Assembly (NCBI GenBank): GCA_035561515.1
Contig: DATMXP010000013.1
Span: 1-64,000 of the forward strand
Reading direction: 5' to 3'
DNA: 64,000 nucleotides
Origin: Terriglobales bacterium
GTDB taxonomy: Bacteria > Acidobacteriota > Terriglobia > Terriglobales > Acidobacteriaceae
The notes beneath the pieces are model-generated. The model saw only the letters and a list, made by a program, of their open reading frames with translations, was not told the DNA's origin and searched no databases. Positions 1 through 64,000 of this stretch are shown piece by piece; the first letter of the stretch is position 1; every line of letters starts with the position of its first letter. Made by a program: the position numbers and the translations under genes.

Positions 1-106
1 CAATTTGATAACAAAGGACTTAGCTGCGAGGCACAAGATTGTGTTCTCCGACAACGAAAGTCCTGAGACGGAACTGGCATCTTCACCGCAGTGCAAAAGC
101 AACTGC

Positions 107-126
107 GGCGGACAGGAGTGTCCGCC
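107..126. repeat. 20-bp palindrome, REP-like
   Basis: Perfect 8-bp stem GGCGGACA/TGTCCGCC around GGAG. It lies in the 603-bp stretch before the transposase, where I see no convincing gene; the short ORFs there have no family features and overlap hairpins. It may be one member of an interspersed palindromic repeat family, but the other copies would have to be found outside this window. Confidence 0.5.
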
Positions 127-339
127 CCACACACGCCTTCACCACCTACATTTTCAGAATAGCAATTTGGGCGGGGGCATCATGCCAACATTCCGAAATA
201 TATATTTGCCGTTAAATCAGGAGCTTACGGGAAAACGGGGGCGTGGACCCCCTTGACAACAATTCTTCCGGAGTGGGAATTAGGGCATTGAGCCAGCGGT
301 GCTGCGCACCGCCACCGGACAGGCCTTGTGCGGCGATAA

Positions 340-475
340 CCCAACGCTTACGCGTTGGGCTCACACAATGTGTCACCTCGCCTGTCGGCGAGGTTCGTAG
401 GAAGAATTGTGGTGGGTTGCAACCCAAGGCTTATGCCTTGGGCTCCCCCTTGTGTCACCTCGCCTGCGGCGAGGT
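340..475. repeat. Two tandem copies of a double-hairpin REP-like unit
   Basis: Each unit has two hairpins. Unit 1 has CCCAACG/CGTTGGG at 340-359 and ACCTCGCC/GGCGAGGT at 375-394. Unit 2 has CCCAAGGC/GCCTTGGG (TTAT loop) at 423-442 and the same ACCTCGCC/GGCGAGGT stem at 457-475. The first-hairpin stems differ by compensated base changes, so pairing rather than sequence is conserved. The units repeat every 83 bp and lie about 130 bp upstream of a Y1 transposase of the REP-associated type, which suggests they are its substrates (inference). Confidence 0.75.
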
Positions 476-603
476 TTGGGTTCATTCGACATATGGACAT
501 CAAGATGCACCATTCCCAAAACGGAAGATCGGCATTCGAGAATTTAGTCAGGGGGCAGCTCAATTTCGTGGGAACGCCTTAACGACAGCGCGACAATTCA
601 GGA

Positions 604-1041
604 ATGTCTCACGCGTATGCGCGTAATTATGTGCACCTGATATTTGGAACGAAGGAATGCAGGCCATGGATTCGGCAGAGGGAACGGATGCATGCCTGCC
701 TGGCCGCGATCGCGAGGGAGATGGGTGTCGAGGTGAGGGCGATTGGTGGGACCGGAGATCACGTACATCTGTTGATGTGGGTGCCACCCCGAATGGCGGT
801 GGCAAATATCGTGCGCACATTGAAGGCGGACTCTTCCAAATGGATGAACGAGGAGGATCATCTGTTTGCGTGGCAACAGGGATATCGTGCGTTCAGCGTG
901 TCGGTTTCTAATTTGAAAGCTGTTGAGCAGTACATCGCAAGACAGGAAGAGCATCATCGGAAGCGGTCGTATGCGGAGGAGTTCCGGGAATTCCTGAAGA
1001 AGCACGGGATTGAGACGGCGTCGGGGCGGGAGATGGAGTGA
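604..1041 (+). CDS. REP-associated tyrosine transposase (IS200/IS605 TnpA-like, RAYT)
   Basis: A 145-residue single-domain Y1 HUH transposase. The metal-binding HUH motif is His53-Val-His55 (GDHVHLLMW). The catalytic tyrosine is probably Tyr110 in YIARQEEHH, matching the YIxxQxxHH signature of REP-associated transposases. Such enzymes nick and rejoin single-stranded DNA at hairpins and are usually single-copy, domesticated genes next to REP sequences. Two double-hairpin units lie just upstream (340-475), and there is no TnpB. The ribosome binding site is weak, and the start is the first ATG giving the full domain. It looks intact. Confidence 0.85.
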   Translation: MSHAYARNYVHLIFGTKECRPWIRQRERMHACLAAIAREMGVEVRAIGGTGDHVHLLMWVPPRMAVANIVRTLKADSSKWMNEEDHLFAWQQGYRAFSVSVSNLKAVEQYIARQEEHHRKRSYAEEFREFLKKHGIETASGREME

Positions 1042-1158
1042 GTCTGACCTTGGTCGAATCACGATTGCATTCCTGTCGGCGCCTTTTGCTTTGAATCTGC
1101 GAATGCCTGGTTCTCGACTGCGGGGTTATGGAGGTCGCTCGCTTCGAGTGGCACAAAG

Positions 1159-2202
1159 ATGAGCCGATCCGAGGTACGATATCGCTTCATGGCCCGAAAA
1201 CTAGCCCTGTCTTTGTGCTTGATCGCCTTGCTGATCTCGCCAACTGTTCAGGCATTTGGCTCGCGAGACTGTTACGACCCGCCCAAAGACGAATTCGATC
1301 CGATTATCACGCCACAAGAACGGCAGTTCTTCTATTCGCTTAAGAACGACGAGGAGCGAGACCTCTTCATCGACCTTTTCTGGTATCGTCGCGATCCGAC
1401 TCCGGAAACATACGAGAACGAATTTCGCGATGAGTACTATCGCCGAGTCATTGAGGCGAATCGCTTATTTTCCTTCGGTAAGACCGATGGCTGGAAGACT
1501 GAAAGGGGCCATTTCTATATTCGCTATGGCAAACCCGACAAAATAGAACGAACCAAAGACGGTGAAGTCTGGAGTTACGCGTACATTCCCGAACTCGATG
1601 CGAAGAACGTCACAGTGAATTGGATCGACGTCTGCCATTGTGGCGACCTTCAGTCACAAGTGAGCAGAAATCTGGCGGACGCTTTGTTGAATGTTCCCAA
1701 AAGTGAGCTTTCGGCAGAGAAAATGCTGCTCCGCGATCCAAAATCTTTCCTAAACACACCCAAGAAGATTCGAAGCAAGTACACAAGTCTTGAGCAGCGA
1801 GCGAGTAAAGGTCCCTTTCTGAATGAGCTCGCACTCCAGCTTTCAACCGATTTCAACAAGGCAACAGATCGAACAGTAGAAGTGCTTCTAAAACTCAACA
1901 TACCTGCCGCACGAATTTCCCAATCACAAGACGCACAAGACAAAGCTGACGTTATGCATATCTATGCATCGTTTGTCACGCTCACAGGGAGTATCGCGAT
2001 GGTGATCGAACGAGAAGTGAGATTCGATCTGGCGTCGGTTGCGGCTCAGAACAATTTCAACGTCGAGATTCCCCTCTACTTGCGGTCTGGATGGTACCGA
2101 ATCGATCTTGCCGTTGAAGACATCAATTCGGGGCGCATCAGCACCGTTAGTCAAGGACTGAAAATTCCGTTATTGAACGCTTGCGAAACTCGAAATAAGT
2201 AA
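1159..2202 (+). CDS. GWxTD domain-containing secreted protein
   Basis: A 347-residue protein with an N-terminal signal peptide (hydrophobic run LALSLCLIALLI, cleavage likely after VQA) and a GWxTD-type domain at about residues 45-140. Visible features are FWYRRDPTPETYENEF and GWKTERG, followed by FYIRYGKPD, all typical of this family common in Acidobacteria. The remainder (about 150-347) is not assigned. Function is unknown; family members are secreted or outer-membrane associated. A second in-frame ATG at 1189 gives a tidier signal peptide, and the start is not settled by the weak upstream GAGG. It appears monocistronic. Confidence 0.8.
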   Translation: MSRSEVRYRFMARKLALSLCLIALLISPTVQAFGSRDCYDPPKDEFDPIITPQERQFFYSLKNDEERDLFIDLFWYRRDPTPETYENEFRDEYYRRVIEANRLFSFGKTDGWKTERGHFYIRYGKPDKIERTKDGEVWSYAYIPELDAKNVTVNWIDVCHCGDLQSQVSRNLADALLNVPKSELSAEKMLLRDPKSFLNTPKKIRSKYTSLEQRASKGPFLNELALQLSTDFNKATDRTVEVLLKLNIPAARISQSQDAQDKADVMHIYASFVTLTGSIAMVIEREVRFDLASVAAQNNFNVEIPLYLRSGWYRIDLAVEDINSGRISTVSQGLKIPLLNACETRNK

Positions 2203-2269
2203 CCGCTCTCAGTCCATCTCCCGCCGCGACGCCGTCTCAATCCCATGCTTCTTCATGAATTCCCGGAAC

Positions 2270-2677
2270 TTATGCTTTCCCGATGCGTTTCAGCCATTCC
2301 TGATTTTCCTTCTCTCCCCAGTGCCCGACCATGACGACGTAGCCGTCGGGATCTTTCATGACAATTTCACCGCTGAGCATGTATTCCGGATAGCGGATTT
2401 CCGGACACTGAAGGCCGCTGGCGAGCAGGTGCTGGCGAAGCGCGGGAAGGTCAGGTGTGTACATGTAGAGGATGAGTCCTTGTTGGGACGGATCAATCGT
2501 GTGTTCGGCGCGGAGGAACATGAGTGCTCCACCTTCGCAGTGAAGGCGCGCCCATCCGAGGGGTTGGCAGCGGTCGGTGTCGACGATGGTGAAGCCGAGC
2601 GTTTCGTAAAAGCGGATGGAGCGCTCGATGTCCGCTACGTGGAGGAGCGGAGTGGAGTAGGCAGCTTTCGGAGGCAT
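2270..2677 (-). CDS. Glyoxalase/bleomycin-resistance family (VOC) protein
   Basis: A 135-residue single-module vicinal-oxygen-chelate protein. After a short leader the fold shows the first beta-alpha unit LHVADIERSIRFYETLGF, then the second half ending in IVMKDPDGYVVMVGHW, where DPDGY is the usual VOC motif. The substrate cannot be predicted. The ATG at 2675-2677 is chosen because it begins right before the domain; a longer in-frame extension to 2770 would add 31 residues unlike the family. It is divergent from the deoxyribosyltransferase-like gene, with about 180 bp of promoter-sized spacer. Confidence 0.8.
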   Translation of the reverse strand: MPPKAAYSTPLLHVADIERSIRFYETLGFTIVDTDRCQPLGWARLHCEGGALMFLRAEHTIDPSQQGLILYMYTPDLPALRQHLLASGLQCPEIRYPEYMLSGEIVMKDPDGYVVMVGHWGEKENQEWLKRIGKA

Positions 2678-2857
2678 GGGGAGGGATTGTACGAGACCGG
2701 CGTACGCGTTTCCACATTCGCTTGGCCACAAACCGGTCGTTCCGGGGCGAGAGAGCTCCACAAATAGCACTCCAACCCCAGCGCGGAAATCCTGTGTGGG
2801 GCTGTGGAAATAAAGGTGTTGCGGCTGCCCTCGTAAACACAGAGAATCACAGTTTCC

Positions 2858-3349
2858 ATGCTGGCGTATCTTTCGGGTTCCATCGAATATTCAGCGGATT
2901 ACGGGAAGTCGTGGCGAGCGGAGATCACCCCTTTTCTCCGCGAAATGGGCCATGATGTTTATGACCCCGCGCTGGACGAAAAGAAGAACCTGGACGACGA
3001 CGAGGTGAAGGTCTTCCGCAAATGGAAGACGACGGACCTGCCGCGATTCCAGAAGACGATCCGGAAGATTATTGATTGGGACCTGGAGTGGATCGAGAAG
3101 AAGTCGGACTACGTGATCTGCCACTGGGACGAGGCAGCAGGGCGCGGCGCGGGCACACAGGGCGAACTGACGATGGCATACTCGCGTGGAATGCCCGTGT
3201 ACGTGGTGCTGGGAATGCCTCTCGGGAATGTCAGCGGATGGATCCTCGGTTGCGCGACGGAAGTGTTCGGCGGGTTCGACGAGTTGAAAGAGTTTCTGGC
3301 GGCGAAGTACGTGGTTGAACCTGCGGGTTCGGCGAGAAGGAAGGAATGA
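2858..3349 (+). CDS. Nucleoside 2-deoxyribosyltransferase-like protein
   Basis: A 163-residue protein with the Rossmann-like start MLAYLSGSIEYSADYGKSW and the C-terminal motif GTQGELTMAYSRGMPVYVV. The Glu of GTQGE is in the position of the catalytic Glu of nucleoside 2-deoxyribosyltransferases, which exchange or hydrolyse the base of deoxynucleosides. It stands two genes' width from thymidine kinase, hinting at nucleoside salvage, but the intervening DNA is repeat-derived, so co-transcription is not certain. The last codons and stop run into the first CATTC-type repeat, so the C-terminal few residues may be repeat-derived. Confidence 0.65.
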   Translation: MLAYLSGSIEYSADYGKSWRAEITPFLREMGHDVYDPALDEKKNLDDDEVKVFRKWKTTDLPRFQKTIRKIIDWDLEWIEKKSDYVICHWDEAAGRGAGTQGELTMAYSRGMPVYVVLGMPLGNVSGWILGCATEVFGGFDELKEFLAAKYVVEPAGSARRKE

Positions 3350-3454
3350 CAAAAGGAAGTCCGGTGGTCAGGTAGGGATTCTTCGCGGCCTGCGGCCGCT
3401 CAGAATGACAAAAGGAAGAGCAGAGGTGAGGAGAGATTCCTCGCGCCGCTCGGA
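3345..3454. repeat. CATTC-type interspersed repeat cluster
   Basis: AATGACAAAAGGAAG occurs at 3345-3359 and again at 3404-3418 (59-bp period), followed by a diverged third copy ending GGAATGA at 3451-3457. Read on the minus strand the units begin TGTCATTCTGAGCG or TTTCATTCCGAGCG and run to GAATCCCT or GAATCTCT. A GCGGCC-TGC-GGCCGC hairpin lies at 3385-3399. Repeats of this form are scattered through many acidobacterial genomes (recalled, not searched). The cluster covers the whole gap between the deoxyribosyltransferase-like gene and tdk. Confidence 0.7.
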
Positions 3455-4072
3455 ATGAAAACAACAATGAATTTTGCCAAGGGTAGTTTGGGGTGGATTG
3501 AAGTAGTTTGCGGGCCGATGTTCAGCGGCAAGAGCGAAGAGCTGATTCGCCGCTTGCGCAGGGCGGAGATCGCGCGACAGAGGGTGCAGATCTTCAAGCC
3601 GATGATCGACCAGCGATATTCGGACGACCACATTGTGTCGCACTCGGCGTTGAAGATACGGTCCACTCCGGTAAAGACCGCGGCCGAGTTGCAGGAGAAA
3701 CTGGACCTGCGGACGGAAGTGATCGGCATCGACGAGGGACAGTTCCTGGGCGCGGAGTTGGTGGATGTGGTGGTGCGGCTGGCAGACATGAGCAAGCGGA
3801 TCATCATCGCCGGACTGGACACGGACTATCTGGGCAGGCCGTTTCATCCGATGCCGGAGTTGCTGGCCGTCGCCGACGAGATTCAGAAGACGCTGGCGAT
3901 CTGTATGCAGTGTGGGAATCCGGCGAAACATACGCAGCGGCTGGTTGCGGTGGACGATTTGATCGTGGTCGGCGCGACGGGAATGTACGAAGCGCGGTGC
4001 CGCCGGTGCTTTGAACCGAATCTGGCCAAGGTGATGCACGAGAAGGAAGAGAAGGCGGCGGTAACAGCTTAG
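3455..4072 (+). CDS. tdk: Thymidine kinase, type II
   Basis: Phosphorylates thymidine with ATP for the salvage route to dTTP. The 205-residue length and motifs are those of type II TKs: P-loop [17 protein letters not shown] (about residues 20-36), Walker-B-like [11 protein letters not shown] near residue 90, and two zinc cysteine pairs, CMQC and CRRC, in the C-terminal third, with the substrate-lasso region between them. The ATG at 3455 is itself the last triplet of the upstream repeat (GGAATGA). The ATG at 3467, giving [12 protein letters not shown], may be the authentic start. A good terminator follows at 4091. Confidence 0.93.
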
Positions 4073-4090
4073 TTTTCAGGAAGGATGTGG

Positions 4091-4121
4091 CGCCCGGCCG
4101 AGAGGTCGGGCGTTTGCTTTT
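4091..4121 (+). terminator. Rho-independent terminator after tdk
   Basis: Stem CGCCCGGCC (4091-4099), GAGA tetraloop, GGTCGGGCG (4104-4112), one G·U pair, followed by TTTGCTTTT. It ends just before the convergent tatA stop. Confidence 0.85.
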
Positions 4122-4126
4122 GGCGG

Positions 4127-4294
4127 CTACTTCTTTTCTTCGGCTTCTTTTTCGCCGTCTTTGACGGACGACTTGAAGTTCTTGATGCCTTCGCCGAGTC
4201 CCTTGCCGAGTTCGCCGAGGCGACGGGGTCCGAAAATGAGCAGGGCGATGGCGAGGATGATAAGGATCTCAGGCAGTCCAATTTTTCCAAACAT
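4127..4294 (-). CDS. tatA: Sec-independent protein translocase subunit TatA
   Basis: A 55-residue TatA/E protein: a short N-terminal transmembrane helix (IGLPEILIILAIALLIFG), the hinge FGPRRLGELGKGLGEGI, and a charged amphipathic/acidic tail rich in Lys and Glu. TatA forms the size-variable pore that, with TatC, exports folded proteins. The ATG at 4292-4294 is preceded by GGAGA at good distance; an upstream in-frame ATG would add 18 non-family residues. No tatB or tatC is nearby. Several Tat-type leaders occur in this window (29.5, 15.0 and 55.2 kb), so the system is clearly in use. Confidence 0.92.
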   Translation of the reverse strand: MFGKIGLPEILIILAIALLIFGPRRLGELGKGLGEGIKNFKSSVKDGEKEAEEKK

Positions 4295-4443
4295 GAGCGG
4301 TCTCCAGAGAGGTGCTCCTCGGAGCCAAAGCGGGCCTGAGGATATCATCTCGATACGGAATAGCTGGGTAAATTCTAGGCCAGTGGCTGAGGGGAGTCAA
4401 AGATTCGAGTGAATCAAAGGACAGGGTTGGCAATCGAATAGGC

Positions 4444-5367
4444 ATGAGCGATCCGGGCACAAAGCTGAAAGGACCCTGGCACGAGGGCGAAGTGGAGGTC
4501 CAGACGCGGGCGGGGGTGCGCGAAGCAGCGGAAGAGCTGACCGGAATGTATCAGCGGTACGTTCAGCCGGGGATGGTCGGATTCCTCGCGCAACAGCGGT
4601 TTGCGGTGCTCGCGACGAAAGACGCGCAGGGCAGGGTGTGGGCTTCGGTGGTGGCGGGAGCGCCGGGGATGATCCAGGTGCCGGATCTGCGGGTGATCCG
4701 GTTGGACGCCAAGTTGGTTGAGACGCGGCTTCCGGTGGAGGACGTGAAGGGGAATCCGCAGGCCGGGATGCTGGTGATCGATTTAGGGCGGCGGATTCGG
4801 GTGCGGATCAACGGACGCGCCGGCGTGGAACCGGATGGGTCGGTGGTGATTGGGATCGATCAGACGTACGGGAACTGCTCGCAGTACATCCAGCGGAGGA
4901 CGGTGGTTCGCGAGGCGGGTGGCGGCGGAGGTGAAGCGCGCCTTTCGGCGAAGCTGGGGACAGAGCAGGTGGCGATGATCGCCAAGGCAGATACGTTCTT
5001 CATCGCGAGCGCGCATCCGGAGAGCGGAGCGGATGCGTCGCATCGCGGAGGACTGCCGGGATTCGTGAAAGTGGAGTCGGAGACGCGGGTGATTTTTCCG
5101 GATTACTCGGGGAACAACATGTTCAACACGCTGGGAAATGTGGCGGTGAATCCGTCGGTTGGGCTGGCGTTTTTCGATTTCGAGACAGGAACGACGCTGC
5201 AACTGAGCGGGCGGGCGACGGTGGATTGGGAGTCGGAACGGGTGAAGCAGTTCAAAGGCGCGAGGCGGGTGATTGACGTTGAAGTGGAAGCGGTGAAGGA
5301 GACGCCCGAGGCGACAAGTTTGCGCTACCGGTTCGAGGCGTATTCGCCGTTTTTGACGCAGGAATGA
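4444..5367 (+). CDS. Pyridoxamine 5'-phosphate oxidase-related FMN-binding protein
   Basis: A 307-residue protein of the split-barrel flavin-binding type. The recognisable part is C-terminal: ADTFFIASAHPESGADASHRGG, then GFVKV and the barrel ending NNMFNTLGNVAVNPSVGLAFFDFETG with LQLSGRATV, as in the pyridoxamine-phosphate-oxidase-like family of general stress or flavin-dependent proteins. The N-terminal half (FLAQQRFAVLATKDAQGRVWAS) looks like a second, related barrel. The exact reaction is not predictable. It is monocistronic, ending just before the minus-strand tRNA-Cys. Confidence 0.75.
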   Translation: MSDPGTKLKGPWHEGEVEVQTRAGVREAAEELTGMYQRYVQPGMVGFLAQQRFAVLATKDAQGRVWASVVAGAPGMIQVPDLRVIRLDAKLVETRLPVEDVKGNPQAGMLVIDLGRRIRVRINGRAGVEPDGSVVIGIDQTYGNCSQYIQRRTVVREAGGGGGEARLSAKLGTEQVAMIAKADTFFIASAHPESGADASHRGGLPGFVKVESETRVIFPDYSGNNMFNTLGNVAVNPSVGLAFFDFETGTTLQLSGRATVDWESERVKQFKGARRVIDVEVEAVKETPEATSLRYRFEAYSPFLTQE

Positions 5368-5372
5368 ATGAT

Positions 5373-5446
5373 TGGAGGCGCGGGCCGGAATCGAACCGGC
5401 GATAGAGGTTTTGCAGACCTCGGCCTTACCACTTGGCGACCGCGCC
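5373..5446 (-). tRNA. tRNA-Cys (GCA)
   Basis: Minus strand. Acceptor GGCGCGG pairs with CCGCGCC; the T arm is GCCGG-TTCGAAT-CCGGC; the anticodon loop CTGCAAA gives anticodon GCA; discriminator T; CCA is encoded (TGG at 5373-5375 on the plus strand). Confidence 0.95.
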
Positions 5447-5516
5447 GTACATGAGAAGGATAACCGTCGGGCATTTTGGAGACCAAGGTTATTGGTCACA
5501 AATGCTGGCGGAGAGC

Positions 5517-5540
5517 GAAAACCCCTCGCAAGCGAGGGGT
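5517..5540 (-). terminator. Terminator downstream of tRNA-Gly
   Basis: Perfect ACCCCTCGC/GCGAGGGGT stem at 5521-5540 with an AA-containing minimal loop, followed on the minus strand by TTTTCGC. It separates tRNA-Gly from tRNA-Cys, so the two are probably separate transcription units or the latter is read-through. Confidence 0.75.
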
Positions 5541-5551
5541 TCCAAAACTCA

Positions 5552-5626
<75 letters not shown>

Positions 5627-5680
5627 GCGGTGAATTGATTATATCGGAGCTCAAGCGACAGGGTCAAACCTGCCCTGTTT

Positions 5681-6829
5681 TCAGGACTTTGCGGGGTGGA
5701 GCTTGCCATCCTTGAGCGTGAATCGATCGCCGCGCCAAACGATGGTGTGTCCGGCGAAGCTGGCGAACCAGAGGACGAGACCGAGGACGTCGCGGAGCGG
5801 CAACAGCCAGAGGTGACGGGCGAGTTGCGGGTCGCGGAGGACGTGGTGTCCCACGGTGATGGCCATGGTGAGGCGGACGAGGAAGGTCACGAGCAGCAGG
5901 GCCAGCGACCACGGAGCAGCTTTGGCGAAGAGAACGGCAAGCAGTGCCCAAGGTAGCGCGTGAGTGATGGCGAGTCCGAGGTAGCCGGCACGGCGGGAGT
6001 CGCGGACGGCGCGCGCCCAACGGAGCTGGTGATCGAAGAAGTCGCCGAAGGTGTAAGCGGGAAGATGGTGGCCAACGATCATCTCGGAGACGATGACCTT
6101 CTCGCCGAGGGCGGCGATACGGGCGCCGAGCTCGTAGTCGTCGGCGAGGTGGTCGACGAGGGATTCGAATCCGCCGATGCGCTGAAGCGACGACCGGCGA
6201 AAGGCGAGGGTGGAGCCCAGTCCGAACTTCACGCCTTGCAGTGTGCGCGCGGTGAGAACACCGGGGATGAAGTCGGTGGCGATTCCGAGCGATTCAAGTT
6301 TTGAGCCGAGAGTGTTGGCGGCGATTCCACGATACAAACAGGTGACCATTCCGACTTTGGAGTCGGCGAACGGCGACATCACGCGACTGAGGTAATCGGT
6401 GGTGATGGTGATGTCGCTGTCGTTGACGATGAGGTGGTCGTAGCGCGCGTGCGGCAGCATCTGCGCGAGGGTGCTGACTTTGCCGTTGGCTCCGAGGGCG
6501 CGCTCGGCTATGACGAGCTTGATGGCGACCGACGGGAACTCGCGCTGGAGTTGCTGAACAAGCGGAATAGCGGCGTCATTGGGATCGCTGACGCCGAAGA
6601 CGATTTCGAATTCGGGATAGTCCTGAAGGCAGTGAGAGCGGAACGCTTCATAGATGCCAGGGTCAATGCCTTTCAGCGGCTTGAGGAAACTGACGGGCGG
6701 AGTGTACGAGGTGCGCTGACGAAGGGCGGCGTCGTGCAGGAAGGAGCGGGCACTGAAGATGGAGATGATGTAGTAGGCGAGTCCGGCGAGCGTTAACAGC
6801 GCGAACAGAATGGCGAGGGCGGCAAACAT
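5681..6829 (-). CDS. Family 2/21 glycosyltransferase, HpnI-like
   Basis: A 382-residue membrane glycosyltransferase. An N-terminal TM helix (about 3-25) leads into the catalytic domain with PPVSFLKPLKGIDPG, the metal-binding VNDSDITI (DxD-like), LADDYELG (general-base aspartate) and QLRWARAVR, the (Q/R)xxRW motif of processive-type and ceramide-glucosyltransferase-like enzymes. Two or three C-terminal TM helices follow. Bacterial members include HpnI, which adds GlcNAc to bacteriohopanetetrol. No other hopanoid genes are nearby, so a lipid glycosyltransferase is the safe call. It lies 47 bp downstream of the MacB-like permeases and on the same strand. Confidence 0.75.
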   Translation of the reverse strand: MFAALAILFALLTLAGLAYYIISIFSARSFLHDAALRQRTSYTPPVSFLKPLKGIDPGIYEAFRSHCLQDYPEFEIVFGVSDPNDAAIPLVQQLQREFPSVAIKLVIAERALGANGKVSTLAQMLPHARYDHLIVNDSDITITTDYLSRVMSPFADSKVGMVTCLYRGIAANTLGSKLESLGIATDFIPGVLTARTLQGVKFGLGSTLAFRRSSLQRIGGFESLVDHLADDYELGARIAALGEKVIVSEMIVGHHLPAYTFGDFFDHQLRWARAVRDSRRAGYLGLAITHALPWALLAVLFAKAAPWSLALLLVTFLVRLTMAITVGHHVLRDPQLARHLWLLPLRDVLGLVLWFASFAGHTIVWRGDRFTLKDGKLHPAKS

Positions 6830-6876
6830 TCGAAGGTAGTATCCAGTATCGAGTTCGCAGTTTCCAGTACTCAGCG

Positions 6877-8136
6877 CTATTCGTAGCGGAGGGCCTCGAT
6901 GGGGTCGAGGTTGGCGGCTTTCCAGGCGGGATAAATGCCGAAGATCAGGCCGATGGAACTGGCGATGGCAAAGCTAGTGAGGCTCCAGAAGAGCGACATG
7001 GTGGCCGGCATGGATGCCCAGATGAGGCGAACCAACCAGGTGAGAAAACCGCCAACGAGGATGCCCACGACGCCTCCGACGGCGGTGAGGGTGACGGCTT
7101 CGAGCGTGAACTGGAGAAGGATGTCTCGTTTGCGCGCACCGATGGCTTTGCGGACGCCGATCTCACGGGTCCTTTCGGTGACGGAGACGAGCATGATGTT
7201 CATGACGCCGACGCCGCCGACGATCAGGCCGACACTGGAGACGGCGAACATGAAAATGAAGACAGCTCCGGTGACCTGATTCCAGACGTCGGTGAGGGAA
7301 TCCTGGGTCATGATCTCGAAGTTATCGGGTGCGCTGGGCGCGACTTTGCGGCGGCGGCGCAGGAGTTCGCGCATCTCGTCGATGGCTTTTGGCATGTCTT
7401 CATGCGAGGTGGCCTTGACGGAGATCCAGTGCTGCTTGAGTTCGGGATGAAGGCGCCGGAACGTGCTGAGCGGGAAGCGGACCATGTTGTCGTCGGGATT
7501 CTTGCCTCCCGCGAAGGCGCTCTTGGTTTTGTCCATGACGCCGATCACGGTGAAGAGTTGGCCTTCGATATTGATTTCCTTGCCCAGCGGGGACTCGTTC
7601 GCAAAAAGTTCTTCCGCGGTGTCGTAGCCGAGAACGATGACGTTGGCGCGGCGCTCATCGTCGACTTCGTCGAACCAGCGGCCTTCCTTGACGGGTAAGT
7701 CATACACGTAACGCGCGGTGGCGGTGTCACCTTCGAGGATGGTGTTCTTGACCTTGCGTCCGCCATATTTGACGACGTAAGTGCCGGTGCCGAACATGGG
7801 CTCAAAATAGCGGATGCCGGCGGTGACGTACTTCACGTGCGGCAAATCCTTCATGGCTTCGGCGTCTTCGAAGGTGAGTTCCTTGCGGGTTCGCATTTCC
7901 TCGGTCATGTGGCCGAAGGTGAAGACGTTCAAATGAAAAGCCATGACGATGTTGGAGCCCATATCCTGAATGGCGCCGGTTACGTTGGCGTTCAGGCCGC
8001 GGACAACGGAGGAGATGGCGATCACGACGGCAACGCCGATGACGACACCAAGGATCGTCAGGGCTGAGCGCATCTTGTTCTTGATGATGGTGCTCAGCGC
8101 CATGTTGACGGTTTCGGTATGGTCGCGACGTAGCAT
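6877..8136 (-). CDS. MacB-like ABC transporter permease (second of tandem pair)
   Basis: A 419-residue FtsX/MacB-type permease. An N-terminal TM helix ([21 protein letters not shown] is its start) is followed by a large periplasmic MacB_PCD domain (about 45-260), and then three C-terminal TM helices with the conserved loop [22 protein letters not shown]. It ends [11 protein letters not shown], as most family members do. It lies 13 bp downstream of a paralogous permease, so they probably form one operon and a heterodimer. The ATP-binding subunit and periplasmic adaptor are not in the window. Substrate unknown. Confidence 0.88.
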
Positions 8137-8149
8137 CTGTAAGAGTTAT

Positions 8150-9382
<1,233 letters not shown>

Positions 9383-9497
9383 GTACAGCTTCGATCCTAA
9401 CTAGTCTAACAAAGGCGATTGTGGCCACTACTATGGCTTCTAGTAGATATTGATGCACAGCTATACTCCACGATTCCTCTCTGGAGCAAAGTGATCC

Positions 9498-12200
9498 ATG
9501 CACGGTGTACGAGTGTTCGCAGTCATATTTCTTCTCCTGGCTCCAGCGATATCCCTTTCGGGCCAGACCACGCACCTTTCCGGCGAAGTTAAGGCACACG
9601 GACGAGCGGCGGTTCCGAATGCCTTGGTGACTCTGATTGCGGCGCCGCAGACGACCATTGGATCGACAAAGACAAACGCGGCGGGTGAATTCGACCTGGG
9701 ACCAATTGCGCCGGGCAGTTACGAACTGCGGGTGCAGGCGGCCGGCTTTACGGATGTTCGGCTGGCTGTGGAAGTTGGATCGTCGGCTAAACCGCTGATG
9801 GTGGATATGGATATAGCCACGAAGCCGTCGGAGATTACGGTGACGGGTGAGCGCGGTTCGGTTGAGGAGACGTACACGGCGACGCAGCAGGTGAATGTGA
9901 TCAGCGCGCAGGAGTTGGCGATCCGGTCTAAGGCTGTGCTGGCGCAAGCGGCGCAAGAGGAAGAGGGCGTCGCACTGCAAAGGACGAGTCCCACGGTTTC
10001 CGGGATTTATATACGCGGGCTGACGGGCAACCGCGTCAACGTGTTCGTGGACGGAGTGAGGTATTCGAATTCGGCTCAGCGCGGCGGGATCAACACGTTC
10101 TTCAATGTGAACCAGGCGAGCGGACTGGACGCGGTGGAACTGATCCGCGGAGCTTCGAGCGCGCAGTACGGAAGCGATGGGATTGGAGGGACGGTCCACC
10201 TGGTGAGCACACCGCCTGCGTTTTCGGATACGCCGATGTGGAGCGGCAAATACAGCCTGATCGGAACGAGCGCAGATGCGAGTGCGGGATCGAACCTGCT
10301 GCTGAATTATGGCCGTAAGAAGTTCGGCGCGGTGCTGAACCTGGATGGACTGAAGGTGAACCGGTTACGTCCGGGCGGAGGGGTGGATTCTCACTCGGCT
10401 TTCACGCGGTTTTTTGGGCTGCCGTCAGACATGTTCATCGATTCGAGGCTGCCGGACACGGCGTTTACGCAATACGGAGGCAGTTTCCGGGCGGTTTGGA
10501 CCCCACAAGAGCACACGCACCTCTCCACGAATTACAGCCGGTCGCAGCAGGATGGAGGCCGACGTTACGACCAGTTGTTGGGCGGCGACGGAAACCTGAT
10601 CGCCGATTTACGCAACATGATGACCGATGTGTTCTACGCGCGGCTGGACAGATTCCGGCTGGGAGCCATCGACCGCGCGACGGTGACGTATTCCTACAAC
10701 GCGCAACGCGAAGAACGAGTGAACCAGGGAGGGAACGGGAATCCGCTGGCGGCGATCACACACGAGCCGGAGCGCATGCGCGTACATGGGCTCCAGGGTT
10801 TTGTGGACAAGATCGTGGGCGGACACGATGTGCTGTTCGGCGGTGAGTATTACAACGAGAGGATCGCTGCGCCGTCATGGGCGGAGGATCCGGTGACGCA
10901 CGTGTACACGATTCGGCGCGGTCGCGTGCCGGACAAGGCGATGTACCGCAGCGGCGGCGTTTACCTGCAAGATGTGTATTCGCCAGTCAAGCAGGTGACC
11001 CTTTCGGGATCGCTGAGGTACAGCCGAGCGTCGTATGAATCGCGGCAGAGTGACAGTCCACTGGTGAATGGCAATCCGCTGTGGCCGAACGATTCGCTGG
11101 ATGTTGGTGGATGGACCTATCGGGTGGGAGCGATGTATGCGCCGATCGAGCCGGTAGCTCTGTTCGCGAATGTCGGACGGGGATTCCGCGCGCCACACAT
11201 CACAGACCTGGGCACGCTTGGTCTGACGGGATCAGGATTCGAGGTAGCGGCTGCGGATGTGGCGGGAATGGGAGCGACGATCGGGAGTTCGGCGTCGCGG
11301 ACGGCGACGAGTTCCGGCTTGCCGGTGGTGCAACTGCTGCCGGAGTTCAGCCAGAGCTATGACTTCGGCGTAAGGACGAGGAGCAAGTACTTCACGATGA
11401 GCTTCTCGGGGTTCATCAACGACATTAACGACAGCATTACGAAGCAAGCGCTGATTCTTCCGCAGGGTGCGGTGGGCCAGACGCTTGGCGGAACGCCGAT
11501 TACGGCGCAGGACCCGACCGGAACGGTGTTTGTGGCGGCGAGCTCGTCTCCGGTGCTGGTGCGCGCGAACTGGGATGATGCGCGGATCTGGGGACTGGAG
11601 CAGAGATCGGACGTGCGGGTTACTTCGAACTGGACCATCGGGACGGTGTTCACGTACATCCATGCGGCTGATGAACGGACAGGGCAGGCGCCGAACTTTG
11701 AGGGCGGGACTCCGGCTCCGGATGGATATCTGAAGATCCGCTACACGGCGACGAATGGGCGCTGGTGGGTTGAGCCTTACATCCATGCAGCGGACAGGCA
11801 GGAGCGATTGTCGTCGCTGGACATTGAGGATCGGAGAACGGGCGCGACGAGGTCGTTGAGTTCGATTCAGAACTTCTTCCGGCGCGGCGCAACGGTGCGT
11901 GGGTATGTGTCGCCGGGGCCGAATGGGACATTCGGAAACGCGGACGATGTGCTGATCGCGACGGGAGAGACACTGGCACAAATCCAGACGCGAGTATTGG
12001 GCGGTGCGACGTCTGGCGCGTTGTATGATCATGTCCCTGGTTACGTGACGTTTAACCTGCGCGGCGGATTCCGGGTGGGCGAGAGGCATTCGGTGATTGC
12101 GGAGTTCGAGAACATCGGGGACCGCAATTATCGCGGGATCAGTTGGGGTGTGGATGCTCCGGGGCGCAGCTTTACGGCACGATATACCGTGACTTTCTAG
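9498..12200 (+). CDS. TonB-dependent receptor with N-terminal carboxypeptidase-regulatory-like domain
   Basis: A 900-residue outer-membrane receptor. Signal peptide (about 1-22), an Ig-like carboxypeptidase-regulatory domain (about 25-110: LSGEVKAHGRAAVPNALVTL through GSYELRVQAAGF), a plug domain starting near 125 (TYTATQQVNVISAQEL and SGIYIRGLTGNRVNVFVDGVR), then a 22-strand-type barrel ending in an aromatic residue (RYTVTF). This architecture is typical of acidobacterial receptors for carbohydrates or siderophores. A SMP-30-type lactonase gene follows after 19 bp, hinting at a sugar or lactone substrate (weak inference). GGAG lies upstream of the ATG. Confidence 0.9.
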   Translation: MHGVRVFAVIFLLLAPAISLSGQTTHLSGEVKAHGRAAVPNALVTLIAAPQTTIGSTKTNAAGEFDLGPIAPGSYELRVQAAGFTDVRLAVEVGSSAKPLMVDMDIATKPSEITVTGERGSVEETYTATQQVNVISAQELAIRSKAVLAQAAQEEEGVALQRTSPTVSGIYIRGLTGNRVNVFVDGVRYSNSAQRGGINTFFNVNQASGLDAVELIRGASSAQYGSDGIGGTVHLVSTPPAFSDTPMWSGKYSLIGTSADASAGSNLLLNYGRKKFGAVLNLDGLKVNRLRPGGGVDSHSAFTRFFGLPSDMFIDSRLPDTAFTQYGGSFRAVWTPQEHTHLSTNYSRSQQDGGRRYDQLLGGDGNLIADLRNMMTDVFYARLDRFRLGAIDRATVTYSYNAQREERVNQGGNGNPLAAITHEPERMRVHGLQGFVDKIVGGHDVLFGGEYYNERIAAPSWAEDPVTHVYTIRRGRVPDKAMYRSGGVYLQDVYSPVKQVTLSGSLRYSRASYESRQSDSPLVNGNPLWPNDSLDVGGWTYRVGAMYAPIEPVALFANVGRGFRAPHITDLGTLGLTGSGFEVAAADVAGMGATIGSSASRTATSSGLPVVQLLPEFSQSYDFGVRTRSKYFTMSFSGFINDINDSITKQALILPQGAVGQTLGGTPITAQDPTGTVFVAASSSPVLVRANWDDARIWGLEQRSDVRVTSNWTIGTVFTYIHAADERTGQAPNFEGGTPAPDGYLKIRYTATNGRWWVEPYIHAADRQERLSSLDIEDRRTGATRSLSSIQNFFRRGATVRGYVSPGPNGTFGNADDVLIATGETLAQIQTRVLGGATSGALYDHVPGYVTFNLRGGFRVGERHSVIAEFENIGDRNYRGISWGVDAPGRSFTARYTVTF

Positions 12201-12219
12201 ATCGAGCGGAGGTGTTCGG

Positions 12220-13203
12220 ATGCGGGTGCTGGCGGGATTTCTTGTGGTGCTGGGTATGGCGGTTATGGCGAGTGCGCAAACTCCGACGGTGGTGAAACTG
12301 GATCCGCAATTCGATCAACTGCTTGCGGCGGATGCGAAGTTCGAACAGATTGCCGAAGGCATGGAGTGGTCGGAAGGCCCGGTGTGGGACCGCAAGGGCG
12401 GGTACCTGCTGTTCTCCGACGTGATTCGTAATACGGTGTTCCAGTGGAAGCCGGGACAGGGGACCAAGGAGTTTCTGAAACCGAGCGGGTACACGGGTAA
12501 GGAGCCGTTCACGGGGAGAGAGCCGGGGTCGAATGGGCTGACGTTCGATGCCAAGGGGACGCTGACGCTTTGTCAACATGGTGACAGGCGAGTGGCGCAG
12601 TTGCAGGCGGATCGGTCATTCAAGACGCTGGCGGACCGCTATGAGGGAAAGCGGTTCAACAGCCCGAACGACCTGATATTCAAGAAGAATGGCGATTTGT
12701 ATTTCACCGACCCTCCTTATGGTTTGCCGAAGACGTTCGAAGATCCGCAGCGAGAGATTGGGCTTAACGGCGTGTACCGGTTAGGCCGCGACGGAAAAGT
12801 GACGCTGCTGGTGAAGGACATGAAGGCGCCGAACGGGATTGCGTTCTCTCCGGATGAGAAGACGCTGTATGTGTCGGATTCCGGATCGAAGTTATGGATG
12901 GCCTTCGAGGTGAAGAGTGACGGCACGCTGGGTAAAGGGCGCGTGTTACTGGATGCCGCGGAATTTGCGAAGGAAAAGAAGGGATCGCCGGACGGATTGA
13001 AAGTCGACGTACACGGGAACTTGTGGGCGAGCGGACCGGGCGGTATCTACGTGATTTCGCCACAGGGGAAAGTGCTGGGGCGGATTGATACCGGCGTGCC
13101 GACATCGAACTGCGCGTGGGGAGAAGACGGATCGACATTCTTTATCACGGCGAACCACAACGTGTTCAGGGTAAAGACGAAGACGAAGGGCGCTGGCTGG
13201 TAG
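12220..13203 (+). CDS. SMP-30/gluconolactonase family protein (secreted)
   Basis: A 327-residue six-bladed beta-propeller lactonase-like protein with a signal peptide (MRVLAGFLVVLGMAVMASAQ). Family motifs include EGPVWDRKGGYLLFSDV, NGLTFDAKG, RFNSPNDLIFKKNGDLYFTDPPYG, APNGIAFSPDEKTLYVSDS and SPDGLKVDVHGNLWASG; the metal-ligand Glu (EGP), Asn (SPND) and Asp (SPDG) are present. Members hydrolyse aldonolactones or related esters. GGAGGT lies 6 bp before the ATG. It is probably co-transcribed with the TonB receptor. The 3' end overlaps the convergent trehalase gene by 38 bp. Confidence 0.88.
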   Translation: MRVLAGFLVVLGMAVMASAQTPTVVKLDPQFDQLLAADAKFEQIAEGMEWSEGPVWDRKGGYLLFSDVIRNTVFQWKPGQGTKEFLKPSGYTGKEPFTGREPGSNGLTFDAKGTLTLCQHGDRRVAQLQADRSFKTLADRYEGKRFNSPNDLIFKKNGDLYFTDPPYGLPKTFEDPQREIGLNGVYRLGRDGKVTLLVKDMKAPNGIAFSPDEKTLYVSDSGSKLWMAFEVKSDGTLGKGRVLLDAAEFAKEKKGSPDGLKVDVHGNLWASGPGGIYVISPQGKVLGRIDTGVPTSNCAWGEDGSTFFITANHNVFRVKTKTKGAGW

Positions 13204-14815
13204 AGGCGGGTTTCGGTGCGGTACTGAGGGCGGGCTTCTGCGAGTTAGGCAATGCGTTCCAGAGCGCGAGGAAAGTGGCGTTGGTCCAGCCGAAGCCGAT
13301 AACGTTGACGTGATATCCGGCGGTGACGTTCTGTTCCGTGGTGCGGGTGACGACGTTGTATTTCTCGCGAATGGTCCCGTCGCGCTGGAAGTTCTCGGCG
13401 ACCATGGTGATGAACTTTCGTGAGAGACGGTTGGCGGCTTCGTCGGCATGATAGTGGCGGAGTCCTTCGATGGTGATGAGGTTGATGGGCGCCCATCCGT
13501 AGGGGAAATCCCATTGAAGGCGGGTGTCGTAGGTACTCATGACGATGCCACCGGGCTGCTCAAACTTCGCAAGGTTAGAGATGAGGTCGCGGGCGCGATC
13601 GGGTGAGGCGAGTCCGACCCACAGCGGGTAGAACGTGGTGGCGTACTCGTAGGTGGAGCGCGCTGAGTCGGTGAAATTCCAGTCGAAGTACATCTTTTTC
13701 TGAGGATCCCAGAAATACTTTTCCATGAGCTGCTGGCGCGTTCGGGCGCGTTCGGCCCAGCGTTTCGCGTCGGCGGGGCGGTTCAAGATTTCCGCGATGC
13801 GCTGGAGGTTCTTCTCCGTTTGATAGAGCAGGCTGTTAAGACAGACGGGTGCGAAGTGGTGCGTCTTGCCGCTATAGGGGCCGAAACGATTGGAGACGTC
13901 GAAGCCGGATTCACGCATGGCGCGATCGCCCTGGTAGTAGTCGGCGGTGAGGGCAGTCTGTGCCGGGGCAGCGCAGGCAGCACCGGTGACACATGCAGTG
14001 ACGGTATAGCGCGGGCCGATGGTGCTGGAGAGTGACTGATAGTTGCTGGCGATACCGCTGGTGGCGAGAGCGGAAATGACCTCGGCGTAGTAAGGGTCGC
14101 CCACGGCGGCGATATCAGGGGTGGGTCCCTGGCCGTAGTCGTAGTAGCGGGAGAGGCCGGTGATTCCGGCTAGATGCTTGCCAGAGGTCCACATGTGGTA
14201 GTCGCGCTCGATGTAGGGATAGGCGCGAATGAGCCAGTCGTGGTCGGGCTTGGCGTCGTAGATGGCCATCACCATGGCGCTGAGGAATGGCGGTTGCGAG
14301 CGAGTGAGGAAGTAGGTTCGGTTCGCGTTCAGGATGGAACCGTAGTGCTCGATCTCATAGAAGAAGTTTTCAACCATGCCGCGAGCGAGGTCGAGATGAT
14401 TGTCGAGCAGGAGTCCGCGGATGATGAAGTAGCTGTCCCAGCCGTACATTTCGTTGAAGAAACCGCCGGGGACGATGTAGGGATGCGGCAGATAGAGCAG
14501 GCCGTGAGGGGAGAAGTGGTCGGCATCGAAGGTGCCGGGTGCGGTGATGGGCTTCGGAAGTTGCCGAGTGTCGACGTTACAGCGGCGGGCGAGATCGGCG
14601 GCGACGGCGGGAAGAGGCTGATCGGCAGGGAAGTAGATGACCTGCTTGCGGTCGGGATGACGCTCGTCGGTGATGGTCTTGCAGTCGTCGGTGGAGCGGC
14701 GAAGGGTGGTCCATGCGTTCTGGATGTAAGAGCGGATATCGGCGGACTGGGCGGGCGCGGTGGAGGCGAACGAGAGGACGAGGAGAGCGAGCGACAGGAG
14801 ACGTGCGCGCGACAT
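13166..14815 (-). CDS. treA: Secreted trehalase, glycoside hydrolase family 37
   Basis: A 549-residue periplasmic alpha,alpha-trehalase that hydrolyses trehalose to two glucose. Both GH37 signatures are present: PGGFFNEMYGWDSYFI (about residue 100) and QWDFPYGWAPINLI near 455. A glycine-rich GYHVNVIGFGWTNATFL segment lies near the end. An N-terminal signal peptide (LLSLALLVLSFASTAPAQS) fixes the start at the ATG at 14813-14815; the longer in-frame reading to 15142 would overlap the radical SAM gene and lacks family character. The Ser/Pro-rich C-terminus overlaps the SMP-30 gene tail to tail. Confidence 0.92.
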   Translation of the reverse strand: MSRARLLSLALLVLSFASTAPAQSADIRSYIQNAWTTLRRSTDDCKTITDERHPDRKQVIYFPADQPLPAVAADLARRCNVDTRQLPKPITAPGTFDADHFSPHGLLYLPHPYIVPGGFFNEMYGWDSYFIIRGLLLDNHLDLARGMVENFFYEIEHYGSILNANRTYFLTRSQPPFLSAMVMAIYDAKPDHDWLIRAYPYIERDYHMWTSGKHLAGITGLSRYYDYGQGPTPDIAAVGDPYYAEVISALATSGIASNYQSLSSTIGPRYTVTACVTGAACAAPAQTALTADYYQGDRAMRESGFDVSNRFGPYSGKTHHFAPVCLNSLLYQTEKNLQRIAEILNRPADAKRWAERARTRQQLMEKYFWDPQKKMYFDWNFTDSARSTYEYATTFYPLWVGLASPDRARDLISNLAKFEQPGGIVMSTYDTRLQWDFPYGWAPINLITIEGLRHYHADEAANRLSRKFITMVAENFQRDGTIREKYNVVTRTTEQNVTAGYHVNVIGFGWTNATFLALWNALPNSQKPALSTAPKPASTSQRPSSSSLP

Positions 14816-14975
14816 AGGCAAAGATTTTAGAAGAGATGCGGGATCATGTGGGGCGGTTGCGGACTGCACGTGTAGGTTATGCCGCACGTCACTGAATCGC
14901 AGGATGGAAAGTGCTAAACGTAGCGGAGTGTTCGGAGGCCGCCAAGGCGGCTGAGTTTTGCGTTGGAGGCGCACG

Positions 14976-16160
14976 ATGCAAAGCAGTCCGAAACGCTCCC
15001 CTGATTTGTCGCTGACGGACAGCCTGCCGTTCAGCAATGTTCCCGCGGATCGTCGCACATTCCTGCAAGTTGGAGCGGCGTGTTTGTGCTTCGGCGCAGC
15101 ACATTCGTTTGGGCTGACGCCACTCGCCGCGGCTGAGGACAATTCCCGCTATTTAAAAGAAGCTGCTTTCTACCAGAAACTCCAGAACAAGCTGGTGCAG
15201 TGCAAGCTGTGTCCGCGGGAGTGCGTGGTCCCCGATGGACAGCGAGGCTTCTGCCGTGTACGTGAGAACCGCGGGGGAACGTATTACACGCTGGTGTACT
15301 CGCGCGTAGTGGCGGCGCATATCGATCCGATTGAGAAGAAGCCGTTCTTTCACTTCCTGCCGGGGACGCGGGCGTTTTCGGTGGCGAGCGGCGGTTGTAA
15401 CGTGAACTGCAAGTTTTGCCAGAACTGGCAGATTTCGCAGGCGCGTCCGGAGGAACTCGAAGCACAGTATCTTCCGCCGAAGGGGATTGCGTCGGGCGCC
15501 CGAGTGAACCGTTGTGCGTCGGTCGCTTACACCTATAGCGAGCCGATTGTCTTTTGGGACTACGTGATGGATGCGGCTGAGGCGGGACATAAAGAGGACG
15601 TCCGCAGCGTGATGGTGAGCAACGGGTTCATCCAGGAGCAACCGCTGAGGAGCCTGTGCGAGCGGCTGGATGCGATCAAGATTGATTTGAAGTCGTTTTC
15701 GGAGACGTACTATCGCGACGTGGTGCGAGGCGAACTGAAGCCGGTGTTGAACAGTATCAGCACGGTTCGCCGGCATGGGAAATGGCTGGAGATCGTGTAC
15801 CTGACGGTGCCGACCATGAACGACAGCGATGCCGAGTTCCGCAATATGGCACGCTGGGTGAAGACAGAGTTGGGGCCGGACGTGCCGGTGCACTTCACGC
15901 GGTTTTATCCACTCTATCTTCTGAAGAATCTTCCGCCGACACCGGTGGAGACGCTGGAGCGCGCCAAGGCAATTGCGGATTCCGAAGGGCTGCATTACGT
16001 GTACATCGGGAATGTGCCGGGCCACAAAGCGGAGAACACGTATTGTCCGAAGTGCCGGCAACTGCTGATCGAGCGAACCGGGTTTTCTGTCGCCACGATG
16101 AACGTGAAAGCGGGTAAGTGCAACAAGTGTGCGCAGGTGATTCCGGGCGTGTGGGCCTGA
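14976..16160 (+). CDS. amrS: AmmeMemoRadiSam system radical SAM enzyme with Tat-type leader
   Basis: A 394-residue radical SAM protein of the AmmeMemoRadiSam system. The cluster-binding motif is CNVNCKFCQNW (CxxxCxxC), followed by YTYSEPIVFWDYVMDAAE and IKIDLKSFSETYYRDV, both typical of the family. Extra cysteines occur N-terminally (CKLCPREC and GFC) and at the C-terminus (CPKC, CNKC). GGAGG at 14965-14969 decides for the ATG at 14976. Unusually, residues 28-55 read as a Tat-like leader (DRRTFLQVGAACLCFGAA, cleavage after LAAA). The substrate of the system is unknown. The Memo-AMMECR1 fusion gene follows after 15 bp. Confidence 0.88.
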   Translation: MQSSPKRSPDLSLTDSLPFSNVPADRRTFLQVGAACLCFGAAHSFGLTPLAAAEDNSRYLKEAAFYQKLQNKLVQCKLCPRECVVPDGQRGFCRVRENRGGTYYTLVYSRVVAAHIDPIEKKPFFHFLPGTRAFSVASGGCNVNCKFCQNWQISQARPEELEAQYLPPKGIASGARVNRCASVAYTYSEPIVFWDYVMDAAEAGHKEDVRSVMVSNGFIQEQPLRSLCERLDAIKIDLKSFSETYYRDVVRGELKPVLNSISTVRRHGKWLEIVYLTVPTMNDSDAEFRNMARWVKTELGPDVPVHFTRFYPLYLLKNLPPTPVETLERAKAIADSEGLHYVYIGNVPGHKAENTYCPKCRQLLIERTGFSVATMNVKAGKCNKCAQVIPGVWA

Positions 16161-16175
16161 TCGCAGGAGGCCGTG

Positions 16176-17675
16176 ATGAGGAAATCGTTCATAGCAGGCG
16201 TGTATGCAATCGCGGTGCTGCTGGCGATTGTGTCGTGTCGCGGAGCAGAGCAACCGAAGGACCGTGCGGCGGCGGTGGCGGGCACGTTCTACCCTGCGGA
16301 CCCGACGCAACTCGCGGCGTTCGTTGACGGCGAATTGGCCAAGGCGGGTGTGCTGCAGGTAGGTGGTACTTTGATCGGCCTGGTCGTACCCCATGCAGGG
16401 TATCCGTATTCGGGGCCGGTGGCGGCGTACTCTTATGCGCAGTTGAAGGGTAAGAAGTTCAAGCGGGTTGTGCTGATCGGCCCGTCGCATTTCGAAGAGA
16501 TCGGATTCAGCTCGGTGTATAACGGCGACGCCTATACGACGCCGTTGGGAAAAGTTCTGGTGGATCGGGAATTTGCGAAGAAGTTGGCATCGCAAGGCAG
16601 GTCCATTCGGCTGTCGGGTGCGGGGCACGCAGTAGGTCAGCAGTCGGAGCACAGCCTGGAAGTGCAACTGCCATTTCTTCAACGCACGCTGGGCGATTTC
16701 AAGATAGTTCCGATCGTTATGGGCGACCAATCGTATGGAGCGATGCGGGAACTTGGGATGGGGCTGGCAAAGCTGCTGAAGGATGATCCCGATACCTTGA
16801 TGGTAGCCAGTTCAGATTTGTCGCACTATCACCCATATGAAGATGCAGCCAGACGAGACCACAACTTTCTCGATGCAGTGACGCACAATGATTTTCTTTC
16901 TATGTCCCACAACCTGGAAAGCGGGATATGGGAGGCGTGTGGCGGCGGTCCGATTGTGACGGTGATGATTGCGGCACAACACCTGGGTGCATCGTCGCCG
17001 AGAGTGTTGAAGTACGCGAATTCCGGTGATGTGACGGGCGATAAGGGACGGGTTGTTGGGTATTCGGCGATGGCGTTGGTTAAAGGTGCGGACGAGGCGG
17101 TAGAGACCAAAGCTGCCATCGCGGATGAGGGGCGAGCGGAGCTGTTGAAGATAGCACGGCTTTCGGTGGAAACCGCCGTGCGGGAGCACAAGATGTATGA
17201 GCCGCCACCGCCAAAGCTGACGGAGCTTCAACTGGAGAGGGGTGCGTTCGTAACACTTACGAGAAAAGGTGAACTGAGAGGATGCGTGGGATATCCCTCG
17301 GCTGTGATGCCGCTGTATATGGTGGTGCGCGATGTAGCCGCGCTGGCAGCGGTCCGTGATACGCGGTTTTCACCGGTGAAACCTGAAGAGCTGAAGGATC
17401 TGGAGTATGAGATATCCGTTCTGTCGCCGTTCGTGCATGTGTTGGATGTGAAGAACATCCAGGTTGGGCGAGACGGATTGATCGCGCGGAAGGGATCGCT
17501 GGAGGGATATCTGTTGCCGCAGGTTCCGGTGGAGGAACACTGGAACCGCGATACGTTTTTGGAAGAGATTGGAATCAAGGCCGGGCTGGAGAAGGACGCG
17601 TGGAGAGACGCCGATACCGACCTGTTCACATTTTCAGCGGTGGTGTTTTCAGATCACGAGAAGTTGAAGAACTGA
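16176..17675 (+). CDS. AmmeMemoRadiSam system protein: Memo (B) fused to AMMECR1 (A), lipoprotein-like
   Basis: A 499-residue fusion. The N-terminal domain (about 30-285) is Memo-like: AGTFYPADPTQLAAF, GLVVPHAGYPYSGPVAAYSY, IGPSHFEEIGFSSVY, EHSLEVQLPFLQ and ASSDLSHYHPYEDA, which contains the His and Cys/Asp residues of the extradiol-dioxygenase-like site. The C-terminal domain (about 320-498) is AMMECR1: GAFVTLTRKGELRGCVGY and YEISVLSPF. Residues 1-23 form a lipobox signal (LLAIVSC), so the protein may be a periplasm-facing lipoprotein. AGGAGG at 16165-16170 favours ATG 16176 over GTG 16173. It forms an operon with amrS. Confidence 0.87.
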   Translation: MRKSFIAGVYAIAVLLAIVSCRGAEQPKDRAAAVAGTFYPADPTQLAAFVDGELAKAGVLQVGGTLIGLVVPHAGYPYSGPVAAYSYAQLKGKKFKRVVLIGPSHFEEIGFSSVYNGDAYTTPLGKVLVDREFAKKLASQGRSIRLSGAGHAVGQQSEHSLEVQLPFLQRTLGDFKIVPIVMGDQSYGAMRELGMGLAKLLKDDPDTLMVASSDLSHYHPYEDAARRDHNFLDAVTHNDFLSMSHNLESGIWEACGGGPIVTVMIAAQHLGASSPRVLKYANSGDVTGDKGRVVGYSAMALVKGADEAVETKAAIADEGRAELLKIARLSVETAVREHKMYEPPPPKLTELQLERGAFVTLTRKGELRGCVGYPSAVMPLYMVVRDVAALAAVRDTRFSPVKPEELKDLEYEISVLSPFVHVLDVKNIQVGRDGLIARKGSLEGYLLPQVPVEEHWNRDTFLEEIGIKAGLEKDAWRDADTDLFTFSAVVFSDHEKLKN

Positions 17676-19946
17676 TTACGAATTCCGCGGCGTTCGTGCG
17701 GCCAGAAGGATGGGGCCGAGGTTGGCGAGCGCGACGATCCCGGCAGTCTTATAAAAGCCAAAGACTGGTATCAACCACATACTGATGACGAGCGCGCCAA
17801 CGCACGCGCCAAAGAGGTCGAGGCCGTAGAGCGTGCCGGGAGAGGCGGGTTGGCGTACGTGCGAGAAGATACGCATTCCGATCGGAAACTGGAAGCCGCC
17901 AACTATTCCGCAAAGGACGGCGAACACGAGAAAAACCGCGTGCAAGAAGATGGTTGGGAGACCGAACGCGGTGAGCTTTCCCATGCCGACTATAAGCGGG
18001 GTTACGGCGAGCAGCACGACAACGGCGGCGACTTGGGTGAGCCATAGCAGGCGGATCGAGTTTCGATTCTCCGTGTGCCGCAGAGCGAGCCAACTGCCGG
18101 TGGCCATTCCGATCATGAACCCGGCGATGATGAGTGCGAGTTCATTAAAGACGTATCCGTAAACGGCCTGGAATCCGAGCAGCAAGAGAATTTCAAGAAC
18201 CATGAGAGTGAGTCCCATCATGGCGACGGAGTAGCCTGCGGCGACGCGCCGACTGGAGTTTGTGACGGCGGAGATAAGCAGCAGAGCGAATATCGCCCAG
18301 ATAACAGCAGCGAACGGTATTTTGGCTATGGTGTTGAATGCGTCGCGGTAGCGGGAGTTGAACTGCGTGCTCCACAACTCGATATTGAAAAAGTAAGCGA
18401 TCGGAACAAAGTCGCGGTTGATGCGGGTTGTCTCTGTGGGCTTGAGACTCTCGGCCAGAGATGTCACACGCTCGGGCGTGATGCGGAATGGAAGATAGTA
18501 GTCGCGGAAGAAGGTGGTGCGTACGCCCCTCTGGTCGAGTCGGGTGAGCAGGAGTTGTGGGTCGGTGGTGAGCAGGGCCGGCTGTGCGGTGGCAATGAAG
18601 TGCACAACCTCGCCGGGAATGGTGATGGTGTGGGCGAAGGCGCGCTGGAGGGTTGCGTTGAGGCAGCGAAGGAAGGCCTTCATCTGCGGATTGAGGTATT
18701 CCTCGGATGCGTGCATCTGGAATCCGAAAACGCCGCCGGGGTTGAGGTGCGCCGAGACTTCCTGGAAGGACTCTTCGGTGTAGAAGCGGTTGATCTGCGC
18801 AGTTTGTGGCTCGGGAAGGCTCAGGATGACGACGTCAAAGCGCAGTGGAGTGGAATTCAGGAAGAGGCGTCCGTCGAGTTCGTGAATGTGAATGCGGCGG
18901 TCGGCGATGAGGGAAGCCCAGAGCTGCGGGAAATGGTCGCGCGAGATGCGTATGACGGCCGGGTCGAGTTCGACGTAGTCGACGCGCTCGACGGTGGGAT
19001 ACTTCAGGATTTCGGCGATACTGCCGTTGAGTCCACCACCGATAAGAAGGACGGTACGCGGAGAAGGGTGCTGGAGAAGGGGAAAATGCACGGCTTCTTC
19101 GGCAGCGGCCAGATCGGGGACGGTGAACAGGATGGTGCCGTTCTGGATGACACTGCGATTTCCCTCGGTCTCGACAACCGCGAGGGCGCCATAGGGCGAG
19201 ATGCGTGCGGCGACGACGTGAAATCCGGGCCATGAGCGTGCGACGGTCTGGAGTTCAAGGCGGCTGGAAATGACGATCATGGTCGCGCCCGCGATGAGGA
19301 CGATTAACGTCAGTGCGGTGCGCGCGAGCTTGCTGGAGGCAGTGAGGAAGATGGCGACCAGGACGTTCACGAGGGCGATGATCGTGGCGATCTGAAGCGA
19401 GTCGAAGAGTCGGAGCAAGAGAAGACTGGCGAGCAGACCTCCGACGGCGGAGCCGATAGCTTCCAGCAGATACATGGAACTGGTGGCATAGGAGATTTCC
19501 GGCATGTGCTCGGCGTAGCAGCGGCTTCCGGCAGTGAAGAGCCATCCGGAAAGTGGGCAGTAGATGGCCAGCGTAAAGAGGGTGGTGACGATAATCGGAA
19601 CGGGCCCGAGTGCTTCGCCGGGAGACGCATTCCAGTAGGCGCGACTGCTGCGGACAAGAAAGATGGCGAAATAAATGGCGAGCGCGCTGGCGGTAAGAAG
19701 GGCGGCGAGCACACGGCTCGGGAGCTTCCTGCGAAACAACCGGCCGAAGAGGTTGCTGCCGACGGCGGTGAATGCAAGCCAGGCGGCAAGCATGATCCCG
19801 AGCGAGAGTTCGTTGCCGTAAGAGGCGACCAGGAGTTCGCGCATGAGAATGATCTGCCCGATGACAGCTGAGAATCCGACGGTGACGAGAGCAATGCGGA
19901 GGTGGAGTGGCGGTTGCGCAGTTGCGGGTTGTGCAGGCGAGGCCAT
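17676..19946 (-). CDS. Membrane-embedded spermidine synthase-like protein
   Basis: A 756-residue protein with about seven N-terminal TM helices (1-240), a central SAM-dependent aminopropyltransferase-like domain (about 250-500), and about seven C-terminal TM helices. The central domain keeps VLLIGGGLNGSIAEILKY (canonical GGGDGG altered), VDYVELDPAVIRISRDHF, and DVVILSLPEPQTAQINRFYTEE where spermidine synthases have DVIIxDxxDP. The loss of the acidic residues suggests a reaction other than classical spermidine synthesis. It is convergent with, and directly abuts, the AmmeMemoRadiSam operon: its TAA and that operon's TGA are adjacent. Confidence 0.72.
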   Translation of the reverse strand: MASPAQPATAQPPLHLRIALVTVGFSAVIGQIILMRELLVASYGNELSLGIMLAAWLAFTAVGSNLFGRLFRRKLPSRVLAALLTASALAIYFAIFLVRSSRAYWNASPGEALGPVPIIVTTLFTLAIYCPLSGWLFTAGSRCYAEHMPEISYATSSMYLLEAIGSAVGGLLASLLLLRLFDSLQIATIIALVNVLVAIFLTASSKLARTALTLIVLIAGATMIVISSRLELQTVARSWPGFHVVAARISPYGALAVVETEGNRSVIQNGTILFTVPDLAAAEEAVHFPLLQHPSPRTVLLIGGGLNGSIAEILKYPTVERVDYVELDPAVIRISRDHFPQLWASLIADRRIHIHELDGRLFLNSTPLRFDVVILSLPEPQTAQINRFYTEESFQEVSAHLNPGGVFGFQMHASEEYLNPQMKAFLRCLNATLQRAFAHTITIPGEVVHFIATAQPALLTTDPQLLLTRLDQRGVRTTFFRDYYLPFRITPERVTSLAESLKPTETTRINRDFVPIAYFFNIELWSTQFNSRYRDAFNTIAKIPFAAVIWAIFALLLISAVTNSSRRVAAGYSVAMMGLTLMVLEILLLLGFQAVYGYVFNELALIIAGFMIGMATGSWLALRHTENRNSIRLLWLTQVAAVVVLLAVTPLIVGMGKLTAFGLPTIFLHAVFLVFAVLCGIVGGFQFPIGMRIFSHVRQPASPGTLYGLDLFGACVGALVISMWLIPVFGFYKTAGIVALANLGPILLAARTPRNS

Positions 19947-20189
19947 GACGAAATCAGATGGGCCGCTGCGTTCAACAACAGTGCCATAGTAACGACTTTA
20001 TCCGCGCAGTTCTGTGACGGGAGCGGTAGTGGATCTCAGGTGAGACCTTAAAGCAGGTGATTCCGAGTGGCGCTAACCGGTAGTTTCAATTCGGGAAAAC
20101 GGAGAGTAAGGCGTTTATTTTCAAGTCGCCGGAAATTGGATCAGCCTAGAATTAAGCGAATGTAATCGCTCGGCCAGGGAGGCTGCTCC

Positions 20190-22748
20190 ATGCCTCCGGC
20201 TCCGCAAATTCGTCCCGACCCGATTCGCTTCAGCGACTTCGAACTAGACGTTCGCAGGGGACAGTTGCGCAAGAACGGCGTACCGAGCCATCTGCAGGAA
20301 CAATGCCTTCAAATCTTGAAAATGCTGCTTGCCCATCCGGGTGAGGTGGTTACGCGTGAAGACTTGCGCGCCCGACTCTGGCCCAACGGCACGGTTGTTG
20401 AATTTGACCACGGGGTAAACGCGGCGGTGATGAGGCTGAGAGAGGCGCTGGGAGATTCCGCCGGACACCCGAAATTCATAGAGACAGTTCCGCGAAGAGG
20501 CTACCGGTTTATCGCACCTGTGAAGGAGACGGGCGGTGCCGAAGTGTCTGCTCTTGCAACGAGCGAATCAACATCCGAGCCGGCGTGGACGCTGGAGCCG
20601 GAAAGGTTCGATCACTATGACGTGATAGGCAAGATTGGGGCGGGGGCGACAGGAGTGGTGTATCGAGCTCGAGACCGGAGGCTTGGGCGCGAAGTCGCGG
20701 TGAAGGTGCTGCTTTCATTGCACTCGTCGGAACCGCAGGCGCTCCGGAGGTTCAGACATGAGACGCTGGCGACGATCGCGTTGAACCATCCGAACATCGT
20801 TGCCGTGTACGACGTGGGAGAGGCGGATGGGGTTCCGTACATCGTTACGGAATTGCTGCAAGGCAAGACGCTGCGGGAGCGTATGGAGCAGGAGCACTTG
20901 TCGCATGAAACAGCGACGGAGTATGCGATCCAGATACTGCGAGGACTTGCGACGGCGCACGAAGCGGGCATTGTTCATCGGGACCTGAAGCCAGAGAACA
21001 TCGTCATTACCAAAGACGATTGCGTGAAGATCCTCGACTTCGGACTGGCAAAACATAGTGCAGTCAGCCAGGAAGGGCCGGAAGCGCTGACGGGTTCGAC
21101 GGAGTGTACGTCTCCGGGGGTAATGCTGGGGACGGTGGGGTATATGGCGCCGGAGCAGGTGAGGGGCGAGGCAGTGGACTTGCGTTCCGACCTGTTCGGC
21201 TTCGGCACGGTGTTCTACGAGATGTTGACGGGAAAGCGGGCGTTTGCCGGGACGACGGCAGTCGATACGCTTAGCTCGATTCTGAACAGCGAGCCGGAAG
21301 AGCTGCATTCAGGTAAATCGGCGATTCCGACAACCTTGCAGGCAGTGCTGCGACGTTGTTTGGAGAAGCTGCCGGACAGGCGCTTCCAGAGTGCGCGGGA
21401 GGTGCTGGAGGCGTTGAAGGAAAAGGCTTCCGTGAGGTGGAGAGTTCCGGCGAAGCTGTGGCGGTGGGCGGCGCTGGTTGTGCTCGCGGTATCGGTAGGT
21501 GCTGCCGGATCGTACATGGCGCGACGGATACGTCCTATGCAGTCACAGACGGTGTATAGCGAAAGCTCGACGGCGCTCGATGCGTATCAGAAAGGCCGCG
21601 AGTATCTCCATCGTTATGACAAGAAAGGAAACGTGGAGAAGGCGACTTCATCGTTCGAAGCGGCGGTGAAGAGCGATCCCAAGTTTGCGCTGGCGTATGC
21701 GGGGCTGGGTGACGCGTACTGGATCAAGTATAGGCTGGGAAAGGATCCGAAGTGGATTGAGCAGGGGCTTGTGAATGCGAAGCAGGCGCTGGAGTTGAAC
21801 GGGGGCCTGGCGGCTGTCCATGTGACGCTGGGGAGGAATTACTGGGCAAAGGGAGATCAGCAACTGGCGCAGAACGAGTTTGGGCAAGCGCTGAGAATGG
21901 ATCCGCTCGATGCGGACGCGCATATCGGATTGGGCAGCGTGTACGAGAAACAGGGTCGTGCGGCAGACGCTGAGGCGGAATTGAGGAAAGCCACTGACCT
22001 TCGACCGGACTACTGGATCGCGCACAATGAACTTGGGACTTTCTATCGGAGGCAGGGCAGGAACAATGAGTCGGCCCAGCAGTTACGCGCCGCGTTGGAG
22101 GTTGTTCCGGATAATGCCGGCGTACACACGAACCTGGCGTTAGCGCTGCGTGGGTTAGGACAGGAGAAAGAAGCGGAGGCGGAACTGAAGCGCGCGCTTG
22201 AACTGGATCCGACGTATCACGCGTACAACAACCTCGCGGTGTTTTACTTCTACCAGCGACGCTTCACGGAATCGGTCGAGATGACCGAGGCGGCGTTAAA
22301 ACTGAATGACACAGATTACCGGACGTGGCTGACGTTGGCGATTGCTTACGAGTGGATCGGCGAGCATGAGAAGGCGCAGGCGGCCTATGCCAGAGAACTC
22401 ACGTTGCTGGAACCGTTTGTTAAAGCCAACTCTCGCGAGCATACCGCGCACGCGGATTTAGGGGTGCTGTATGCGAGGCAACAGCATCGAGACAGAGCGC
22501 TGGCGCAGATCCAGTCAGCGCTCGCGCTTGCACCCGACGATAGACAAGTACTTGCTTCAGCAGGCGAAGTTTACGAAACCCTGGGAGACCGAACGAAGGC
22601 CCTGATTTATATGAAGAAAGCACAGCAGAGGGGTTGGACGATCCAGGATGGAGAGACTAATCCGGACCTGCGCAGCTTCATGGCGGATAAGAATGTGCGG
22701 CGGGCGCTGAAGGCAAGTTCCGGAAAAGGATACAGGTCGGCTCAATAA
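20190..22748 (+). CDS. Winged-helix / Ser-Thr kinase / TPR membrane regulator
   Basis: An 852-residue multidomain regulator. An OmpR/CadC-type winged helix (about 10-110; FIETVPRRGYRFIAPV is its signature wing) is fused to a Hanks-type kinase (about 141-405). Kinase residues are intact: GKIGAGATGVVYRA loop, Lys172 (VAVKVLL), HRDLKPEN with Asp265, DFG at 283-285 and APE in YMAPEQVRGE. A TM helix follows (RWAALVVLAVSVGAAGSYM, about 427-447), then about ten TPR-like repeats to the end. The topology puts DNA binding and kinase in the cytoplasm and TPRs in the periplasm. GGGAGG precedes the ATG. Widespread in Acidobacteria; target unknown. Confidence 0.88.
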   Translation: MPPAPQIRPDPIRFSDFELDVRRGQLRKNGVPSHLQEQCLQILKMLLAHPGEVVTREDLRARLWPNGTVVEFDHGVNAAVMRLREALGDSAGHPKFIETVPRRGYRFIAPVKETGGAEVSALATSESTSEPAWTLEPERFDHYDVIGKIGAGATGVVYRARDRRLGREVAVKVLLSLHSSEPQALRRFRHETLATIALNHPNIVAVYDVGEADGVPYIVTELLQGKTLRERMEQEHLSHETATEYAIQILRGLATAHEAGIVHRDLKPENIVITKDDCVKILDFGLAKHSAVSQEGPEALTGSTECTSPGVMLGTVGYMAPEQVRGEAVDLRSDLFGFGTVFYEMLTGKRAFAGTTAVDTLSSILNSEPEELHSGKSAIPTTLQAVLRRCLEKLPDRRFQSAREVLEALKEKASVRWRVPAKLWRWAALVVLAVSVGAAGSYMARRIRPMQSQTVYSESSTALDAYQKGREYLHRYDKKGNVEKATSSFEAAVKSDPKFALAYAGLGDAYWIKYRLGKDPKWIEQGLVNAKQALELNGGLAAVHVTLGRNYWAKGDQQLAQNEFGQALRMDPLDADAHIGLGSVYEKQGRAADAEAELRKATDLRPDYWIAHNELGTFYRRQGRNNESAQQLRAALEVVPDNAGVHTNLALALRGLGQEKEAEAELKRALELDPTYHAYNNLAVFYFYQRRFTESVEMTEAALKLNDTDYRTWLTLAIAYEWIGEHEKAQAAYARELTLLEPFVKANSREHTAHADLGVLYARQQHRDRALAQIQSALALAPDDRQVLASAGEVYETLGDRTKALIYMKKAQQRGWTIQDGETNPDLRSFMADKNVRRALKASSGKGYRSAQ

Positions 22749-22807
22749 TGCTCAAAACTCAGGTCCGAAGGCCCAGCTACCTAAGACTGAATGGAGGAGA
22801 AGAGAAA

Positions 22808-23161
22808 ATGATTATCGACATTAAAGTAAAGGAACAAGAAGCCGTTCCGCCACACTATAAAGTTAATAAAAGCGATCACGTCATCTTCAAAGCCATAGAT
22901 GATGACGGCTGGCTAGTTTTCGATCAGCATCCAGACTTTCAGGAGAACCCTGTTTTGCTGAAAAGAGGCGTTCCGCGGAGCATTGCGGTAGCGGACCCCA
23001 AGCCCCCGGATGGCACTCACAAATACACGATCCGGCCGGCGAAGTTGATCATGCAACTGCTAGCTATGTACGACAGCAAAGCTTCCGAAACGGAATGGAC
23101 CCAGTTTTTAGGGAAGTTAGAGAAAGAAAGTCGCCCGGCTCCCGAGATCGAGTTTCCGTAA
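22808..23161 (+). CDS. Hypothetical protein, 117 aa
   Basis: Not recognised. A soluble 117-residue protein with beta-rich spacing and hydrophilic charge (VNKSDHVIFKAIDDDGWLVF, FQENPVLLKRGVPRSIAV), without signal peptide, TM helix or cysteines. The spacing VIFKAIDDDG-FQENP vaguely resembles cupredoxin-like folds, but the metal ligands are missing. The ATG at 22808 is chosen because GGAGGAG lies about 8 bp upstream; the longer frame from 22748 lacks a ribosome site although it touches the kinase stop. Base composition is more AT-rich than its neighbours. It may form a unit with the kinase gene upstream. Confidence 0.6.
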   Translation: MIIDIKVKEQEAVPPHYKVNKSDHVIFKAIDDDGWLVFDQHPDFQENPVLLKRGVPRSIAVADPKPPDGTHKYTIRPAKLIMQLLAMYDSKASETEWTQFLGKLEKESRPAPEIEFP

Positions 23162-23190
23162 GGTTGACACCGTTGGCCGAAGATGGGCAA

Positions 23191-23216
23191 TGGGAGCATG
23201 CGCAGGTGTGCTCCCA
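23191..23216. other. Inverted repeat between two unknown genes
   Basis: TGGGAGCA/TGCTCCCA 8-bp stem with a 10-base loop, 7-10 bases upstream of the ribosome site of the following gene. It has no T-tract, so it is more likely an RNA stem affecting that gene than a terminator. Confidence 0.35.
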
Positions 23217-23238
23217 ACCAGCGGTGTAAGGAGGAGAG

Positions 23239-23814
23239 ATGCGGAAACGATGGTTTGTGATTGTGGCAATGGCGATCACCGTCGCATTTGCTGTTGTTGC
23301 CGGTGTTTGGAAACCAGAATTCGTACAGCTCTGGAATTTTGGTCGTGATGACTTTCTTAGGGTGTTAACGCAGTTGATTGCGATCGCGCTTATCATCGAG
23401 CGGGCGGTTGAGGTGCTGATTTCGCCGCTCCGGTCGGAGGAGACTGAGAGGCGTCGCCTTGCGCTGGCAATTCAGAGCGAAAGGGCCTCGGATATTGAGT
23501 CGGTTCTTCCGTACATAAACCCATACGTTGGTTGGCGAAGCGATACGCAGAAGATCGCGTTTTCAATTTCGCTCGGCCTCGGGCTCCTGGTCGCGATTAT
23601 CGGGATGAGGGCGCTGCAATTCCTTGCCGATCCCGTCGTGCTCAACGGCTTGAGGGGAACGCAAGCCACATTGTTCAGGATCGTCGATGTAGTGCTGACC
23701 GGCGCGCTTCTGGCAGGCGGGGCTGATGGCCTACATAAGTTGGCTTCTCTGTTTACGAGCTACGTAGAGAGGGCGACGGAGAGGGTGAGGCTAGGTCATC
23801 CGGTTCGAATGTAA
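23239..23814 (+). CDS. Hypothetical membrane protein, 191 aa
   Basis: Not recognised. There are about four hydrophobic segments: FVIVAMAITVAFAVVAGVW (about 5-23), a second at LTQLIAIALIIERAVEVLI (44-62), FSISLGLGLLVAIIGMRAL (about 105-123), and VLTGALLAGGADGLHKLASLF near 160. The second carries acidic residues. It ends with a basic tail. Start decided by GGAGGAGAG directly upstream of ATG 23239. Downstream on the opposite strand is rnpB. Its place after the kinase and the 117-aa gene suggests a short three-gene unit, but spacing (76 bp plus hairpin) leaves this open. Confidence 0.65.
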   Translation: MRKRWFVIVAMAITVAFAVVAGVWKPEFVQLWNFGRDDFLRVLTQLIAIALIIERAVEVLISPLRSEETERRRLALAIQSERASDIESVLPYINPYVGWRSDTQKIAFSISLGLGLLVAIIGMRALQFLADPVVLNGLRGTQATLFRIVDVVLTGALLAGGADGLHKLASLFTSYVERATERVRLGHPVRM

Positions 23815-23844
23815 TTAAGGACGATGAGTCTGGGTGGGAAATCA

Positions 23845-24268
23845 GTGACAGCCGGACCTGTAAGCCGAATTTTGTATGCCGGTTTGCACCGGCATGACGG
23901 TCATTCCTCTGGGCGACGCGTTACCGCGACGCTCTAGCGACCTACCCGGGACTTTCATCCCTTGCGGGATGCCCAACTGGGTTGGCGCGCCGAGCCGGCA
24001 CGCCATCGCGTTACCGCGATGTTGTCCCCTATTTGGTCTTGCTCCGTGTGGGGTTTACCATGCCCCGACCATTACTGGGCGGGCGGTGCGCTCTTACCGC
24101 ACCTTTTCACCCTTACCCCGCTTGCGCGAGGCGGTATGTTTTCTGTGGCACTGGCCGTACGGCGGATTTGAATCCGACGCCCCGGACGTTATCCGGCACA
24201 CTGCTCTGCGGAGTTCGGACTTTCCTCCCTCGCTTGCGCGAGAGCGACCGTCCGGTCCGGCTGTCAAC
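23845..24268 (-). ncRNA. rnpB: RNase P RNA, bacterial type A
   Basis: Catalytic RNA of RNase P, which matures tRNA 5' ends. Transcribed leftwards. The ends pair as P1 (GTTGACAGCCGGACC near 24268 with GGTCCGGCTGTCAC near 23845). The conserved 5' core GAGGAAAGTCCGAACTCC and 3' core ending AAAATTCGGCTTACAGG are present, and the length of about 424 nt with many extra stem loops is that of type A. A large open frame crossing here on the plus strand is an artefact. Confidence 0.95.
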
Positions 24269-24310
24269 CTATCTATTATAGATGTTTGGGGAAAGAGGCA
24301 AGGTTTAGGT

Positions 24311-24355
24311 AACAGAGCTCCACTCAACCAGAAGAAGGTTGAGTGGAGCTCTGTT
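24311..24355. terminator. Long perfect hairpin, probable terminator of the Bax-inhibitor-like gene
   Basis: A 19-bp perfect stem (24311-24329 with 24337-24355) and seven-base loop between the stop of the minus-strand Bax gene and the rnpB 5' end. The core CCACTCAACC is shared with the terminator at 25206-25234 on the other side of the same gene. U-tract is poor on both sides, so termination efficiency is uncertain. Confidence 0.65.
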
Positions 24356-24403
24356 TCGGTATGGGAAAACCTCAAGATCCGGGATATGAAATCCCGGACT
24401 ACG

Positions 24404-25156
24404 TTAGCGGCGGTCGCGGATCTTGGCGAGGAGCCGCAGCATTTCCAGGTAGAGCCAGATCAGCGTGACCATCAGGCCGAAGGCACCGTACCACTCCATG
24501 TACTTGGGGGCTCCGGCGCGGGCGCCGCGCTCGATGAAGTCGAAGTCGAGTACGAGGTTGAGCGACGCGATGATGACGACAACGACGCTGAAGCCGATGC
24601 CGATCGGGCTGGAACTGTTGATGCTGGTGAAGTGAATCCCGAAGAAGCCGAGGACGAACTGCGCGAGATAGAACAGCGCAACGCCTCCGGTCGCGGCGAC
24701 GATGCCGAGGCGGAGGTTGTCGGTGACGGGGATCAGTCCGGAGCGGTAGGCGAGCAGAAGGACGATCAGGACACCGAAGGTGAGGCTGACGGCCTGGATG
24801 GGGAGGCCGGGCCAGCGGACTTCGAAGATGGCGGAGATGGCTCCGAGGACGAGTCCTTCGAGAAGGGCGTAGAGTGGCGCTGTGATGGGCGCCCAGTTCT
24901 TCTTGAAGACGGTGACAATGGCGACGATGAATCCGCCGATGGCGCCGATAACGGCGGCGGGCGCAACGGCCTGAGCGGATTCGGCCTGCATGAAGCGAGT
25001 CCAGGTCCACGCGGCAGTGGCGATGGTGCAGAGCAGCAGAATGCCGGTCTTATTGACGGTGCCGGAGATGGTCATCGCTTCCTGTCCGAAAGCGACTCCG
25101 GCTTCGCGGAAACTTTTGTCGTTCAGGGCCGGATTCGAAGTGCGCATCAATGCCAT
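24404..25156 (-). CDS. Bax inhibitor-1/YccA-like membrane protein (BaxI_1 type)
   Basis: A 250-residue integral membrane protein with seven predicted TM helices: the first at TGILLLCTIATAAWTW, others at VIGAIGGFIVAIVTVF, LYALLEGLVLGAISA, AVSLTFGVLIVLLLAY, VAATGGVALFYLAQFVLG, IGFSVVVVIIASLNLVLDF and FGLMVTLIWLYLEML. The pattern YALLEGLVLGAISAIFE and the DFIERG segment match the BaxI_1 branch of the TMBIM family, Ca2+-leak-like or stress proteins of unsettled role in bacteria. Flanked by two related hairpins, so it is probably its own transcription unit. Confidence 0.87.
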   Translation of the reverse strand: MALMRTSNPALNDKSFREAGVAFGQEAMTISGTVNKTGILLLCTIATAAWTWTRFMQAESAQAVAPAAVIGAIGGFIVAIVTVFKKNWAPITAPLYALLEGLVLGAISAIFEVRWPGLPIQAVSLTFGVLIVLLLAYRSGLIPVTDNLRLGIVAATGGVALFYLAQFVLGFFGIHFTSINSSSPIGIGFSVVVVIIASLNLVLDFDFIERGARAGAPKYMEWYGAFGLMVTLIWLYLEMLRLLAKIRDRR

Positions 25157-25200
25157 GGATCGTCCTCCGATTTGAGGTTAGCGGGTTTAATTAGAAAAGT

Positions 25201-25234
25201 AAAAACCCCACTCAACCAAGGAAGTTGAGTGGGG
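25201..25234 (-). terminator. Terminator of the molybdoenzyme operon
   Basis: Minus-strand hairpin CCCCACTCAAC/GTTGAGTGGGG (25206-25216 with 25224-25234) followed by TTTTT (25201-25205). It lies after the small Cys-rich gene. Confidence 0.88.
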
Positions 25235-25270
25235 CACTAATGTAAGTTCAGTACCGGTAACTTCCAACAA

Positions 25271-25507
25271 CTACCCACTCTTCCCGCAACCGTGGCAGCA
25301 GCGGTCGGTTGATGTGCAGTTGCCGGGCTCGGCGAGTTCGCCGTCGGGTCCGATGCAGGTCTGGGTGTACATGCACCAGAAGAGGCCGTCATTGCAAGGC
25401 TGGACGGTTTCGTCGTGCGCGGCGGCGATGAACTGACCTTTCCAGCGCAGCCCGGAGCAGAGGTTGGGATGGTTGATGTCGAAACGTGCTTCACGGCGAT
25501 GAATCAT
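25271..25507 (-). CDS. Small cysteine-rich protein encoded at the end of the molybdoenzyme operon
   Basis: A 78-residue protein easy to miss. Its ATG at 25505-25507 overlaps the FAD-subunit stop as ATGA, and AGGGAGGTCAGCA precedes it, a good ribosome site, so translational coupling is likely. Eight cysteines at 17, 38, 45, 51, 64, 70, 71 and 74 (pattern C-x20-C-x6-C-x5-C-x12-C-x5-CC-x2-C) dominate the C-terminal half. No signal peptide. A metal-binding or cofactor-handling role for the enzyme, or a disulfide-rich accessory peptide, are possibilities; function is not known. A terminator follows 36 bp later. Confidence 0.72.
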   Translation of the reverse strand: MIHRREARFDINHPNLCSGLRWKGQFIAAAHDETVQPCNDGLFWCMYTQTCIGPDGELAEPGNCTSTDRCCHGCGKSG

Positions 25508-26493
25508 TGCTGACCTCCCTTCGCGGCCTGCAACAGTGCGCGTTTGACTGCCACCCGCGTGAGTTGGACTTTGTAAGCGTTGCGGCTGAGTGGTTTCGCG
25601 ATCGAGACTGCCGCCTGAGCGGCAGCGTCGGCGGTCTGCTCGTTCAGTTGCTTTCCGACCAGCGCTTGTGCGGCTTCCTGCGAAATCCACGGAACCGGAG
25701 CGACCGCACCGAGCACTACATTCGCCTTTTGAATGGTGTTGCCATTCATCCAGAGCGCGACGGAAGCCAGCGAGAGCGGCCAGTCAAAGGCGTTGCGCTG
25801 GCGAACCTCGTACTGAGCGGCCTTCACGTTCTGGCCGGGCGGCACGATGATTTCGGTGACGACGTCGTTGGGTTGAAGGTCGTGCTCGCGTTCGTCGGTG
25901 GTCTTGGGAATGCGGTAGAACTTCGAGAGTTCCACTTCGCGGTCTCCACGAGGACCGACGATGCGAACTTTGGCCTCGTAAGCGATCAACGCTGGAGCGA
26001 TGGTGGATGGGGTAACGAATTTGGCGGGGCCGTCGTTGGCGATGATGGCGTGGTAGCGGTTGTCACCATCGACGACGAGCGACTTGCCCTGCTGCTCCGG
26101 TATCAGGCCAGAGCCGTTGCGGAAGTACCAGCAGCGCGGACGCTGGCAGAGGTTTCCGCCCAGGGTAGCCATATAGCGGATCTGCGGGCTGGCGGCTTCG
26201 TCCACAGCCCAAGCCAGCATCGGAAGGCTGCGGCGTACGTCCGCGTTGTCGGCGATTTCGGAAAGCTTGGTGAGAGCGCCGAAACGATGCCATCCGGTGG
26301 CGTTGAACTGAATGCCGGAGAGCCCGGGGATGTCCTTAATGTTGACGAGGCGCTTAGGTTGGAGCACGTCGTCTTTCATAAGGGCGAGGATGTCAGTCCC
26401 GCCGGCAAGGATCTGCGCCTGAGACCAGTTCTGTCCCAATAATCCGACGGCCTGCTGAGTTGACTTAGGGACGGTGTATTCGAACTGTCGCAT
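25504..26493 (-). CDS. Xanthine dehydrogenase-family FAD-binding subunit
   Basis: A 329-residue FAD-binding subunit (CoxM/XdhB type), carrying electrons from the iron-sulfur subunit. N-terminal FAD-binding region: VGLLGQNWSQAQILAGGTDILA (about 17-38), ATLGGNLCQRPRCWYF (about 110-125) and a C-terminal CO-dehydrogenase flavoprotein domain. The start ATG (26491-26493) overlaps the preceding stop as TAATG, with AAGGAGG upstream. Lies in the order small iron-sulfur subunit, large subunit, FAD subunit, Cys-rich protein. No signal peptide; export could be by piggyback with the Tat-leader iron-sulfur subunit. Confidence 0.9.
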   Translation of the reverse strand: MRQFEYTVPKSTQQAVGLLGQNWSQAQILAGGTDILALMKDDVLQPKRLVNIKDIPGLSGIQFNATGWHRFGALTKLSEIADNADVRRSLPMLAWAVDEAASPQIRYMATLGGNLCQRPRCWYFRNGSGLIPEQQGKSLVVDGDNRYHAIIANDGPAKFVTPSTIAPALIAYEAKVRIVGPRGDREVELSKFYRIPKTTDEREHDLQPNDVVTEIIVPPGQNVKAAQYEVRQRNAFDWPLSLASVALWMNGNTIQKANVVLGAVAPVPWISQEAAQALVGKQLNEQTADAAAQAAVSIAKPLSRNAYKVQLTRVAVKRALLQAAKGGQQ

Positions 26494-28859
26494 TATGCGC
26501 CTCCTTTCGCGAGAGCGGCGAGCACTCTATCGGGTGTGAGAGGAATCTCCGGAACGCGAACGCCGATGGCATTGGCGACGGCATTGGAGATGGCGGCTCC
26601 GGGTGAGATGACCGGAGGTTCACCGAGTCCGATGACGCCACGCTCGTCGTAGCCGGGGCCGGTCATCATATGGATGACCAGTTCCGGGATATCGCCGAGT
26701 CCGGCGAGACGGTAGAACTGCATGTTCGGGTTGAGCATGCGCCCGGAGACCGGGTCCATGATCTTCTCTTCATACAGGGCGTAGCTGATGCCCATGATGA
26801 GAGCGCCGTAGACCTGGCTTTCCGCGGTCTTCATGCTGATGATAAGACCGCAGTCCTGAACGGCGATCATCTTGTTGACGGTCACGATACCGGTGTCGGT
26901 ATCGACGGATACGTCGGCCATCTGCACGCCAGCGACACCGCTGTTGGTGAGATCGGGTGGATGCTCGCGGTCGGGGTTTTTGCCGGTCGCGGTGATCGGC
27001 ATCGCCCCGAGCTTCGCGCAGGCCTGTTTCCAAGTCATGCTGCGAGTGGGTGCAGAACTGACAAAAATCTTGCCATCCCGAGCTTCGAGTTGTTCCGGCT
27101 TCGCGTCCAGTGCCGGAGCGACCTTCGAGTACAGCATGTTGAGAGCCGTGATTGCGGCGCGGCGGGTGGAAGAAGAGACGCCGCCGATGGTGGTGCTACC
27201 TCCGGAGCCTCCGGAAACGGGATAGTTGCTGTCGCCGACGAGCAGCTTGATCTGGTTCATCGGAATGCCGAGGGAGTCGGCGGCAACCATGAGTATCGCG
27301 GTACGAGTTCCGGTGCCAAGATCCTGCGTGCCCATCTTGATCTCGACAGAGCTGTCGGGGTGGATGGTGAGGTCGCAGTTGCTGGCATGACCGCGTCCGC
27401 CCCACGTGTGGATGGAGAGGCCGAGTCCGCGCTTGATCGGGCCGGATGTTTTGTCACCGCGCGGATGCCACCGCTTCTTCCACTCCATGAGCCGGTCGGC
27501 AATCGCGAATTCTTCGGAGTAGTTTTTGGCGCGAGGGCCGGTGTAATCGATGTTCTTGAGGAAGAGATCGTATGGATCCATGCCGATTTTGGCGGCGGCA
27601 TCCTCGAGAGCACACATGGTGATTACAGCAGCCTGCGGGTGATTGGGCGCGCGCCATGCGCGAGCAGGACCGATGTTGGTGACGATGGCCGTGTGCTGCT
27701 TGCGCTGGTGCGGGATATCGAAGACGTATGGTACCGGGTAGGCGCCACCACCTCCGGGGCCGCCGGTACCCCAAGTGTTGGATTCCCAGGCGGTAATGGT
27801 TCCATCGCGCTTCAGGCCGACGCGAACCTTGCCGAAACCGGAAGGACGCGCACCGGCGACTTCGAGTTCGGCACGACGATCGAGGAACATCTTTACGGGA
27901 GCTCCGCCAGCCTGCTTGGAGAGTTGTGCCGCAACGATGGACCAGCGATCGGGTGAGAACTTGCTGCCGAAACCTCCGCCGATGTACTGCATGCGGTGGT
28001 GGATGTTGGAAGCGGGAACTCCGAGAGGCTCGGCCATCTGGGCAGCCATGCCGGAGATGTTCTGAGTGGAGATCTGCGCTTCGACGTGGTTCGTCTTAGG
28101 ATCCCAGGCCACGACTGCACCGTGCGACTCGAGACAGCAGTGAGTCATAACGGTCGCACCGTAGAACCCTTCGCTGACGACCTCGGCTTCCTTGAAGGCG
28201 GTGTCGGGTTCGCCCTGACTTTGTAGAGCAGCACGCTTGTAGGGCGACTTTACTTTCGGGCCCTCGCTCTGTTTCACCTCGGCTTTGCTTAGAGCGTCGA
28301 TGACGTTGGGAGCGGCACCGTTAGCGGCGAACTCCTTGAGATTGGCTTCGGTGGGCTTGAAGGTAAGCCCGCCGGACTGAATGCGCTGGATCATCTGAGC
28401 AGCGGGCATCTGGTTATCGAGCATGTCCCAGATGGCGTCTGCATCGTAGGGGCCGGTGTCGGACGCAATCTGACCGTGAGGCTCGGTGGCGTCGTCGACC
28501 ATAAAGGGAAGTTGTTCCCAAGTGATTTTCACGGAACGGGCGGCGTCGGAAGCAGCGCCTTCGGAGGTGGCTGCGATGCCGACGATTTCGTCGCCAGCCC
28601 AATGGATTTCCGAACCAGCCTTCTGAATCACCATGACTGCCTTTACGCCGGGCATCTTCTCGGCGGCAGAGGTATCGATCGCGGTGATTTTGGCGTGTGG
28701 ATAGGGGCAGCGCACCATGGTGCCGAACAGCATGTTCTTGCCGGTGGCGTCATAGGAGTACTTGGCGCGACCGGAGACCTTTTCGGGTCCGTCAACGCGA
28801 GAAACGCGCTTGCCGATCCAGGAGCGATGTTGTGTGTCGGGCCATTTATATTCCGCCAT
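26493..28859 (-). CDS. Xanthine dehydrogenase-family molybdopterin-binding subunit
   Basis: A 788-residue catalytic subunit binding the molybdenum-cytosine-dinucleotide-type cofactor. Domain a/b hammerhead starts at DGPEKVSGRAKYSYD (about 20), the molybdopterin loops include YIGGGFGSKFSPDRWSIVA, RAWRAPNHPQA and GGSGGSTTIGGVSSSTRRA, and the catalytic Glu is in GVIGLGEPPVISPGAA near the C-terminus. Start ATG at 28857-28859 is preceded by GGAGG; a longer in-frame reading would run into the upstream gene. The substrate is not predictable: aldehydes, purines and nicotinate are all used by relatives. Confidence 0.92.
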   Translation of the reverse strand: MAEYKWPDTQHRSWIGKRVSRVDGPEKVSGRAKYSYDATGKNMLFGTMVRCPYPHAKITAIDTSAAEKMPGVKAVMVIQKAGSEIHWAGDEIVGIAATSEGAASDAARSVKITWEQLPFMVDDATEPHGQIASDTGPYDADAIWDMLDNQMPAAQMIQRIQSGGLTFKPTEANLKEFAANGAAPNVIDALSKAEVKQSEGPKVKSPYKRAALQSQGEPDTAFKEAEVVSEGFYGATVMTHCCLESHGAVVAWDPKTNHVEAQISTQNISGMAAQMAEPLGVPASNIHHRMQYIGGGFGSKFSPDRWSIVAAQLSKQAGGAPVKMFLDRRAELEVAGARPSGFGKVRVGLKRDGTITAWESNTWGTGGPGGGGAYPVPYVFDIPHQRKQHTAIVTNIGPARAWRAPNHPQAAVITMCALEDAAAKIGMDPYDLFLKNIDYTGPRAKNYSEEFAIADRLMEWKKRWHPRGDKTSGPIKRGLGLSIHTWGGRGHASNCDLTIHPDSSVEIKMGTQDLGTGTRTAILMVAADSLGIPMNQIKLLVGDSNYPVSGGSGGSTTIGGVSSSTRRAAITALNMLYSKVAPALDAKPEQLEARDGKIFVSSAPTRSMTWKQACAKLGAMPITATGKNPDREHPPDLTNSGVAGVQMADVSVDTDTGIVTVNKMIAVQDCGLIISMKTAESQVYGALIMGISYALYEEKIMDPVSGRMLNPNMQFYRLAGLGDIPELVIHMMTGPGYDERGVIGLGEPPVISPGAAISNAVANAIGVRVPEIPLTPDRVLAALAKGGA

Positions 28860-28861
28860 GC

Positions 28862-29494
28862 TCAGGCCTCCTTCTTTCCGCCGAGGGCGGCGCGAATGCC
28901 AGCATAGGTGCCGCAACGGCAGTAGTTGCCGGCGAGTTCATGGTGAATCTGCTCCGGCGTGGGCTTGGGGTATTTATCGAGCAGAGCCTTGGAGGCAACC
29001 ACGAATCCGGGCGTGCAGAAACCGCATTGCTGGGCGTCATTCTGGATGAACGCCTGCTGAATGGGGTGAAGGGTGTTGCCGGGACCGGTGAGACTCTCGA
29101 TGGTTTCAATCTTGCGATTCTGTGCGTCTACGGCGAGCACGGAGCAGGCGTAGACGGGCTTGCCGTCGAGAAGCACGGTGCAGGCACCACATTCGGCACG
29201 ATCGCAGACGCGCTTGGCGCCAGTAAGTTCGAACTGATCGCGAAGAGCGTCGAGGAGAGTGACGCGGGGTTCGAGTTGAGCCTTGAGAAGTTTGCCGTTT
29301 ACGTTAAGGGTGACGGGCACGGGACCGGGACCGTATACGGGAACTTCCTCGCCGGCGACGTTGACGACGGTGGGACCGACGACCATCGGAACCGCGACAG
29401 AGATGCTGGAGATTTTCAGGAAGTCGCGACGGGAAACCCCGGAAGAGTCTGGCTGTTCGGGAAGAGGAGGTCGCTCCTCATCATGCTTCTTCAT
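28862..29494 (-). CDS. Xanthine dehydrogenase-family 2Fe-2S subunit with Tat signal
   Basis: A 210-residue iron-sulfur subunit. N-terminal Tat leader SRRDFLKISSISVAVP (about 20-35) indicates that the complex is exported folded. The plant-type [2Fe-2S] domain holds CDRAECGACTVLLDGKPVYAC, and the second cluster domain has CGFCTPGFV and CRCGTYAGI. Two bases separate it from the molybdopterin subunit, so the operon starts here; the promoter should lie in 29495-29677, which holds no gene. No dedicated XdhC-like maturation factor is in the window. Confidence 0.92.
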   Translation of the reverse strand: MKKHDEERPPLPEQPDSSGVSRRDFLKISSISVAVPMVVGPTVVNVAGEEVPVYGPGPVPVTLNVNGKLLKAQLEPRVTLLDALRDQFELTGAKRVCDRAECGACTVLLDGKPVYACSVLAVDAQNRKIETIESLTGPGNTLHPIQQAFIQNDAQQCGFCTPGFVVASKALLDKYPKPTPEQIHHELAGNYCRCGTYAGIRAALGGKKEA

Positions 29495-29644
29495 CTAGCC
29501 TCCACTGCAGTAGCCACGGACAGAAAGTCCGGGAGTTGAACGAAATGGATGAACGGTAGACGAGCGCAACAACGCCTAAGACAGAAAGCGACTAAGTATA
29601 CAAGCGAGGGACGGTCGACGCGAATGGGAGGGACGATATGAAGA

Positions 29645-29667
29645 GGAGGCTGGGCGGGCCAGCCTCC
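29645..29667 (-). terminator. Terminator of the cytochrome c gene
   Basis: Perfect 9-bp stem GGAGGCTGG/CCAGCCTCC with loop GCGGG, directly past the minus-strand cytochrome c stop; weak T-rich run (TCTTCATAT) follows. Confidence 0.7.
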
Positions 29668-29677
29668 GAGATGAAAG

Positions 29678-29986
29678 TTACTTCTTCAAGGTGCGGATGT
29701 ACTTTACGACTTCGTCGATCTGGGCGGGTGTGAGCTTACCGGCGAAACCGGTCATCTTGCCCTTGCCCTTTTCGACGACGGTCTTGAGATCGGCGTCGGA
29801 CATTTTCTGAACATCTTCCGAACCGAGGTCTTTCAGGTTCATGCTTTTTGCCATGGCGGCGCTGGGTGTGCCGTTCGGGCCGTGGCACATCTGGCACTTG
29901 CCTTTGTAAGTATCGGCGCCAGCGTCGGCGAACGATACGAGAGAAGTGACTCCCACAAACAAGAGAACAGCCAACAACTTCTTCAT
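29678..29986 (-). CDS. Small periplasmic class I c-type cytochrome
   Basis: A 102-residue mono-haem cytochrome. A signal peptide (KKLLAVLLFVGVTSLVSFA) precedes the haem motif CQMCH (about residues 32-36) and the C-terminal sixth-ligand region with Met in GKMTGFAGKLT, typical of cytochrome c552-like electron carriers. It stands between the exported molybdoenzyme operon and hemA; a role as electron acceptor of the molybdoenzyme is possible (inference). AAGGAGAG lies upstream of ATG 29984-29986. Its terminator is at 29645. Confidence 0.9.
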   Translation of the reverse strand: MKKLLAVLLFVGVTSLVSFADAGADTYKGKCQMCHGPNGTPSAAMAKSMNLKDLGSEDVQKMSDADLKTVVEKGKGKMTGFAGKLTPAQIDEVVKYIRTLKK

Positions 29987-30192
29987 GCGTACTCTCCTTT
30001 TACCTCATTCATCGCAATCCTGCCCCAGTACGGATTGCGATGGGAAGGATTGTACGCCGTCACAGGTTTTTGTGATTGTGACGGGTGAACAACTGGTGAA
30101 GAGGACGTAGAGGACAGCGGGTTACGGGAAATGCCCCAATGGAGGCGCGTATTAACCCACGGGAGGATTCGCGGGGCGTTTGACGGGATTAG

Positions 30193-30251
30193 CCAGAGGC
30201 ACCCTAAGCTGCTTTCTTGCAACGAGTTACGGAAATTAACAGTGCCTCTGG
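30193..30251. promoter_or_regulatory. Inverted repeat upstream of hemA
   Basis: CCAGAGGCAC (30193-30202) and GTGCCTCTGG (30242-30251) are perfect complements, separated by 39 bases and placed just before the ribosome site GGAG of hemA. It could be an operator or an mRNA stem; no known riboswitch core is evident. The 288-bp gap to the cytochrome gene contains no ORF I would defend. Confidence 0.4.
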
Positions 30252-30274
30252 AATTTGGAATTGGAGATGCCTAA

Positions 30275-31606
30275 GTGAGGGTGAACTCCTTCGGGCGTGG
30301 AGTGTGTGTTTTGGAACCCACTTTGGTGATTATCGGTGTGAACTACCGGTCGGCTCCGGTCGAGGTGCGCGAGCGCTTCTGGATCAGCGAGAGCCGGCGG
30401 TATGAGGCTCTGGTACGGCTGGTGAGATCGGAGGCGATCGAGGAAGTAGCCGTATTAGCGACCTGCAATCGCACGGAATTCATCCTCTGGACGCGGGATG
30501 CGTCGGCGGCTGCGAACTCGGTTTTGAATTTCCTGACAAGTGAATATGGATTGAAGCTCGGGGAGTGGAAGCACTTCTACCGGCTGATCGGTGAAGCCGC
30601 GCTGGTGCATATGTTCAAGGTTACGAGCAGCCTGGACTCGATCATCCTGGGCGAACCAGAGATCGTGGAGCAGATGAAAGAAGCATGGCTCCTCGCGCAG
30701 AAGGTGGGAACGACGGGGCAATACCTGGATTCGGTGTTCCAGAAGGCGTTTGCAGTATCGGAAAGAGTAAGGACGGAGACGTCGATCGGAGAGGCGGCGG
30801 TGTCGGTTCCGTATGCGGCAGTGGAACTGGCGCGGCAGTTGTTCGGATCTCTAGAAGGACGGAAGGTAGTTTTGCTTGGCGCTGGGCAGATGGGCGAGGT
30901 CTCGGCGGACTACCTGGTGAAGAATGGCGTGACGGATGTGCGCGTAGTGAACCGGACGGTGGAACGCGCGCAGGAAGTAGCCGAGCGCCTGAACGGTGTG
31001 GCGGCACCGTACGAGGAGCGCTGGAAGCATTTGATTGAGGCCGACATTATCGTGACGTCGTCGGCGTGTCCGCACGTGATCTTCACGCGTGAAGAAGGCG
31101 AATACGTGAAGCAGGAGCGGCATGGGCGTCCGCTGCTGATGATCGATATCGCGATTCCCAGGGACGTGGATCCGCAGGTAAGGAACATCCACGGGATCTT
31201 CCTTTATGACATCGACGACCTTGAGCATGTGGTGCAAAGGTCGAGCGGCGAGCATGCGGCTTCGGCAGAGAAGGCGAACCAGATCGTGGTCGCCGAAGCG
31301 AAGTTCTTCAGTCGAAAGCTGGCGAGCGACCGGACGGTGCCAACCGTGGTCGCATTACGAGAGCGGCTGGATGAGCTATGCCGACAGGAACTGGAGTCGT
31401 TCCGCCATGATGCCGGGCCATTCACTGTCGAACAGGAAGAGGCTTTACAGATACTCGCGAAGCGAATCAGTTCGCGCATCGCGGGTTCGCTGGCCCGGGA
31501 ACTCAAAGAGATTTCAGTGAAGGTGGACCAGGACGAACTCACATTGGCGGTCCAGAAGCTGTTTCACCTTCCGCAGCCGTCAACGACTGTTGCCGGCACC
31601 AATTAG
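30275..31606 (+). CDS. hemA: Glutamyl-tRNA reductase
   Basis: First enzyme of C5 haem synthesis: reduces glutamyl-tRNA(Glu) to glutamate-1-semialdehyde with NADPH. The 443-residue length matches. Motifs: the catalytic Cys in VLATCNRTEF (about residue 63), DSIILGEPEIVEQMKEAW (about 124-141), NADPH loop LLGAGQMGEVSADYL (about 197-211) and the dimerisation domain C-terminal of about 330. The GTG at 30275 follows GGAG by 8 bp, and is accepted as start; later GTG/TTG codons lie in frame. Neighbours are cytochrome c and, further on, the ccm genes, so haem-related functions cluster loosely. A terminator follows at 31684. Confidence 0.93.
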   Translation: MRVNSFGRGVCVLEPTLVIIGVNYRSAPVEVRERFWISESRRYEALVRLVRSEAIEEVAVLATCNRTEFILWTRDASAAANSVLNFLTSEYGLKLGEWKHFYRLIGEAALVHMFKVTSSLDSIILGEPEIVEQMKEAWLLAQKVGTTGQYLDSVFQKAFAVSERVRTETSIGEAAVSVPYAAVELARQLFGSLEGRKVVLLGAGQMGEVSADYLVKNGVTDVRVVNRTVERAQEVAERLNGVAAPYEERWKHLIEADIIVTSSACPHVIFTREEGEYVKQERHGRPLLMIDIAIPRDVDPQVRNIHGIFLYDIDDLEHVVQRSSGEHAASAEKANQIVVAEAKFFSRKLASDRTVPTVVALRERLDELCRQELESFRHDAGPFTVEQEEALQILAKRISSRIAGSLARELKEISVKVDQDELTLAVQKLFHLPQPSTTVAGTN

Positions 31607-31683
31607 TTGGACATCAGGCGCACCCGGTTGATCGCGTAGTCGGAGGCTAAGATACGTGGTCCTTGGGACCGGGAATGACGCCG

Positions 31684-31735
31684 CCGGAGGAAGCACCCCT
31701 CACGATCCCACTCGCTTCCTCCGGTTTCCATTTTC
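31684..31735 (+). terminator. Terminator downstream of hemA
   Basis: Perfect 11-bp stem CCGGAGGAAGC (31684-31694)/GCTTCCTCCGG (31714-31724) with a 19-base loop, followed by TTTCCATTTTC. It sits between the convergent hemA and lipocalin genes and may serve both. Confidence 0.75.
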
Positions 31736-31753
31736 AAAAGACAACCAGCAAAG

Positions 31754-32278
31754 TTAGCCCCCGGTGTGCGACGGCTTAATCATTCTCGACGGGTCGAGGC
31801 CTTTTTCGCGGATGGTCTGAAGAGCTCGCTCGTAGAGCTCGGGATCCATGGTGGAAGTGCGGCTGAGGATCCAGAGATATTTCCGCTTGGGCTCGCTAAC
31901 AATCGCGTAACGGTATTCGGGATCGAGACCGATGACCCAGTAGTCACCGTAGAAAGGCCAAAAGAAGGTGACGCGCAGCTTGGCGTTCGTCTGCTTGTCG
32001 GCGACCTTGGCGGCGCCCTTCGATGATTTCATCTTGCCGTCCTGCTTGCGGCAGGAGTTGACGACTTCGATTTTGCCATCCGGACGAAGCGTGTAATTGG
32101 CGGTTACGTCGGAGACGCAGTCCTTTTCGAAGCGGTTGGGATAACGCGCAATTTCGTACCACTTACCAACGTAGCGGTTGAGATCGACACGATCGACGGT
32201 TTGGAGTGGAGCGGCTGTGTCGGCGGCGAAAGCGGCGGACGCCACGCCGAGGATGATGGCTAGCTGTCGTAAGAGCAT
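31754..32278 (-). CDS. Lipocalin family protein (Blc-like)
   Basis: A 174-residue secreted lipocalin. Signal peptide LLRQLAIILGVASAAFA, then the lipocalin signature DLNRYVGKWYEIARYPNRFE (about 32-51), central CVSDVTANYTLRPDGKIEVVNSC, and the DYWVIGLDPEYRYAIVSEP and YLWILSRTSTM strands typical of Blc. No obvious lipobox, unlike E. coli Blc, so it is probably soluble in the periplasm. Such proteins bind lysophospholipids or fatty acids. Monocistronic. Confidence 0.9.
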   Translation of the reverse strand: MLLRQLAIILGVASAAFAADTAAPLQTVDRVDLNRYVGKWYEIARYPNRFEKDCVSDVTANYTLRPDGKIEVVNSCRKQDGKMKSSKGAAKVADKQTNAKLRVTFFWPFYGDYWVIGLDPEYRYAIVSEPKRKYLWILSRTSTMDPELYERALQTIREKGLDPSRMIKPSHTGG

Positions 32279-32434
32279 GTATTTCGATAGATGCAGGCGG
32301 GGGAATTCGGCTGCGAGTTAACGCGAAGTTGGTTGCATGGTGGTCAAAAGCATGTCGGGGATTGGACGGTCAGGAAACAACGGGAACCTTGGCTGGTACT
32401 CCCGTTGTCACCGCCGTGGCCTACGATATGGGCT

Positions 32435-33421
32435 ATGGCCGCGCAATCGCTCGTTCTTTGCCGGGACCCAGACGTTCTACGGACCTTGTGTCCACTGCTA
32501 TTCGAGATGGATATGGGGGTAGAGATCTGTCTTGGCACGAACGGTGCCAGCCGTATGCTGCGCAAGCGTCGCTTCGATGCGGTGATCGTGGAATGCGGGT
32601 CGGACGGCACGGGACTTGATGTGCTGCAAGAGATCAGGCAGGACACTCCGAATCAGAACACAATTACCGTTGGGGTGGTGGACGATCCGGAGGCGATGAA
32701 GGCGGCGCTGGCGACCGGCGCGAACTTCGTGTTGGCGAAGCCGATTTCGGTGGAAGATGCCGGACGAATCCTGCGGTTCACACGAGGGATGGTGAGCCGC
32801 ATGGTGCGGCGCTTTCTGCGCGTCGCGGTACATCATCTTTCGCATGTGGACGTGGCTGGGATGAAGGATCCGGCTTTCATTCTTGACCTGAGTGAAGGCG
32901 GGATGGCGATGCAGTCACTCGCTCCCATGGAGACGGGGCAGGCAATCGACGTTGGTTTCTTTCTGCCGGGAACACAGACGCACATCACGACGGGTGCGCA
33001 TGTAGTGTGGACAGATTCAACCGGGCGCATTGGGCTGGAATTTGACGGCATTCCTGAATCGTCTCGAGCGCAATTGAAGAGTTGGGTTGTCCAGAGGTTG
33101 AAGAACTCACCAGAAGACGTCCCGGGTAGTGGTGCGACAGCGGCGAACTCGATCCGGGTGCTGAGCCAATGGATGAGGCCACTGGCGAGGCTGATCGATG
33201 CAATGTACGTGCTCGTGGCGGCATCATTGTTCTGCACGGTGGTGTACCTCCTGCTTTGGCAGAATGCGACGAACTGGCCGATGTCGTATGCGTTTGGAGT
33301 GGCGTTCCTGATCGTGAGCGCGCTCTATGCGAGCCTGTTTCACACGCTTGATGTGAGGTTTCCAGGGACTCGAACGATGCAGAGCCTGTTGTCGATGGCG
33401 AGTTCCCGCCAGGCAGGTTAG
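32435..33421 (+). CDS. Degenerate receiver/PilZ domain protein with C-terminal TM helices
   Basis: A 328-residue protein. Residues 1-115 are receiver-like (SLVLCRDPDVLRTLCPLLFE, FDAVIVEC and ANFVLAKPISVED), but the phosphoacceptor Asp is replaced by Glu (VIVEC). PilZ domain about 125-220: R-x-x-x-R in RRFLR, and DLSEGGM fits D/NxSxxG, so c-di-GMP binding is plausible. Two TM helices follow (LVAASLFCTVVYLLLW, and the AFGVAFLIVSALYASLF segment). The ATG at 32435 is chosen; upstream in-frame sequence is unlike the family. A shorter paralogue lies at 49851. Confidence 0.75.
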   Translation: MAAQSLVLCRDPDVLRTLCPLLFEMDMGVEICLGTNGASRMLRKRRFDAVIVECGSDGTGLDVLQEIRQDTPNQNTITVGVVDDPEAMKAALATGANFVLAKPISVEDAGRILRFTRGMVSRMVRRFLRVAVHHLSHVDVAGMKDPAFILDLSEGGMAMQSLAPMETGQAIDVGFFLPGTQTHITTGAHVVWTDSTGRIGLEFDGIPESSRAQLKSWVVQRLKNSPEDVPGSGATAANSIRVLSQWMRPLARLIDAMYVLVAASLFCTVVYLLLWQNATNWPMSYAFGVAFLIVSALYASLFHTLDVRFPGTRTMQSLLSMASSRQAG

Positions 33422-33546
33422 CATCAGCGAATCCCCTTGCGCTTTCGTATCGAGAGGGGTACAACGATATTTCCCGCTCGCCTTTGAGAATTCCCCCTCG
33501 TCCTTCAAAGCCCGACACAAGGGATTGCTTCGGGCAAGGAGAAGCC

Positions 33547-33972
33547 ATGTCAGACAGAAAATACCGTCAACGCGGGTACCAGGACTCTGGAGAGAATAAG
33601 CCGCAGTTTTCATCGACGCCGAAGCCGAAACCACAAGACATGACGTTTGGGCCGCGTCCTCTTAATATGCCGGGCGCGAGAACGGTTTCGCGGTGCGCCA
33701 TGTGCGGGACGATCCTGCCACCGATGTCGGACGATATGGCGAAATGTCCGAAGTGCGGACTGGACCTGCATTCCTGCAAGATGTGCAACCACTTCGATCC
33801 GGGGAGCCGGTTTGAATGCCGTCAGCCAGTGCTGGCCAGAATTTCGCCAAAAGACACCCACAACACGTGCACGATGTTCGCGATCAAGCAGTCGGTAGAA
33901 CGAGAGACGACTTCGGGGGGAGTTCGGGCCAACGACGCGCGAGCGGCATTCGAGAACCTGTTCAAGAAATGA
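33547..33972 (+). CDS. Zinc-ribbon-like hypothetical protein
   Basis: A 141-residue protein. The N-terminal 45 residues are disordered and rich in Lys, Pro and Arg. The middle holds CAMCGTILPP, CPKCGLDLHSCKMCNHFDPG and an isolated Cys in ECRQPV, together giving six or more zinc-type cysteines. The C-terminus is basic/acidic helix (NDARAAFENLFKK). Family function unknown. The start ATG at 33547 is preceded by AAGGAGAA, so the longer reading is not needed. No close neighbour on the same strand in operon distance. Confidence 0.7.
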   Translation: MSDRKYRQRGYQDSGENKPQFSSTPKPKPQDMTFGPRPLNMPGARTVSRCAMCGTILPPMSDDMAKCPKCGLDLHSCKMCNHFDPGSRFECRQPVLARISPKDTHNTCTMFAIKQSVERETTSGGVRANDARAAFENLFKK

Positions 33973-34131
33973 CGCACCTATCGTGCCGCCGGCGAAATTA
34001 GACGATGGCTGCGGAGTCTCCGCGCATCGGCCTTAACCCATTGGAATAAAAGGCATTTTTGGATGGCCGCGAGTTGCGGGTGCGAGCAGATTTTGAAACA
34101 ATATCTGCATTCGTGGTGGTGACCGCACTTC

Positions 34132-36162
34132 ATGGCAGAATTAGGTAGTTACTCGCTCCTTCTTGCACTCGCCCTCAGCGTCTACGCATTCATAGCCGGG
34201 ATCCTGGCATTAGTTCGAAAGCGGGCCGGCTCAGATGTCCTGGGTGAAACGGCACGACGTGCCGGCATCGCGGTATTCGGTGCGGTGCTGGTCTCTTCCG
34301 TGGTGTTGGTGGTCGCCACTTTCCAGAACAACTTCAGCATTGCCTACATCCTGCACCACAGCAACATCGATCTGCCGGCACCCTACAAATTTGCGGCGTT
34401 ATGGTCAGGTCAGGAGGGATCACTGCTGTTCTGGTCTTTCCTGCTGGCGGGCTACGGGCTAGTGCTTCGGTTGCGTCACAAGGTGGACGCGCAATTAGTG
34501 GCGTATGCGTCGGTGATTATCAGCGCCGTGCAGGTGTTCTTCCTGTTGCTGAATAACTTCGCGGCGAATCCGTTTGCGATGGTGCAGGGCACGATCCCGC
34601 CGGACGGCAACGGATTGAATCCTCTGTTGCAGTACCCGGAGATGGTGATCCATCCGCCGATGCTGTACCTGGGATACGTGGGATTTACGGTTCCGTTTGC
34701 GTTCGCGCTGGCGGCGCTGATCATGAAGTACCCGGGCGAGAAGTGGATCCACATCACGCGCCGCTGGACGATGGTGACGTGGGCATTCCTGGGAGTCGGA
34801 ATTTTCCTGGGTGCGCACTGGGCCTACTACGTGCTCGGCTGGGGCGGATACTGGGCGTGGGATCCGGTGGAGAATGCATCATTCCTGCCGTGGCTGACGG
34901 GGACGGCATTCCTGCATTCGGTGATGATGCAGGAGAAGCGCGGCATGCTGAAGATCTGGAACATGTGGCTCATCTTCAGCACATTCCTGTTGTCGATCTT
35001 CGGGACTTTCCTCACTCGTAGCGGGATTGTAAGTTCGGTTCACGCGTTTGCGCAGTCGGGAATCGGTCCGTGGTTCGTGACGTTCCTGGCGATCACGCTG
35101 GCGGCGTGCACGTACTTCTTCATCCAGAATCGTGCGCATTTGCGGAGCGAGAACCGGCTTGAGTCGCTAGTTTCGCGTGAGTCGAGTTTCCTGTTCAACA
35201 ACCTGATCCTGCTGGTGGCGTGCTTCACGGTGTTGTGGGGAACGCTGTTCCCGGTGCTCTCGGAGTGGGTGCAGGGCACGAAGGTGACGGTGGGCCCCCC
35301 GTTCTTTAATAAGGTGATGATCCCGGTGGCATTGCTACTGACACTGCTGACGGCAGTGGGGCCGCTGCTGTCGTGGAGGAAGACATCGCCGGACAGCATT
35401 CGCAGGAATTTGCTCCTGCCGACGATGTTCTCCGTTGCCGTGGGCGTGGTGGTCATCGTTTTCGGATGGATACGGCCGTGGACAGCGCAGGCTGATTTCT
35501 ATTCGTGGATGACATTGGTGCTGGCGACGCTGGTGCTGTCGACAGTGCTGTCGGAGTTCTATCGCGGTGGAATGGTGATCGCGAAGCAGACGGGCCGCAA
35601 TATCGCGTCGTCTCTCTACGTGCTGACGAGGAGAAACACGCGGCGCTATGGCGGCTACATCGCCCACTTTGGGTTTGCGGTGGTGCTGATTGGATTCGCG
35701 GGCGCGGCATTCAACCAGGACATCGAGCGCGAGTTGAAGAATGGCGAGTCGATGCAGATCGGCAGCTACACGATCACGTGCCGGACGCACACGCAGGACG
35801 ACAATCCGAACTACAGCAGCGTCTGGGCGATTATGGATATCTCGAAGGACGGGAAGCCGGTCGACGTGATGTATCCCGAGCGGCGGTTCTTCAAAGCTAG
35901 CCAGCAGGCTTCAACCATGCCGGCGGTTCTCTCGACGATGCGTGAGGACCTTTATCTGGTCTATAGCGGCGAGAACCAGGACAGCGGGAATCCTATCATC
36001 AAGGCACACCTGAACCCGCTGGTGAAGTGGATTTGGACGGGGGCGCACATCTTGTTGCTGGGGACAATCCTGGCGATGGTGCCGAGCCTGGCGACATCGA
36101 AGGTGCCGATAAGAAAGACAGTGCTGGTGGAGGAACGACAGCCAGTGGGAGCTAACGACTAA
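34132..36162 (+). CDS. ccmF: Cytochrome c biogenesis protein CcmF (haem lyase)
   Basis: A 676-residue polytopic membrane protein (about 15 TM helices) of system I cytochrome c maturation that attaches haem to apocytochromes with CcmH. The tryptophan-rich WWD-type motif is clear: GWGGYWAWDPVENASFLPW at about residues 238-256. Conserved histidines in the membrane neighbourhood (HPPMLYLGYVG and FLHSVMMQEK) act as haem ligands in relatives. The gene starts an operon ccmF-ccmH-ccmI-like-unknown, with 1-4 base overlaps. The cytochrome c at 29.7 kb and the hemA gene are within 5 kb. CcmA-E are not in the window. Confidence 0.93.
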   Translation: MAELGSYSLLLALALSVYAFIAGILALVRKRAGSDVLGETARRAGIAVFGAVLVSSVVLVVATFQNNFSIAYILHHSNIDLPAPYKFAALWSGQEGSLLFWSFLLAGYGLVLRLRHKVDAQLVAYASVIISAVQVFFLLLNNFAANPFAMVQGTIPPDGNGLNPLLQYPEMVIHPPMLYLGYVGFTVPFAFALAALIMKYPGEKWIHITRRWTMVTWAFLGVGIFLGAHWAYYVLGWGGYWAWDPVENASFLPWLTGTAFLHSVMMQEKRGMLKIWNMWLIFSTFLLSIFGTFLTRSGIVSSVHAFAQSGIGPWFVTFLAITLAACTYFFIQNRAHLRSENRLESLVSRESSFLFNNLILLVACFTVLWGTLFPVLSEWVQGTKVTVGPPFFNKVMIPVALLLTLLTAVGPLLSWRKTSPDSIRRNLLLPTMFSVAVGVVVIVFGWIRPWTAQADFYSWMTLVLATLVLSTVLSEFYRGGMVIAKQTGRNIASSLYVLTRRNTRRYGGYIAHFGFAVVLIGFAGAAFNQDIERELKNGESMQIGSYTITCRTHTQDDNPNYSSVWAIMDISKDGKPVDVMYPERRFFKASQQASTMPAVLSTMREDLYLVYSGENQDSGNPIIKAHLNPLVKWIWTGAHILLLGTILAMVPSLATSKVPIRKTVLVEERQPVGAND

Positions 36163-36632
36163 TGCTCCGAGCGAAATACATCGTACAAGGCTTGTTGCTG
36201 GCGGTGGTGTGCATGGGGTTGATGGGAGCGAACCCGTCCATCGACGCACGGTTCAACGATCTTGGCCACAAACTGATGTGCAAGTGCGGGTGCAACCAGA
36301 TCCTTCTGGAATGCAATCACGTGGGCTGCTCGTATTCCACGAAGATGCGCGACGAGTTGATGGCCGCCCTGCAAAAGGGCGATAGCGACAGCCTGGTGCT
36401 GCAATCCTTTGTGCAGCAGTACGGGTCCACGGTGCTGGCGGCCCCGACGACACAGGGCTTCAACGTGGTGGCGTGGATCATGCCTTTCTTTGCGCTGGTT
36501 GCAGGATTGACGCTGGTAACGGTGATCGTGAGGAAGTGGAAGTTCCGGACGGCACCGGTGGGAGTGCAGAATCTACCGCAGGAAACACTGGACGAGTTCC
36601 GGCGCAAGGCACGCGAGGAGACGGAAGTATGA
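36162..36632 (+). CDS. ccmH: Cytochrome c biogenesis protein CcmH (CcmH/CycL/Ccl2)
   Basis: A 156-residue protein: signal/TM segment at 8-24, a CcmH thiol-redox domain, and a C-terminal TM helix (VVAWIMPFFALVAGLTLVTVIV). The usual LRCxxCQNQ motif appears altered: LMCKCGCNQILLECNH has Cys40, Cys42 and Cys44, then Cys51 and Cys56. This CxCxC spelling recurs in other acidobacterial CcmH proteins (recalled). It reduces apocytochrome c thiols before haem ligation. Start overlaps the ccmF stop by one base, and the stop overlaps the next ATG (ATGA). Confidence 0.85.
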   Translation: MLRAKYIVQGLLLAVVCMGLMGANPSIDARFNDLGHKLMCKCGCNQILLECNHVGCSYSTKMRDELMAALQKGDSDSLVLQSFVQQYGSTVLAAPTTQGFNVVAWIMPFFALVAGLTLVTVIVRKWKFRTAPVGVQNLPQETLDEFRRKAREETEV

Positions 36633-36901
36633 TCGGAGTAGCTGGGCTGTTACTGACTGCCGGACTTCTGTTGTTCGTGTTTTCTCCGGCGCGGGTGTTT
36701 GTGGGTGAAGAGAAGACACGAGTTTCCTACCTGCGTGAACGCAAAGACGCCGTCTACGAGAACCTGCGCGACCTGAATTTCGAGTACAAGGCAGGCAAGT
36801 TGTCGGACGCCGATTATGAAAGCCTCCGCAATTCGCTGGAGAGCGAAGCGGCTGCGATTCTTGCGGAAATCGAACAGTTGGAAGCGGTGGAGAGCCGATG
36901 A
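36629..36901 (+). CDS. CcmI-like small coiled-coil membrane protein
   Basis: A 90-residue protein, N-terminal TM helix (IGVAGLLLTAGLLLFVFSP), then a charged coiled coil (RKDAVYENLRDLNFEYKAGKLSDADYESL...). The N-terminal module of CcmI has the same layout: one helix and a segment containing LRDLxFEYxxGKLS. The TPR-bearing C-terminal part of full CcmI is absent. It starts at ATGA with ccmH and ends at ATGA with the next gene, so translation is coupled through the operon. A role in holding apocytochromes with CcmF/CcmH is inferred. Confidence 0.7.
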   Translation: MIGVAGLLLTAGLLLFVFSPARVFVGEEKTRVSYLRERKDAVYENLRDLNFEYKAGKLSDADYESLRNSLESEAAAILAEIEQLEAVESR

Positions 36902-38169
36902 TTCGACGTAGTGCAGTTTTGGTGTTGCTGGGATTGTTGGCGATCTCTGCCACGGCAGCGACGTTGACGGGCACGGTGACGAACGCGACGACGGGGAAGC
37001 CCTCGGCGGGAGATGATGTCGCTCTGCTCGGGATGTCGCAGGGCATGAACGTGTTGGCGCAGACGAAGTCGGATGCGAACGGAAAGTTCTCATTCAACAT
37101 CGATGACCAGAGCACACCGCACCTGGTAAGAGTGACGCATGGTGGCGCGAGCTATTTTCCGCAGGGCGGGCCGGTGCGTCCGGGGGCGACCACGGTTGAG
37201 GTGAACGTCTACGATTCGGCAAAGAAATTGGACGGAGTTGCGACCAATGTGAACGTCATGCGCCTGCAGGCAGAGAAGGACACTTTGCAGGTGCTGGAGT
37301 TGATCGCGGTAAAGAACGACTCCAAGCCTCCGCGGACGCTGGCGGGAGAGAGGACGTTTGAGTTCTACCTGCCAGCAGGCGCACATGTGGACCAGGCAAT
37401 CGTGCAAGGTCCCGGCGGGATGCCGGTGAATACGACGGCAACCCCGGATGGCAACTCGGGGAAACACTACTTTACGTATGCGCTGAAACCGGGCGAGACA
37501 AGGTTCGAGATTGCGTATCACCTGCCGTACGCGGGCGAGGCGACATTCGCGCCGAAGATTACGGACAACATCCAGCATTTTGTGGTGATGATGCCGAAGT
37601 CGATGAACTTCGAGGCGAAGAATGCGTCACGATTCTCCCCGATGAATGAGGACCCAAGTGCGACCGTGCAAGTGGCGACGGGAGTGACTCCAGGAACGGA
37701 CTTGGCATTCCGGGTGTCCGGCACCGGTGTATTACAGGACGAACAGCGAGGCGGCGCCGAACAGGCGCAGGGCGGTGGAGCGATGGGTGGAGATTCGCGT
37801 CCGGGCGGAGGATTAGGACCGCCGACAGACGCTCCGGATCCGCTGCACAGTATCCGGTGGTACATCCTGGGCGGCCTGGCGATTGTGCTGGTGTCGGGCG
37901 GCGTTTTCGTAGTCAGCCGAGCCAATCAGCATGGCGGAGGGGCGCAATCGGCTCCGGTGCAGGCTGCTGCGGCACCGGCGGTTGTGCCAACTGCCACGCC
38001 CGCGGTGAAGGATCGGTCGACCTTGCTGCTGGAAGCACTGAAGGACGAGTTGTTCCAACTTGAAGTAGAGAGGCAACAAGGGAAGATTTCTCAGGAGGAG
38101 TACGAGAAATCGAGGGCTGCACTGGATCAGACGCTGAGCAGGGCACTGGCGAGGAAATCTGGATCTTAA
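36898..38169 (+). CDS. Carboxypeptidase-regulatory-like domain membrane protein in ccm operon
   Basis: A 423-residue protein with a signal peptide, an Ig-like beta domain beginning LTGTVTNATTGKPSAGDDVAL (about 22-110), a second beta-rich region (about 120-290), a TM helix (YILGGLAIVLVSGGVFVVS, about 321-339), and a C-terminal coiled coil with LLLEALKDELFQLEVERQQG like the SHOCT-type helical tail. The tail echoes the coiled coil in the 90-aa protein upstream. Function unknown; the position suggests an apocytochrome-binding accessory of the haem lyase complex (inference). Last gene of the operon; about 128 bp to the next. Confidence 0.72.
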   Translation: MIRRSAVLVLLGLLAISATAATLTGTVTNATTGKPSAGDDVALLGMSQGMNVLAQTKSDANGKFSFNIDDQSTPHLVRVTHGGASYFPQGGPVRPGATTVEVNVYDSAKKLDGVATNVNVMRLQAEKDTLQVLELIAVKNDSKPPRTLAGERTFEFYLPAGAHVDQAIVQGPGGMPVNTTATPDGNSGKHYFTYALKPGETRFEIAYHLPYAGEATFAPKITDNIQHFVVMMPKSMNFEAKNASRFSPMNEDPSATVQVATGVTPGTDLAFRVSGTGVLQDEQRGGAEQAQGGGAMGGDSRPGGGLGPPTDAPDPLHSIRWYILGGLAIVLVSGGVFVVSRANQHGGGAQSAPVQAAAAPAVVPTATPAVKDRSTLLLEALKDELFQLEVERQQGKISQEEYEKSRAALDQTLSRALARKSGS

Positions 38170-38296
38170 GGAAGTAAGTTGTTGCGGGGCAGCGTGATGG
38201 CGCTGCCCTTTTCTTTTTGTCTAGGAATTGCCGCTGGATTTCGACCCAACTTGGGTGATGGCCATGGCATCTTCCACGAAGGAGGATTTTGTCGAT

Positions 38297-38737
38297 ATGC
38301 CCATCATGCAAAAGGGAGTGGCTGCGCTTTCGGATCGGATGCCAAAGGTGCTGTCGCCGAAACAGCACGCGATTGCGGACTACATCACATTGGGTGGACT
38401 GGTGCTGATGACGGCGATGTTCTGGCGGCGGAATAAACGGGCGGCGATTGCGTCTCTGGTATGTGCGGGAGTCGAGGCAACGAATACGATGCTGACCGAT
38501 TTTCCGGGAGGAGTGACGGATTCGATCAGTTTTCGCACGCACGGAAAGATCGATATGGGCCTGGCGGCGACGTGCAGCGCGTTGCCGAATTTCATGGGGT
38601 TCAGTGACGAACCGGAGGCGAAATGGTTCCGGATGATGGGGCTGAATATCACCACGGTTGGTGCATTGACCGATTTTGATGCATCGCCGTACCGGCGCCG
38701 TTACCAGGGGCGAACGGAGATGCGCCGGACAGCGTGA
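38297..38737 (+). CDS. Hypothetical protein, SPK(Q/T)HA-type
   Basis: A 146-residue protein with SPKQHAIADYITLGGLVLMTAMFW at its start, cut off here by position: the hydrophobic segment covers about residues 20-43. A second hydrophobic run lies near 50-62 (AAIASLVCAGVEATNTML). The motif SPKxHAxxDY occurs in small acidobacterial membrane proteins I cannot name. Start uncertain: GGAGG lies 11 bp before ATG 38297, while ATG 38264 and others lie in frame upstream. Function not recognised. Confidence 0.55.
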   Translation: MPIMQKGVAALSDRMPKVLSPKQHAIADYITLGGLVLMTAMFWRRNKRAAIASLVCAGVEATNTMLTDFPGGVTDSISFRTHGKIDMGLAATCSALPNFMGFSDEPEAKWFRMMGLNITTVGALTDFDASPYRRRYQGRTEMRRTA

Positions 38738-38758
38738 TTTTGACTTCAGAGACAAGGG

Positions 38759-38795
38759 GCAGCCATCGTACTCAAGCGCGATGGCTGCACTATTT
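38759..38795 (+). terminator. Terminator-like hairpin
   Basis: 10-bp perfect stem GCAGCCATCG/CGATGGCTGC (38759-38768, 38779-38788) followed by ACTATTTTG. The 316-bp gap from 38738 to 39053 holds this hairpin and one at 38984, and no gene I can support. Confidence 0.6.
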
Positions 38796-38983
38796 TGGTG
38801 CAGTAGAAATGAGGCTTTGGGGAAGAGTTTTGCGCCAAATGTGAAAGTACTTTCCCTCGTTTGTGCATTACTTTGCGGTTACCTTTGAATCCCCACAAAT
38901 AGTTACGTGTGTGCTATTTACAACCTCGCACATCCGCCATAAAATCCGGACGTTGTAAGGCAGTTCTGGGGGAGGGCTGCCGT

Positions 38984-39015
38984 AGCGTCCTGATGCTGAA
39001 TAAGCTCAGGGCGCT
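38984..39015. other. Hairpin upstream of the phosphoesterase gene
   Basis: AGCGTCCTGA (38984-38993) pairs with TCAGGGCGCT (39006-39015), one G·U, 12-base loop; TCTTCATTTG follows. It could be a terminator or a 5'-UTR stem of the gene starting at 39054. Confidence 0.4.
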
Positions 39016-39053
39016 TCTTCATTTGCGGGGAAGATCATCTACAGCCCTTTGCC

Positions 39054-39509
39054 ATGAAAATCGGCGTGATTTCTGACACTCACGGATTGCTCCGCGATGA
39101 AGCGGTTGAGGCGCTCCGCGGAGCGGATGCGATCCTGCACGCTGGCGACGTGGGTTCGGTGGAAGTGCTGGATGCGCTGAAAAAAATTGCACCGGTGCAT
39201 GCGATCCGCGGGAACGTGGATGTAAAGCCCTGGGCCAAGAAGCTGCCGTTGACCTTGACGGTCGAACTGGGCGGAGTGAAGTTCTTCCTGATTCATAATC
39301 GCGGCGAGTTGAAACGAGTTCCAGAGGGAGCGGGCGCGGTGATATTCGGACATTCGCACAAGCCGCTGATCGAGAGCACCGATGGTGTTATCTACTTCAA
39401 TCCGGGAAGCGCAGGGCCCCGACGATTTCGGCTGCCGATCTGCGTTGGGCGGATGCGGATTGAGGAAGGTCGGCTCATGCCGGAGATCATCATTTTGGAC
39501 GAAAAGTGA
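39054..39509 (+). CDS. YfcE-type metallophosphoesterase
   Basis: A 151-residue calcineurin-like phosphoesterase, single domain. Metal-site motifs in order: MKIGVISDTHG (Asp8, His10), AILHAGDVGS (Asp), VRGN-like AIRGNVD, IFGHSHKP (GHSH) and FNPGSAGPRR. The small size is that of the YfcE/MJ0936 family, which act on phosphodiesters such as bis-pNPP in vitro. Start agrees with the domain. It lies 82 bp upstream of the his leader; whether it feeds transcription into the his operon is not clear. Confidence 0.88.
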   Translation: MKIGVISDTHGLLRDEAVEALRGADAILHAGDVGSVEVLDALKKIAPVHAIRGNVDVKPWAKKLPLTLTVELGGVKFFLIHNRGELKRVPEGAGAVIFGHSHKPLIESTDGVIYFNPGSAGPRRFRLPICVGRMRIEEGRLMPEIIILDEK

Positions 39510-39550
39510 GTAAGGCCAGAGCTCCCATGCCATATGAGTGGAGAATGCCT

Positions 39551-39580
39551 TTGACGTGAGAGGGCTTATCACCGTATCCT
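39551..39580 (+). promoter_or_regulatory. Candidate promoter of the his operon
   Basis: TTGACG (39551-39556) and TATCCT (39575-39580) with an 18-base spacer. Predicted start near 39587, so only about five bases before the leader ATG, implying a leaderless or near-leaderless leader peptide. Tentative. Confidence 0.45.
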
Positions 39581-39591
39581 GTGACTTCGAT

Positions 39592-39663
39592 ATGAACTCG
39601 CTGACCCATCGCCATCATCATCATCATCACGTGGCGAACGTGTCGGCGGGGCTCTGCGAATAA
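39592..39663 (+). CDS. hisL: Histidine operon leader peptide
   Basis: A 23-codon ORF, too short for routine gene finding: Met-Asn-Ser-Leu-Thr, then HRHHHHHH (codons 6-13; seven His codons in eight positions: six CAT and one CAC), then VANVSAGLCE and TAA. It lies 79 bp before hisI. Poly-His leaders of this sort are read by a ribosome that stalls when charged tRNA-His is low. No strong ribosome site is visible upstream, consistent with a start close to the 5' end of the mRNA. The peptide itself is probably not functional. Confidence 0.88.
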   Translation: MNSLTHRHHHHHHVANVSAGLCE

Positions 39664-39730
39664 AGTAAGACCAGAGACCAAGGATTTCAGACCCGCTGAC
39701 GCGACAGGCGTTAGCGGGTTTTGTGTTTTC
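39597..39730 (+). promoter_or_regulatory. Histidine operon transcription attenuator
   Basis: Four segments can pair in mutually exclusive ways. Segment 1, CTCGCTGAC (39597-39605, inside the leader before the His codons); segment 2, GTGTCGGCGGG (39640-39650, just after the His codons); segment 3, CCCGCTGACGC (39692-39702); segment 4, GCGTTAGCGGG (39708-39718), followed by TTTTGTGTTTT. 3:4 (12 bp with the flanking A-T, one G·U) is the terminator. 2:3 (11 bp, two G·U) is the antiterminator. 1:2 (9 bp) would protect against antitermination without translation. A ribosome stalled on the His codons frees segment 2; one finishing at TAA masks it. Confidence 0.85.
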
Positions 39731-39741
39731 AGGGGACAACG

Positions 39742-40089
39742 ATGACGGAAATCGATTTCGAAAAGATGGATGGACTGACACCTGCGATTGTGCAGGACAA
39801 GGACACGGGCGAAGTGTTGATGCTCGGGTTCATGAACCGCGAATCGTTCGAGAAGACATTTGCGACCGGTTACGTGACTTTCTACAGCCGTACGCGACAG
39901 AAGCTATGGACCAAGGGAGAAACGAGCGGCAACCGCTTGAAGGTGGTGTCGGCGCAAACGGATTGCGACAACGACACATTGCTGTTCCAGGTGGAAGTGG
40001 AAGGCGATGGGCTGGTGTGCCACGAAGGAACGCGGTCCTGCTTTACGCGCATGGTGCCGATGGTGAGCGCGTCGGAGAAAGTGCAATGA
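39742..40089 (+). CDS. hisI: Phosphoribosyl-AMP cyclohydrolase
   Basis: Third step of histidine synthesis: opens the adenine ring of phosphoribosyl-AMP. 115 residues, HisI domain only, without the HisE pyrophosphohydrolase part. Motifs: [34 protein letters not shown], and the metal-binding DCDNDT together with CHEGTRSCF. The ATG at 39742 follows the attenuator terminator directly and is preceded by GGGGACAAC. Stop overlaps the hisG start (ATGA). hisE is not seen in the window, so it is presumably elsewhere. Confidence 0.94.
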
Positions 40090-40988
40090 CGCCGACGAAA
40101 CCTGTTTCCAACAAGATTCGGCTGGGAGTTCCGAAAGGAAGCCTGCAGGACGCAACGGTGGCGTTATTCAGTCAGGCGGGATGGAAGATATACGTTAGCG
40201 GGCGTTCGTATTTTCCGGCGATTGACGATCCGGAGATCGAGTGCATGCTGATCCGCGCACAGGAGATGGCGCGGTACGTGGAGCAGGGCGTGCTGGACGT
40301 CGGACTGACGGGAATCGATTGGGTCCGCGAGAATGGCCTGGAGGTGGAGGCCATCGCAGACCTGGTGTACGCGAAACAGAGTCGCGGCAAGGTGCGCTGG
40401 GTGCTGGCGGTGCCGGAGGATTCGAGGTTCCAAAAGGCGGAAGACCTGGAAGGTTGCGTGATCGCGACCGAGCTGGTGAACGTGACGAAGCAGTACTTCG
40501 CGAACAAGGGTGTGAATGTTCGTGTCGAGTTCTCGTGGGGTGCGACGGAGGTGAAGCCGCCGGTGCTGGCAGATGCGATCGTCGAGGTGACGGAGACCGG
40601 GTCGTCGCTGAGGGCGAACCGATTGCGAATCATCGATACGGTGATGGAGTCGTACACGCAGGTGATCGCAAACAAGGCGGCGATGCAAAACGAGTGGAAG
40701 AGAGAGAAGATCTCGAACCTGGCGTTGATGTTGACGGGGGCGATCGCGGCGCAGGGTCGCGTGGGATTGATGCTGAACGTCAAGAAAGAAGACCTGGAGC
40801 AGGTGCTGAAGGTGCTGCCGGCATTGAAGCGCCCGACCATCTCGGAACTGGCGGCGAACAACGGCGAGCTGTGGGTGGCCGTCAACACGATCATCGAGGA
40901 GACGACGGCGAGGGACATTATTCCGAAGTTGAAGGCAGCGAAGGCACAGGGCATTGTGGAGTATCCGCTGAACAAGATCGTGGTGTGA
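40086..40988 (+). CDS. hisG: ATP phosphoribosyltransferase, long form
   Basis: First and feedback-controlled step of histidine synthesis: condenses ATP and PRPP. 300 residues with the C-terminal regulatory domain (about 215-300), so it is the long, HisZ-independent type. N-terminal [18 protein letters not shown], then [30 protein letters not shown] and the PRPP loop [12 protein letters not shown]. The start shares ATGA with the hisI stop; longer open frame upstream is an out-of-frame reading of hisI. The next gene begins 1 base after the stop. Confidence 0.94.
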
Positions 40989-40989
40989 G

Positions 40990-42240
40990 ATGGCGATGAA
41001 GATAGTTTCCGGGAAGAAGATCGCAGCAGAGCTGGAGAAGCAGGTGAACCGGCGCATCCTGTTTTCGGCAGAGACGGAGAGGCTGGTCTCGAAAATCGTG
41101 GCAGACGTTCGCAAGAACGGTGAACGGGCGCTGCGGAGATATGCGGAGAAGTTTGACGGCCTTGAGCGGAAGCAGGCGATTGCAGTGTCGCCGGAGGAGA
41201 TGACGTCGGCTTTGGAGTCGGTGACGCCGGAGTTTCGGACTGCACTGGAGAAGGCGGCGAAGAACATCCGGCAGTTTGCGCAGTGGCAGAAGCCGGTGGA
41301 GTTCATGCGGGAAATGCAACCGGGAGTGATGGTGGGACAGGTGGTGCGTCCGCTGGAGTCGGTGGGGTGCTATGTGCCAGGCGGGAGATATCCGCTGCCA
41401 TCAACGCTGCTGATGACGGTGCTTCCGGCGCAGGTGGCGGGGGTAAAGGACATAGCGGTGGCGTCGCCGCGTCCGGCAAAGGAGACGCTTGCGGCAGCGG
41501 CGCTGGTTGGAGTTGAGACGTTCTACCGAATTGGCGGCGCACAGGCGGTGGCAGCACTGGCATATGGGACGGAGTCGGTGAAGTCGGTGAACAAGATTGT
41601 TGGTCCGGGGAACAAGTTTGTGACGACGGCGAAGAAGTTGGTGGCATTCGATTGCGGGATCGATTTTCTGGCGGGGCCGACGGAGGCGCTGGTGGTGAGT
41701 GATGATGGCGATCCGAAGTTCATCGCGGCTGACTTGCTGGCGCAGGCGGAACATGATCCGGATGCGTCGGTTGTGCTGGTGACGACATCGCGAAAGCTGG
41801 CGGAGAGAGTAGGCGCAGAGTTGAAGGCGGGGGCGAAGGATAATCCGGTGGCCAAGGAGTCGCTGAAGAATGCGGTGATGTTTGTGACGGGGTCGCGGGA
41901 GCAGTCGGTGGAGGTAGCGAATGCGATCGCGTCGGAGCACATTACGATTCCGCGAGACTACCTGGGTGAGATTACGTCGGCGGGGTCGATCTTTGTCGGC
42001 GAGTATTCGGCGCAGTCGTTGGGGGACTATGTGTCGGGGCCCAATCACACGCTGCCGACAGGAGGAGTAGCGAGGTTCCGAGGCGGGCTGAGCGTGATGG
42101 ATTTCCTGAAGGTGATTACGGTACAAGAAGTTTCGCGAGAAGGGTTGCGGAGTATCGGGCCAACTGTGGAGAACCTCGCCGAGGCGGAGGGATTGAAGGC
42201 GCACGCGGAGTCAGTGCGAGTGAGGTACGGCAATGCTTGA
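40990..42240 (+). CDS. hisD: Histidinol dehydrogenase
   Basis: Last two steps of histidine synthesis, oxidising histidinol to histidine with two NAD+. 416 residues. Motifs: PLESVGCYVPGGRYPLPST, RIGGAQAVAALAYGTESV, FLAGPTEALVVSD, the zinc and substrate region AQAEHDPDA and SGPNHTLPTGG. ATG at 40990 or 40996 (MKIVSGKK); the first is kept. Its 3' end overlaps hisC by 8 bases, and its coding sequence is typical of the surrounding genes. Confidence 0.95.
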   Translation: MAMKIVSGKKIAAELEKQVNRRILFSAETERLVSKIVADVRKNGERALRRYAEKFDGLERKQAIAVSPEEMTSALESVTPEFRTALEKAAKNIRQFAQWQKPVEFMREMQPGVMVGQVVRPLESVGCYVPGGRYPLPSTLLMTVLPAQVAGVKDIAVASPRPAKETLAAAALVGVETFYRIGGAQAVAALAYGTESVKSVNKIVGPGNKFVTTAKKLVAFDCGIDFLAGPTEALVVSDDGDPKFIAADLLAQAEHDPDASVVLVTTSRKLAERVGAELKAGAKDNPVAKESLKNAVMFVTGSREQSVEVANAIASEHITIPRDYLGEITSAGSIFVGEYSAQSLGDYVSGPNHTLPTGGVARFRGGLSVMDFLKVITVQEVSREGLRSIGPTVENLAEAEGLKAHAESVRVRYGNA

Positions 42241-43309
42241 GGCACGCAAACCGGTGCAGACGATGAAGGCGTATAGGTCGCCTTCGGCGGGACTGACGGG
42301 CCTGAACATGAATATGAACGAAAACACAGCGGGGTGTTCGCCGCGAGTGTTTCGGAAGCTGTCGTCGATGACGGCGCTGGAGGTGTCGAGGTATCCGCAT
42401 CGAGAGCACTGTGAGGCGATAACGGCGCGATTCCTGGGTGTGAGCGCGGATCAGGTGGTGCTCACGAATGGGGTAGATGAAGGAATCCATCTGATTTGCG
42501 AGGCATACCTGCGCGAAGAGGATGAAGCCATCCTGGTGGTGCCGACGTTCGGCATGTACGCGATCTACATCCAGGCGACGGGAGCGAAGATCGTTACCGT
42601 GACGATGCGAGAGAACTTCGAGTTTCCGATCGAGGAGATCATTGCGGCCGTGACGCCGAAGACGCGGATGATCGCGCTGGCGAATCCGAACAATCCAAGT
42701 GGGACGGCGGCAGAGCCGAACGAATTGTTGCGGATTGTGGAGAGTGCGCCAAACGCAGCGGTGCTGATCGACGAGGCATATTTCGAGTTCTACGGACAGA
42801 GTGTGCTGGGCGCACTTCCGAAGTACGACAACCTGTTTGTGGCGCGAACGTTTTCAAAGGCATACGGATTGGCCGGACTACGACTGGGAGTGCTGGTCGG
42901 AAGCAGTAACCAGATGGAGATGGTGCGGAGGGTGAGTTCACCGTACAACGTGAATGCGTCGGCACTGGCTTGCCTACCTGTCGCGCTCTCAGATCAACAG
43001 TATGTGGCGGATTATCTGCGGCAAGTGTTCGATGGACGGCTGAAGTTGCAGGCGTTGTTTGGAGAAATGGGCTTCCAGTATTGGCCGAGTCACGCAAATT
43101 TTGTGCTGGCAAGGATTGGGCCGGAGTACCGGAAGTTCATCGAAGCCATGCAGCATAGAGGAATCCTGGTGAGGGACCGGAATTCCGATCCGGGATGTGA
43201 GGGGTGCGTGCGCATTACGCTGGGGAACTCGGAGCAGAACGAGATGATGTTCAAGGCGGTGAGGGAGTCGGTCGCGGAGATCGGAGCCGGAAGGCAGGTG
43301 GCACGATGA
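42233..43309 (+). CDS. hisC: Histidinol-phosphate aminotransferase
   Basis: PLP-dependent class I/II aminotransferase that converts imidazole-acetol phosphate and glutamate to histidinol phosphate. 358 residues. Motifs: [16 protein letters not shown], the cofactor-binding [23 protein letters not shown] and the Schiff-base Lys in [16 protein letters not shown] (about residue 211), with C-terminal CVRITLGN. Starts inside the hisD end and ends with ATGA into hisB, which fits the continuous operon. Confidence 0.93.
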
Positions 43310-43893
43310 GGAAAGCGAAGATCAAGCGGCATACGAACGAAACGCAGATTGAATTGGCGCTGACTCTGGATGGACGCGGGACGTACAAGGTCTCTACTGG
43401 GATTCGGTTCCTGGATCATATGCTGGAGCTGTTTGCCCGGCACGGTGGATTCGATCTGCAACTGGCTTGTAAGGGCGACCTGGATGTGGATCAGCATCAC
43501 ACGGTTGAGGACGTGGGGATCGCATTGGGTGAGGCATTCGAGAAAGCACTTGGAGATAAGAAGGGAATCAACCGCGCCGGATATTTCCTGATGCCGATGG
43601 ATGAAACGCTGGGGATTGCGGCAGTAGATTTCGGCGGCAGGACTTCGGCGGTGATCGAAACAAAAGTGAAGACCAGGCTCGTCGGGGATCTTCAGTCAGA
43701 GTTGGTGTTCGATTTCTTCGAAGGATTTGCGAGGGGGGCGCGGGCGAATGTGCATTTGAAGACGATGTATGGGCGTTCTAACCATCACAAGATCGAGTCG
43801 TTGTTCAAAGCGTTCGCGCGGGCTTTACGAGTGGCGTGCGCGAAAGACAAGCGGTTGGCGGAAATGCTGCCGAGTACGAAGGGGTTGTTGTGA
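43306..43893 (+). CDS. hisB: Imidazoleglycerol-phosphate dehydratase
   Basis: Dehydrates imidazoleglycerol phosphate to imidazole-acetol phosphate. 195 residues, so monofunctional without the histidinol-phosphatase domain; that phosphatase must be encoded elsewhere. Two symmetrical metal motifs: [17 protein letters not shown] with [16 protein letters not shown], and [21 protein letters not shown] 43306 overlaps the hisC stop; the stop overlaps the hisH GTG start (GTGA). Confidence 0.94.
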
Positions 43894-44486
43894 TCACGCT
43901 GGTGGATTATCGAGCGGGGAACCTGGCATCGGTGCGGAAAGCGTTTGAGCATCTTGGATGCGAGGTGCAGATCACGGAAGATCCGGAGGCAGTGCGCCGG
44001 GCGAAACATCTGGTGGTCCCGGGAGTGGGGCACTTTGCAGCAACGGAGCAGTTGACGCATGCAGGGTTGAGGGATGCGATTAAGGAAGCCATCGGGCAGG
44101 GTGCAAATTTCCTGGGAATCTGCGTGGGCATGCAGTGGATGTTCGAGGGGAGCGCGGAGTCGCCGGAGGTCCGAGGCTTGGGTGTTCTGCGGGGGATGAT
44201 CGAAAAGTTTCCGGCGGGAGCGAAGGTTCCACACGTGGGGTGGAACCAGGTGGAGTGTCGGGGTGAGTCGAGGATTCTGAACGGAGTGGAGTCGCCATCG
44301 TTTGTGTACTACACGCATTCCTACCGTGCGCCGCTGGTGCCGGAAACGGTGGGGGTAAGCGAGTACGGCACGGAGTTCAGCGGAGTAGTTGAGAAGGGAA
44401 ATCTGTTTGGAATCCAATTTCATCCGGAGAAGTCGGGCGCGGCGGGATTGAAGATGCTGGAAAACTTCGCGAGGCTGGCGTGCTGA
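43890..44486 (+). CDS. hisH: Imidazole glycerol phosphate synthase, glutaminase subunit
   Basis: Class I glutamine amidotransferase that supplies ammonia to HisF. 198 residues from a GTG start at 43890 (GTGA with the hisB stop). Catalytic triad: Cys in [11 protein letters not shown], with His and Glu in IQFHPEKS. Also [15 protein letters not shown] at the N-terminus and VPGVGHFAA. The longer in-frame reading upstream overlaps hisB and lacks a ribosome site. Confidence 0.94.
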
Positions 44487-45256
44487 CGAAGCGGATCATC
44501 GCATGTCTCGATTGCCATGCCGGACGCGTGGTGAAGGGTGTGAACTTCGTGAACATCAGGGATGCTGGGGATCCCGCGGAACTGGCGTGCTTGCATTCGG
44601 CGAATGGCGCGGATGAGATCGTGCTGCTCGATATCACCGCTACACACGAAGAGCGCAAGACGCTGGTGGAGACGGTGCGTCGAACGGCACGAGAGTTATT
44701 TGTGCCATTCACGGTGGGAGGCGGAATCAAGTCGCTAGAGGACGCAGGCGAAATCTTTGATGCAGGAGCGGACAAGATCACGATTAATTCGGCGGCGGTG
44801 GCACGTCCGGAGGTAATCACGGACATCGCGAATCGCTTTGGGTCGCAGGCCGTGGTGCTGGCGATCGATGCAAAGAGACTGCCGAGATCATGCGGCAAGC
44901 TAGCGGCGGAGGTTTATGTCTCGGGTGGACGAAAGCAGACTGGTCGCGACGCGATGGCGTGGGCAAAGGAAGCGGAACGGCGCGGAGCGGGCGAGATCAT
45001 GCTGACGTCAATGGATCGTGATGGCACGCGATCAGGTTTCGACCTTGGATTGACCGCAACAATTGCCGGTGCGGTTTCGATTCCGGTGATTGCGTCGGGC
45101 GGTGCAGGGTCAGTGGAGCACTTCGCCGAAGTATTCACGGAAGGAAAGGCAGACGCAGCGCTGGCGGCGTCGATCTTCCATTTCGGAATCGAGTCGATCG
45201 GCGACCTCAAACAAAGATTACAGGCGGCAGGAATTCCGATGCGGTGGCCTATTTAA
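44480..45256 (+). CDS. hisF: Imidazole glycerol phosphate synthase, cyclase subunit
   Basis: A (beta/alpha)8 barrel of 258 residues that makes imidazoleglycerol phosphate and AICAR from PRFAR and HisH-derived ammonia. Starts at GTG 44480 within the hisH end. Catalytic Asp in [18 protein letters not shown] (Asp8-11 region) and in [15 protein letters not shown]. The [22 protein letters not shown] phosphate loop is visible in two parts, [10 protein letters not shown] and AGADKI. The two halves are internally similar. hisA starts right after its TAA. Confidence 0.95.
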
Positions 45257-45931
45257 ATGCTGATTCCTTCGATTGACCTTATGGGCGGCGAGATTGTCCA
45301 ACTGGTGCAGGGCGAGAAGAAGGCCCTGGACTTCGATGATTTCGAGTACTGGATCAAACGGTTTTCGAAATACCCGCTGGTGCAGTTGATCGACTTGGAC
45401 GCGGCTATCGGTACGGGAGACAACCGGCACATGCTGGCACAGTTCATTGAGAGACTACCTTGCCAGGTAGGTGGTGGAATTCGTGACATCGAGAGGGCGC
45501 GCGAGATGGTGGAAATGGGCGCTCGGCGGGTGATTATTGGGTCGGCATTGTTTAGAGATGGTGTAATCCAGAAGGAATTGGCGAGAAGGTTGGCGGATCA
45601 GATTGCCGCGGAGAAGTTGACGTTTGCGGTGGATGCGAAACAGGGGCGAGTGGCCATTCACGGCTGGCGCACACTCACGGAATTCACGGCGGCACAGGCC
45701 ATGCGTGAGCTCAGTGAGTGGTGCGGGGCTTTTCTCTATACACACATCGATACGGAAGGCATGTTGAAGGGATTCCCGACAGAGATAGTTCCTGAGCTGC
45801 AAAAGGCGACCAATCGAAAGCTGATCGTTGCGGGAGGAGTCAGCAGCATGGATGAAGTTGAGCGGTTGGAAGCGATGGATGTGGACGCGATTGTAGGGAT
45901 GGCAATCTATACGGGAAAGATCGAAGCATAA
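45257..45931 (+). CDS. hisA: Phosphoribosylformimino-AICAR ribotide isomerase
   Basis: Opens ProFAR to PRFAR by Amadori rearrangement. 224 residues, about 15-20 shorter than usual HisA, mainly at the C-terminus. Shares the barrel with hisF: IPSIDLMGGEIVQLVQGE with catalytic Asp, QVGGGIRDIERAREM, FAVDAKQGRVAIHGW with the second catalytic Asp, and THIDTEGMLKGFP. Starts at the ATG immediately after the hisF stop, last gene of the operon; a bidirectional terminator follows. Confidence 0.9.
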   Translation: MLIPSIDLMGGEIVQLVQGEKKALDFDDFEYWIKRFSKYPLVQLIDLDAAIGTGDNRHMLAQFIERLPCQVGGGIRDIERAREMVEMGARRVIIGSALFRDGVIQKELARRLADQIAAEKLTFAVDAKQGRVAIHGWRTLTEFTAAQAMRELSEWCGAFLYTHIDTEGMLKGFPTEIVPELQKATNRKLIVAGGVSSMDEVERLEAMDVDAIVGMAIYTGKIEA

Positions 45932-45949
45932 GAAGTGCGAGCATAAGAA

Positions 45950-45975
45950 AAGGCGGGCCGAAGCCCGCCTTATTG
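45950..45975. terminator. Bidirectional terminator between his operon and BON gene
   Basis: Stem AAGGCGGGC (45950-45958), loop CGAA, GCCCGCCTT (45963-45971). TT-ATTGTT follows on the plus strand and TTTTCTTAT on the minus strand, so it can serve both converging units. Confidence 0.85.
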
Positions 45976-45987
45976 TTCAGGGTTCGT

Positions 45988-47106
45988 TTACTTGTTCTGG
46001 CCCTTACCGGTGACGGTGAGGTTGTCGTTCACCTTACGGCCATTCGCGTAGGATTTCGCCGTACGCTTTGCGGTCTGCTTTTCCTTGCCCGTCTCAACCG
46101 TTCCAGACAGATTGATTTCGGTGTCCGTGACGTTCACGTTCACGCCAGTAAGACCTTCCTGCTGAAGGGCGGACTGAATCTGCGTCTGCATGTCGCTGCT
46201 GCTGCCGCTGGCGGTCCCCGTCATGGAACCGGAGGTGCCGCTGGTGGAGCCGGACATGTCGGAGGAAGAACCGCTCGTGCTGCCCTGTGCTCCGGTCTGG
46301 CCGCTCGTGCTGCCCGACGTGCTGGGGTACTGCGATCCGCTAGAGGATCCGGTCTGATCGGACGTGCTGCTGGTCCCCGTGGTGCTCTGCGATCCGCTGC
46401 CGCTACCGACGGAGTTGGAGGAGCCAGTCTGATCAGGAGTGCTGGCCGAGGAACTGCTGGTGCTCTGGGACTCGGTGCTGCTGGTTTGCGAGCTGGTGCT
46501 GCCGCTCATCGAGCCAGAGGTTGCGCCGGTGGTGGACTGGTCGGAAGGTGTTGAGCTACCGATCGCGCCCGAGGTTCCGGACTGATCCGGCGTGGCGGTG
46601 GAACTGGACGAACTCGCCGAGGAATTCAGGGTGTTGATCTGGTTGATGATGGTCACATTGCCCGCCGTCTGACGTGCGAGCTGTTCTGCGTGGTTCTTCT
46701 CGGTTTCGCTCTGAACCGACCCGGACAGAACTACTTCGTTATTGCTGTTGACCTGGACACTGACGTTGCTGCCGGAAAGCTGAGCGTCATCCCGGAGAGC
46801 CTTCTCGATATCGGCTTGAGCCTTGGAAGCGGACTGGCTCTGGTCGGAGCTAGTCGATGATGCCTGGCTCTGCTGGTCATGCGAGCTGCCCGACATACGG
46901 TGATCGGAATCTACGTCGCCGCGATTGGTGCCACGATCAATGTCGGGGCTCTGCTGCTGGTCGCTAGGGAACGTAGGAGGAGTTGCCGGGGCACTGGTTT
47001 GTGGCGTGGATCCGGACTGGTTTGGATCTGTACTGGTGGTCTGGGCACTGGCGCTCATGCCAGTCATGGCAAGCAACAAGCCTGCGGTAACTAAGTAACG
47101 GTTCAT
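45988..47106 (-). CDS. Secreted protein with two BON domains and a Ser/Thr/Gly-rich linker
   Basis: A 372-residue periplasmic protein. Signal peptide YLVTAGLLLAMTGMSASA; first BON domain about 98-160 (ADIEKALRDDAQLSGSNV through TIINQINTL), then a roughly 145-residue low-complexity linker of Ser, Thr, Gly and Gln with short acidic repeats, and a second BON domain about 310-370 (IQSALQQEGLTGVNVNV and INLSGTVETGKEK). BON domains bind lipids or membranes, as in OsmY. ATG 47106 is fixed by AGGAGA. The linker may vary in length between strains. Confidence 0.85.
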   Translation of the reverse strand: MNRYLVTAGLLLAMTGMSASAQTTSTDPNQSGSTPQTSAPATPPTFPSDQQQSPDIDRGTNRGDVDSDHRMSGSSHDQQSQASSTSSDQSQSASKAQADIEKALRDDAQLSGSNVSVQVNSNNEVVLSGSVQSETEKNHAEQLARQTAGNVTIINQINTLNSSASSSSSTATPDQSGTSGAIGSSTPSDQSTTGATSGSMSGSTSSQTSSTESQSTSSSSASTPDQTGSSNSVGSGSGSQSTTGTSSTSDQTGSSSGSQYPSTSGSTSGQTGAQGSTSGSSSDMSGSTSGTSGSMTGTASGSSSDMQTQIQSALQQEGLTGVNVNVTDTEINLSGTVETGKEKQTAKRTAKSYANGRKVNDNLTVTGKGQNK

Positions 47107-47286
47107 AGTCGTGATCTCCTGATTGAAAATCGGTGTGACAGACGAGTGGCGAGGACAAAGAGTTATGGCGTTTCCCGGGTTGGATGCGGCTGGGAGGCTG
47201 GGGTTGACCGAGGAGAGCTCGAATGCAGAGTTCCGGCGTGCAGTGGAAGGTGCTAAGGCGTAAGATGTGCCGAAAAGGAGTACTTT

Positions 47287-47829
47287 ATGCACTCGCACAC
47301 CGTTCGGCGGTTGTTGGCGTTAGTGCGTACGACGATTTTCGCCATCGTCGTGATGGGTACTGTGGGGATCTACCTGCCTTATTTTTTAGGCTTCCTCGGC
47401 GATGACATGCATATCGCCGATGCTCGTGGAATCGGCATACTACCGCTGCTGTTGGGCGGCTATATTGCATTGCGGTGCGCGTTCTCATTTGCGTGGAGTG
47501 GGTTGGGGACGCCGCTGCCGCTTGATCCTCCGCGTCACCTGGTGGTGGCCGGGCTATACCGGCACGCACGAAACCCGATGTACACGGGAGTGGTGCTCTT
47601 CCTGTTTGGCGAATGGCTCCTCTGGGGAACGAACCTGCGCGGCTTTGCGATCTACTTAGCAGCCGTGATCATCGCCGTCAGTGGGTTTGTGGTGCTCTAC
47701 GAAGAACCTACGCTGACCCGAAAGTTCGGAGCAGAGTACGACGAGTACCGAAAGAACGTACCGCGGTTTGTTCCAAGACTTGAGCCGTGGGCTCCCAAAA
47801 GCAAAAGCGCGGCGTCCAGCCAGGGCTGA
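47287..47829 (+). CDS. Isoprenylcysteine/phospholipid methyltransferase-like membrane protein
   Basis: A 180-residue polytopic protein. TM helices around 10-32 (LVRTTIFAIVVMGTVGIYL), 45-65, and 95-130. The PEMT/ICMT signature is clear: GLYRHARNPMYTGVVLFLFGE followed by EEPTLTRKFGAEYDEYRKNVPRFVPR. The C-terminal ExxL-xxxFGxxYxxY-xxVPRF pattern is the SAM-binding core of this family. The methyl acceptor cannot be predicted. Its 3' end is only 32 bp from the convergent glgP stop. Confidence 0.85.
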   Translation: MHSHTVRRLLALVRTTIFAIVVMGTVGIYLPYFLGFLGDDMHIADARGIGILPLLLGGYIALRCAFSFAWSGLGTPLPLDPPRHLVVAGLYRHARNPMYTGVVLFLFGEWLLWGTNLRGFAIYLAAVIIAVSGFVVLYEEPTLTRKFGAEYDEYRKNVPRFVPRLEPWAPKSKSAASSQG

Positions 47830-47861
47830 ACACCGCGCTTGGTCGATTGCGTGTCGGCTTC

Positions 47862-49625
47862 TTATTTGCCTTCGGCCGCTACGGGAACCGCTTCCGGCTC
47901 AGGAGCGAGCGGATACTTGGCGGTGTTCCTCAACATGTATGCGTTGGAGACATATTGCAGCACCATGCGCTGAGTGTTGAAGAAGGAACCGTTAAGGGCG
48001 ATAGCGGAGCGCATGATCTCGACATAGCGCTGACGGCGCCCATAATAAAGAGGGACGATCTCGTGCTCGAGCTTGTCGTATAGCTCGCGCACTTCCACCG
48101 CAGCATCGCCGGTAGATTCATTGTCGCCGATCGACCATCCGGTGATGCCTTCAATGTGGCCTTCCACCCACCATCCGTCGAGAACGCTGAAGCTGGGAAC
48201 GCCATTCATGGCAGCCTTCATGCCGCTGGTGCCGGAGGCTTCCTGCGGACGCATCGGGGTGTTCAACCATACGTCGACGCCGCTGCTGATGAGCCCACCC
48301 CACTGCAGGTCGTAGTTCTCGACATAAACGGTTCGGATGGAGTCGCTGACGGAGGAAGCTCCGCCGAACACGCTGCGGATGAGGTTCTTTCCCCCATCGT
48401 CGCGCGGGTGAGCTTTTCCTCCGTAAACCAACTGGATAGGTCCGACGTTGCGAGCGATTGAACGTAAACGTTCCGGGTTCGAGAAGAGGAGGTTGGCGCG
48501 CTTGTAAGTGGAGGCACGGCGAGCGAAGCCGATGGTGAAGACGTCGGGATCGAGTTGTTGTCCGGTGCGGCGAAGGATTTCGTCGAAGAGGTTCTTCTTC
48601 GCCTGCTGGTGAGTTTGCTTAACTTCTTCGAGCGGGATGCTGATGGCGTAACGGAGATAGTTGTTGTCGGTACGCCATCCGAAAAGATGACGATCGAACA
48701 GTTTGCGGAAGGGCTCCGAGGTCCAGGTGACGGCATGCACGCCGTTGGTAATGGCGCTGATGGCGTAGCTGGGGAACATACCGCGCGAAACCTCGCCGTG
48801 GCGCATGGCCACTCCGTTGACGTATCCGGAGAACCGAAGGGCGAGGTACGTCATGTTGAGCTCTTCGCCGTGCCATGCTTCGGTTTCGGTGAGTAACTGG
48901 CTGCGTTCCTGACCGAGAATCTGTTCCGCCATGGCGCGTGGGAAATGATCGTGTCCGGCAGGAACAGGGGTGTGGGTGGTGAAGATGCACATGCGACGAA
49001 CGCCGTCGACGTCGATCTTCTTGACGCGTCCGGCGAAGCTCTGGTCGAGGCGCCGTTCCAGGAGTCCAAGGGCCAAGAGGGCAGAGTGACCTTCATTCAT
49101 GTGATAGCCCTGGATGTCAGAGTGGCCGATCTTGAAGAGGAGCTTCATGCCGCCATAGCCGAGGATGACCTCCTGGCAAAGACGGTAGAACTCGTCGCCG
49201 CCATAAAGGTGGTCGGTGAGGCGGCGATCCCAGGCGGAGTTCTCGGGCAGGTCGGTGTCCAGGAGGTAAACGGGAACCTTCTCCCCGGTGACGCCCTTTA
49301 CAACGTACTTCCAGGCACGAATGGTGACCTGACGGTTTTCAATCTGGACGGACACACGGCCGGGCATTTCTTCCAGTGAATGCTCGGGATTCCAAAACTG
49401 GGGTTCCTCGGTCTGGTTGCCGTGAATGTCCAGATGCTGGCGGAAGTATCCCTTGCGGTGCGCGAGGGTGACGGCAACGACGGGAATACCAAGGTCGGCC
49501 ATGGAACGAAGGGTGTCACCGGCGAGCACGCCGAGGCCGCCGCTATAGGTCGGGATTGCAGGATCGAGCGCGATTTCCATCGAGAAATAGGCGATGGAAG
49601 GAAGGTTCGGACGACTTTTCATCAA
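47862..49625 (-). CDS. glgP: Alpha-glucan (glycogen/maltodextrin) phosphorylase, short type
   Basis: A 587-residue GT35 phosphorylase that releases glucose-1-phosphate from alpha-1,4-glucan, using PLP. N-terminal SIAYFSMEIALDPAIPTYSGGLGVLAGD marks the thermophile-type short phosphorylases, distinct from the ~800-residue E. coli form. Other motifs: YHMNEGHSALLALGLLERR, FTTHTPVPAGHD, ITNGVHAVTW, IGFARRASTYKRA, and EASGTSGMKAAMNGVPSFSVLDGWW. The start is at ATG 49623-49625, with the PilZ gene divergent. Confidence 0.92.
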   Translation of the reverse strand: MMKSRPNLPSIAYFSMEIALDPAIPTYSGGLGVLAGDTLRSMADLGIPVVAVTLAHRKGYFRQHLDIHGNQTEEPQFWNPEHSLEEMPGRVSVQIENRQVTIRAWKYVVKGVTGEKVPVYLLDTDLPENSAWDRRLTDHLYGGDEFYRLCQEVILGYGGMKLLFKIGHSDIQGYHMNEGHSALLALGLLERRLDQSFAGRVKKIDVDGVRRMCIFTTHTPVPAGHDHFPRAMAEQILGQERSQLLTETEAWHGEELNMTYLALRFSGYVNGVAMRHGEVSRGMFPSYAISAITNGVHAVTWTSEPFRKLFDRHLFGWRTDNNYLRYAISIPLEEVKQTHQQAKKNLFDEILRRTGQQLDPDVFTIGFARRASTYKRANLLFSNPERLRSIARNVGPIQLVYGGKAHPRDDGGKNLIRSVFGGASSVSDSIRTVYVENYDLQWGGLISSGVDVWLNTPMRPQEASGTSGMKAAMNGVPSFSVLDGWWVEGHIEGITGWSIGDNESTGDAAVEVRELYDKLEHEIVPLYYGRRQRYVEIMRSAIALNGSFFNTQRMVLQYVSNAYMLRNTAKYPLAPEPEAVPVAAEGK

Positions 49626-49850
49626 TACTCCAGAAAATAAGCGGACTGGCAGGAAGGATAATGTCGAGGTTTGCAGCGAGGTCCCACGAGAGCCGCTTCT
49701 GCAGTGATTTTACTATGTCCAGAGCTGTCGTTTGTGGATGGCGCGATCTTGCTGAAAACGGCGGGTTTATGCCAAAAGCGGATGCACGCGGCTGTTCCAT
49801 GACCTACGTAACTTTCCGTTCCTATCGCGGAAAACGACAATACAAAGGCT

Positions 49851-50579
49851 ATGCAACTTCGCTGTTTGCTTGTCGGGCTTGAGCAGTTCAATGATCGTCC
49901 TTTGCGCAACGCATTGGGATCGATGGGAATGCAAATCGAGGCGGCTCCCTATTCATCGGCGGGAGACCGGATTCTGAGGGGCAGGTACGAAGCTGTCGTG
50001 CTGTTCTATGACGGAACGGATGCCGCGGCGGGCGTTGTGCAGCGCTTGCGGAGCGGAGTGTGTAATCGCGACTCGGTTGTGTTCCTGCTCAGTTCTCCGG
50101 AGGCACAGCACACGGCGTTTCGGGTACGTGCGAATTTCTTTATCAGCCCGCCAATTACGCAGGAGAGTGTGATTACTACGTTCAAGGCGGCGTACGGACT
50201 ACTGGTCAGGTCGCGATCACGGTGGCATCGCGAAACCGTGAACGGTACCGCCTACCTTAACCTGGGCCTCGTCAAGAATGTGCAATCGGGAATCCTGAAT
50301 CTGAGCCAAGGGGGGATGAGCATTCGGTGCCCGCAGCCTCTGCGGGTTCAGCAGTTGGTGCTGGCACGTTTCGGGCTACCCGGAACGGATGAGTTACTGT
50401 GCGTCTCGGCGCAGGTAGTCTGGATCCGGCCGGACGGAACCGCAGGACTCCGTTTCGCGGACATTACGGAGCCAACGGCAAAAGTGCTGCGCCAATGGAT
50501 CGAGGAGAAACTACAACTCGCTCGGGTGTACGCGGACTTTCGGGAGCGTACCGGAACCATGGCGGGATTGGGACGCTGA
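49851..50579 (+). CDS. Degenerate receiver/PilZ domain protein
   Basis: A 242-residue paralogue of the gene at 32435, without its TM tail. Residues 1-110 look receiver-like (LVGLEQFNDRPLRNALGSMG, YEAVVLFYDGTDA and ANFFISPPITQES), but no phosphoacceptor Asp is in the normal place (VVLFY). PilZ domain about 115-225: RSRSR ahead, NLSQGGM matching D/NxSxxG, and WIRPDGTAGLRFADI. c-di-GMP binding is plausible, phosphorylation is not. Divergent from glgP with about 225 bp between them. Confidence 0.75.
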   Translation: MQLRCLLVGLEQFNDRPLRNALGSMGMQIEAAPYSSAGDRILRGRYEAVVLFYDGTDAAAGVVQRLRSGVCNRDSVVFLLSSPEAQHTAFRVRANFFISPPITQESVITTFKAAYGLLVRSRSRWHRETVNGTAYLNLGLVKNVQSGILNLSQGGMSIRCPQPLRVQQLVLARFGLPGTDELLCVSAQVVWIRPDGTAGLRFADITEPTAKVLRQWIEEKLQLARVYADFRERTGTMAGLGR

Positions 50580-50707
50580 CGTAGACGGTACCTTGGTCGT
50601 TAGGGCGAAACGATTCAGGTACTAAGTAATCAATCTTAATCCTCTTAGAAACTCAGCGGCCTACACTTCGGCAGCAATCCAGAGATCACCATCATCTTGG
50701 GGGACCG

Positions 50708-53311
50708 ATGCTGAAGTCGGCGCCGCATAGGCTCGTCTTTCTGCTTGTTTTCATTGTTTCTGCTCTTATATCGACAGCATCTGCAGGAACTTCCATTACA
50801 CCGTCCACAACCCTCACGGCTGAAACCGCCAACAACACGAGTGCTGCGGCTACGTTCCAGACAAGCACAAACGGCAATGCTGGAGCGGGCAACGTCAGTA
50901 AAGAGAGCCTGAGGAAACTTCTTTATCCAGGTTCGACGACAAAGATATACGCGCACTTCATGGGATGGTTTGGGGGATCGAATCACCTGAACGTGGGTTA
51001 TGAGTCGGCAAGCACGACGCAGGTACGCAAGCAGGTCGACGACATGATGAGCCGCGGCATCGACGGCATGATCATTGACTGGTATGGGCCTTCGAATACG
51101 CGAATCAACCAGACATCGGTGTACGTGAAGAACGAAGCCGAGGCACGCGGCGGGAAGTTTGTGTTCGCGATCATGGAAGACCAAGGGGCAATTCGAACCT
51201 GCGCGTACACCTCTGGTTGCGACGTCACACAGAAGTTGATCGATGACTTCAATTACATCAATAGCACGTTTGCGTCATCGCCGGCGTACATGAAGGTTGA
51301 CGGGCGTCCGGTGATCTTTACGTTTGACGTGGAGAGCTTGCCGAACATCGACTGGAACCGGGTGTTGGCGAACGTGCAGGGCAATCCGAAGATCATTCTG
51401 CACAACAATCAGGGATTCTCGAAATTCTATTCGTCAGGCAGTTACGCATGGGAGCCGATTAACAAGTCGGATCCCAATGACTGGGGACAGTGGTATCTGA
51501 GCAACTTCTACCAAACGAGCCGAAGCTATCCCTACAAGATGGTGCTGGCGGGGACGTGGAAAGGCTTCAACGATACGGCGGCAGCGTGGGGGCAGAACCG
51601 AGTCGTGAATCAGAACTGCGGTCAGGTTTGGCTGGCCACGTTCAATGAAATGAACGCGAACTTCTCAACTTCGCTTCAGGCCCCGGGCGTGCAGGTCGTG
51701 ACGTGGAACGATTACGAAGAGGGAACGGAGATCGAGACGGGAATCGATAATTGCGTGGCAGTTTCGGGCGCAGTGAGTGGAACGGATTTGTCCTGGAACA
51801 TCGTTGGGCAAGAGAACACGATTGACCACTACACGGTCTTCATCTCGCAAGATGGGCAGAACCTGATGCCGTTACGCGATCTGCCGGCAGGAGCAAGACT
51901 ATTGGGGCTGGCGGATTTCGGATTTGCACCCGGCAACTACAGCCTGTATGTGAAGGCCGTAGGGAGGGCCTCGATGGTGAACAAGATGTCGGCGGCGATT
52001 CCGATGACCATCGACGACCTGCCGCCGCTTGCGGTGCTTAATGTGACCCCGACTTCGGGTACTGCGCCGGTAGCAGTGACGGCCACGACGGCGGGCTCTT
52101 CGGATGCCGACGGGGTCATCACGTCATCGAGGATCGACTTCGGCGACGGCTATTCAGTGGTTTCTTCTGACGCAAGCACAACTTTTTCGGAGCCGGGAGT
52201 GTATACCGTTACGGCTACCGTGACGGACAACAACGGGAAGACCTCGACCGCGACGGCGACGGTCACGGTGAAAGCCAACCAGGCGCCGCAGGCGGCTGTT
52301 TCGGTTACTCCGGCAAGCGGTACGGCACCGATGACGGTGACGGCCTCGACTGCGAACTCAAGTGATCCCGATGGAACGATTGTGACTTCGACGATTGACT
52401 TCGGGGATGGTTATGTTGCGAGCGGCCCGACGGCCTCGCACGTCTACAACACGGCCGGCACCTACACGGTGAAAGCTACGGTCAAGGATAACGGCGGACT
52501 GACGGCGGGCGCGACGACATCGGTGAGCGTGACGGCCCCTGTGCCATTCACGGTGAACGCATTGTCTCCGACGAATAATTCGACAGTCACCGGAGCGGTA
52601 AGGTTTACGGCTACGACGACGTCCAGCAGTGAAGTCACGGCGATCCGCGTGTACGTGGATAGCGTCAGCGTGTATGTCGTATACGGCTCGTCGCTCGATA
52701 CGACTCTGACGCTGGCACAGGGCTCACATTATGTTGTGCTGCAGGCCTGGAATGCGGGAGGTGAAATCGCGAAGGCTCCGTTAAACGTTACGGTGACGAA
52801 CTTGCCGCCAGTAGCGAAACTGACGGCGTCCCCGAGTTCAGGGATTGCGCCACTGACGGTGTCGGCGAGTACGAACGGTTCGTACGACCCGGATGGCACA
52901 ATTACATCGACCTCGATCAACTTCGGTGATGGCAGTTCGGTGTCTTTAGGCTCGGGTCTGAAGGTCTTCTCGGTGCCAGGCACGTACACGATAACCGCAA
53001 AGGTGACGGATAATAGCGGAGTGTCCGCGACGGCAGAAGCTACGGTTACGGTGAGCCCCGGAGTGACGATTTCACAGCCAACGGCGGGCGCGACCAGCGG
53101 GTCTCCAGCGCGGATCACTGCGAGAGCGGTGGGATGGAGTCCGATCACGGCGATGCAAATCTACGTCGACAATTCGTTGAAGTATTCGGCGAATGCAGCA
53201 TCCGTGGATGTTTGGGTTCCAATGGCATCGGGCACTCGCTATGTGGTGGTGCAGGCCTGGGATTCGAGCGGAAAGGTATACAAGTCCTCGGTTACGATCA
53301 CGGTGAAGTAA
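50708..53311 (+). CDS. Secreted GH99/GH71-like protein with three PKD and two Ig-like domains
   Basis: An 867-residue secreted protein. Signal peptide 1-26. Residues 60-350 have features of the endo-acting GH71/GH99 glycosidase clan: KIYAHFMGWFGG, RGIDGMIIDWYGPSN, PVIFTFDVESLPN, and VVTWNDYEEGTEIETG. Then PKD domains near 437-520 and 523-606 (FGDGY-type cores), an Ig-like domain 613-693, a third PKD 700-785, and a final Ig-like domain 786-867. The domain repeats are near-identical in layout. No anchoring motif. Substrate not predictable; extracellular polysaccharide is likely. A hairpin follows at 53384. Confidence 0.72.
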   Translation: MLKSAPHRLVFLLVFIVSALISTASAGTSITPSTTLTAETANNTSAAATFQTSTNGNAGAGNVSKESLRKLLYPGSTTKIYAHFMGWFGGSNHLNVGYESASTTQVRKQVDDMMSRGIDGMIIDWYGPSNTRINQTSVYVKNEAEARGGKFVFAIMEDQGAIRTCAYTSGCDVTQKLIDDFNYINSTFASSPAYMKVDGRPVIFTFDVESLPNIDWNRVLANVQGNPKIILHNNQGFSKFYSSGSYAWEPINKSDPNDWGQWYLSNFYQTSRSYPYKMVLAGTWKGFNDTAAAWGQNRVVNQNCGQVWLATFNEMNANFSTSLQAPGVQVVTWNDYEEGTEIETGIDNCVAVSGAVSGTDLSWNIVGQENTIDHYTVFISQDGQNLMPLRDLPAGARLLGLADFGFAPGNYSLYVKAVGRASMVNKMSAAIPMTIDDLPPLAVLNVTPTSGTAPVAVTATTAGSSDADGVITSSRIDFGDGYSVVSSDASTTFSEPGVYTVTATVTDNNGKTSTATATVTVKANQAPQAAVSVTPASGTAPMTVTASTANSSDPDGTIVTSTIDFGDGYVASGPTASHVYNTAGTYTVKATVKDNGGLTAGATTSVSVTAPVPFTVNALSPTNNSTVTGAVRFTATTTSSSEVTAIRVYVDSVSVYVVYGSSLDTTLTLAQGSHYVVLQAWNAGGEIAKAPLNVTVTNLPPVAKLTASPSSGIAPLTVSASTNGSYDPDGTITSTSINFGDGSSVSLGSGLKVFSVPGTYTITAKVTDNSGVSATAEATVTVSPGVTISQPTAGATSGSPARITARAVGWSPITAMQIYVDNSLKYSANAASVDVWVPMASGTRYVVVQAWDSSGKVYKSSVTITVK

Positions 53312-53383
53312 AAGCAAGCTGCGTCGGATGTCATCTGCGCGATTTGGCCAAAACTTCACCGTACTACAGTCGTGCTAAAGCAA

Positions 53384-53417
53384 ATCGCCTTTGGAAGTTA
53401 TTGCTTCCAAAGGCGAT
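53384..53417. terminator. 14-bp perfect hairpin; terminator, possibly the original one of tRNA-Leu
   Basis: ATCGCCTTTGGAAG (53384-53397) and CTTCCAAAGGCGAT (53404-53417) with a TTATTG loop. On the minus strand it is followed by TTTGCTTTAG. It abuts the left copy of the tRNA-Leu 3' end, so before island insertion it would have stood right after the tRNA. It may now also end the PKD gene. Confidence 0.65.
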
Positions 53418-53444
53418 AAATTTTGGCGCCGAAGAAGGAACTCG
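53418..53444. repeat. Distal copy of the tRNA-Leu 3' end (candidate attachment site)
   Basis: 27 bases match 62577-62603 in 25 positions (differences at 53427 and 53439). The match covers the tRNA acceptor and part of the T arm, CCA and six bases beyond. Same orientation as the tRNA copy, 9,159 bp apart. Confidence 0.82.
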
Positions 53445-53454
53445 CCTGACGCTT

Positions 53455-53850
53455 TCAGTAGTCCGCAGGAACCGAGACTTCCCGGTGCAAGAAACGATGA
53501 GCCATTCGATACGCAACCCGTCCACCCCGGTCATGGCCAACGACGGCGAACCTATCGTGGCCAAGTCGGCGCATTGCATCAACCAGTGTTGCCGCCATGG
53601 CTCGTTTTGACATATTGGAGTGGTCGCCAGTATCGCGCGGGCAGGCACTCTGTCCATAGCCGGGCAGATCCGCTACGACGACAGTGAAATTGCGCATGAG
53701 CAGCGGCGCCACATCGCGCCACATCAGGTGTGTTTCTGGAAAACCGTGTAGCAGCAACGCGGCAGATCCCATTCCGCCGTGGCGCAGAAAGACGAAGTCA
53801 CTGCCAAGACGGACTATTCGGCTCTCCATGCACTCCAAATTGTTGTTCAC
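53455..53850 (-). pseudogene. C-terminally truncated alpha/beta hydrolase (haloalkane dehalogenase-like)
   Basis: The 131-codon remnant starts like an epoxide hydrolase/dehalogenase: LLLHGFPETHLMWRDVAPLL, VVADLPGYGQSACP and the nucleophile elbow VGHDRGGRVAYRMA. Homology ends just after this, around 53500; the remaining codons to the TGA at 53455 are unrelated. The full enzyme would be about 290-300 residues with the acid and His of the triad. The break lies within about 60 bp of the attachment-like repeat, so it probably marks the island edge or a deletion. Confidence 0.75.
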
Positions 53851-54020
53851 CGCACACCTTGAAGCACCATCGAATTCAGTTTAGTTAGAAGGCAAGTACG
53901 AGATATACAGAACCACTACGTTTCGACGGCATGCAGCGGAACCCGGTTGGATATACTGACCGGACCAAGTGACAAGGGACAGAGCGGGAGCAGGACCCGA
54001 TAGCGTGGAAAGTACTCACC

Positions 54021-55028
54021 GTGGCAATGCCGAATCGGAATCAGCTTTCTTTCATGGGTTTTCTCCGTTTCCAGCTTGCCGTTTGCGCAGTCGAGTCGGC
54101 ATACTCTCGTATGCCCCGGACCACAAATTCCGGAACTTACGCGTTACGTGAAGCACTAACCACGATGCCAACTCCTCTTCGGGGCATCGGGCTGCATGAC
54201 GATTGCGTCATCGATACTGGTTCGGCAAAAGTCATGACCTCCTCAGGGAATGGTGGAACGACAATAGACCCGGCAACGCCTGAGTACGCTCTCATTTTGC
54301 TTCTCCGAACTGCCCCTCTGTTTCGTCTTGGATTCAATCGTCGGCCTCGTTGGCTTGCTGTCTCGCCAGGGTCGCTAATGTTTACCCCGCCCGATACTGA
54401 TTGCGAGTTCATCGGCGAGGCTCCCGGGAAGTGCCTCTGCGTTGTGATCCCGAAGGAAGATGTAGCGGAGTTTGCACAAGAGACGGATTTGCGAATCGAT
54501 CTTTGCAGAGAAGAGGTTTTTCGAGATCCGGCGCTGACGTTACAGCTCGCAAAGCTTTGGCATGCCCTTAAGGAACATCAGCCGGGCACCCGGTTGCATT
54601 CGGATGAGGTGGTGCTCTCTGTAATAGAAACGCTCGCACGACGTACGAATTCTTTTCCAAGGCGCTCTCCACGTCGGAGCCGAGAACAATTAGCGCCCCA
54701 CACACTTCGTCGGGTTTGCGAATTCATTGAACAGAGCCTGGCGATCGATCTCGACGTTAGATCTCTGGCCGAAGTCGCCAACTTGAGCCCTGCTCATTTT
54801 GCACGGGCATTCGCAGCGACAATCGGCATGACTCCATTCCGCTTCGTCATGACTCGTCGACTGGCGCGTGCATGGGAGCTCTTGGAAGGCACGTCTCTAC
54901 CAACGGTGGATGTAGCGCTTGAAGTCGGATTCAGCTCGCCCAGCCACTTCACCGCACGTTTCCGCCGTGAATTTGGCGTCGTTCCGCAGATGATCCGTCG
55001 CAGCAATAGATCTTTCATCGTCATGTGA
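54021..55028 (+). CDS. AraC family transcriptional regulator
   Basis: 335 residues as read from 54021; the C-terminal 100 hold two helix-turn-helix motifs (ESLAIDLDVRSLAEVANLSPAHFARAFAATIG and a second at VDVALEVGFSSPSHFTARFRREFGVVP, given here in parts: SLAEVANLSPAHFARAF and VALEVGFSSPSHFTARF). The N-terminal part is effector-sensing and unlike known families. The start is uncertain: ATGs at 54111 and 54165 are in frame and may be nearer the real one, since the first 30 residues are unusual. Target is presumably the neighbouring island genes. Confidence 0.78.
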   Translation: MAMPNRNQLSFMGFLRFQLAVCAVESAYSRMPRTTNSGTYALREALTTMPTPLRGIGLHDDCVIDTGSAKVMTSSGNGGTTIDPATPEYALILLLRTAPLFRLGFNRRPRWLAVSPGSLMFTPPDTDCEFIGEAPGKCLCVVIPKEDVAEFAQETDLRIDLCREEVFRDPALTLQLAKLWHALKEHQPGTRLHSDEVVLSVIETLARRTNSFPRRSPRRSREQLAPHTLRRVCEFIEQSLAIDLDVRSLAEVANLSPAHFARAFAATIGMTPFRFVMTRRLARAWELLEGTSLPTVDVALEVGFSSPSHFTARFRREFGVVPQMIRRSNRSFIVM

Positions 55029-55180
55029 GCGTAGCCCGCCGCCAATTTACAAAATCGCAGTTTTGGAACAGCGCTTGGGTTAACAATCCGGTACGCTCGT
55101 GCTGTGGGTAGAGCGAAGCCCGTGAAGGGTCGCTCGAATTGCGGCGCAAGAAAATTGGCGCGCTCGCAGGAGGAGAGAGG

Positions 55181-56183
55181 GTGGCAATCGACCGGAGACG
55201 TTTTCTCCAGCTTGGAGCGGGCTCACTCGGGGTGGGCATGCTTGGCAGCTTTGCCGTTTGGCAAAGTGATCGGCTTCACAAGCGATGACAACTTACCTGA
55301 CAAATTTCCGAAAATTGACGTCCACATGCACGCCTACCCGGCGGACACGACAATCGATAAATCTCTCCTGAACCCCATCACTGGCAAGCCGCCGCAGATT
55401 AAGAACGGGGAGGAACATCTCCGTGCTTGCCTGGCGGAAATGAAACGGCTGAACATCGTGAGAGGAATCGTGAGCGGGGGAACCGGCGATCGACTCGCGG
55501 CTGCAACACATTGGCGTGAAGCAGATCCGGAACGCATTATTGGAGGAGCCGGAGTTCGCGGCTCCGAAGATGCGCCACTGCCTTCATTAAATGTACTCCG
55601 AGAAGCCTTTCAAAGCGGCCGGTTGCGAGTGCTTGGCGAGGTAACCGCCGAGTACGCTGGCCTCACACTCAGTGATACAAAGTACGCCCCCTACCTCTCG
55701 CTGGCTGAGGAATTAGACATACCGGTCAGCTTGCATACCGGAACAGGCCCGCCAGGAATTTCGTTTGATCCGTGCTGCAGGGCATTTCGCGTGAGCCTCG
55801 GAAACCCGGCGCTGATTGAGGACGCACTCAATCGTCATCCGAAGCTCCGCGTCAATCTTATGCACGCTGGATGGCCGTATCTTCAGGAGACGATTGCTCT
55901 ACTACTGGTTTATCCGCAGGTCTATGTGGATGTTGGGGCAATCTCCTGGTTGCCGCCTCGTGCTGAGTTCCATGCGTACCTTAGCTCGATTGTCAGGGCT
56001 GGGTTTGGGGACCGCGTGATGTTTGGCTCGGACCAAATGTTCTGGCCCGAAGCCATAGGGATGGCGGTGGAAGCTGTTGAAGCGGCGTCATTTTTGAGTG
56101 AGACCGAAAAGAAGAACATCTTCTTTGGAAATGCAGTCCGGTTCTTCAAACTGAAGGAATTGAGCAAGCCTGAAGCACACTGA
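55181..56183 (+). CDS. Amidohydrolase family protein with Tat leader out of frame (probable frameshift)
   Basis: The amidohydrolase_2 domain (metal-dependent TIM barrel) has KIDVHMHAYPADTTIDKSL (HxH), SLHTGTGPPGISF, VNLMHAGWPYL and MFGSDQMFWPEA, all in the frame that ends at 56183. Upstream, AGGAGG then GTG 55181 opens a perfect Tat leader, MAIDRRRFLQLGAGSLGVGM, in another frame, which stops at 55286. The domain frame runs back past it to 55104 without a leader. A single-base change between about 55240 and 55290 would join them, so the gene is either frameshifted or contains a sequencing error. Confidence 0.7.
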
Positions 56184-56230
56184 CTTTGCAGGACTTGCTC
56201 AGAACTTCTTAGCATACCGTGGCTGAGGCG

Positions 56231-57166
56231 CTACGAGGCGCGCGCCGAGCGACGTAGCGCCTGAGGCGGGAGGCGAAAGGTGCGCAGGAAGGCGCGGCGC
56301 ATTCGCCCCGTATCGCCAAAACCTGCGGACTCGGCAATCTGTTCGAACGAGGCGTCGCTGTTTTCGACTGCGATCCTCGCGGTTTCCAGCCTGAAGCGCT
56401 CCACAGCTTTTGCCGGGGTCGTCCCCGTTTCCGCAGTGAACGCGCGTGCAAAATGCCGCGGGCTCATGGCGACACGTTCAGCGAGGCGCTCGACGGTCAG
56501 TGATTCAGACACGTGATCGCGCACCCATTCGATCAGCTTCGAGAACCTGCCCGTCCGGCCGCCCAAGTCTACAAGGCCGGAGAACTGCGACTGGCCGCCC
56601 GGGCGACGCTGGTGAACGACGAGTTGCTGCGCAGTCTGGTGTGCTACTTCATTGCCAAGGTCATCTTCGATCAGTGCGAGTGCGAGATCGATACCAGCTG
56701 TGATCCCGGCTGACGTCCACACGTCGCCGTCGTGAATAAAGATACGATCCGAATCGAGCGTCACTTTTGGATACCTTCGCCGGAAATGGTCCGTACTGTC
56801 CCAATGCGTGGTAGCACGACGACCATCGAGGCGCCCGGCTTCCGCTAGAAGGAAAGCGCCGGAGCAGACGCTGGTGAGACGGCGCGCCTTAGCTCGCTTG
56901 AGCCACGCAATGATCTTTTCAGCTGCGACGGGCGAACGAACGATTTCCCCGCCGGAGATAACAATCGTGTCAAAGGAACCATGCCGGAGAGGGCGAGTCG
57001 CGAGAGCGATTCCTGAAGAGCTCTCCACCTGCCCACCACCGGGCGCTAGCAGCCTGAGATCGTAGCTGCCCGGCCGAAGGCGCTCAGCAATCTCGAAGGC
57101 AGTAGTCGGCCCTGCGACATCCAACAACTGAAACCCTGGGTGAAGGACGACGGCAATACGCTTCAT
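56231..57166 (-). CDS. GlxA family regulator (DJ-1/PfpI domain plus AraC HTH)
   Basis: A 311-residue regulator. N-terminal DJ-1/PfpI-type domain (about 1-175) with nucleophile-elbow Cys in LTSVCSGAFLLAEAGRLDG and THWDSTDHFRRRYP; C-terminal AraC helix-turn-helix pair (about 210-305: ESLTVERLAERVAMSPRHFARAF and FEQIAESAGFGDTGRMRRAF, in parts). In GlxA proteins the first domain senses a ligand rather than acting as an enzyme. Divergent from the operon starting at 57244 and sharing a 77-bp region with a possible operator. Confidence 0.88.
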   Translation of the reverse strand: MKRIAVVLHPGFQLLDVAGPTTAFEIAERLRPGSYDLRLLAPGGGQVESSSGIALATRPLRHGSFDTIVISGGEIVRSPVAAEKIIAWLKRAKARRLTSVCSGAFLLAEAGRLDGRRATTHWDSTDHFRRRYPKVTLDSDRIFIHDGDVWTSAGITAGIDLALALIEDDLGNEVAHQTAQQLVVHQRRPGGQSQFSGLVDLGGRTGRFSKLIEWVRDHVSESLTVERLAERVAMSPRHFARAFTAETGTTPAKAVERFRLETARIAVENSDASFEQIAESAGFGDTGRMRRAFLRTFRLPPQALRRSARAS

Positions 57167-57178
57167 GGCAGTTTTTGC

Positions 57179-57197
57179 CTGAATTTTGTCATTTCAG
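57179..57197. promoter_or_regulatory. Possible operator between glxA-like gene and hydrolase operon
   Basis: CTGAA (57179-57183) and TTCAG (57193-57197) are inverted, separated by TTTTGTCAT; the spacing suits an AraC/GlxA-type site. Weak by itself. Confidence 0.3.
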
Positions 57198-57243
57198 ACA
57201 GCATGACTCCGCCGTAGGATGGCCGTCAAGGAGCCAGACGAGG

Positions 57244-58170
57244 ATGGTCATAAATTTGGTCGCAGTGTTTGCAGTGGTTGTCGCTACCTTGGTGACTCCA
57301 AGAATGGTTCAAGGAGCGGAGGATAAGTCGACCATGCAAGAACGTATTCCCGAACCCGACAAGAGCGGCCATGTCACCGTCAATGGACTGAATTATTACT
57401 ATGCGATATACGGCAAGGGTGAGCCCTTGTTGCTGCTTCACGGTGGTATGGGGCAGATCGAAATGTTCGGTACTAATCTGGTCAAACTGGCGGAGGGCCG
57501 GCAGGTGATCGGCGTGGATCTGCAAGGCCACGGCCGTACTGAGTTGGGTGATCGTGCAATCAGTCTTGTCGACATGGGCAACGACATGGCTGGTGTGCTG
57601 CAGAAGCTCGGCTATAGCAAGGTCGATGTGCTCGGATACTCTCTGGGCGGTGGAGTCGCGTTTCAATTCGCAGTCCAGCATCCAGGAATGATTCGCCGCC
57701 TAGTGATGGTTTCCACGCCGTTTTCGCAGGACGGCTTCTACCCTGAGATGCTGCCGATGCAAGCGGCATTGGGCGCGTCGATGGCGGAGCAGTTGAAGGA
57801 GACGCCGATGTACAAATCGTACCTGGCAGTGGCTCCGCACCCGGAGGACTTTCCGAAGCTGCTCGACAAAATGGGAGCGTACATGCGCAAGTCATACGAC
57901 TGGTCTGCGGATGTTAAGAAGCTGACTATGCCTGTGATGCTCATTTATGGAGACAGTGATATGTTTCGGCCCGAACACGAAGTGAAGTTTTATCAGCTAC
58001 TCGGTGGCGGATTGAAGGATGCGGGCTGGCAGCGCGAGCACATGTCGCGGAACCGGCTTGCGATACTACCCGAAGTCACCCACTACGAAATCGGCGCGGC
58101 GCCAAAACTTGCGGAAACCGTTCTGCCCTTCCTAAACGGCACTGCTCACGAAGCCGGGAGCACTTACTAA
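57244..58170 (+). CDS. Secreted alpha/beta hydrolase
   Basis: A 308-residue alpha/beta-hydrolase with signal peptide NLVAVFAVVVATLVTPRMVQG. Motifs: LLLLHGGMGQIEMF (oxyanion-hole HGG), nucleophile elbow LGYSLGGGVAFQFA with Ser, and acid/His region LIYGDSDMFRPEHEV and LPEVTHYEIG. The triad looks complete. The substrate is unknown. AAGGAG lies 10 bp before ATG 57244; the frame's earlier start at 57175 would add 23 non-family residues. First gene of a plus-strand island operon opposite the GlxA gene. Confidence 0.8.
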   Translation: MVINLVAVFAVVVATLVTPRMVQGAEDKSTMQERIPEPDKSGHVTVNGLNYYYAIYGKGEPLLLLHGGMGQIEMFGTNLVKLAEGRQVIGVDLQGHGRTELGDRAISLVDMGNDMAGVLQKLGYSKVDVLGYSLGGGVAFQFAVQHPGMIRRLVMVSTPFSQDGFYPEMLPMQAALGASMAEQLKETPMYKSYLAVAPHPEDFPKLLDKMGAYMRKSYDWSADVKKLTMPVMLIYGDSDMFRPEHEVKFYQLLGGGLKDAGWQREHMSRNRLAILPEVTHYEIGAAPKLAETVLPFLNGTAHEAGSTY

Positions 58171-58205
58171 AAACGCGCGGGGCTGACGCGCACCTCTGGA
58201 CTAGT

Positions 58206-58703
58206 ATGTCGGCAAAGGGTCAGGAAAAAACTCGAGTGTTCCCGCGCGGTGTGAGGCAGACGATACTGACTATTCATATTGTTGTTTCCGTCGGCTTGTT
58301 AGGTGATACGGCGGGGTTTCTAGCGGTGGCTTTTCGTTTATCGCGCACGACGGAGCCTCGCGCCATTAACGAGTTGGTTCAGGTGTTGAACACGTTTGCA
58401 ATGGTCTTCGGTATCCCGCTCAGTTTCGCTGCGATCGTGACCGGCCTGATTCTTGGCGTGATGTCGAAATGGGGTGTGTTTCGCTATCCGTGGGTCGTTG
58501 CGAAACAGTTGCTGATCATTTCGGTCATGGTAGCGGGCGGTTTCGTGATCGGACCTGCTCTCGACACGATGCGCCACGGAGGCCAAGGTGCAACGCACCT
58601 GATGGCAGCTGCAGCCTATGACCTGGCCGCTCTCACGACTGCGACAGCGTTGTCTGTCTTCAAGCCCGGACGCAGGTTCCGGTCCGATAAGGAGCATGTC
58701 TAA
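58206..58703 (+). CDS. Small membrane protein (DUF2269-like)
   Basis: A 165-residue protein with four TM segments (about 18-38 IVVSVGLLGDTAGFLAVAF, 60-80 VFGIPLSFAAIVTGLILGV, 90-112 VVAKQLLIISVMVAGGFVI and 128-150). The pattern resembles the DUF2269 family of hypothetical membrane proteins, not firmly. Overlaps the next gene by 8 bases, so translation is probably coupled. Could be a partner of the membrane-tethered DJ-1-like protein downstream. Confidence 0.6.
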   Translation: MSAKGQEKTRVFPRGVRQTILTIHIVVSVGLLGDTAGFLAVAFRLSRTTEPRAINELVQVLNTFAMVFGIPLSFAAIVTGLILGVMSKWGVFRYPWVVAKQLLIISVMVAGGFVIGPALDTMRHGGQGATHLMAAAAYDLAALTTATALSVFKPGRRFRSDKEHV

Positions 58704-59871
58704 GGTGCTTGGTTTCAGCAATCGAACTGTCGCGCGCCTTTGGTTGGGCGCTTCGGCCTTCGTCCTTGTTGCAGCTGGGAGTTTCGCAATGTGGATCCTT
58801 TCACTTCCGTCATCGACCTCGCCAATTGCTCCCGAGCCTGTGCCCGAGAGCGAAACCCGTGAGTCGTTATCGGCGCTCCGACCGAGAAAACGCGAGCGAC
58901 CTTTGATTGCGGTTATCGGAATCAATGACGCTACTGAGACTACCGACTTTCTCATGCCCGCTGGCATCCTGCGGCGCGCCGATGTCGCGGAGGTGATTAC
59001 CGTAGCCACGAATCCTGGTGCGGTAAACCTCTACCCGGCGCTCAAAGTCCAACCGGATGCAACGGTTGCTGAGTTCGACGAGAAATATGGGGACGGCGCA
59101 GATTACGTTATCGTGCCAGCAATGAGCCGTGACGACGATCCAACGGCACTAAGTTGGATAAAGAGCCAAGCAGCCAAGGGCGCGATCGTCATCGGTGTCT
59201 GTGCCGGGGCCAAAGTTGTTGGCGCCGCCGGGTTGCTCGACGACAAGCACGCCACCACACACTGGTACTACCTTCGCGAGCTTCGCCGGAACAATCCGAA
59301 GGCTGTTTACGTTCCGAACCGCCGATTCGTCGTTGACCGCAACGTAGTGACGACGACAGGTATTACTGCCTCGATCCCAATGTCTCTCACACTCATCGAA
59401 GCGATCGCCGGACGGCAGCGGGCTCAGGCTGTTGCGCAGGATCTCGGGGTAACGCATTGGGACGCGAGCCATGCTAGCGGCGCGTTCAGACTTACTCGCC
59501 CGTTTGTTCTGACCGTCTTGGAGAACGGCTTCACCTTCTGGAATCGCGAGGGATTGGAAATCGAGCTATCGCCGGATATTGACGAGGTGTCGCTTGTGCT
59601 CGTTGCCGACGCGTGGTCACGAACGTATCGGTCACGCGTCGTGACATTCGCCGACACTACGGCCGCTGTCGAGACCCGTAATGGTTTCCGCATCATTCCC
59701 GATCAGGTCTCAAGCAGCCAGCCTACCAATCGCCTGCCTCAAGATATTGGAACGCAAAAGCCAGCCGAGGTGTTGAAAGAAGCGTTGGCAGCGATCCGGG
59801 ATCGTTATGGTGAGCGGACGTCAGGCATCGTGGCAATGCAGCTCGAATACCCGCAACAGGATGCGCGATGA
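58696..59871 (+). CDS. Membrane-anchored DJ-1/PfpI-like protein without HTH
   Basis: A 391-residue protein. N-terminal TM anchor (WLGASAFVLVAAGSFAMWI, about 15-33), then a DJ-1/PfpI domain (about 65-240) with the elbow Cys in IVIGVCAGAKVVGAAGLLDD and KHATTHWYYLRELRRNNP, the same layout as in the GlxA regulator at 56231. The C-terminal part (about 250-391) is not an AraC helix-turn-helix and is unassigned. It may be a sensing or glyoxalase-type enzyme, or a degenerate regulator. Starts inside the end of the small membrane gene. Confidence 0.7.
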   Translation: MSKVLGFSNRTVARLWLGASAFVLVAAGSFAMWILSLPSSTSPIAPEPVPESETRESLSALRPRKRERPLIAVIGINDATETTDFLMPAGILRRADVAEVITVATNPGAVNLYPALKVQPDATVAEFDEKYGDGADYVIVPAMSRDDDPTALSWIKSQAAKGAIVIGVCAGAKVVGAAGLLDDKHATTHWYYLRELRRNNPKAVYVPNRRFVVDRNVVTTTGITASIPMSLTLIEAIAGRQRAQAVAQDLGVTHWDASHASGAFRLTRPFVLTVLENGFTFWNREGLEIELSPDIDEVSLVLVADAWSRTYRSRVVTFADTTAAVETRNGFRIIPDQVSSSQPTNRLPQDIGTQKPAEVLKEALAAIRDRYGERTSGIVAMQLEYPQQDAR

Positions 59872-59969
59872 TTGCGATCCTGTGGAGCTACATCGATGTG
59901 ATTCGGATAGATCAGGTGTTCGATGTTCTGCGCAGAGCGCTGACAAAAATTTCAGAAAGGTAAATTTCA

Positions 59970-60623
59970 ATGAGCAAGCTGCGTGTTCACTGCTTTTCGA
60001 TCTCCATTGACGGATACGGTGCAGGTCCCAACCAGACCCGAGATATTCCTCTCGGCGTCGGAGGCGAAGATCTCCACAATTGGATGATTCCGACGCGCAC
60101 GTTCAAATCGATGTGTCGCCAGGAAGGAGGCACCACCGGCGTCGACGACGACTACGTGCGACGAGGCTTTGAGAATATCGGTGCTTGGATCCTGGGCCGC
60201 AACATGTTCGGGCCGGTCCGTGGTCCCTGGCCTGATGATGCCTGGAAAGGTTGGTGGGGGAAGAACCCGCCATACCACGTGCCGGTTTTCGTTCTGACGC
60301 ATCACGCCCGAAACCCAATTGAGATGGAAGGCGGAACGACGTTCCACTTCGTGACCGAGGGTATTGAAGAAGCGCTAAATCGCGCGAAGGACGCGGCGGG
60401 ATCAAAGGACGTTCGCCTGGGAGGTGGCGTGGAGACCATTCGCCAGTATCTTCGCGCAAGGCTTGTGGACGAGATGCACCTGGCACTGTCGCCCGTTTTG
60501 CTCGGCTCGGGCGAGCATTTGCTATGTGGACTTGACCTTCTTGCTCTCGGATATAAGCTCTCCGGGCATGTTGCGACGGACGCGGCACAGCACGTCGTTC
60601 TTTCACGTACCATGAAGCGCTGA
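59970..60623 (+). CDS. Dihydrofolate reductase family protein (RibD C-terminal-like)
   Basis: A 217-residue DHFR-fold protein: N-terminal RVHCFSISIDGYGAGPNQT, a NADPH region with AWILGRNMFGPVRGPW, and the C-terminal LGGGVETIRQYLRARLVDEMHLALSPVLLGSGE, typical of the RibD-C/DHFR-like family. Such proteins are often reductases of unknown substrate found in accessory regions. AGAAAGG and 7 bases precede the ATG. No folate-pathway neighbours. Close to 100 bp follow the DJ-1-like gene, so an operon is possible. Confidence 0.8.
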   Translation: MSKLRVHCFSISIDGYGAGPNQTRDIPLGVGGEDLHNWMIPTRTFKSMCRQEGGTTGVDDDYVRRGFENIGAWILGRNMFGPVRGPWPDDAWKGWWGKNPPYHVPVFVLTHHARNPIEMEGGTTFHFVTEGIEEALNRAKDAAGSKDVRLGGGVETIRQYLRARLVDEMHLALSPVLLGSGEHLLCGLDLLALGYKLSGHVATDAAQHVVLSRTMKR

Positions 60624-60654
60624 CCAGATCCTATCGAATCTCGACGGAGGCAAT

Positions 60655-61731
60655 TTGTTGCTACGAGGGCAAGGTGAAAACCAATCCAAACTCACCGTCA
60701 TCCGCAGATCGGTGTTTTGCTTCCTGATGGTTGTGTCGATTCTTGCTCCCTCTCTTGCCGCTGAAATTAAGCGGAAGGATTTTGCCATTACAGGCGGAGC
60801 AGGGCAGTTACATATACGAGAAGTTCGCAATGCCGAAGCGAAGGGCATCAGAAATATCCTCCTTGTGCACGGCGGCGGGCCAGGTGGTATTCCTTCTTTC
60901 GATCAACCGGCTCCCGGCTATTCGCTTGCCGAGGATCTTGCTCGCAAAGGTTACCGAGTTTTCGTTATGGACGTCCGCGGCTGGGGCAGTTCCAGCCGGC
61001 CCCCCGAAATGGATCTGCCGGCAGAGCGCGGTGTTCCGTTGGTTTCTACAAAAGAAGCTGCAGACGACATCGCCACGGTCGTGGCCTGGATCTTCAGCCG
61101 TACTCATCGAAAGGTCGCAGTCATGGGGTGGGCGAGCGGCGGGCATTGGGCTTGCGCATATGCGAGCCGCGAGCCGAAAGATCTGAGCCACCTCATCCTG
61201 CTGAATAGTCTTTATGCTGATTCTGCGCCATGGGACTTGCGCAGTTCTTTGCAAGACAAGAACGATCCGGAGCAGTTTGATCGCCATGCCGGCAGCTATC
61301 GGCTCGCAGATCGAAATTCTCTATTGCGACGATGGGATGCATCGATTCCCGGACCGGATAAAACGATATGGCGCGAGCCGTCTGTCGCTGAAGCCTATGT
61401 TCGGCTGACTTTAGAATCTGATCCGACCTCATCGCGCCGGAACCCTCCTAGCGTGCGAATTCCGATTGGATACCTGCACGACGCCTTCGATCTATCGCTT
61501 GGCCGATCACTATTTAATGCCGCTCGCATTCGCGTGCCCACCTTGGGGATTCGAGGAGAACTGGATTTCTGGTCACGCTCTGCAGATCTAGATGCACTCC
61601 GCAGAGATCTTGCCAATGCTCGAGGAGTAACCACAGTGACCATTCCCGGTGGCACGCATTACTTGTTCCTAGATCGTCCGAATCGGGGCAGAACCCGGTT
61701 CCTCGATGAAGTAGAGAAGTTCTTGCACTGA
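60655..61731 (+). CDS. Secreted alpha/beta hydrolase (TTG start)
   Basis: A 358-residue alpha/beta hydrolase. GGAGG at 60646-60650 supports a TTG start at 60655 (or 60658). Signal segment VFCFLMVVSILAPSLAA. Core: ILLVHGGGPGGIPSF (oxyanion loop), FVMDVRGWGSSSRPP, nucleophile region VMGWASGGHWACAYA where the elbow reads GWASG, and final IPGGTHYLFLD with the catalytic His. The elbow G-x-S-x-G is present if read GWASGG with Ser at the fourth position. Substrate unknown; proline iminopeptidase-like. Confidence 0.75.
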   Translation: MLLRGQGENQSKLTVIRRSVFCFLMVVSILAPSLAAEIKRKDFAITGGAGQLHIREVRNAEAKGIRNILLVHGGGPGGIPSFDQPAPGYSLAEDLARKGYRVFVMDVRGWGSSSRPPEMDLPAERGVPLVSTKEAADDIATVVAWIFSRTHRKVAVMGWASGGHWACAYASREPKDLSHLILLNSLYADSAPWDLRSSLQDKNDPEQFDRHAGSYRLADRNSLLRRWDASIPGPDKTIWREPSVAEAYVRLTLESDPTSSRRNPPSVRIPIGYLHDAFDLSLGRSLFNAARIRVPTLGIRGELDFWSRSADLDALRRDLANARGVTTVTIPGGTHYLFLDRPNRGRTRFLDEVEKFLH

Positions 61732-61805
61732 TTAAGAGCCGTAAGTGGCCGGATATTTTTCCGGCGATGAATAGGCGAAGTGCCGTCGATGGTAACGATC
61801 AAGCC

Positions 61806-62336
61806 ATGACAGTTACGGTCCATAAATTCCAAGTAGTTGAGGGCCAAGAGTGGATCTATCCGGTCGACGAAAGTTATTTCCAGGTTTTCTTTGCGATGGA
61901 CGGGAGTACTATCCCAGACTGGATTCCGCCAGTCATGAAGTCGGATAGATTGGAGAGGACGTATTCTGATTTCCCGTGGCTGGGCGAGTACGCGCCAGTG
62001 TTGCGCAAACCCGCTATCGAAGCATTAGGTCCGGTCTTAAGAAAATATGGACAGCTTCTACCGTTACGAGGGGAAGAGGTTTGGCTATTTAACGCAACGA
62101 CGGTTCTCGATGCGCTCGATTACGGACAGTCCGAGATCGCATACTACGCCAATGGGGACATCCTTGAGATCGAGAGCCACGTTTTCAAGCGAGACAGGAT
62201 AGGAACGACGGAGATTTTCAAGCTTCCGCTGAGGTCGTCGTCCGTTTACGTAACCAATATTTTCGTTGAGCGTGTTCGAAGCGCAGGGCTCCGTGGCGTC
62301 TCGTTCAACCCATTGTGGACATCCGGAACCGAATAA
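61806..62336 (+). CDS. Imm11/DUF1629-like protein
   Basis: A 176-residue soluble protein. The ending VTNIFVERVRSAGLRGVSFNPLW resembles the C-terminus of DUF1629/Imm11 family immunity proteins (basic helix then G-x-x-F-x-x-x-W). The middle has EEVWLFNATTVLDALD and IFKLPLRSSSVYV, a beta-rich region. No toxin is seen beside it in this window, so it would be an orphan. The start at 61806 (MTVTVHKFQVVEG) is preferred to 61767. Family call is tentative. Confidence 0.5.
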   Translation: MTVTVHKFQVVEGQEWIYPVDESYFQVFFAMDGSTIPDWIPPVMKSDRLERTYSDFPWLGEYAPVLRKPAIEALGPVLRKYGQLLPLRGEEVWLFNATTVLDALDYGQSEIAYYANGDILEIESHVFKRDRIGTTEIFKLPLRSSSVYVTNIFVERVRSAGLRGVSFNPLWTSGTE

Positions 62337-62576
62337 GCGACGCTGGCCATCGCGGCGTTCATGAGTACATTGTCTAACCCAGTCGCCTACCCACGGGCTG
62401 CGCCGCGGAAGAGCGGATATGGAGCTAACCCGGCCTCCACGCTATTCGCACACTGCTGCCCTACTTCGTCTTGGGTGAGGTTGAGTAGAGGGGATTGGGT
62501 CGCCATTGGTGCCGAAGTTCTGCTCTGGGCTTATATTGGCGATTCGTTAGGAAACTAACGTAAACCCTTGATTCTA

Positions 62577-62669
<93 letters not shown>

Positions 62670-62921
62670 ACTAAGCGGGATGCCAACCGGCAGCCCAAAC
62701 ATTAATTCTACTAGCTGTATTGCTGCTGTCAAACTTCGTGCATCGGCGCTTTCATTATCTGCCGTTGAACTCAAGGCGAATTCTCCAACCATAACAAGGC
62801 AAAAACAGGGCATACAGTCGGCGCTCTGAATCAACTCGGGGAAACCAAGACCGTGCCGAGCATGAAACTGAGCAGAACCGGAATGCGCGTGGGTAGTTCT
62901 GCCGGCAGAATGATCTGAGGT

Positions 62922-62950
62922 TTGACACTGCTTAAACTCCCATGTTAGAC
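62922..62950 (+). promoter_or_regulatory. Candidate sigma70-type promoter
   Basis: TTGACA (62922-62927) and TTAGAC (62945-62950) with a 17-base spacer, 36 bp before the partial gene at 62987. The 317-bp region from 62670 to 62986 otherwise shows nothing I can name. Confidence 0.4.
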
Positions 62951-62986
62951 ATAACAGGTCGATGCGGCGGTAACGTACACGCAAAG

Positions 62987-64000
62987 ATGTGGTGGTGGGT
63001 ACAAGTGAGACGAGAATATCTATCCAGCGGTTTCTATCAGAACGTTCTTTCGAGGCATGTGAAGACAGCTTTGGGCATATGGATGCTTCTGGTTTGTCAC
63101 GTTTCCTGGGCTGAGGACCACACCAAGGTCATTAAGCTCGCGGTATCGAATCCGGGTGCCGTGGCCCGTCCGGCAGCGAACGTAGTGGTCAGAGTGCAGG
63201 ATCTGCGTAAGGTTGCGACAGATTTCAATCTGGGTGCGTTCATCGTGACCGTGTCGGACGCTTCGACTCTGATTGAGGATGCGAAGGCTCCGGTAGCAAC
63301 GGAAGTTCCATCGCAGGCGGACGATCTAGATGGTGACGATCGAGCAGATGAAATCGCCTTCCAGATTCCGCTTCAGCCGGGGCAGACGCGAATCGTCAGT
63401 ATTGCCTACGGTAACCCATACGCATTCAGCCTGATTAAGTCCGCGTACTCCGCGCGAGCGCATACAAAATTCTCGCGACATTATGAGGGGCTGGGCTGGG
63501 AGTCGGACCTCGTTGGATGGCGGCTTTATTTCGATCCGCGCAACGCGATAGACCTCTTCGGAAAGTATCGGAGCGGACTAGTGCTGGACCAGTTCTCGAC
63601 GGATGGATATGACTACCACAGCGAGGCAAAAGCCGGGCGCGACATTTATAAGATTGGGAATTCCCTGGGGATTGGCTCTGTCGGGGCGCAGGTAAACGGA
63701 AAGATCGTCAAAGTGGCGGACGTGAAGGCCCGCAACTGGAGAATAGTGGCGGATGGTCCGGTGCGCGCGATTGCGGAAATGACTTACACGGGTTGGCGAG
63801 TCGCGGGCCGCACGGTTGATCTAACGAGCAAGGTTACGATCTGGGCGGGTGAACGCGGCTTTGAACATGAAATCGTCGCAAAGAATGCCGACGGCCTGGA
63901 ACTGGTGACCGGACTACCAAGAAAGCCTGAGGCGCAACTCACTGAACTGAAATCGCAGCCGAGCGTCCGAATGCTGGCGACTTGGGGAACTCAGGTTCTG
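62987..64000 (+). CDS. DUF4861-like secreted protein, C-terminus beyond the window
   Basis: Open to the window edge, at least 338 codons. N-terminal hydrophobic leader (ALGIWMLLVCHVSWA); GTG 63059 is an alternative start nearer the leader. Then VSNPGAVARPAANVVVRVQD, HYEGLGWESDLVGWRLYFDPRNAID, and GYDYHSEAKAGRDIYKIGNSLG, which resemble the DUF4861 family found beside polysaccharide-degradation genes. No function assigned. It lies outside the island, just past tRNA-Leu. Confidence 0.65.
   Translation, partial: MWWWVQVRREYLSSGFYQNVLSRHVKTALGIWMLLVCHVSWAEDHTKVIKLAVSNPGAVARPAANVVVRVQDLRKVATDFNLGAFIVTVSDASTLIEDAKAPVATEVPSQADDLDGDDRADEIAFQIPLQPGQTRIVSIAYGNPYAFSLIKSAYSARAHTKFSRHYEGLGWESDLVGWRLYFDPRNAIDLFGKYRSGLVLDQFSTDGYDYHSEAKAGRDIYKIGNSLGIGSVGAQVNGKIVKVADVKARNWRIVADGPVRAIAEMTYTGWRVAGRTVDLTSKVTIWAGERGFEHEIVAKNADGLELVTGLPRKPEAQLTELKSQPSVRMLATWGTQVL

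Follow-up and report, generated by a model that had tools for sequence, protein, structure and literature searches.

Directly upstream of hisI-G-D-C-B-H-F-A, and on the same strand, the 64,000-nt stretch of Terriglobales DNA analyzed here (the window) carries a short His-rich reading frame followed by competing hairpins. We read this element as a ribosome-mediated (Yanofsky-type) transcription attenuator of the his operon that would sense charged tRNA-His in a leaderless variant, and assign this reading a probability of about 0.9 on the basis of sequence comparisons. A His-rich leader ORF, an intrinsic terminator and a mutually exclusive antiterminator, by which attenuators of this type are recognized, were all found. 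For the window attenuator itself, ribosome stalling, read-through, the start site and the response to histidine are what we infer from these features.

Leader, hairpins and operon in the window

An earlier sequence-only reading of this DNA had noted an ORF of 23 codons in which codons 6 and 8-13 specify His and a TAA stands at 39661, together with segments 1, 2 and 3 and a terminator, and all of these coordinates proved right when rechecked against the window sequence (Table 1). The start codon ATG occupies 39592-39594 and the stop codon TAA 39661-39663; the last His codon lies at 39628-39630 and segment 2 begins 10 nt later. Segments 2 and 3 can form a helix of 11 bp and segments 1 and 2 one of 9 bp, with two G-U pairs in each, and the T-rich tail directly 3' of the terminator hairpin reads TGTGTTTT. 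Between 39400 and 39800, the terminator and promoter of the attenuator are the sole terminator-like site and the sole sigma70-like promoter, compared with 0.2 of each in shuffled sequences. The stretch 39587-39735 folds with a z-score of -3.66 and is more stable than 200 of 200 dinucleotide shuffles; against shuffles, the 2:3 duplex reaches a z-score of -3.35 and 1:2 pairing one of -1.78.

Table 1 Coordinates of the putative his attenuator and of the genes that follow it in the window.
Feature	Position	Strand	Description
Predicted sigma70-type promoter	39551-39580	+	TTGACG 39551-39556, 18-bp spacer, TATCCT 39575-39580
-10-to-ATG gap	39581-39591	+	11 nt; no Shine-Dalgarno motif
Leader peptide ORF (proposed hisL)	39592-39663	+	23 codons, MNSLTHRHHHHHHVANVSAGLCE, seven His codons
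Regulatory His codons	39607-39630	+	codon 6, 39607-39609; codons 8-13, 39613-39630
Segment 1	39597-39605	+	CTCGCTGAC; expected to pair with 39642-39650 of segment 2 if left uncovered by ribosomes (sequence and folds)
Segment 2	39640-39650	+	GTGTCGGCGGG; codes for V-S-A-G; 5' strand of the antiterminator
Segment 3	39692-39702	+	CCCGCTGACGC; common to antiterminator and terminator
Intrinsic terminator (3:4)	39689-39729	+	stem 39689-39702/39708-39721, loop GACAG, T-rich tail to 39729
hisI	39742-40089	+	monofunctional phosphoribosyl-AMP cyclohydrolase, first structural gene; NCBIfam NF000768 above cut-off
hisG-hisD-hisC-hisB-hisH-hisF-hisA	40098-45931	+	remainder of the presumed operon; profile matches

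The gene order hisI-hisG-hisD(-hisC) was kept in all 16 of the 16 loci checked. In the window, the match of hisA falls under the curated cut-off, yet hisA is the best match of that gene. The cluster (39742-45931) is without hisE, and although its hisI is monofunctional, it gives a good score with the bifunctional HisIE model; hisE must be elsewhere. On the same strand and 5' of the attenuator, 39054-39509 resembles by eye a small metallophosphoesterase (GDVGS, GNVD and GHSHKP motifs). Analogous leaders were not found in the bases examined upstream of leuA, ilvB and trpE in the window's genome, where ilvB apparently lies inside a longer cluster.

Another RNA, i.e., a T-box or a known leader family, could in principle be the regulator, with the His run being coincidental. 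T-boxes do regulate his genes in both Firmicutes and Actinobacteria (PMC9413887), but in the window neither T-box nor His_leader (RF00514) gave a match, whether at the gathering score or at E values up to 10, and neither matched any of 15 related loci at the gathering score; the chance of this explanation is vanishingly small. As no Rfam family matched the window at the gathering score, the putative attenuator would work like the enteric his attenuator, yet not be a member of RF00514. Matches of the window to Thr_leader (15 bits) and Trp_leader (13 bits), obtained at relaxed E values, were rejected as sub-threshold chance matches.

Occurrence of the leader across Acidobacteriota

We searched for hisI in 61 relatives, 247 genomes sampled from the phylum and a set of named genomes, and examined the DNA upstream of the 30 loci that the first search gave and of approximately 180 further loci. 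All 30 loci of the first set, which belong to the same family and order, had a His-rich ORF 70-230 bp upstream of hisI. Under a strict definition (at least 4 His in 8 codons, an ORF of 12-45 codons, at most 300 bp from hisI), 129 of the 143 stretches of 300 bp upstream of hisI contained such a leader; the 14 failures consisted of 12 distant hisI genes (L205-L216) and two further loci, L066 and L200. Among Acidobacteriota operons of the hisI-hisG-hisD type, a His-rich ORF lies within 300 bp of hisI in 129 of 131 loci, many of which are related, so that neither the occurrence nor the covariation counts represent independent events. The two remaining loci also have a His-rich ORF by relaxed criteria: in L200 the His cluster is weaker and falls below the threshold, and in L066 the leader stands 688 bp from hisI, displaced by a group II intron (RF02001, 76 bits; QIAN01000162.1, 2039-2205 plus flanks) located between the terminator and hisI.

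The rest of the same loci served as a control and held 5 such ORFs in 923 kb (0.005 per kb), one of them being the displaced L066 leader. Compared with this frequency, the frequency of leaders upstream of hisI rules out chance. By the strict criterion, no His-rich ORF was detected upstream of hisI in Bacteroidota (0/27) or upstream of the more distant type of Acidobacteriota hisI (0/45). Carriers include Terriglobus roseus, Granulicella aggregans, G. rosea, Acidipila rosea, Terracidiphilus gabretensis and Edaphobacter, as well as one Bryobacteraceae MAG and one Vicinamibacteria MAG, and the leader is therefore found in at least two classes. Leaders of relatives contain a median of 7 His. After near-identical genomes had been removed, 120 leaders were retained for later counts. 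Two genomes of the window's family (G004 and G010, both 99% complete) had neither hisI nor a HisG match and are possible histidine auxotrophs in a family whose other members, as a rule, carry the attenuated his operon.

Genomes with the distant type of hisI usually have hisG 4-9 kb upstream of hisI (19 of 23 with both genes on one contig), which indicates a hisG-first arrangement. Among these hisG-first Acidobacteriota, only 2 of 30 hisG upstream regions contained a His-rich ORF. In both cases (L223 and L226, from genomes G205 and G258 of another Acidobacteriota family; MMQLSSLNIHLHHHHHVHHTRVM and MLNLQISRFHAHFHHHALVKGA), the HisG match follows the short ORF at a distance of approximately 300 bp. 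The surroundings of these ORFs are richer in AT and the hairpins differ, and they are possibly a second, separately built his attenuator. In Armatimonadota, the leader was present in 1 of 30 loci, the 29 others being without it. This single locus (L109/L258, G300, in a record titled Armatimonadetes bacterium) is a hisI-hisG-hisD operon with a strong terminator and a His-rich leader that has a GTG start. Its HisI is by far closest to the Acidobacteriota form, pointing either to transfer or to contig contamination or mis-binning, and horizontal transfer of operon and attenuator is probable.

Conservation and covariation of the competing hairpins

A hairpin with a T-run was found 3' of the leader ORF in 108 of 120 loci, and in nearly all loci the hairpin lies 22-50 nt past the leader stop. 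Approximately 12 leaders, mainly from one Granulicella/Edaphobacter-like group, have imperfect hairpins that were missed by the terminator search, and several of the misses could be recognized as imperfect hairpins by eye (e.g., L020, GCCCGCTCAACGCGCATTCCGCGAGCGGGCC). That the hairpins control hisI translation by sequestering its ribosome-binding site, rather than transcription, would have precedent, as translational control is known for some attenuators (PMC9413887), but this is very unlikely here given the T-run behind the 3:4 hairpin in these 108 loci, the usual end of that hairpin 20-70 nt 5' of hisI, and an SD-like motif of its own at 95 of 120 hisI starts.

Transcription attenuation would involve an antiterminator, and pairing of segment 2 with segment 3 in relatives beats dinucleotide shuffles (median z-score -1.84; below -1 in 77 of 98). 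In these relatives, segment 2 starts 10 nt (IQR 8-12) past the final His codon, and its 3' end lies about 9 nt short of the last base of the leader stop codon. Covariation was assessed in 53 distinct sequences whose register was fixed without reference to pairing: segment 3 was anchored by its CCYGC motif and segment 2 by similarity to GTGTCGGCG, which mildly favors conserved segment 2 sequences. In this fixed 2:3 register, 84.4% of cells were paired, compared with 27-50% when the register was slid, and two-sided changes were seen in 6 of 11 pairs and 25 cells, against 5.6 ± 3.0 cells in shuffled alignments (0 of 500 shuffles reached 25). For 3:4, 84.9% of cells were paired and 34 cells were two-sided, against 17.2 ± 3.3 when shuffled, although the first five bases of segment 3 were used to place segment 4 by complementarity, so that those five pairs lean towards pairing. 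As 2:3 and 3:4 both covary, segment 3 is constrained by two partners simultaneously. The leader peptide encoded over segment 2 varies (VSA, MPA, MSA, VLA, VPA) with RNA pairing retained, which argues that the constraint acts on the RNA.

This variation also bears on the peptide. Clusters of His generally bind Zn and Ni, which would suit a His-rich peptide that is itself functional, either metal-binding or trans-acting, with an incidental terminator. A leader peptide acting in trans, peTrpL, is found in S. meliloti (PMC7298713). Nevertheless, we consider such an explanation highly improbable here: across classes, conservation of the peptide is confined to the His cluster, within the family its variation preserves RNA pairing, and the ORF precedes his genes, such ORFs being very rare in the control regions. 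A role of the peptide in addition to attenuation is possible.

The third hairpin is less general, with 1:2 pairing in relatives reaching a median z-score of -0.7 (below -1 in 40 of 98). Of the three mutually exclusive hairpins proposed by the sequence-only reading, 2:3 and 3:4 are thus conserved and covarying, and 1:2, clear in the window, is weakly enriched in relatives and does not appear to be generally conserved. The same reading had named absence of the leader or pairing segments from related genomes as an outcome that would count against it, and had suggested alignment with other Acidobacteriota his operons. Instead of such absence, leader, terminator and antiterminator were conserved, His codons were kept and both competing helices covaried, which strongly supports its proposal that attenuation logic operates in Acidobacteriota.

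Predicted leaderless start of the leader mRNA

The promoter arrangement was overlooked in that first description. Transcription in the window is predicted to start at about 39587-39590, giving a 5' UTR of about 2-5 nt. In relatives, a TTGACA-17/18-TANNNT promoter was found upstream of 119 homologous leaders and scored above the 95th percentile of shuffles in 101 of these 119 loci. The gap between -10 and ATG measures 6-12 nt in 90% of the 119 loci (20% for shuffles) and most often 8-10 nt. An SD-like motif precedes 10 of 120 leaders versus the 95 of 120 hisI starts mentioned above, the hisI test being the more lenient one as any in-frame start near the gene start was allowed. With a promoter so near the ATG and no SD motif, we expect a leaderless mRNA for the leader ORF, and for Acidobacteriota leaders we strongly predict a transcription start 0-5 nt before the leader AUG.

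It is an even call whether the hisI-hisG-hisD operon of Acidobacteriota, in Terriglobia and Vicinamibacteria at least, ancestrally carried a leaderless attenuator that arose independently of proteobacterial hisL and in which ribosome binding at the 5' AUG itself links loading of the ribosome to the initiation of transcription. The sequence-only reading had also suggested a possibly independent evolution. The lack of an Rfam match does not decide between common and separate origin, since short leaders diverge too fast.

Proposed switch and state folds

In the proposed mechanism, polymerase would start a few bases 5' of the leader ATG and the ribosome would bind the 5' AUG directly. When charged tRNA-His is scarce, the ribosome would stall in the His run (codons 8-13) and, assuming the usual ribosome footprint with the last His codon in the A site, leave segment 2 free approximately 10 nt downstream. 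Free segment 2 could then pair with segment 3 as it emerges, the terminator would not form and hisI-A would be transcribed. When histidine is plentiful, a ribosome at the stop codon would, by the same footprint, cover most of segment 2, allowing the 3:4 terminator to form and transcription to end before hisI. If the leader were not translated, 1:2 would form and the terminator as well, a state that is clear in the window and weak in many relatives.

State folds of the window RNA were compared with this scheme. With segment 2 free and polymerase at the end of segment 3, the full 11-bp 2:3 helix formed (-23.6 kcal/mol), with a ribosome placed at the stop codon the terminator formed, and the untranslated RNA folded as 1:2 plus terminator. 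For the complete RNA with a stalled ribosome, the minimum-energy fold at equilibrium still contains the terminator, and the switch would therefore have to be kinetic, as in classical cases.

Comparison with known attenuators

According to PMC2965389, evidence for leader-peptide attenuation had by 2010 come from Proteobacteria and Actinobacteria alone; Firmicutes were added then, and almost none of the attenuators predicted in Acidobacteria had an associated function. Full-text literature searches returned no described leader-peptide attenuator of Acidobacteria, and one may be mentioned in the Lopatovskaya 2010 survey. The mechanism is known; its occurrence across much of Acidobacteriota and the leaderless layout for his appear new. 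A function is given here to one attenuator that recurs through much of an abundant soil phylum, and the family of leaders has the size and the variability that a new Rfam model needs. The leaderless layout also raises the question of how ribosome and polymerase, on whose tight timing the mechanism depends, are timed when translation begins at the 5' end without an SD motif.

In gammaproteobacteria, control of his genes by a leader peptide is a classical mechanism. Its attribution to enteric bacteria in the initial reading was too narrow, as His leader attenuators have also been predicted in several Firmicutes lineages (PMC9413887 and PMC2965389). These include leaders of hisZ/hisS in bacilli (PMC2965389) and of his operons in the B. 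cereus group, Peptostreptococcaceae and Erysipelotrichales (PMC9413887). Like the leaders described here, they are comparative-genomics predictions of a His leader peptide with terminator and antiterminator; they differ in phylum and sequence, contain runs of three to five His and, in the cited parts of these sources, come without mention of a leaderless layout. Leader ORFs at or near the 5' end, or lacking a ribosome-binding site, have parallels in S. meliloti trpL (rnTrpL), whose leader ORF lies at or near the mRNA 5' end (PMC7298713), and in the C. glutamicum ilvBNC leader, which is translated without a ribosome-binding site (Morbach 2000, as cited in PMC10272879). Both concern other amino acids and phyla, and the trpL start has been mapped, whereas the start proposed here is predicted from promoter spacing.

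The window element resembles enteric hisL (RF00514) in several respects: the ORF is short and has seven His codons, an antiterminator hairpin competes with a terminator hairpin, a U-run is present and the element stands upstream of the his operon. Unlike in enteric bacteria, the first gene is hisI rather than hisG, the His run is interrupted by Arg, Gly or Ala in many Acidobacteriota relatives, and the 5' strand of the Acidobacteriota antiterminator lies inside the leader ORF. The distance from -10 to the leader ATG likewise differs, being 11 nt in the window compared with 38 nt in E. coli K-12 hisL, where we read the -10 element as TAGGTT.
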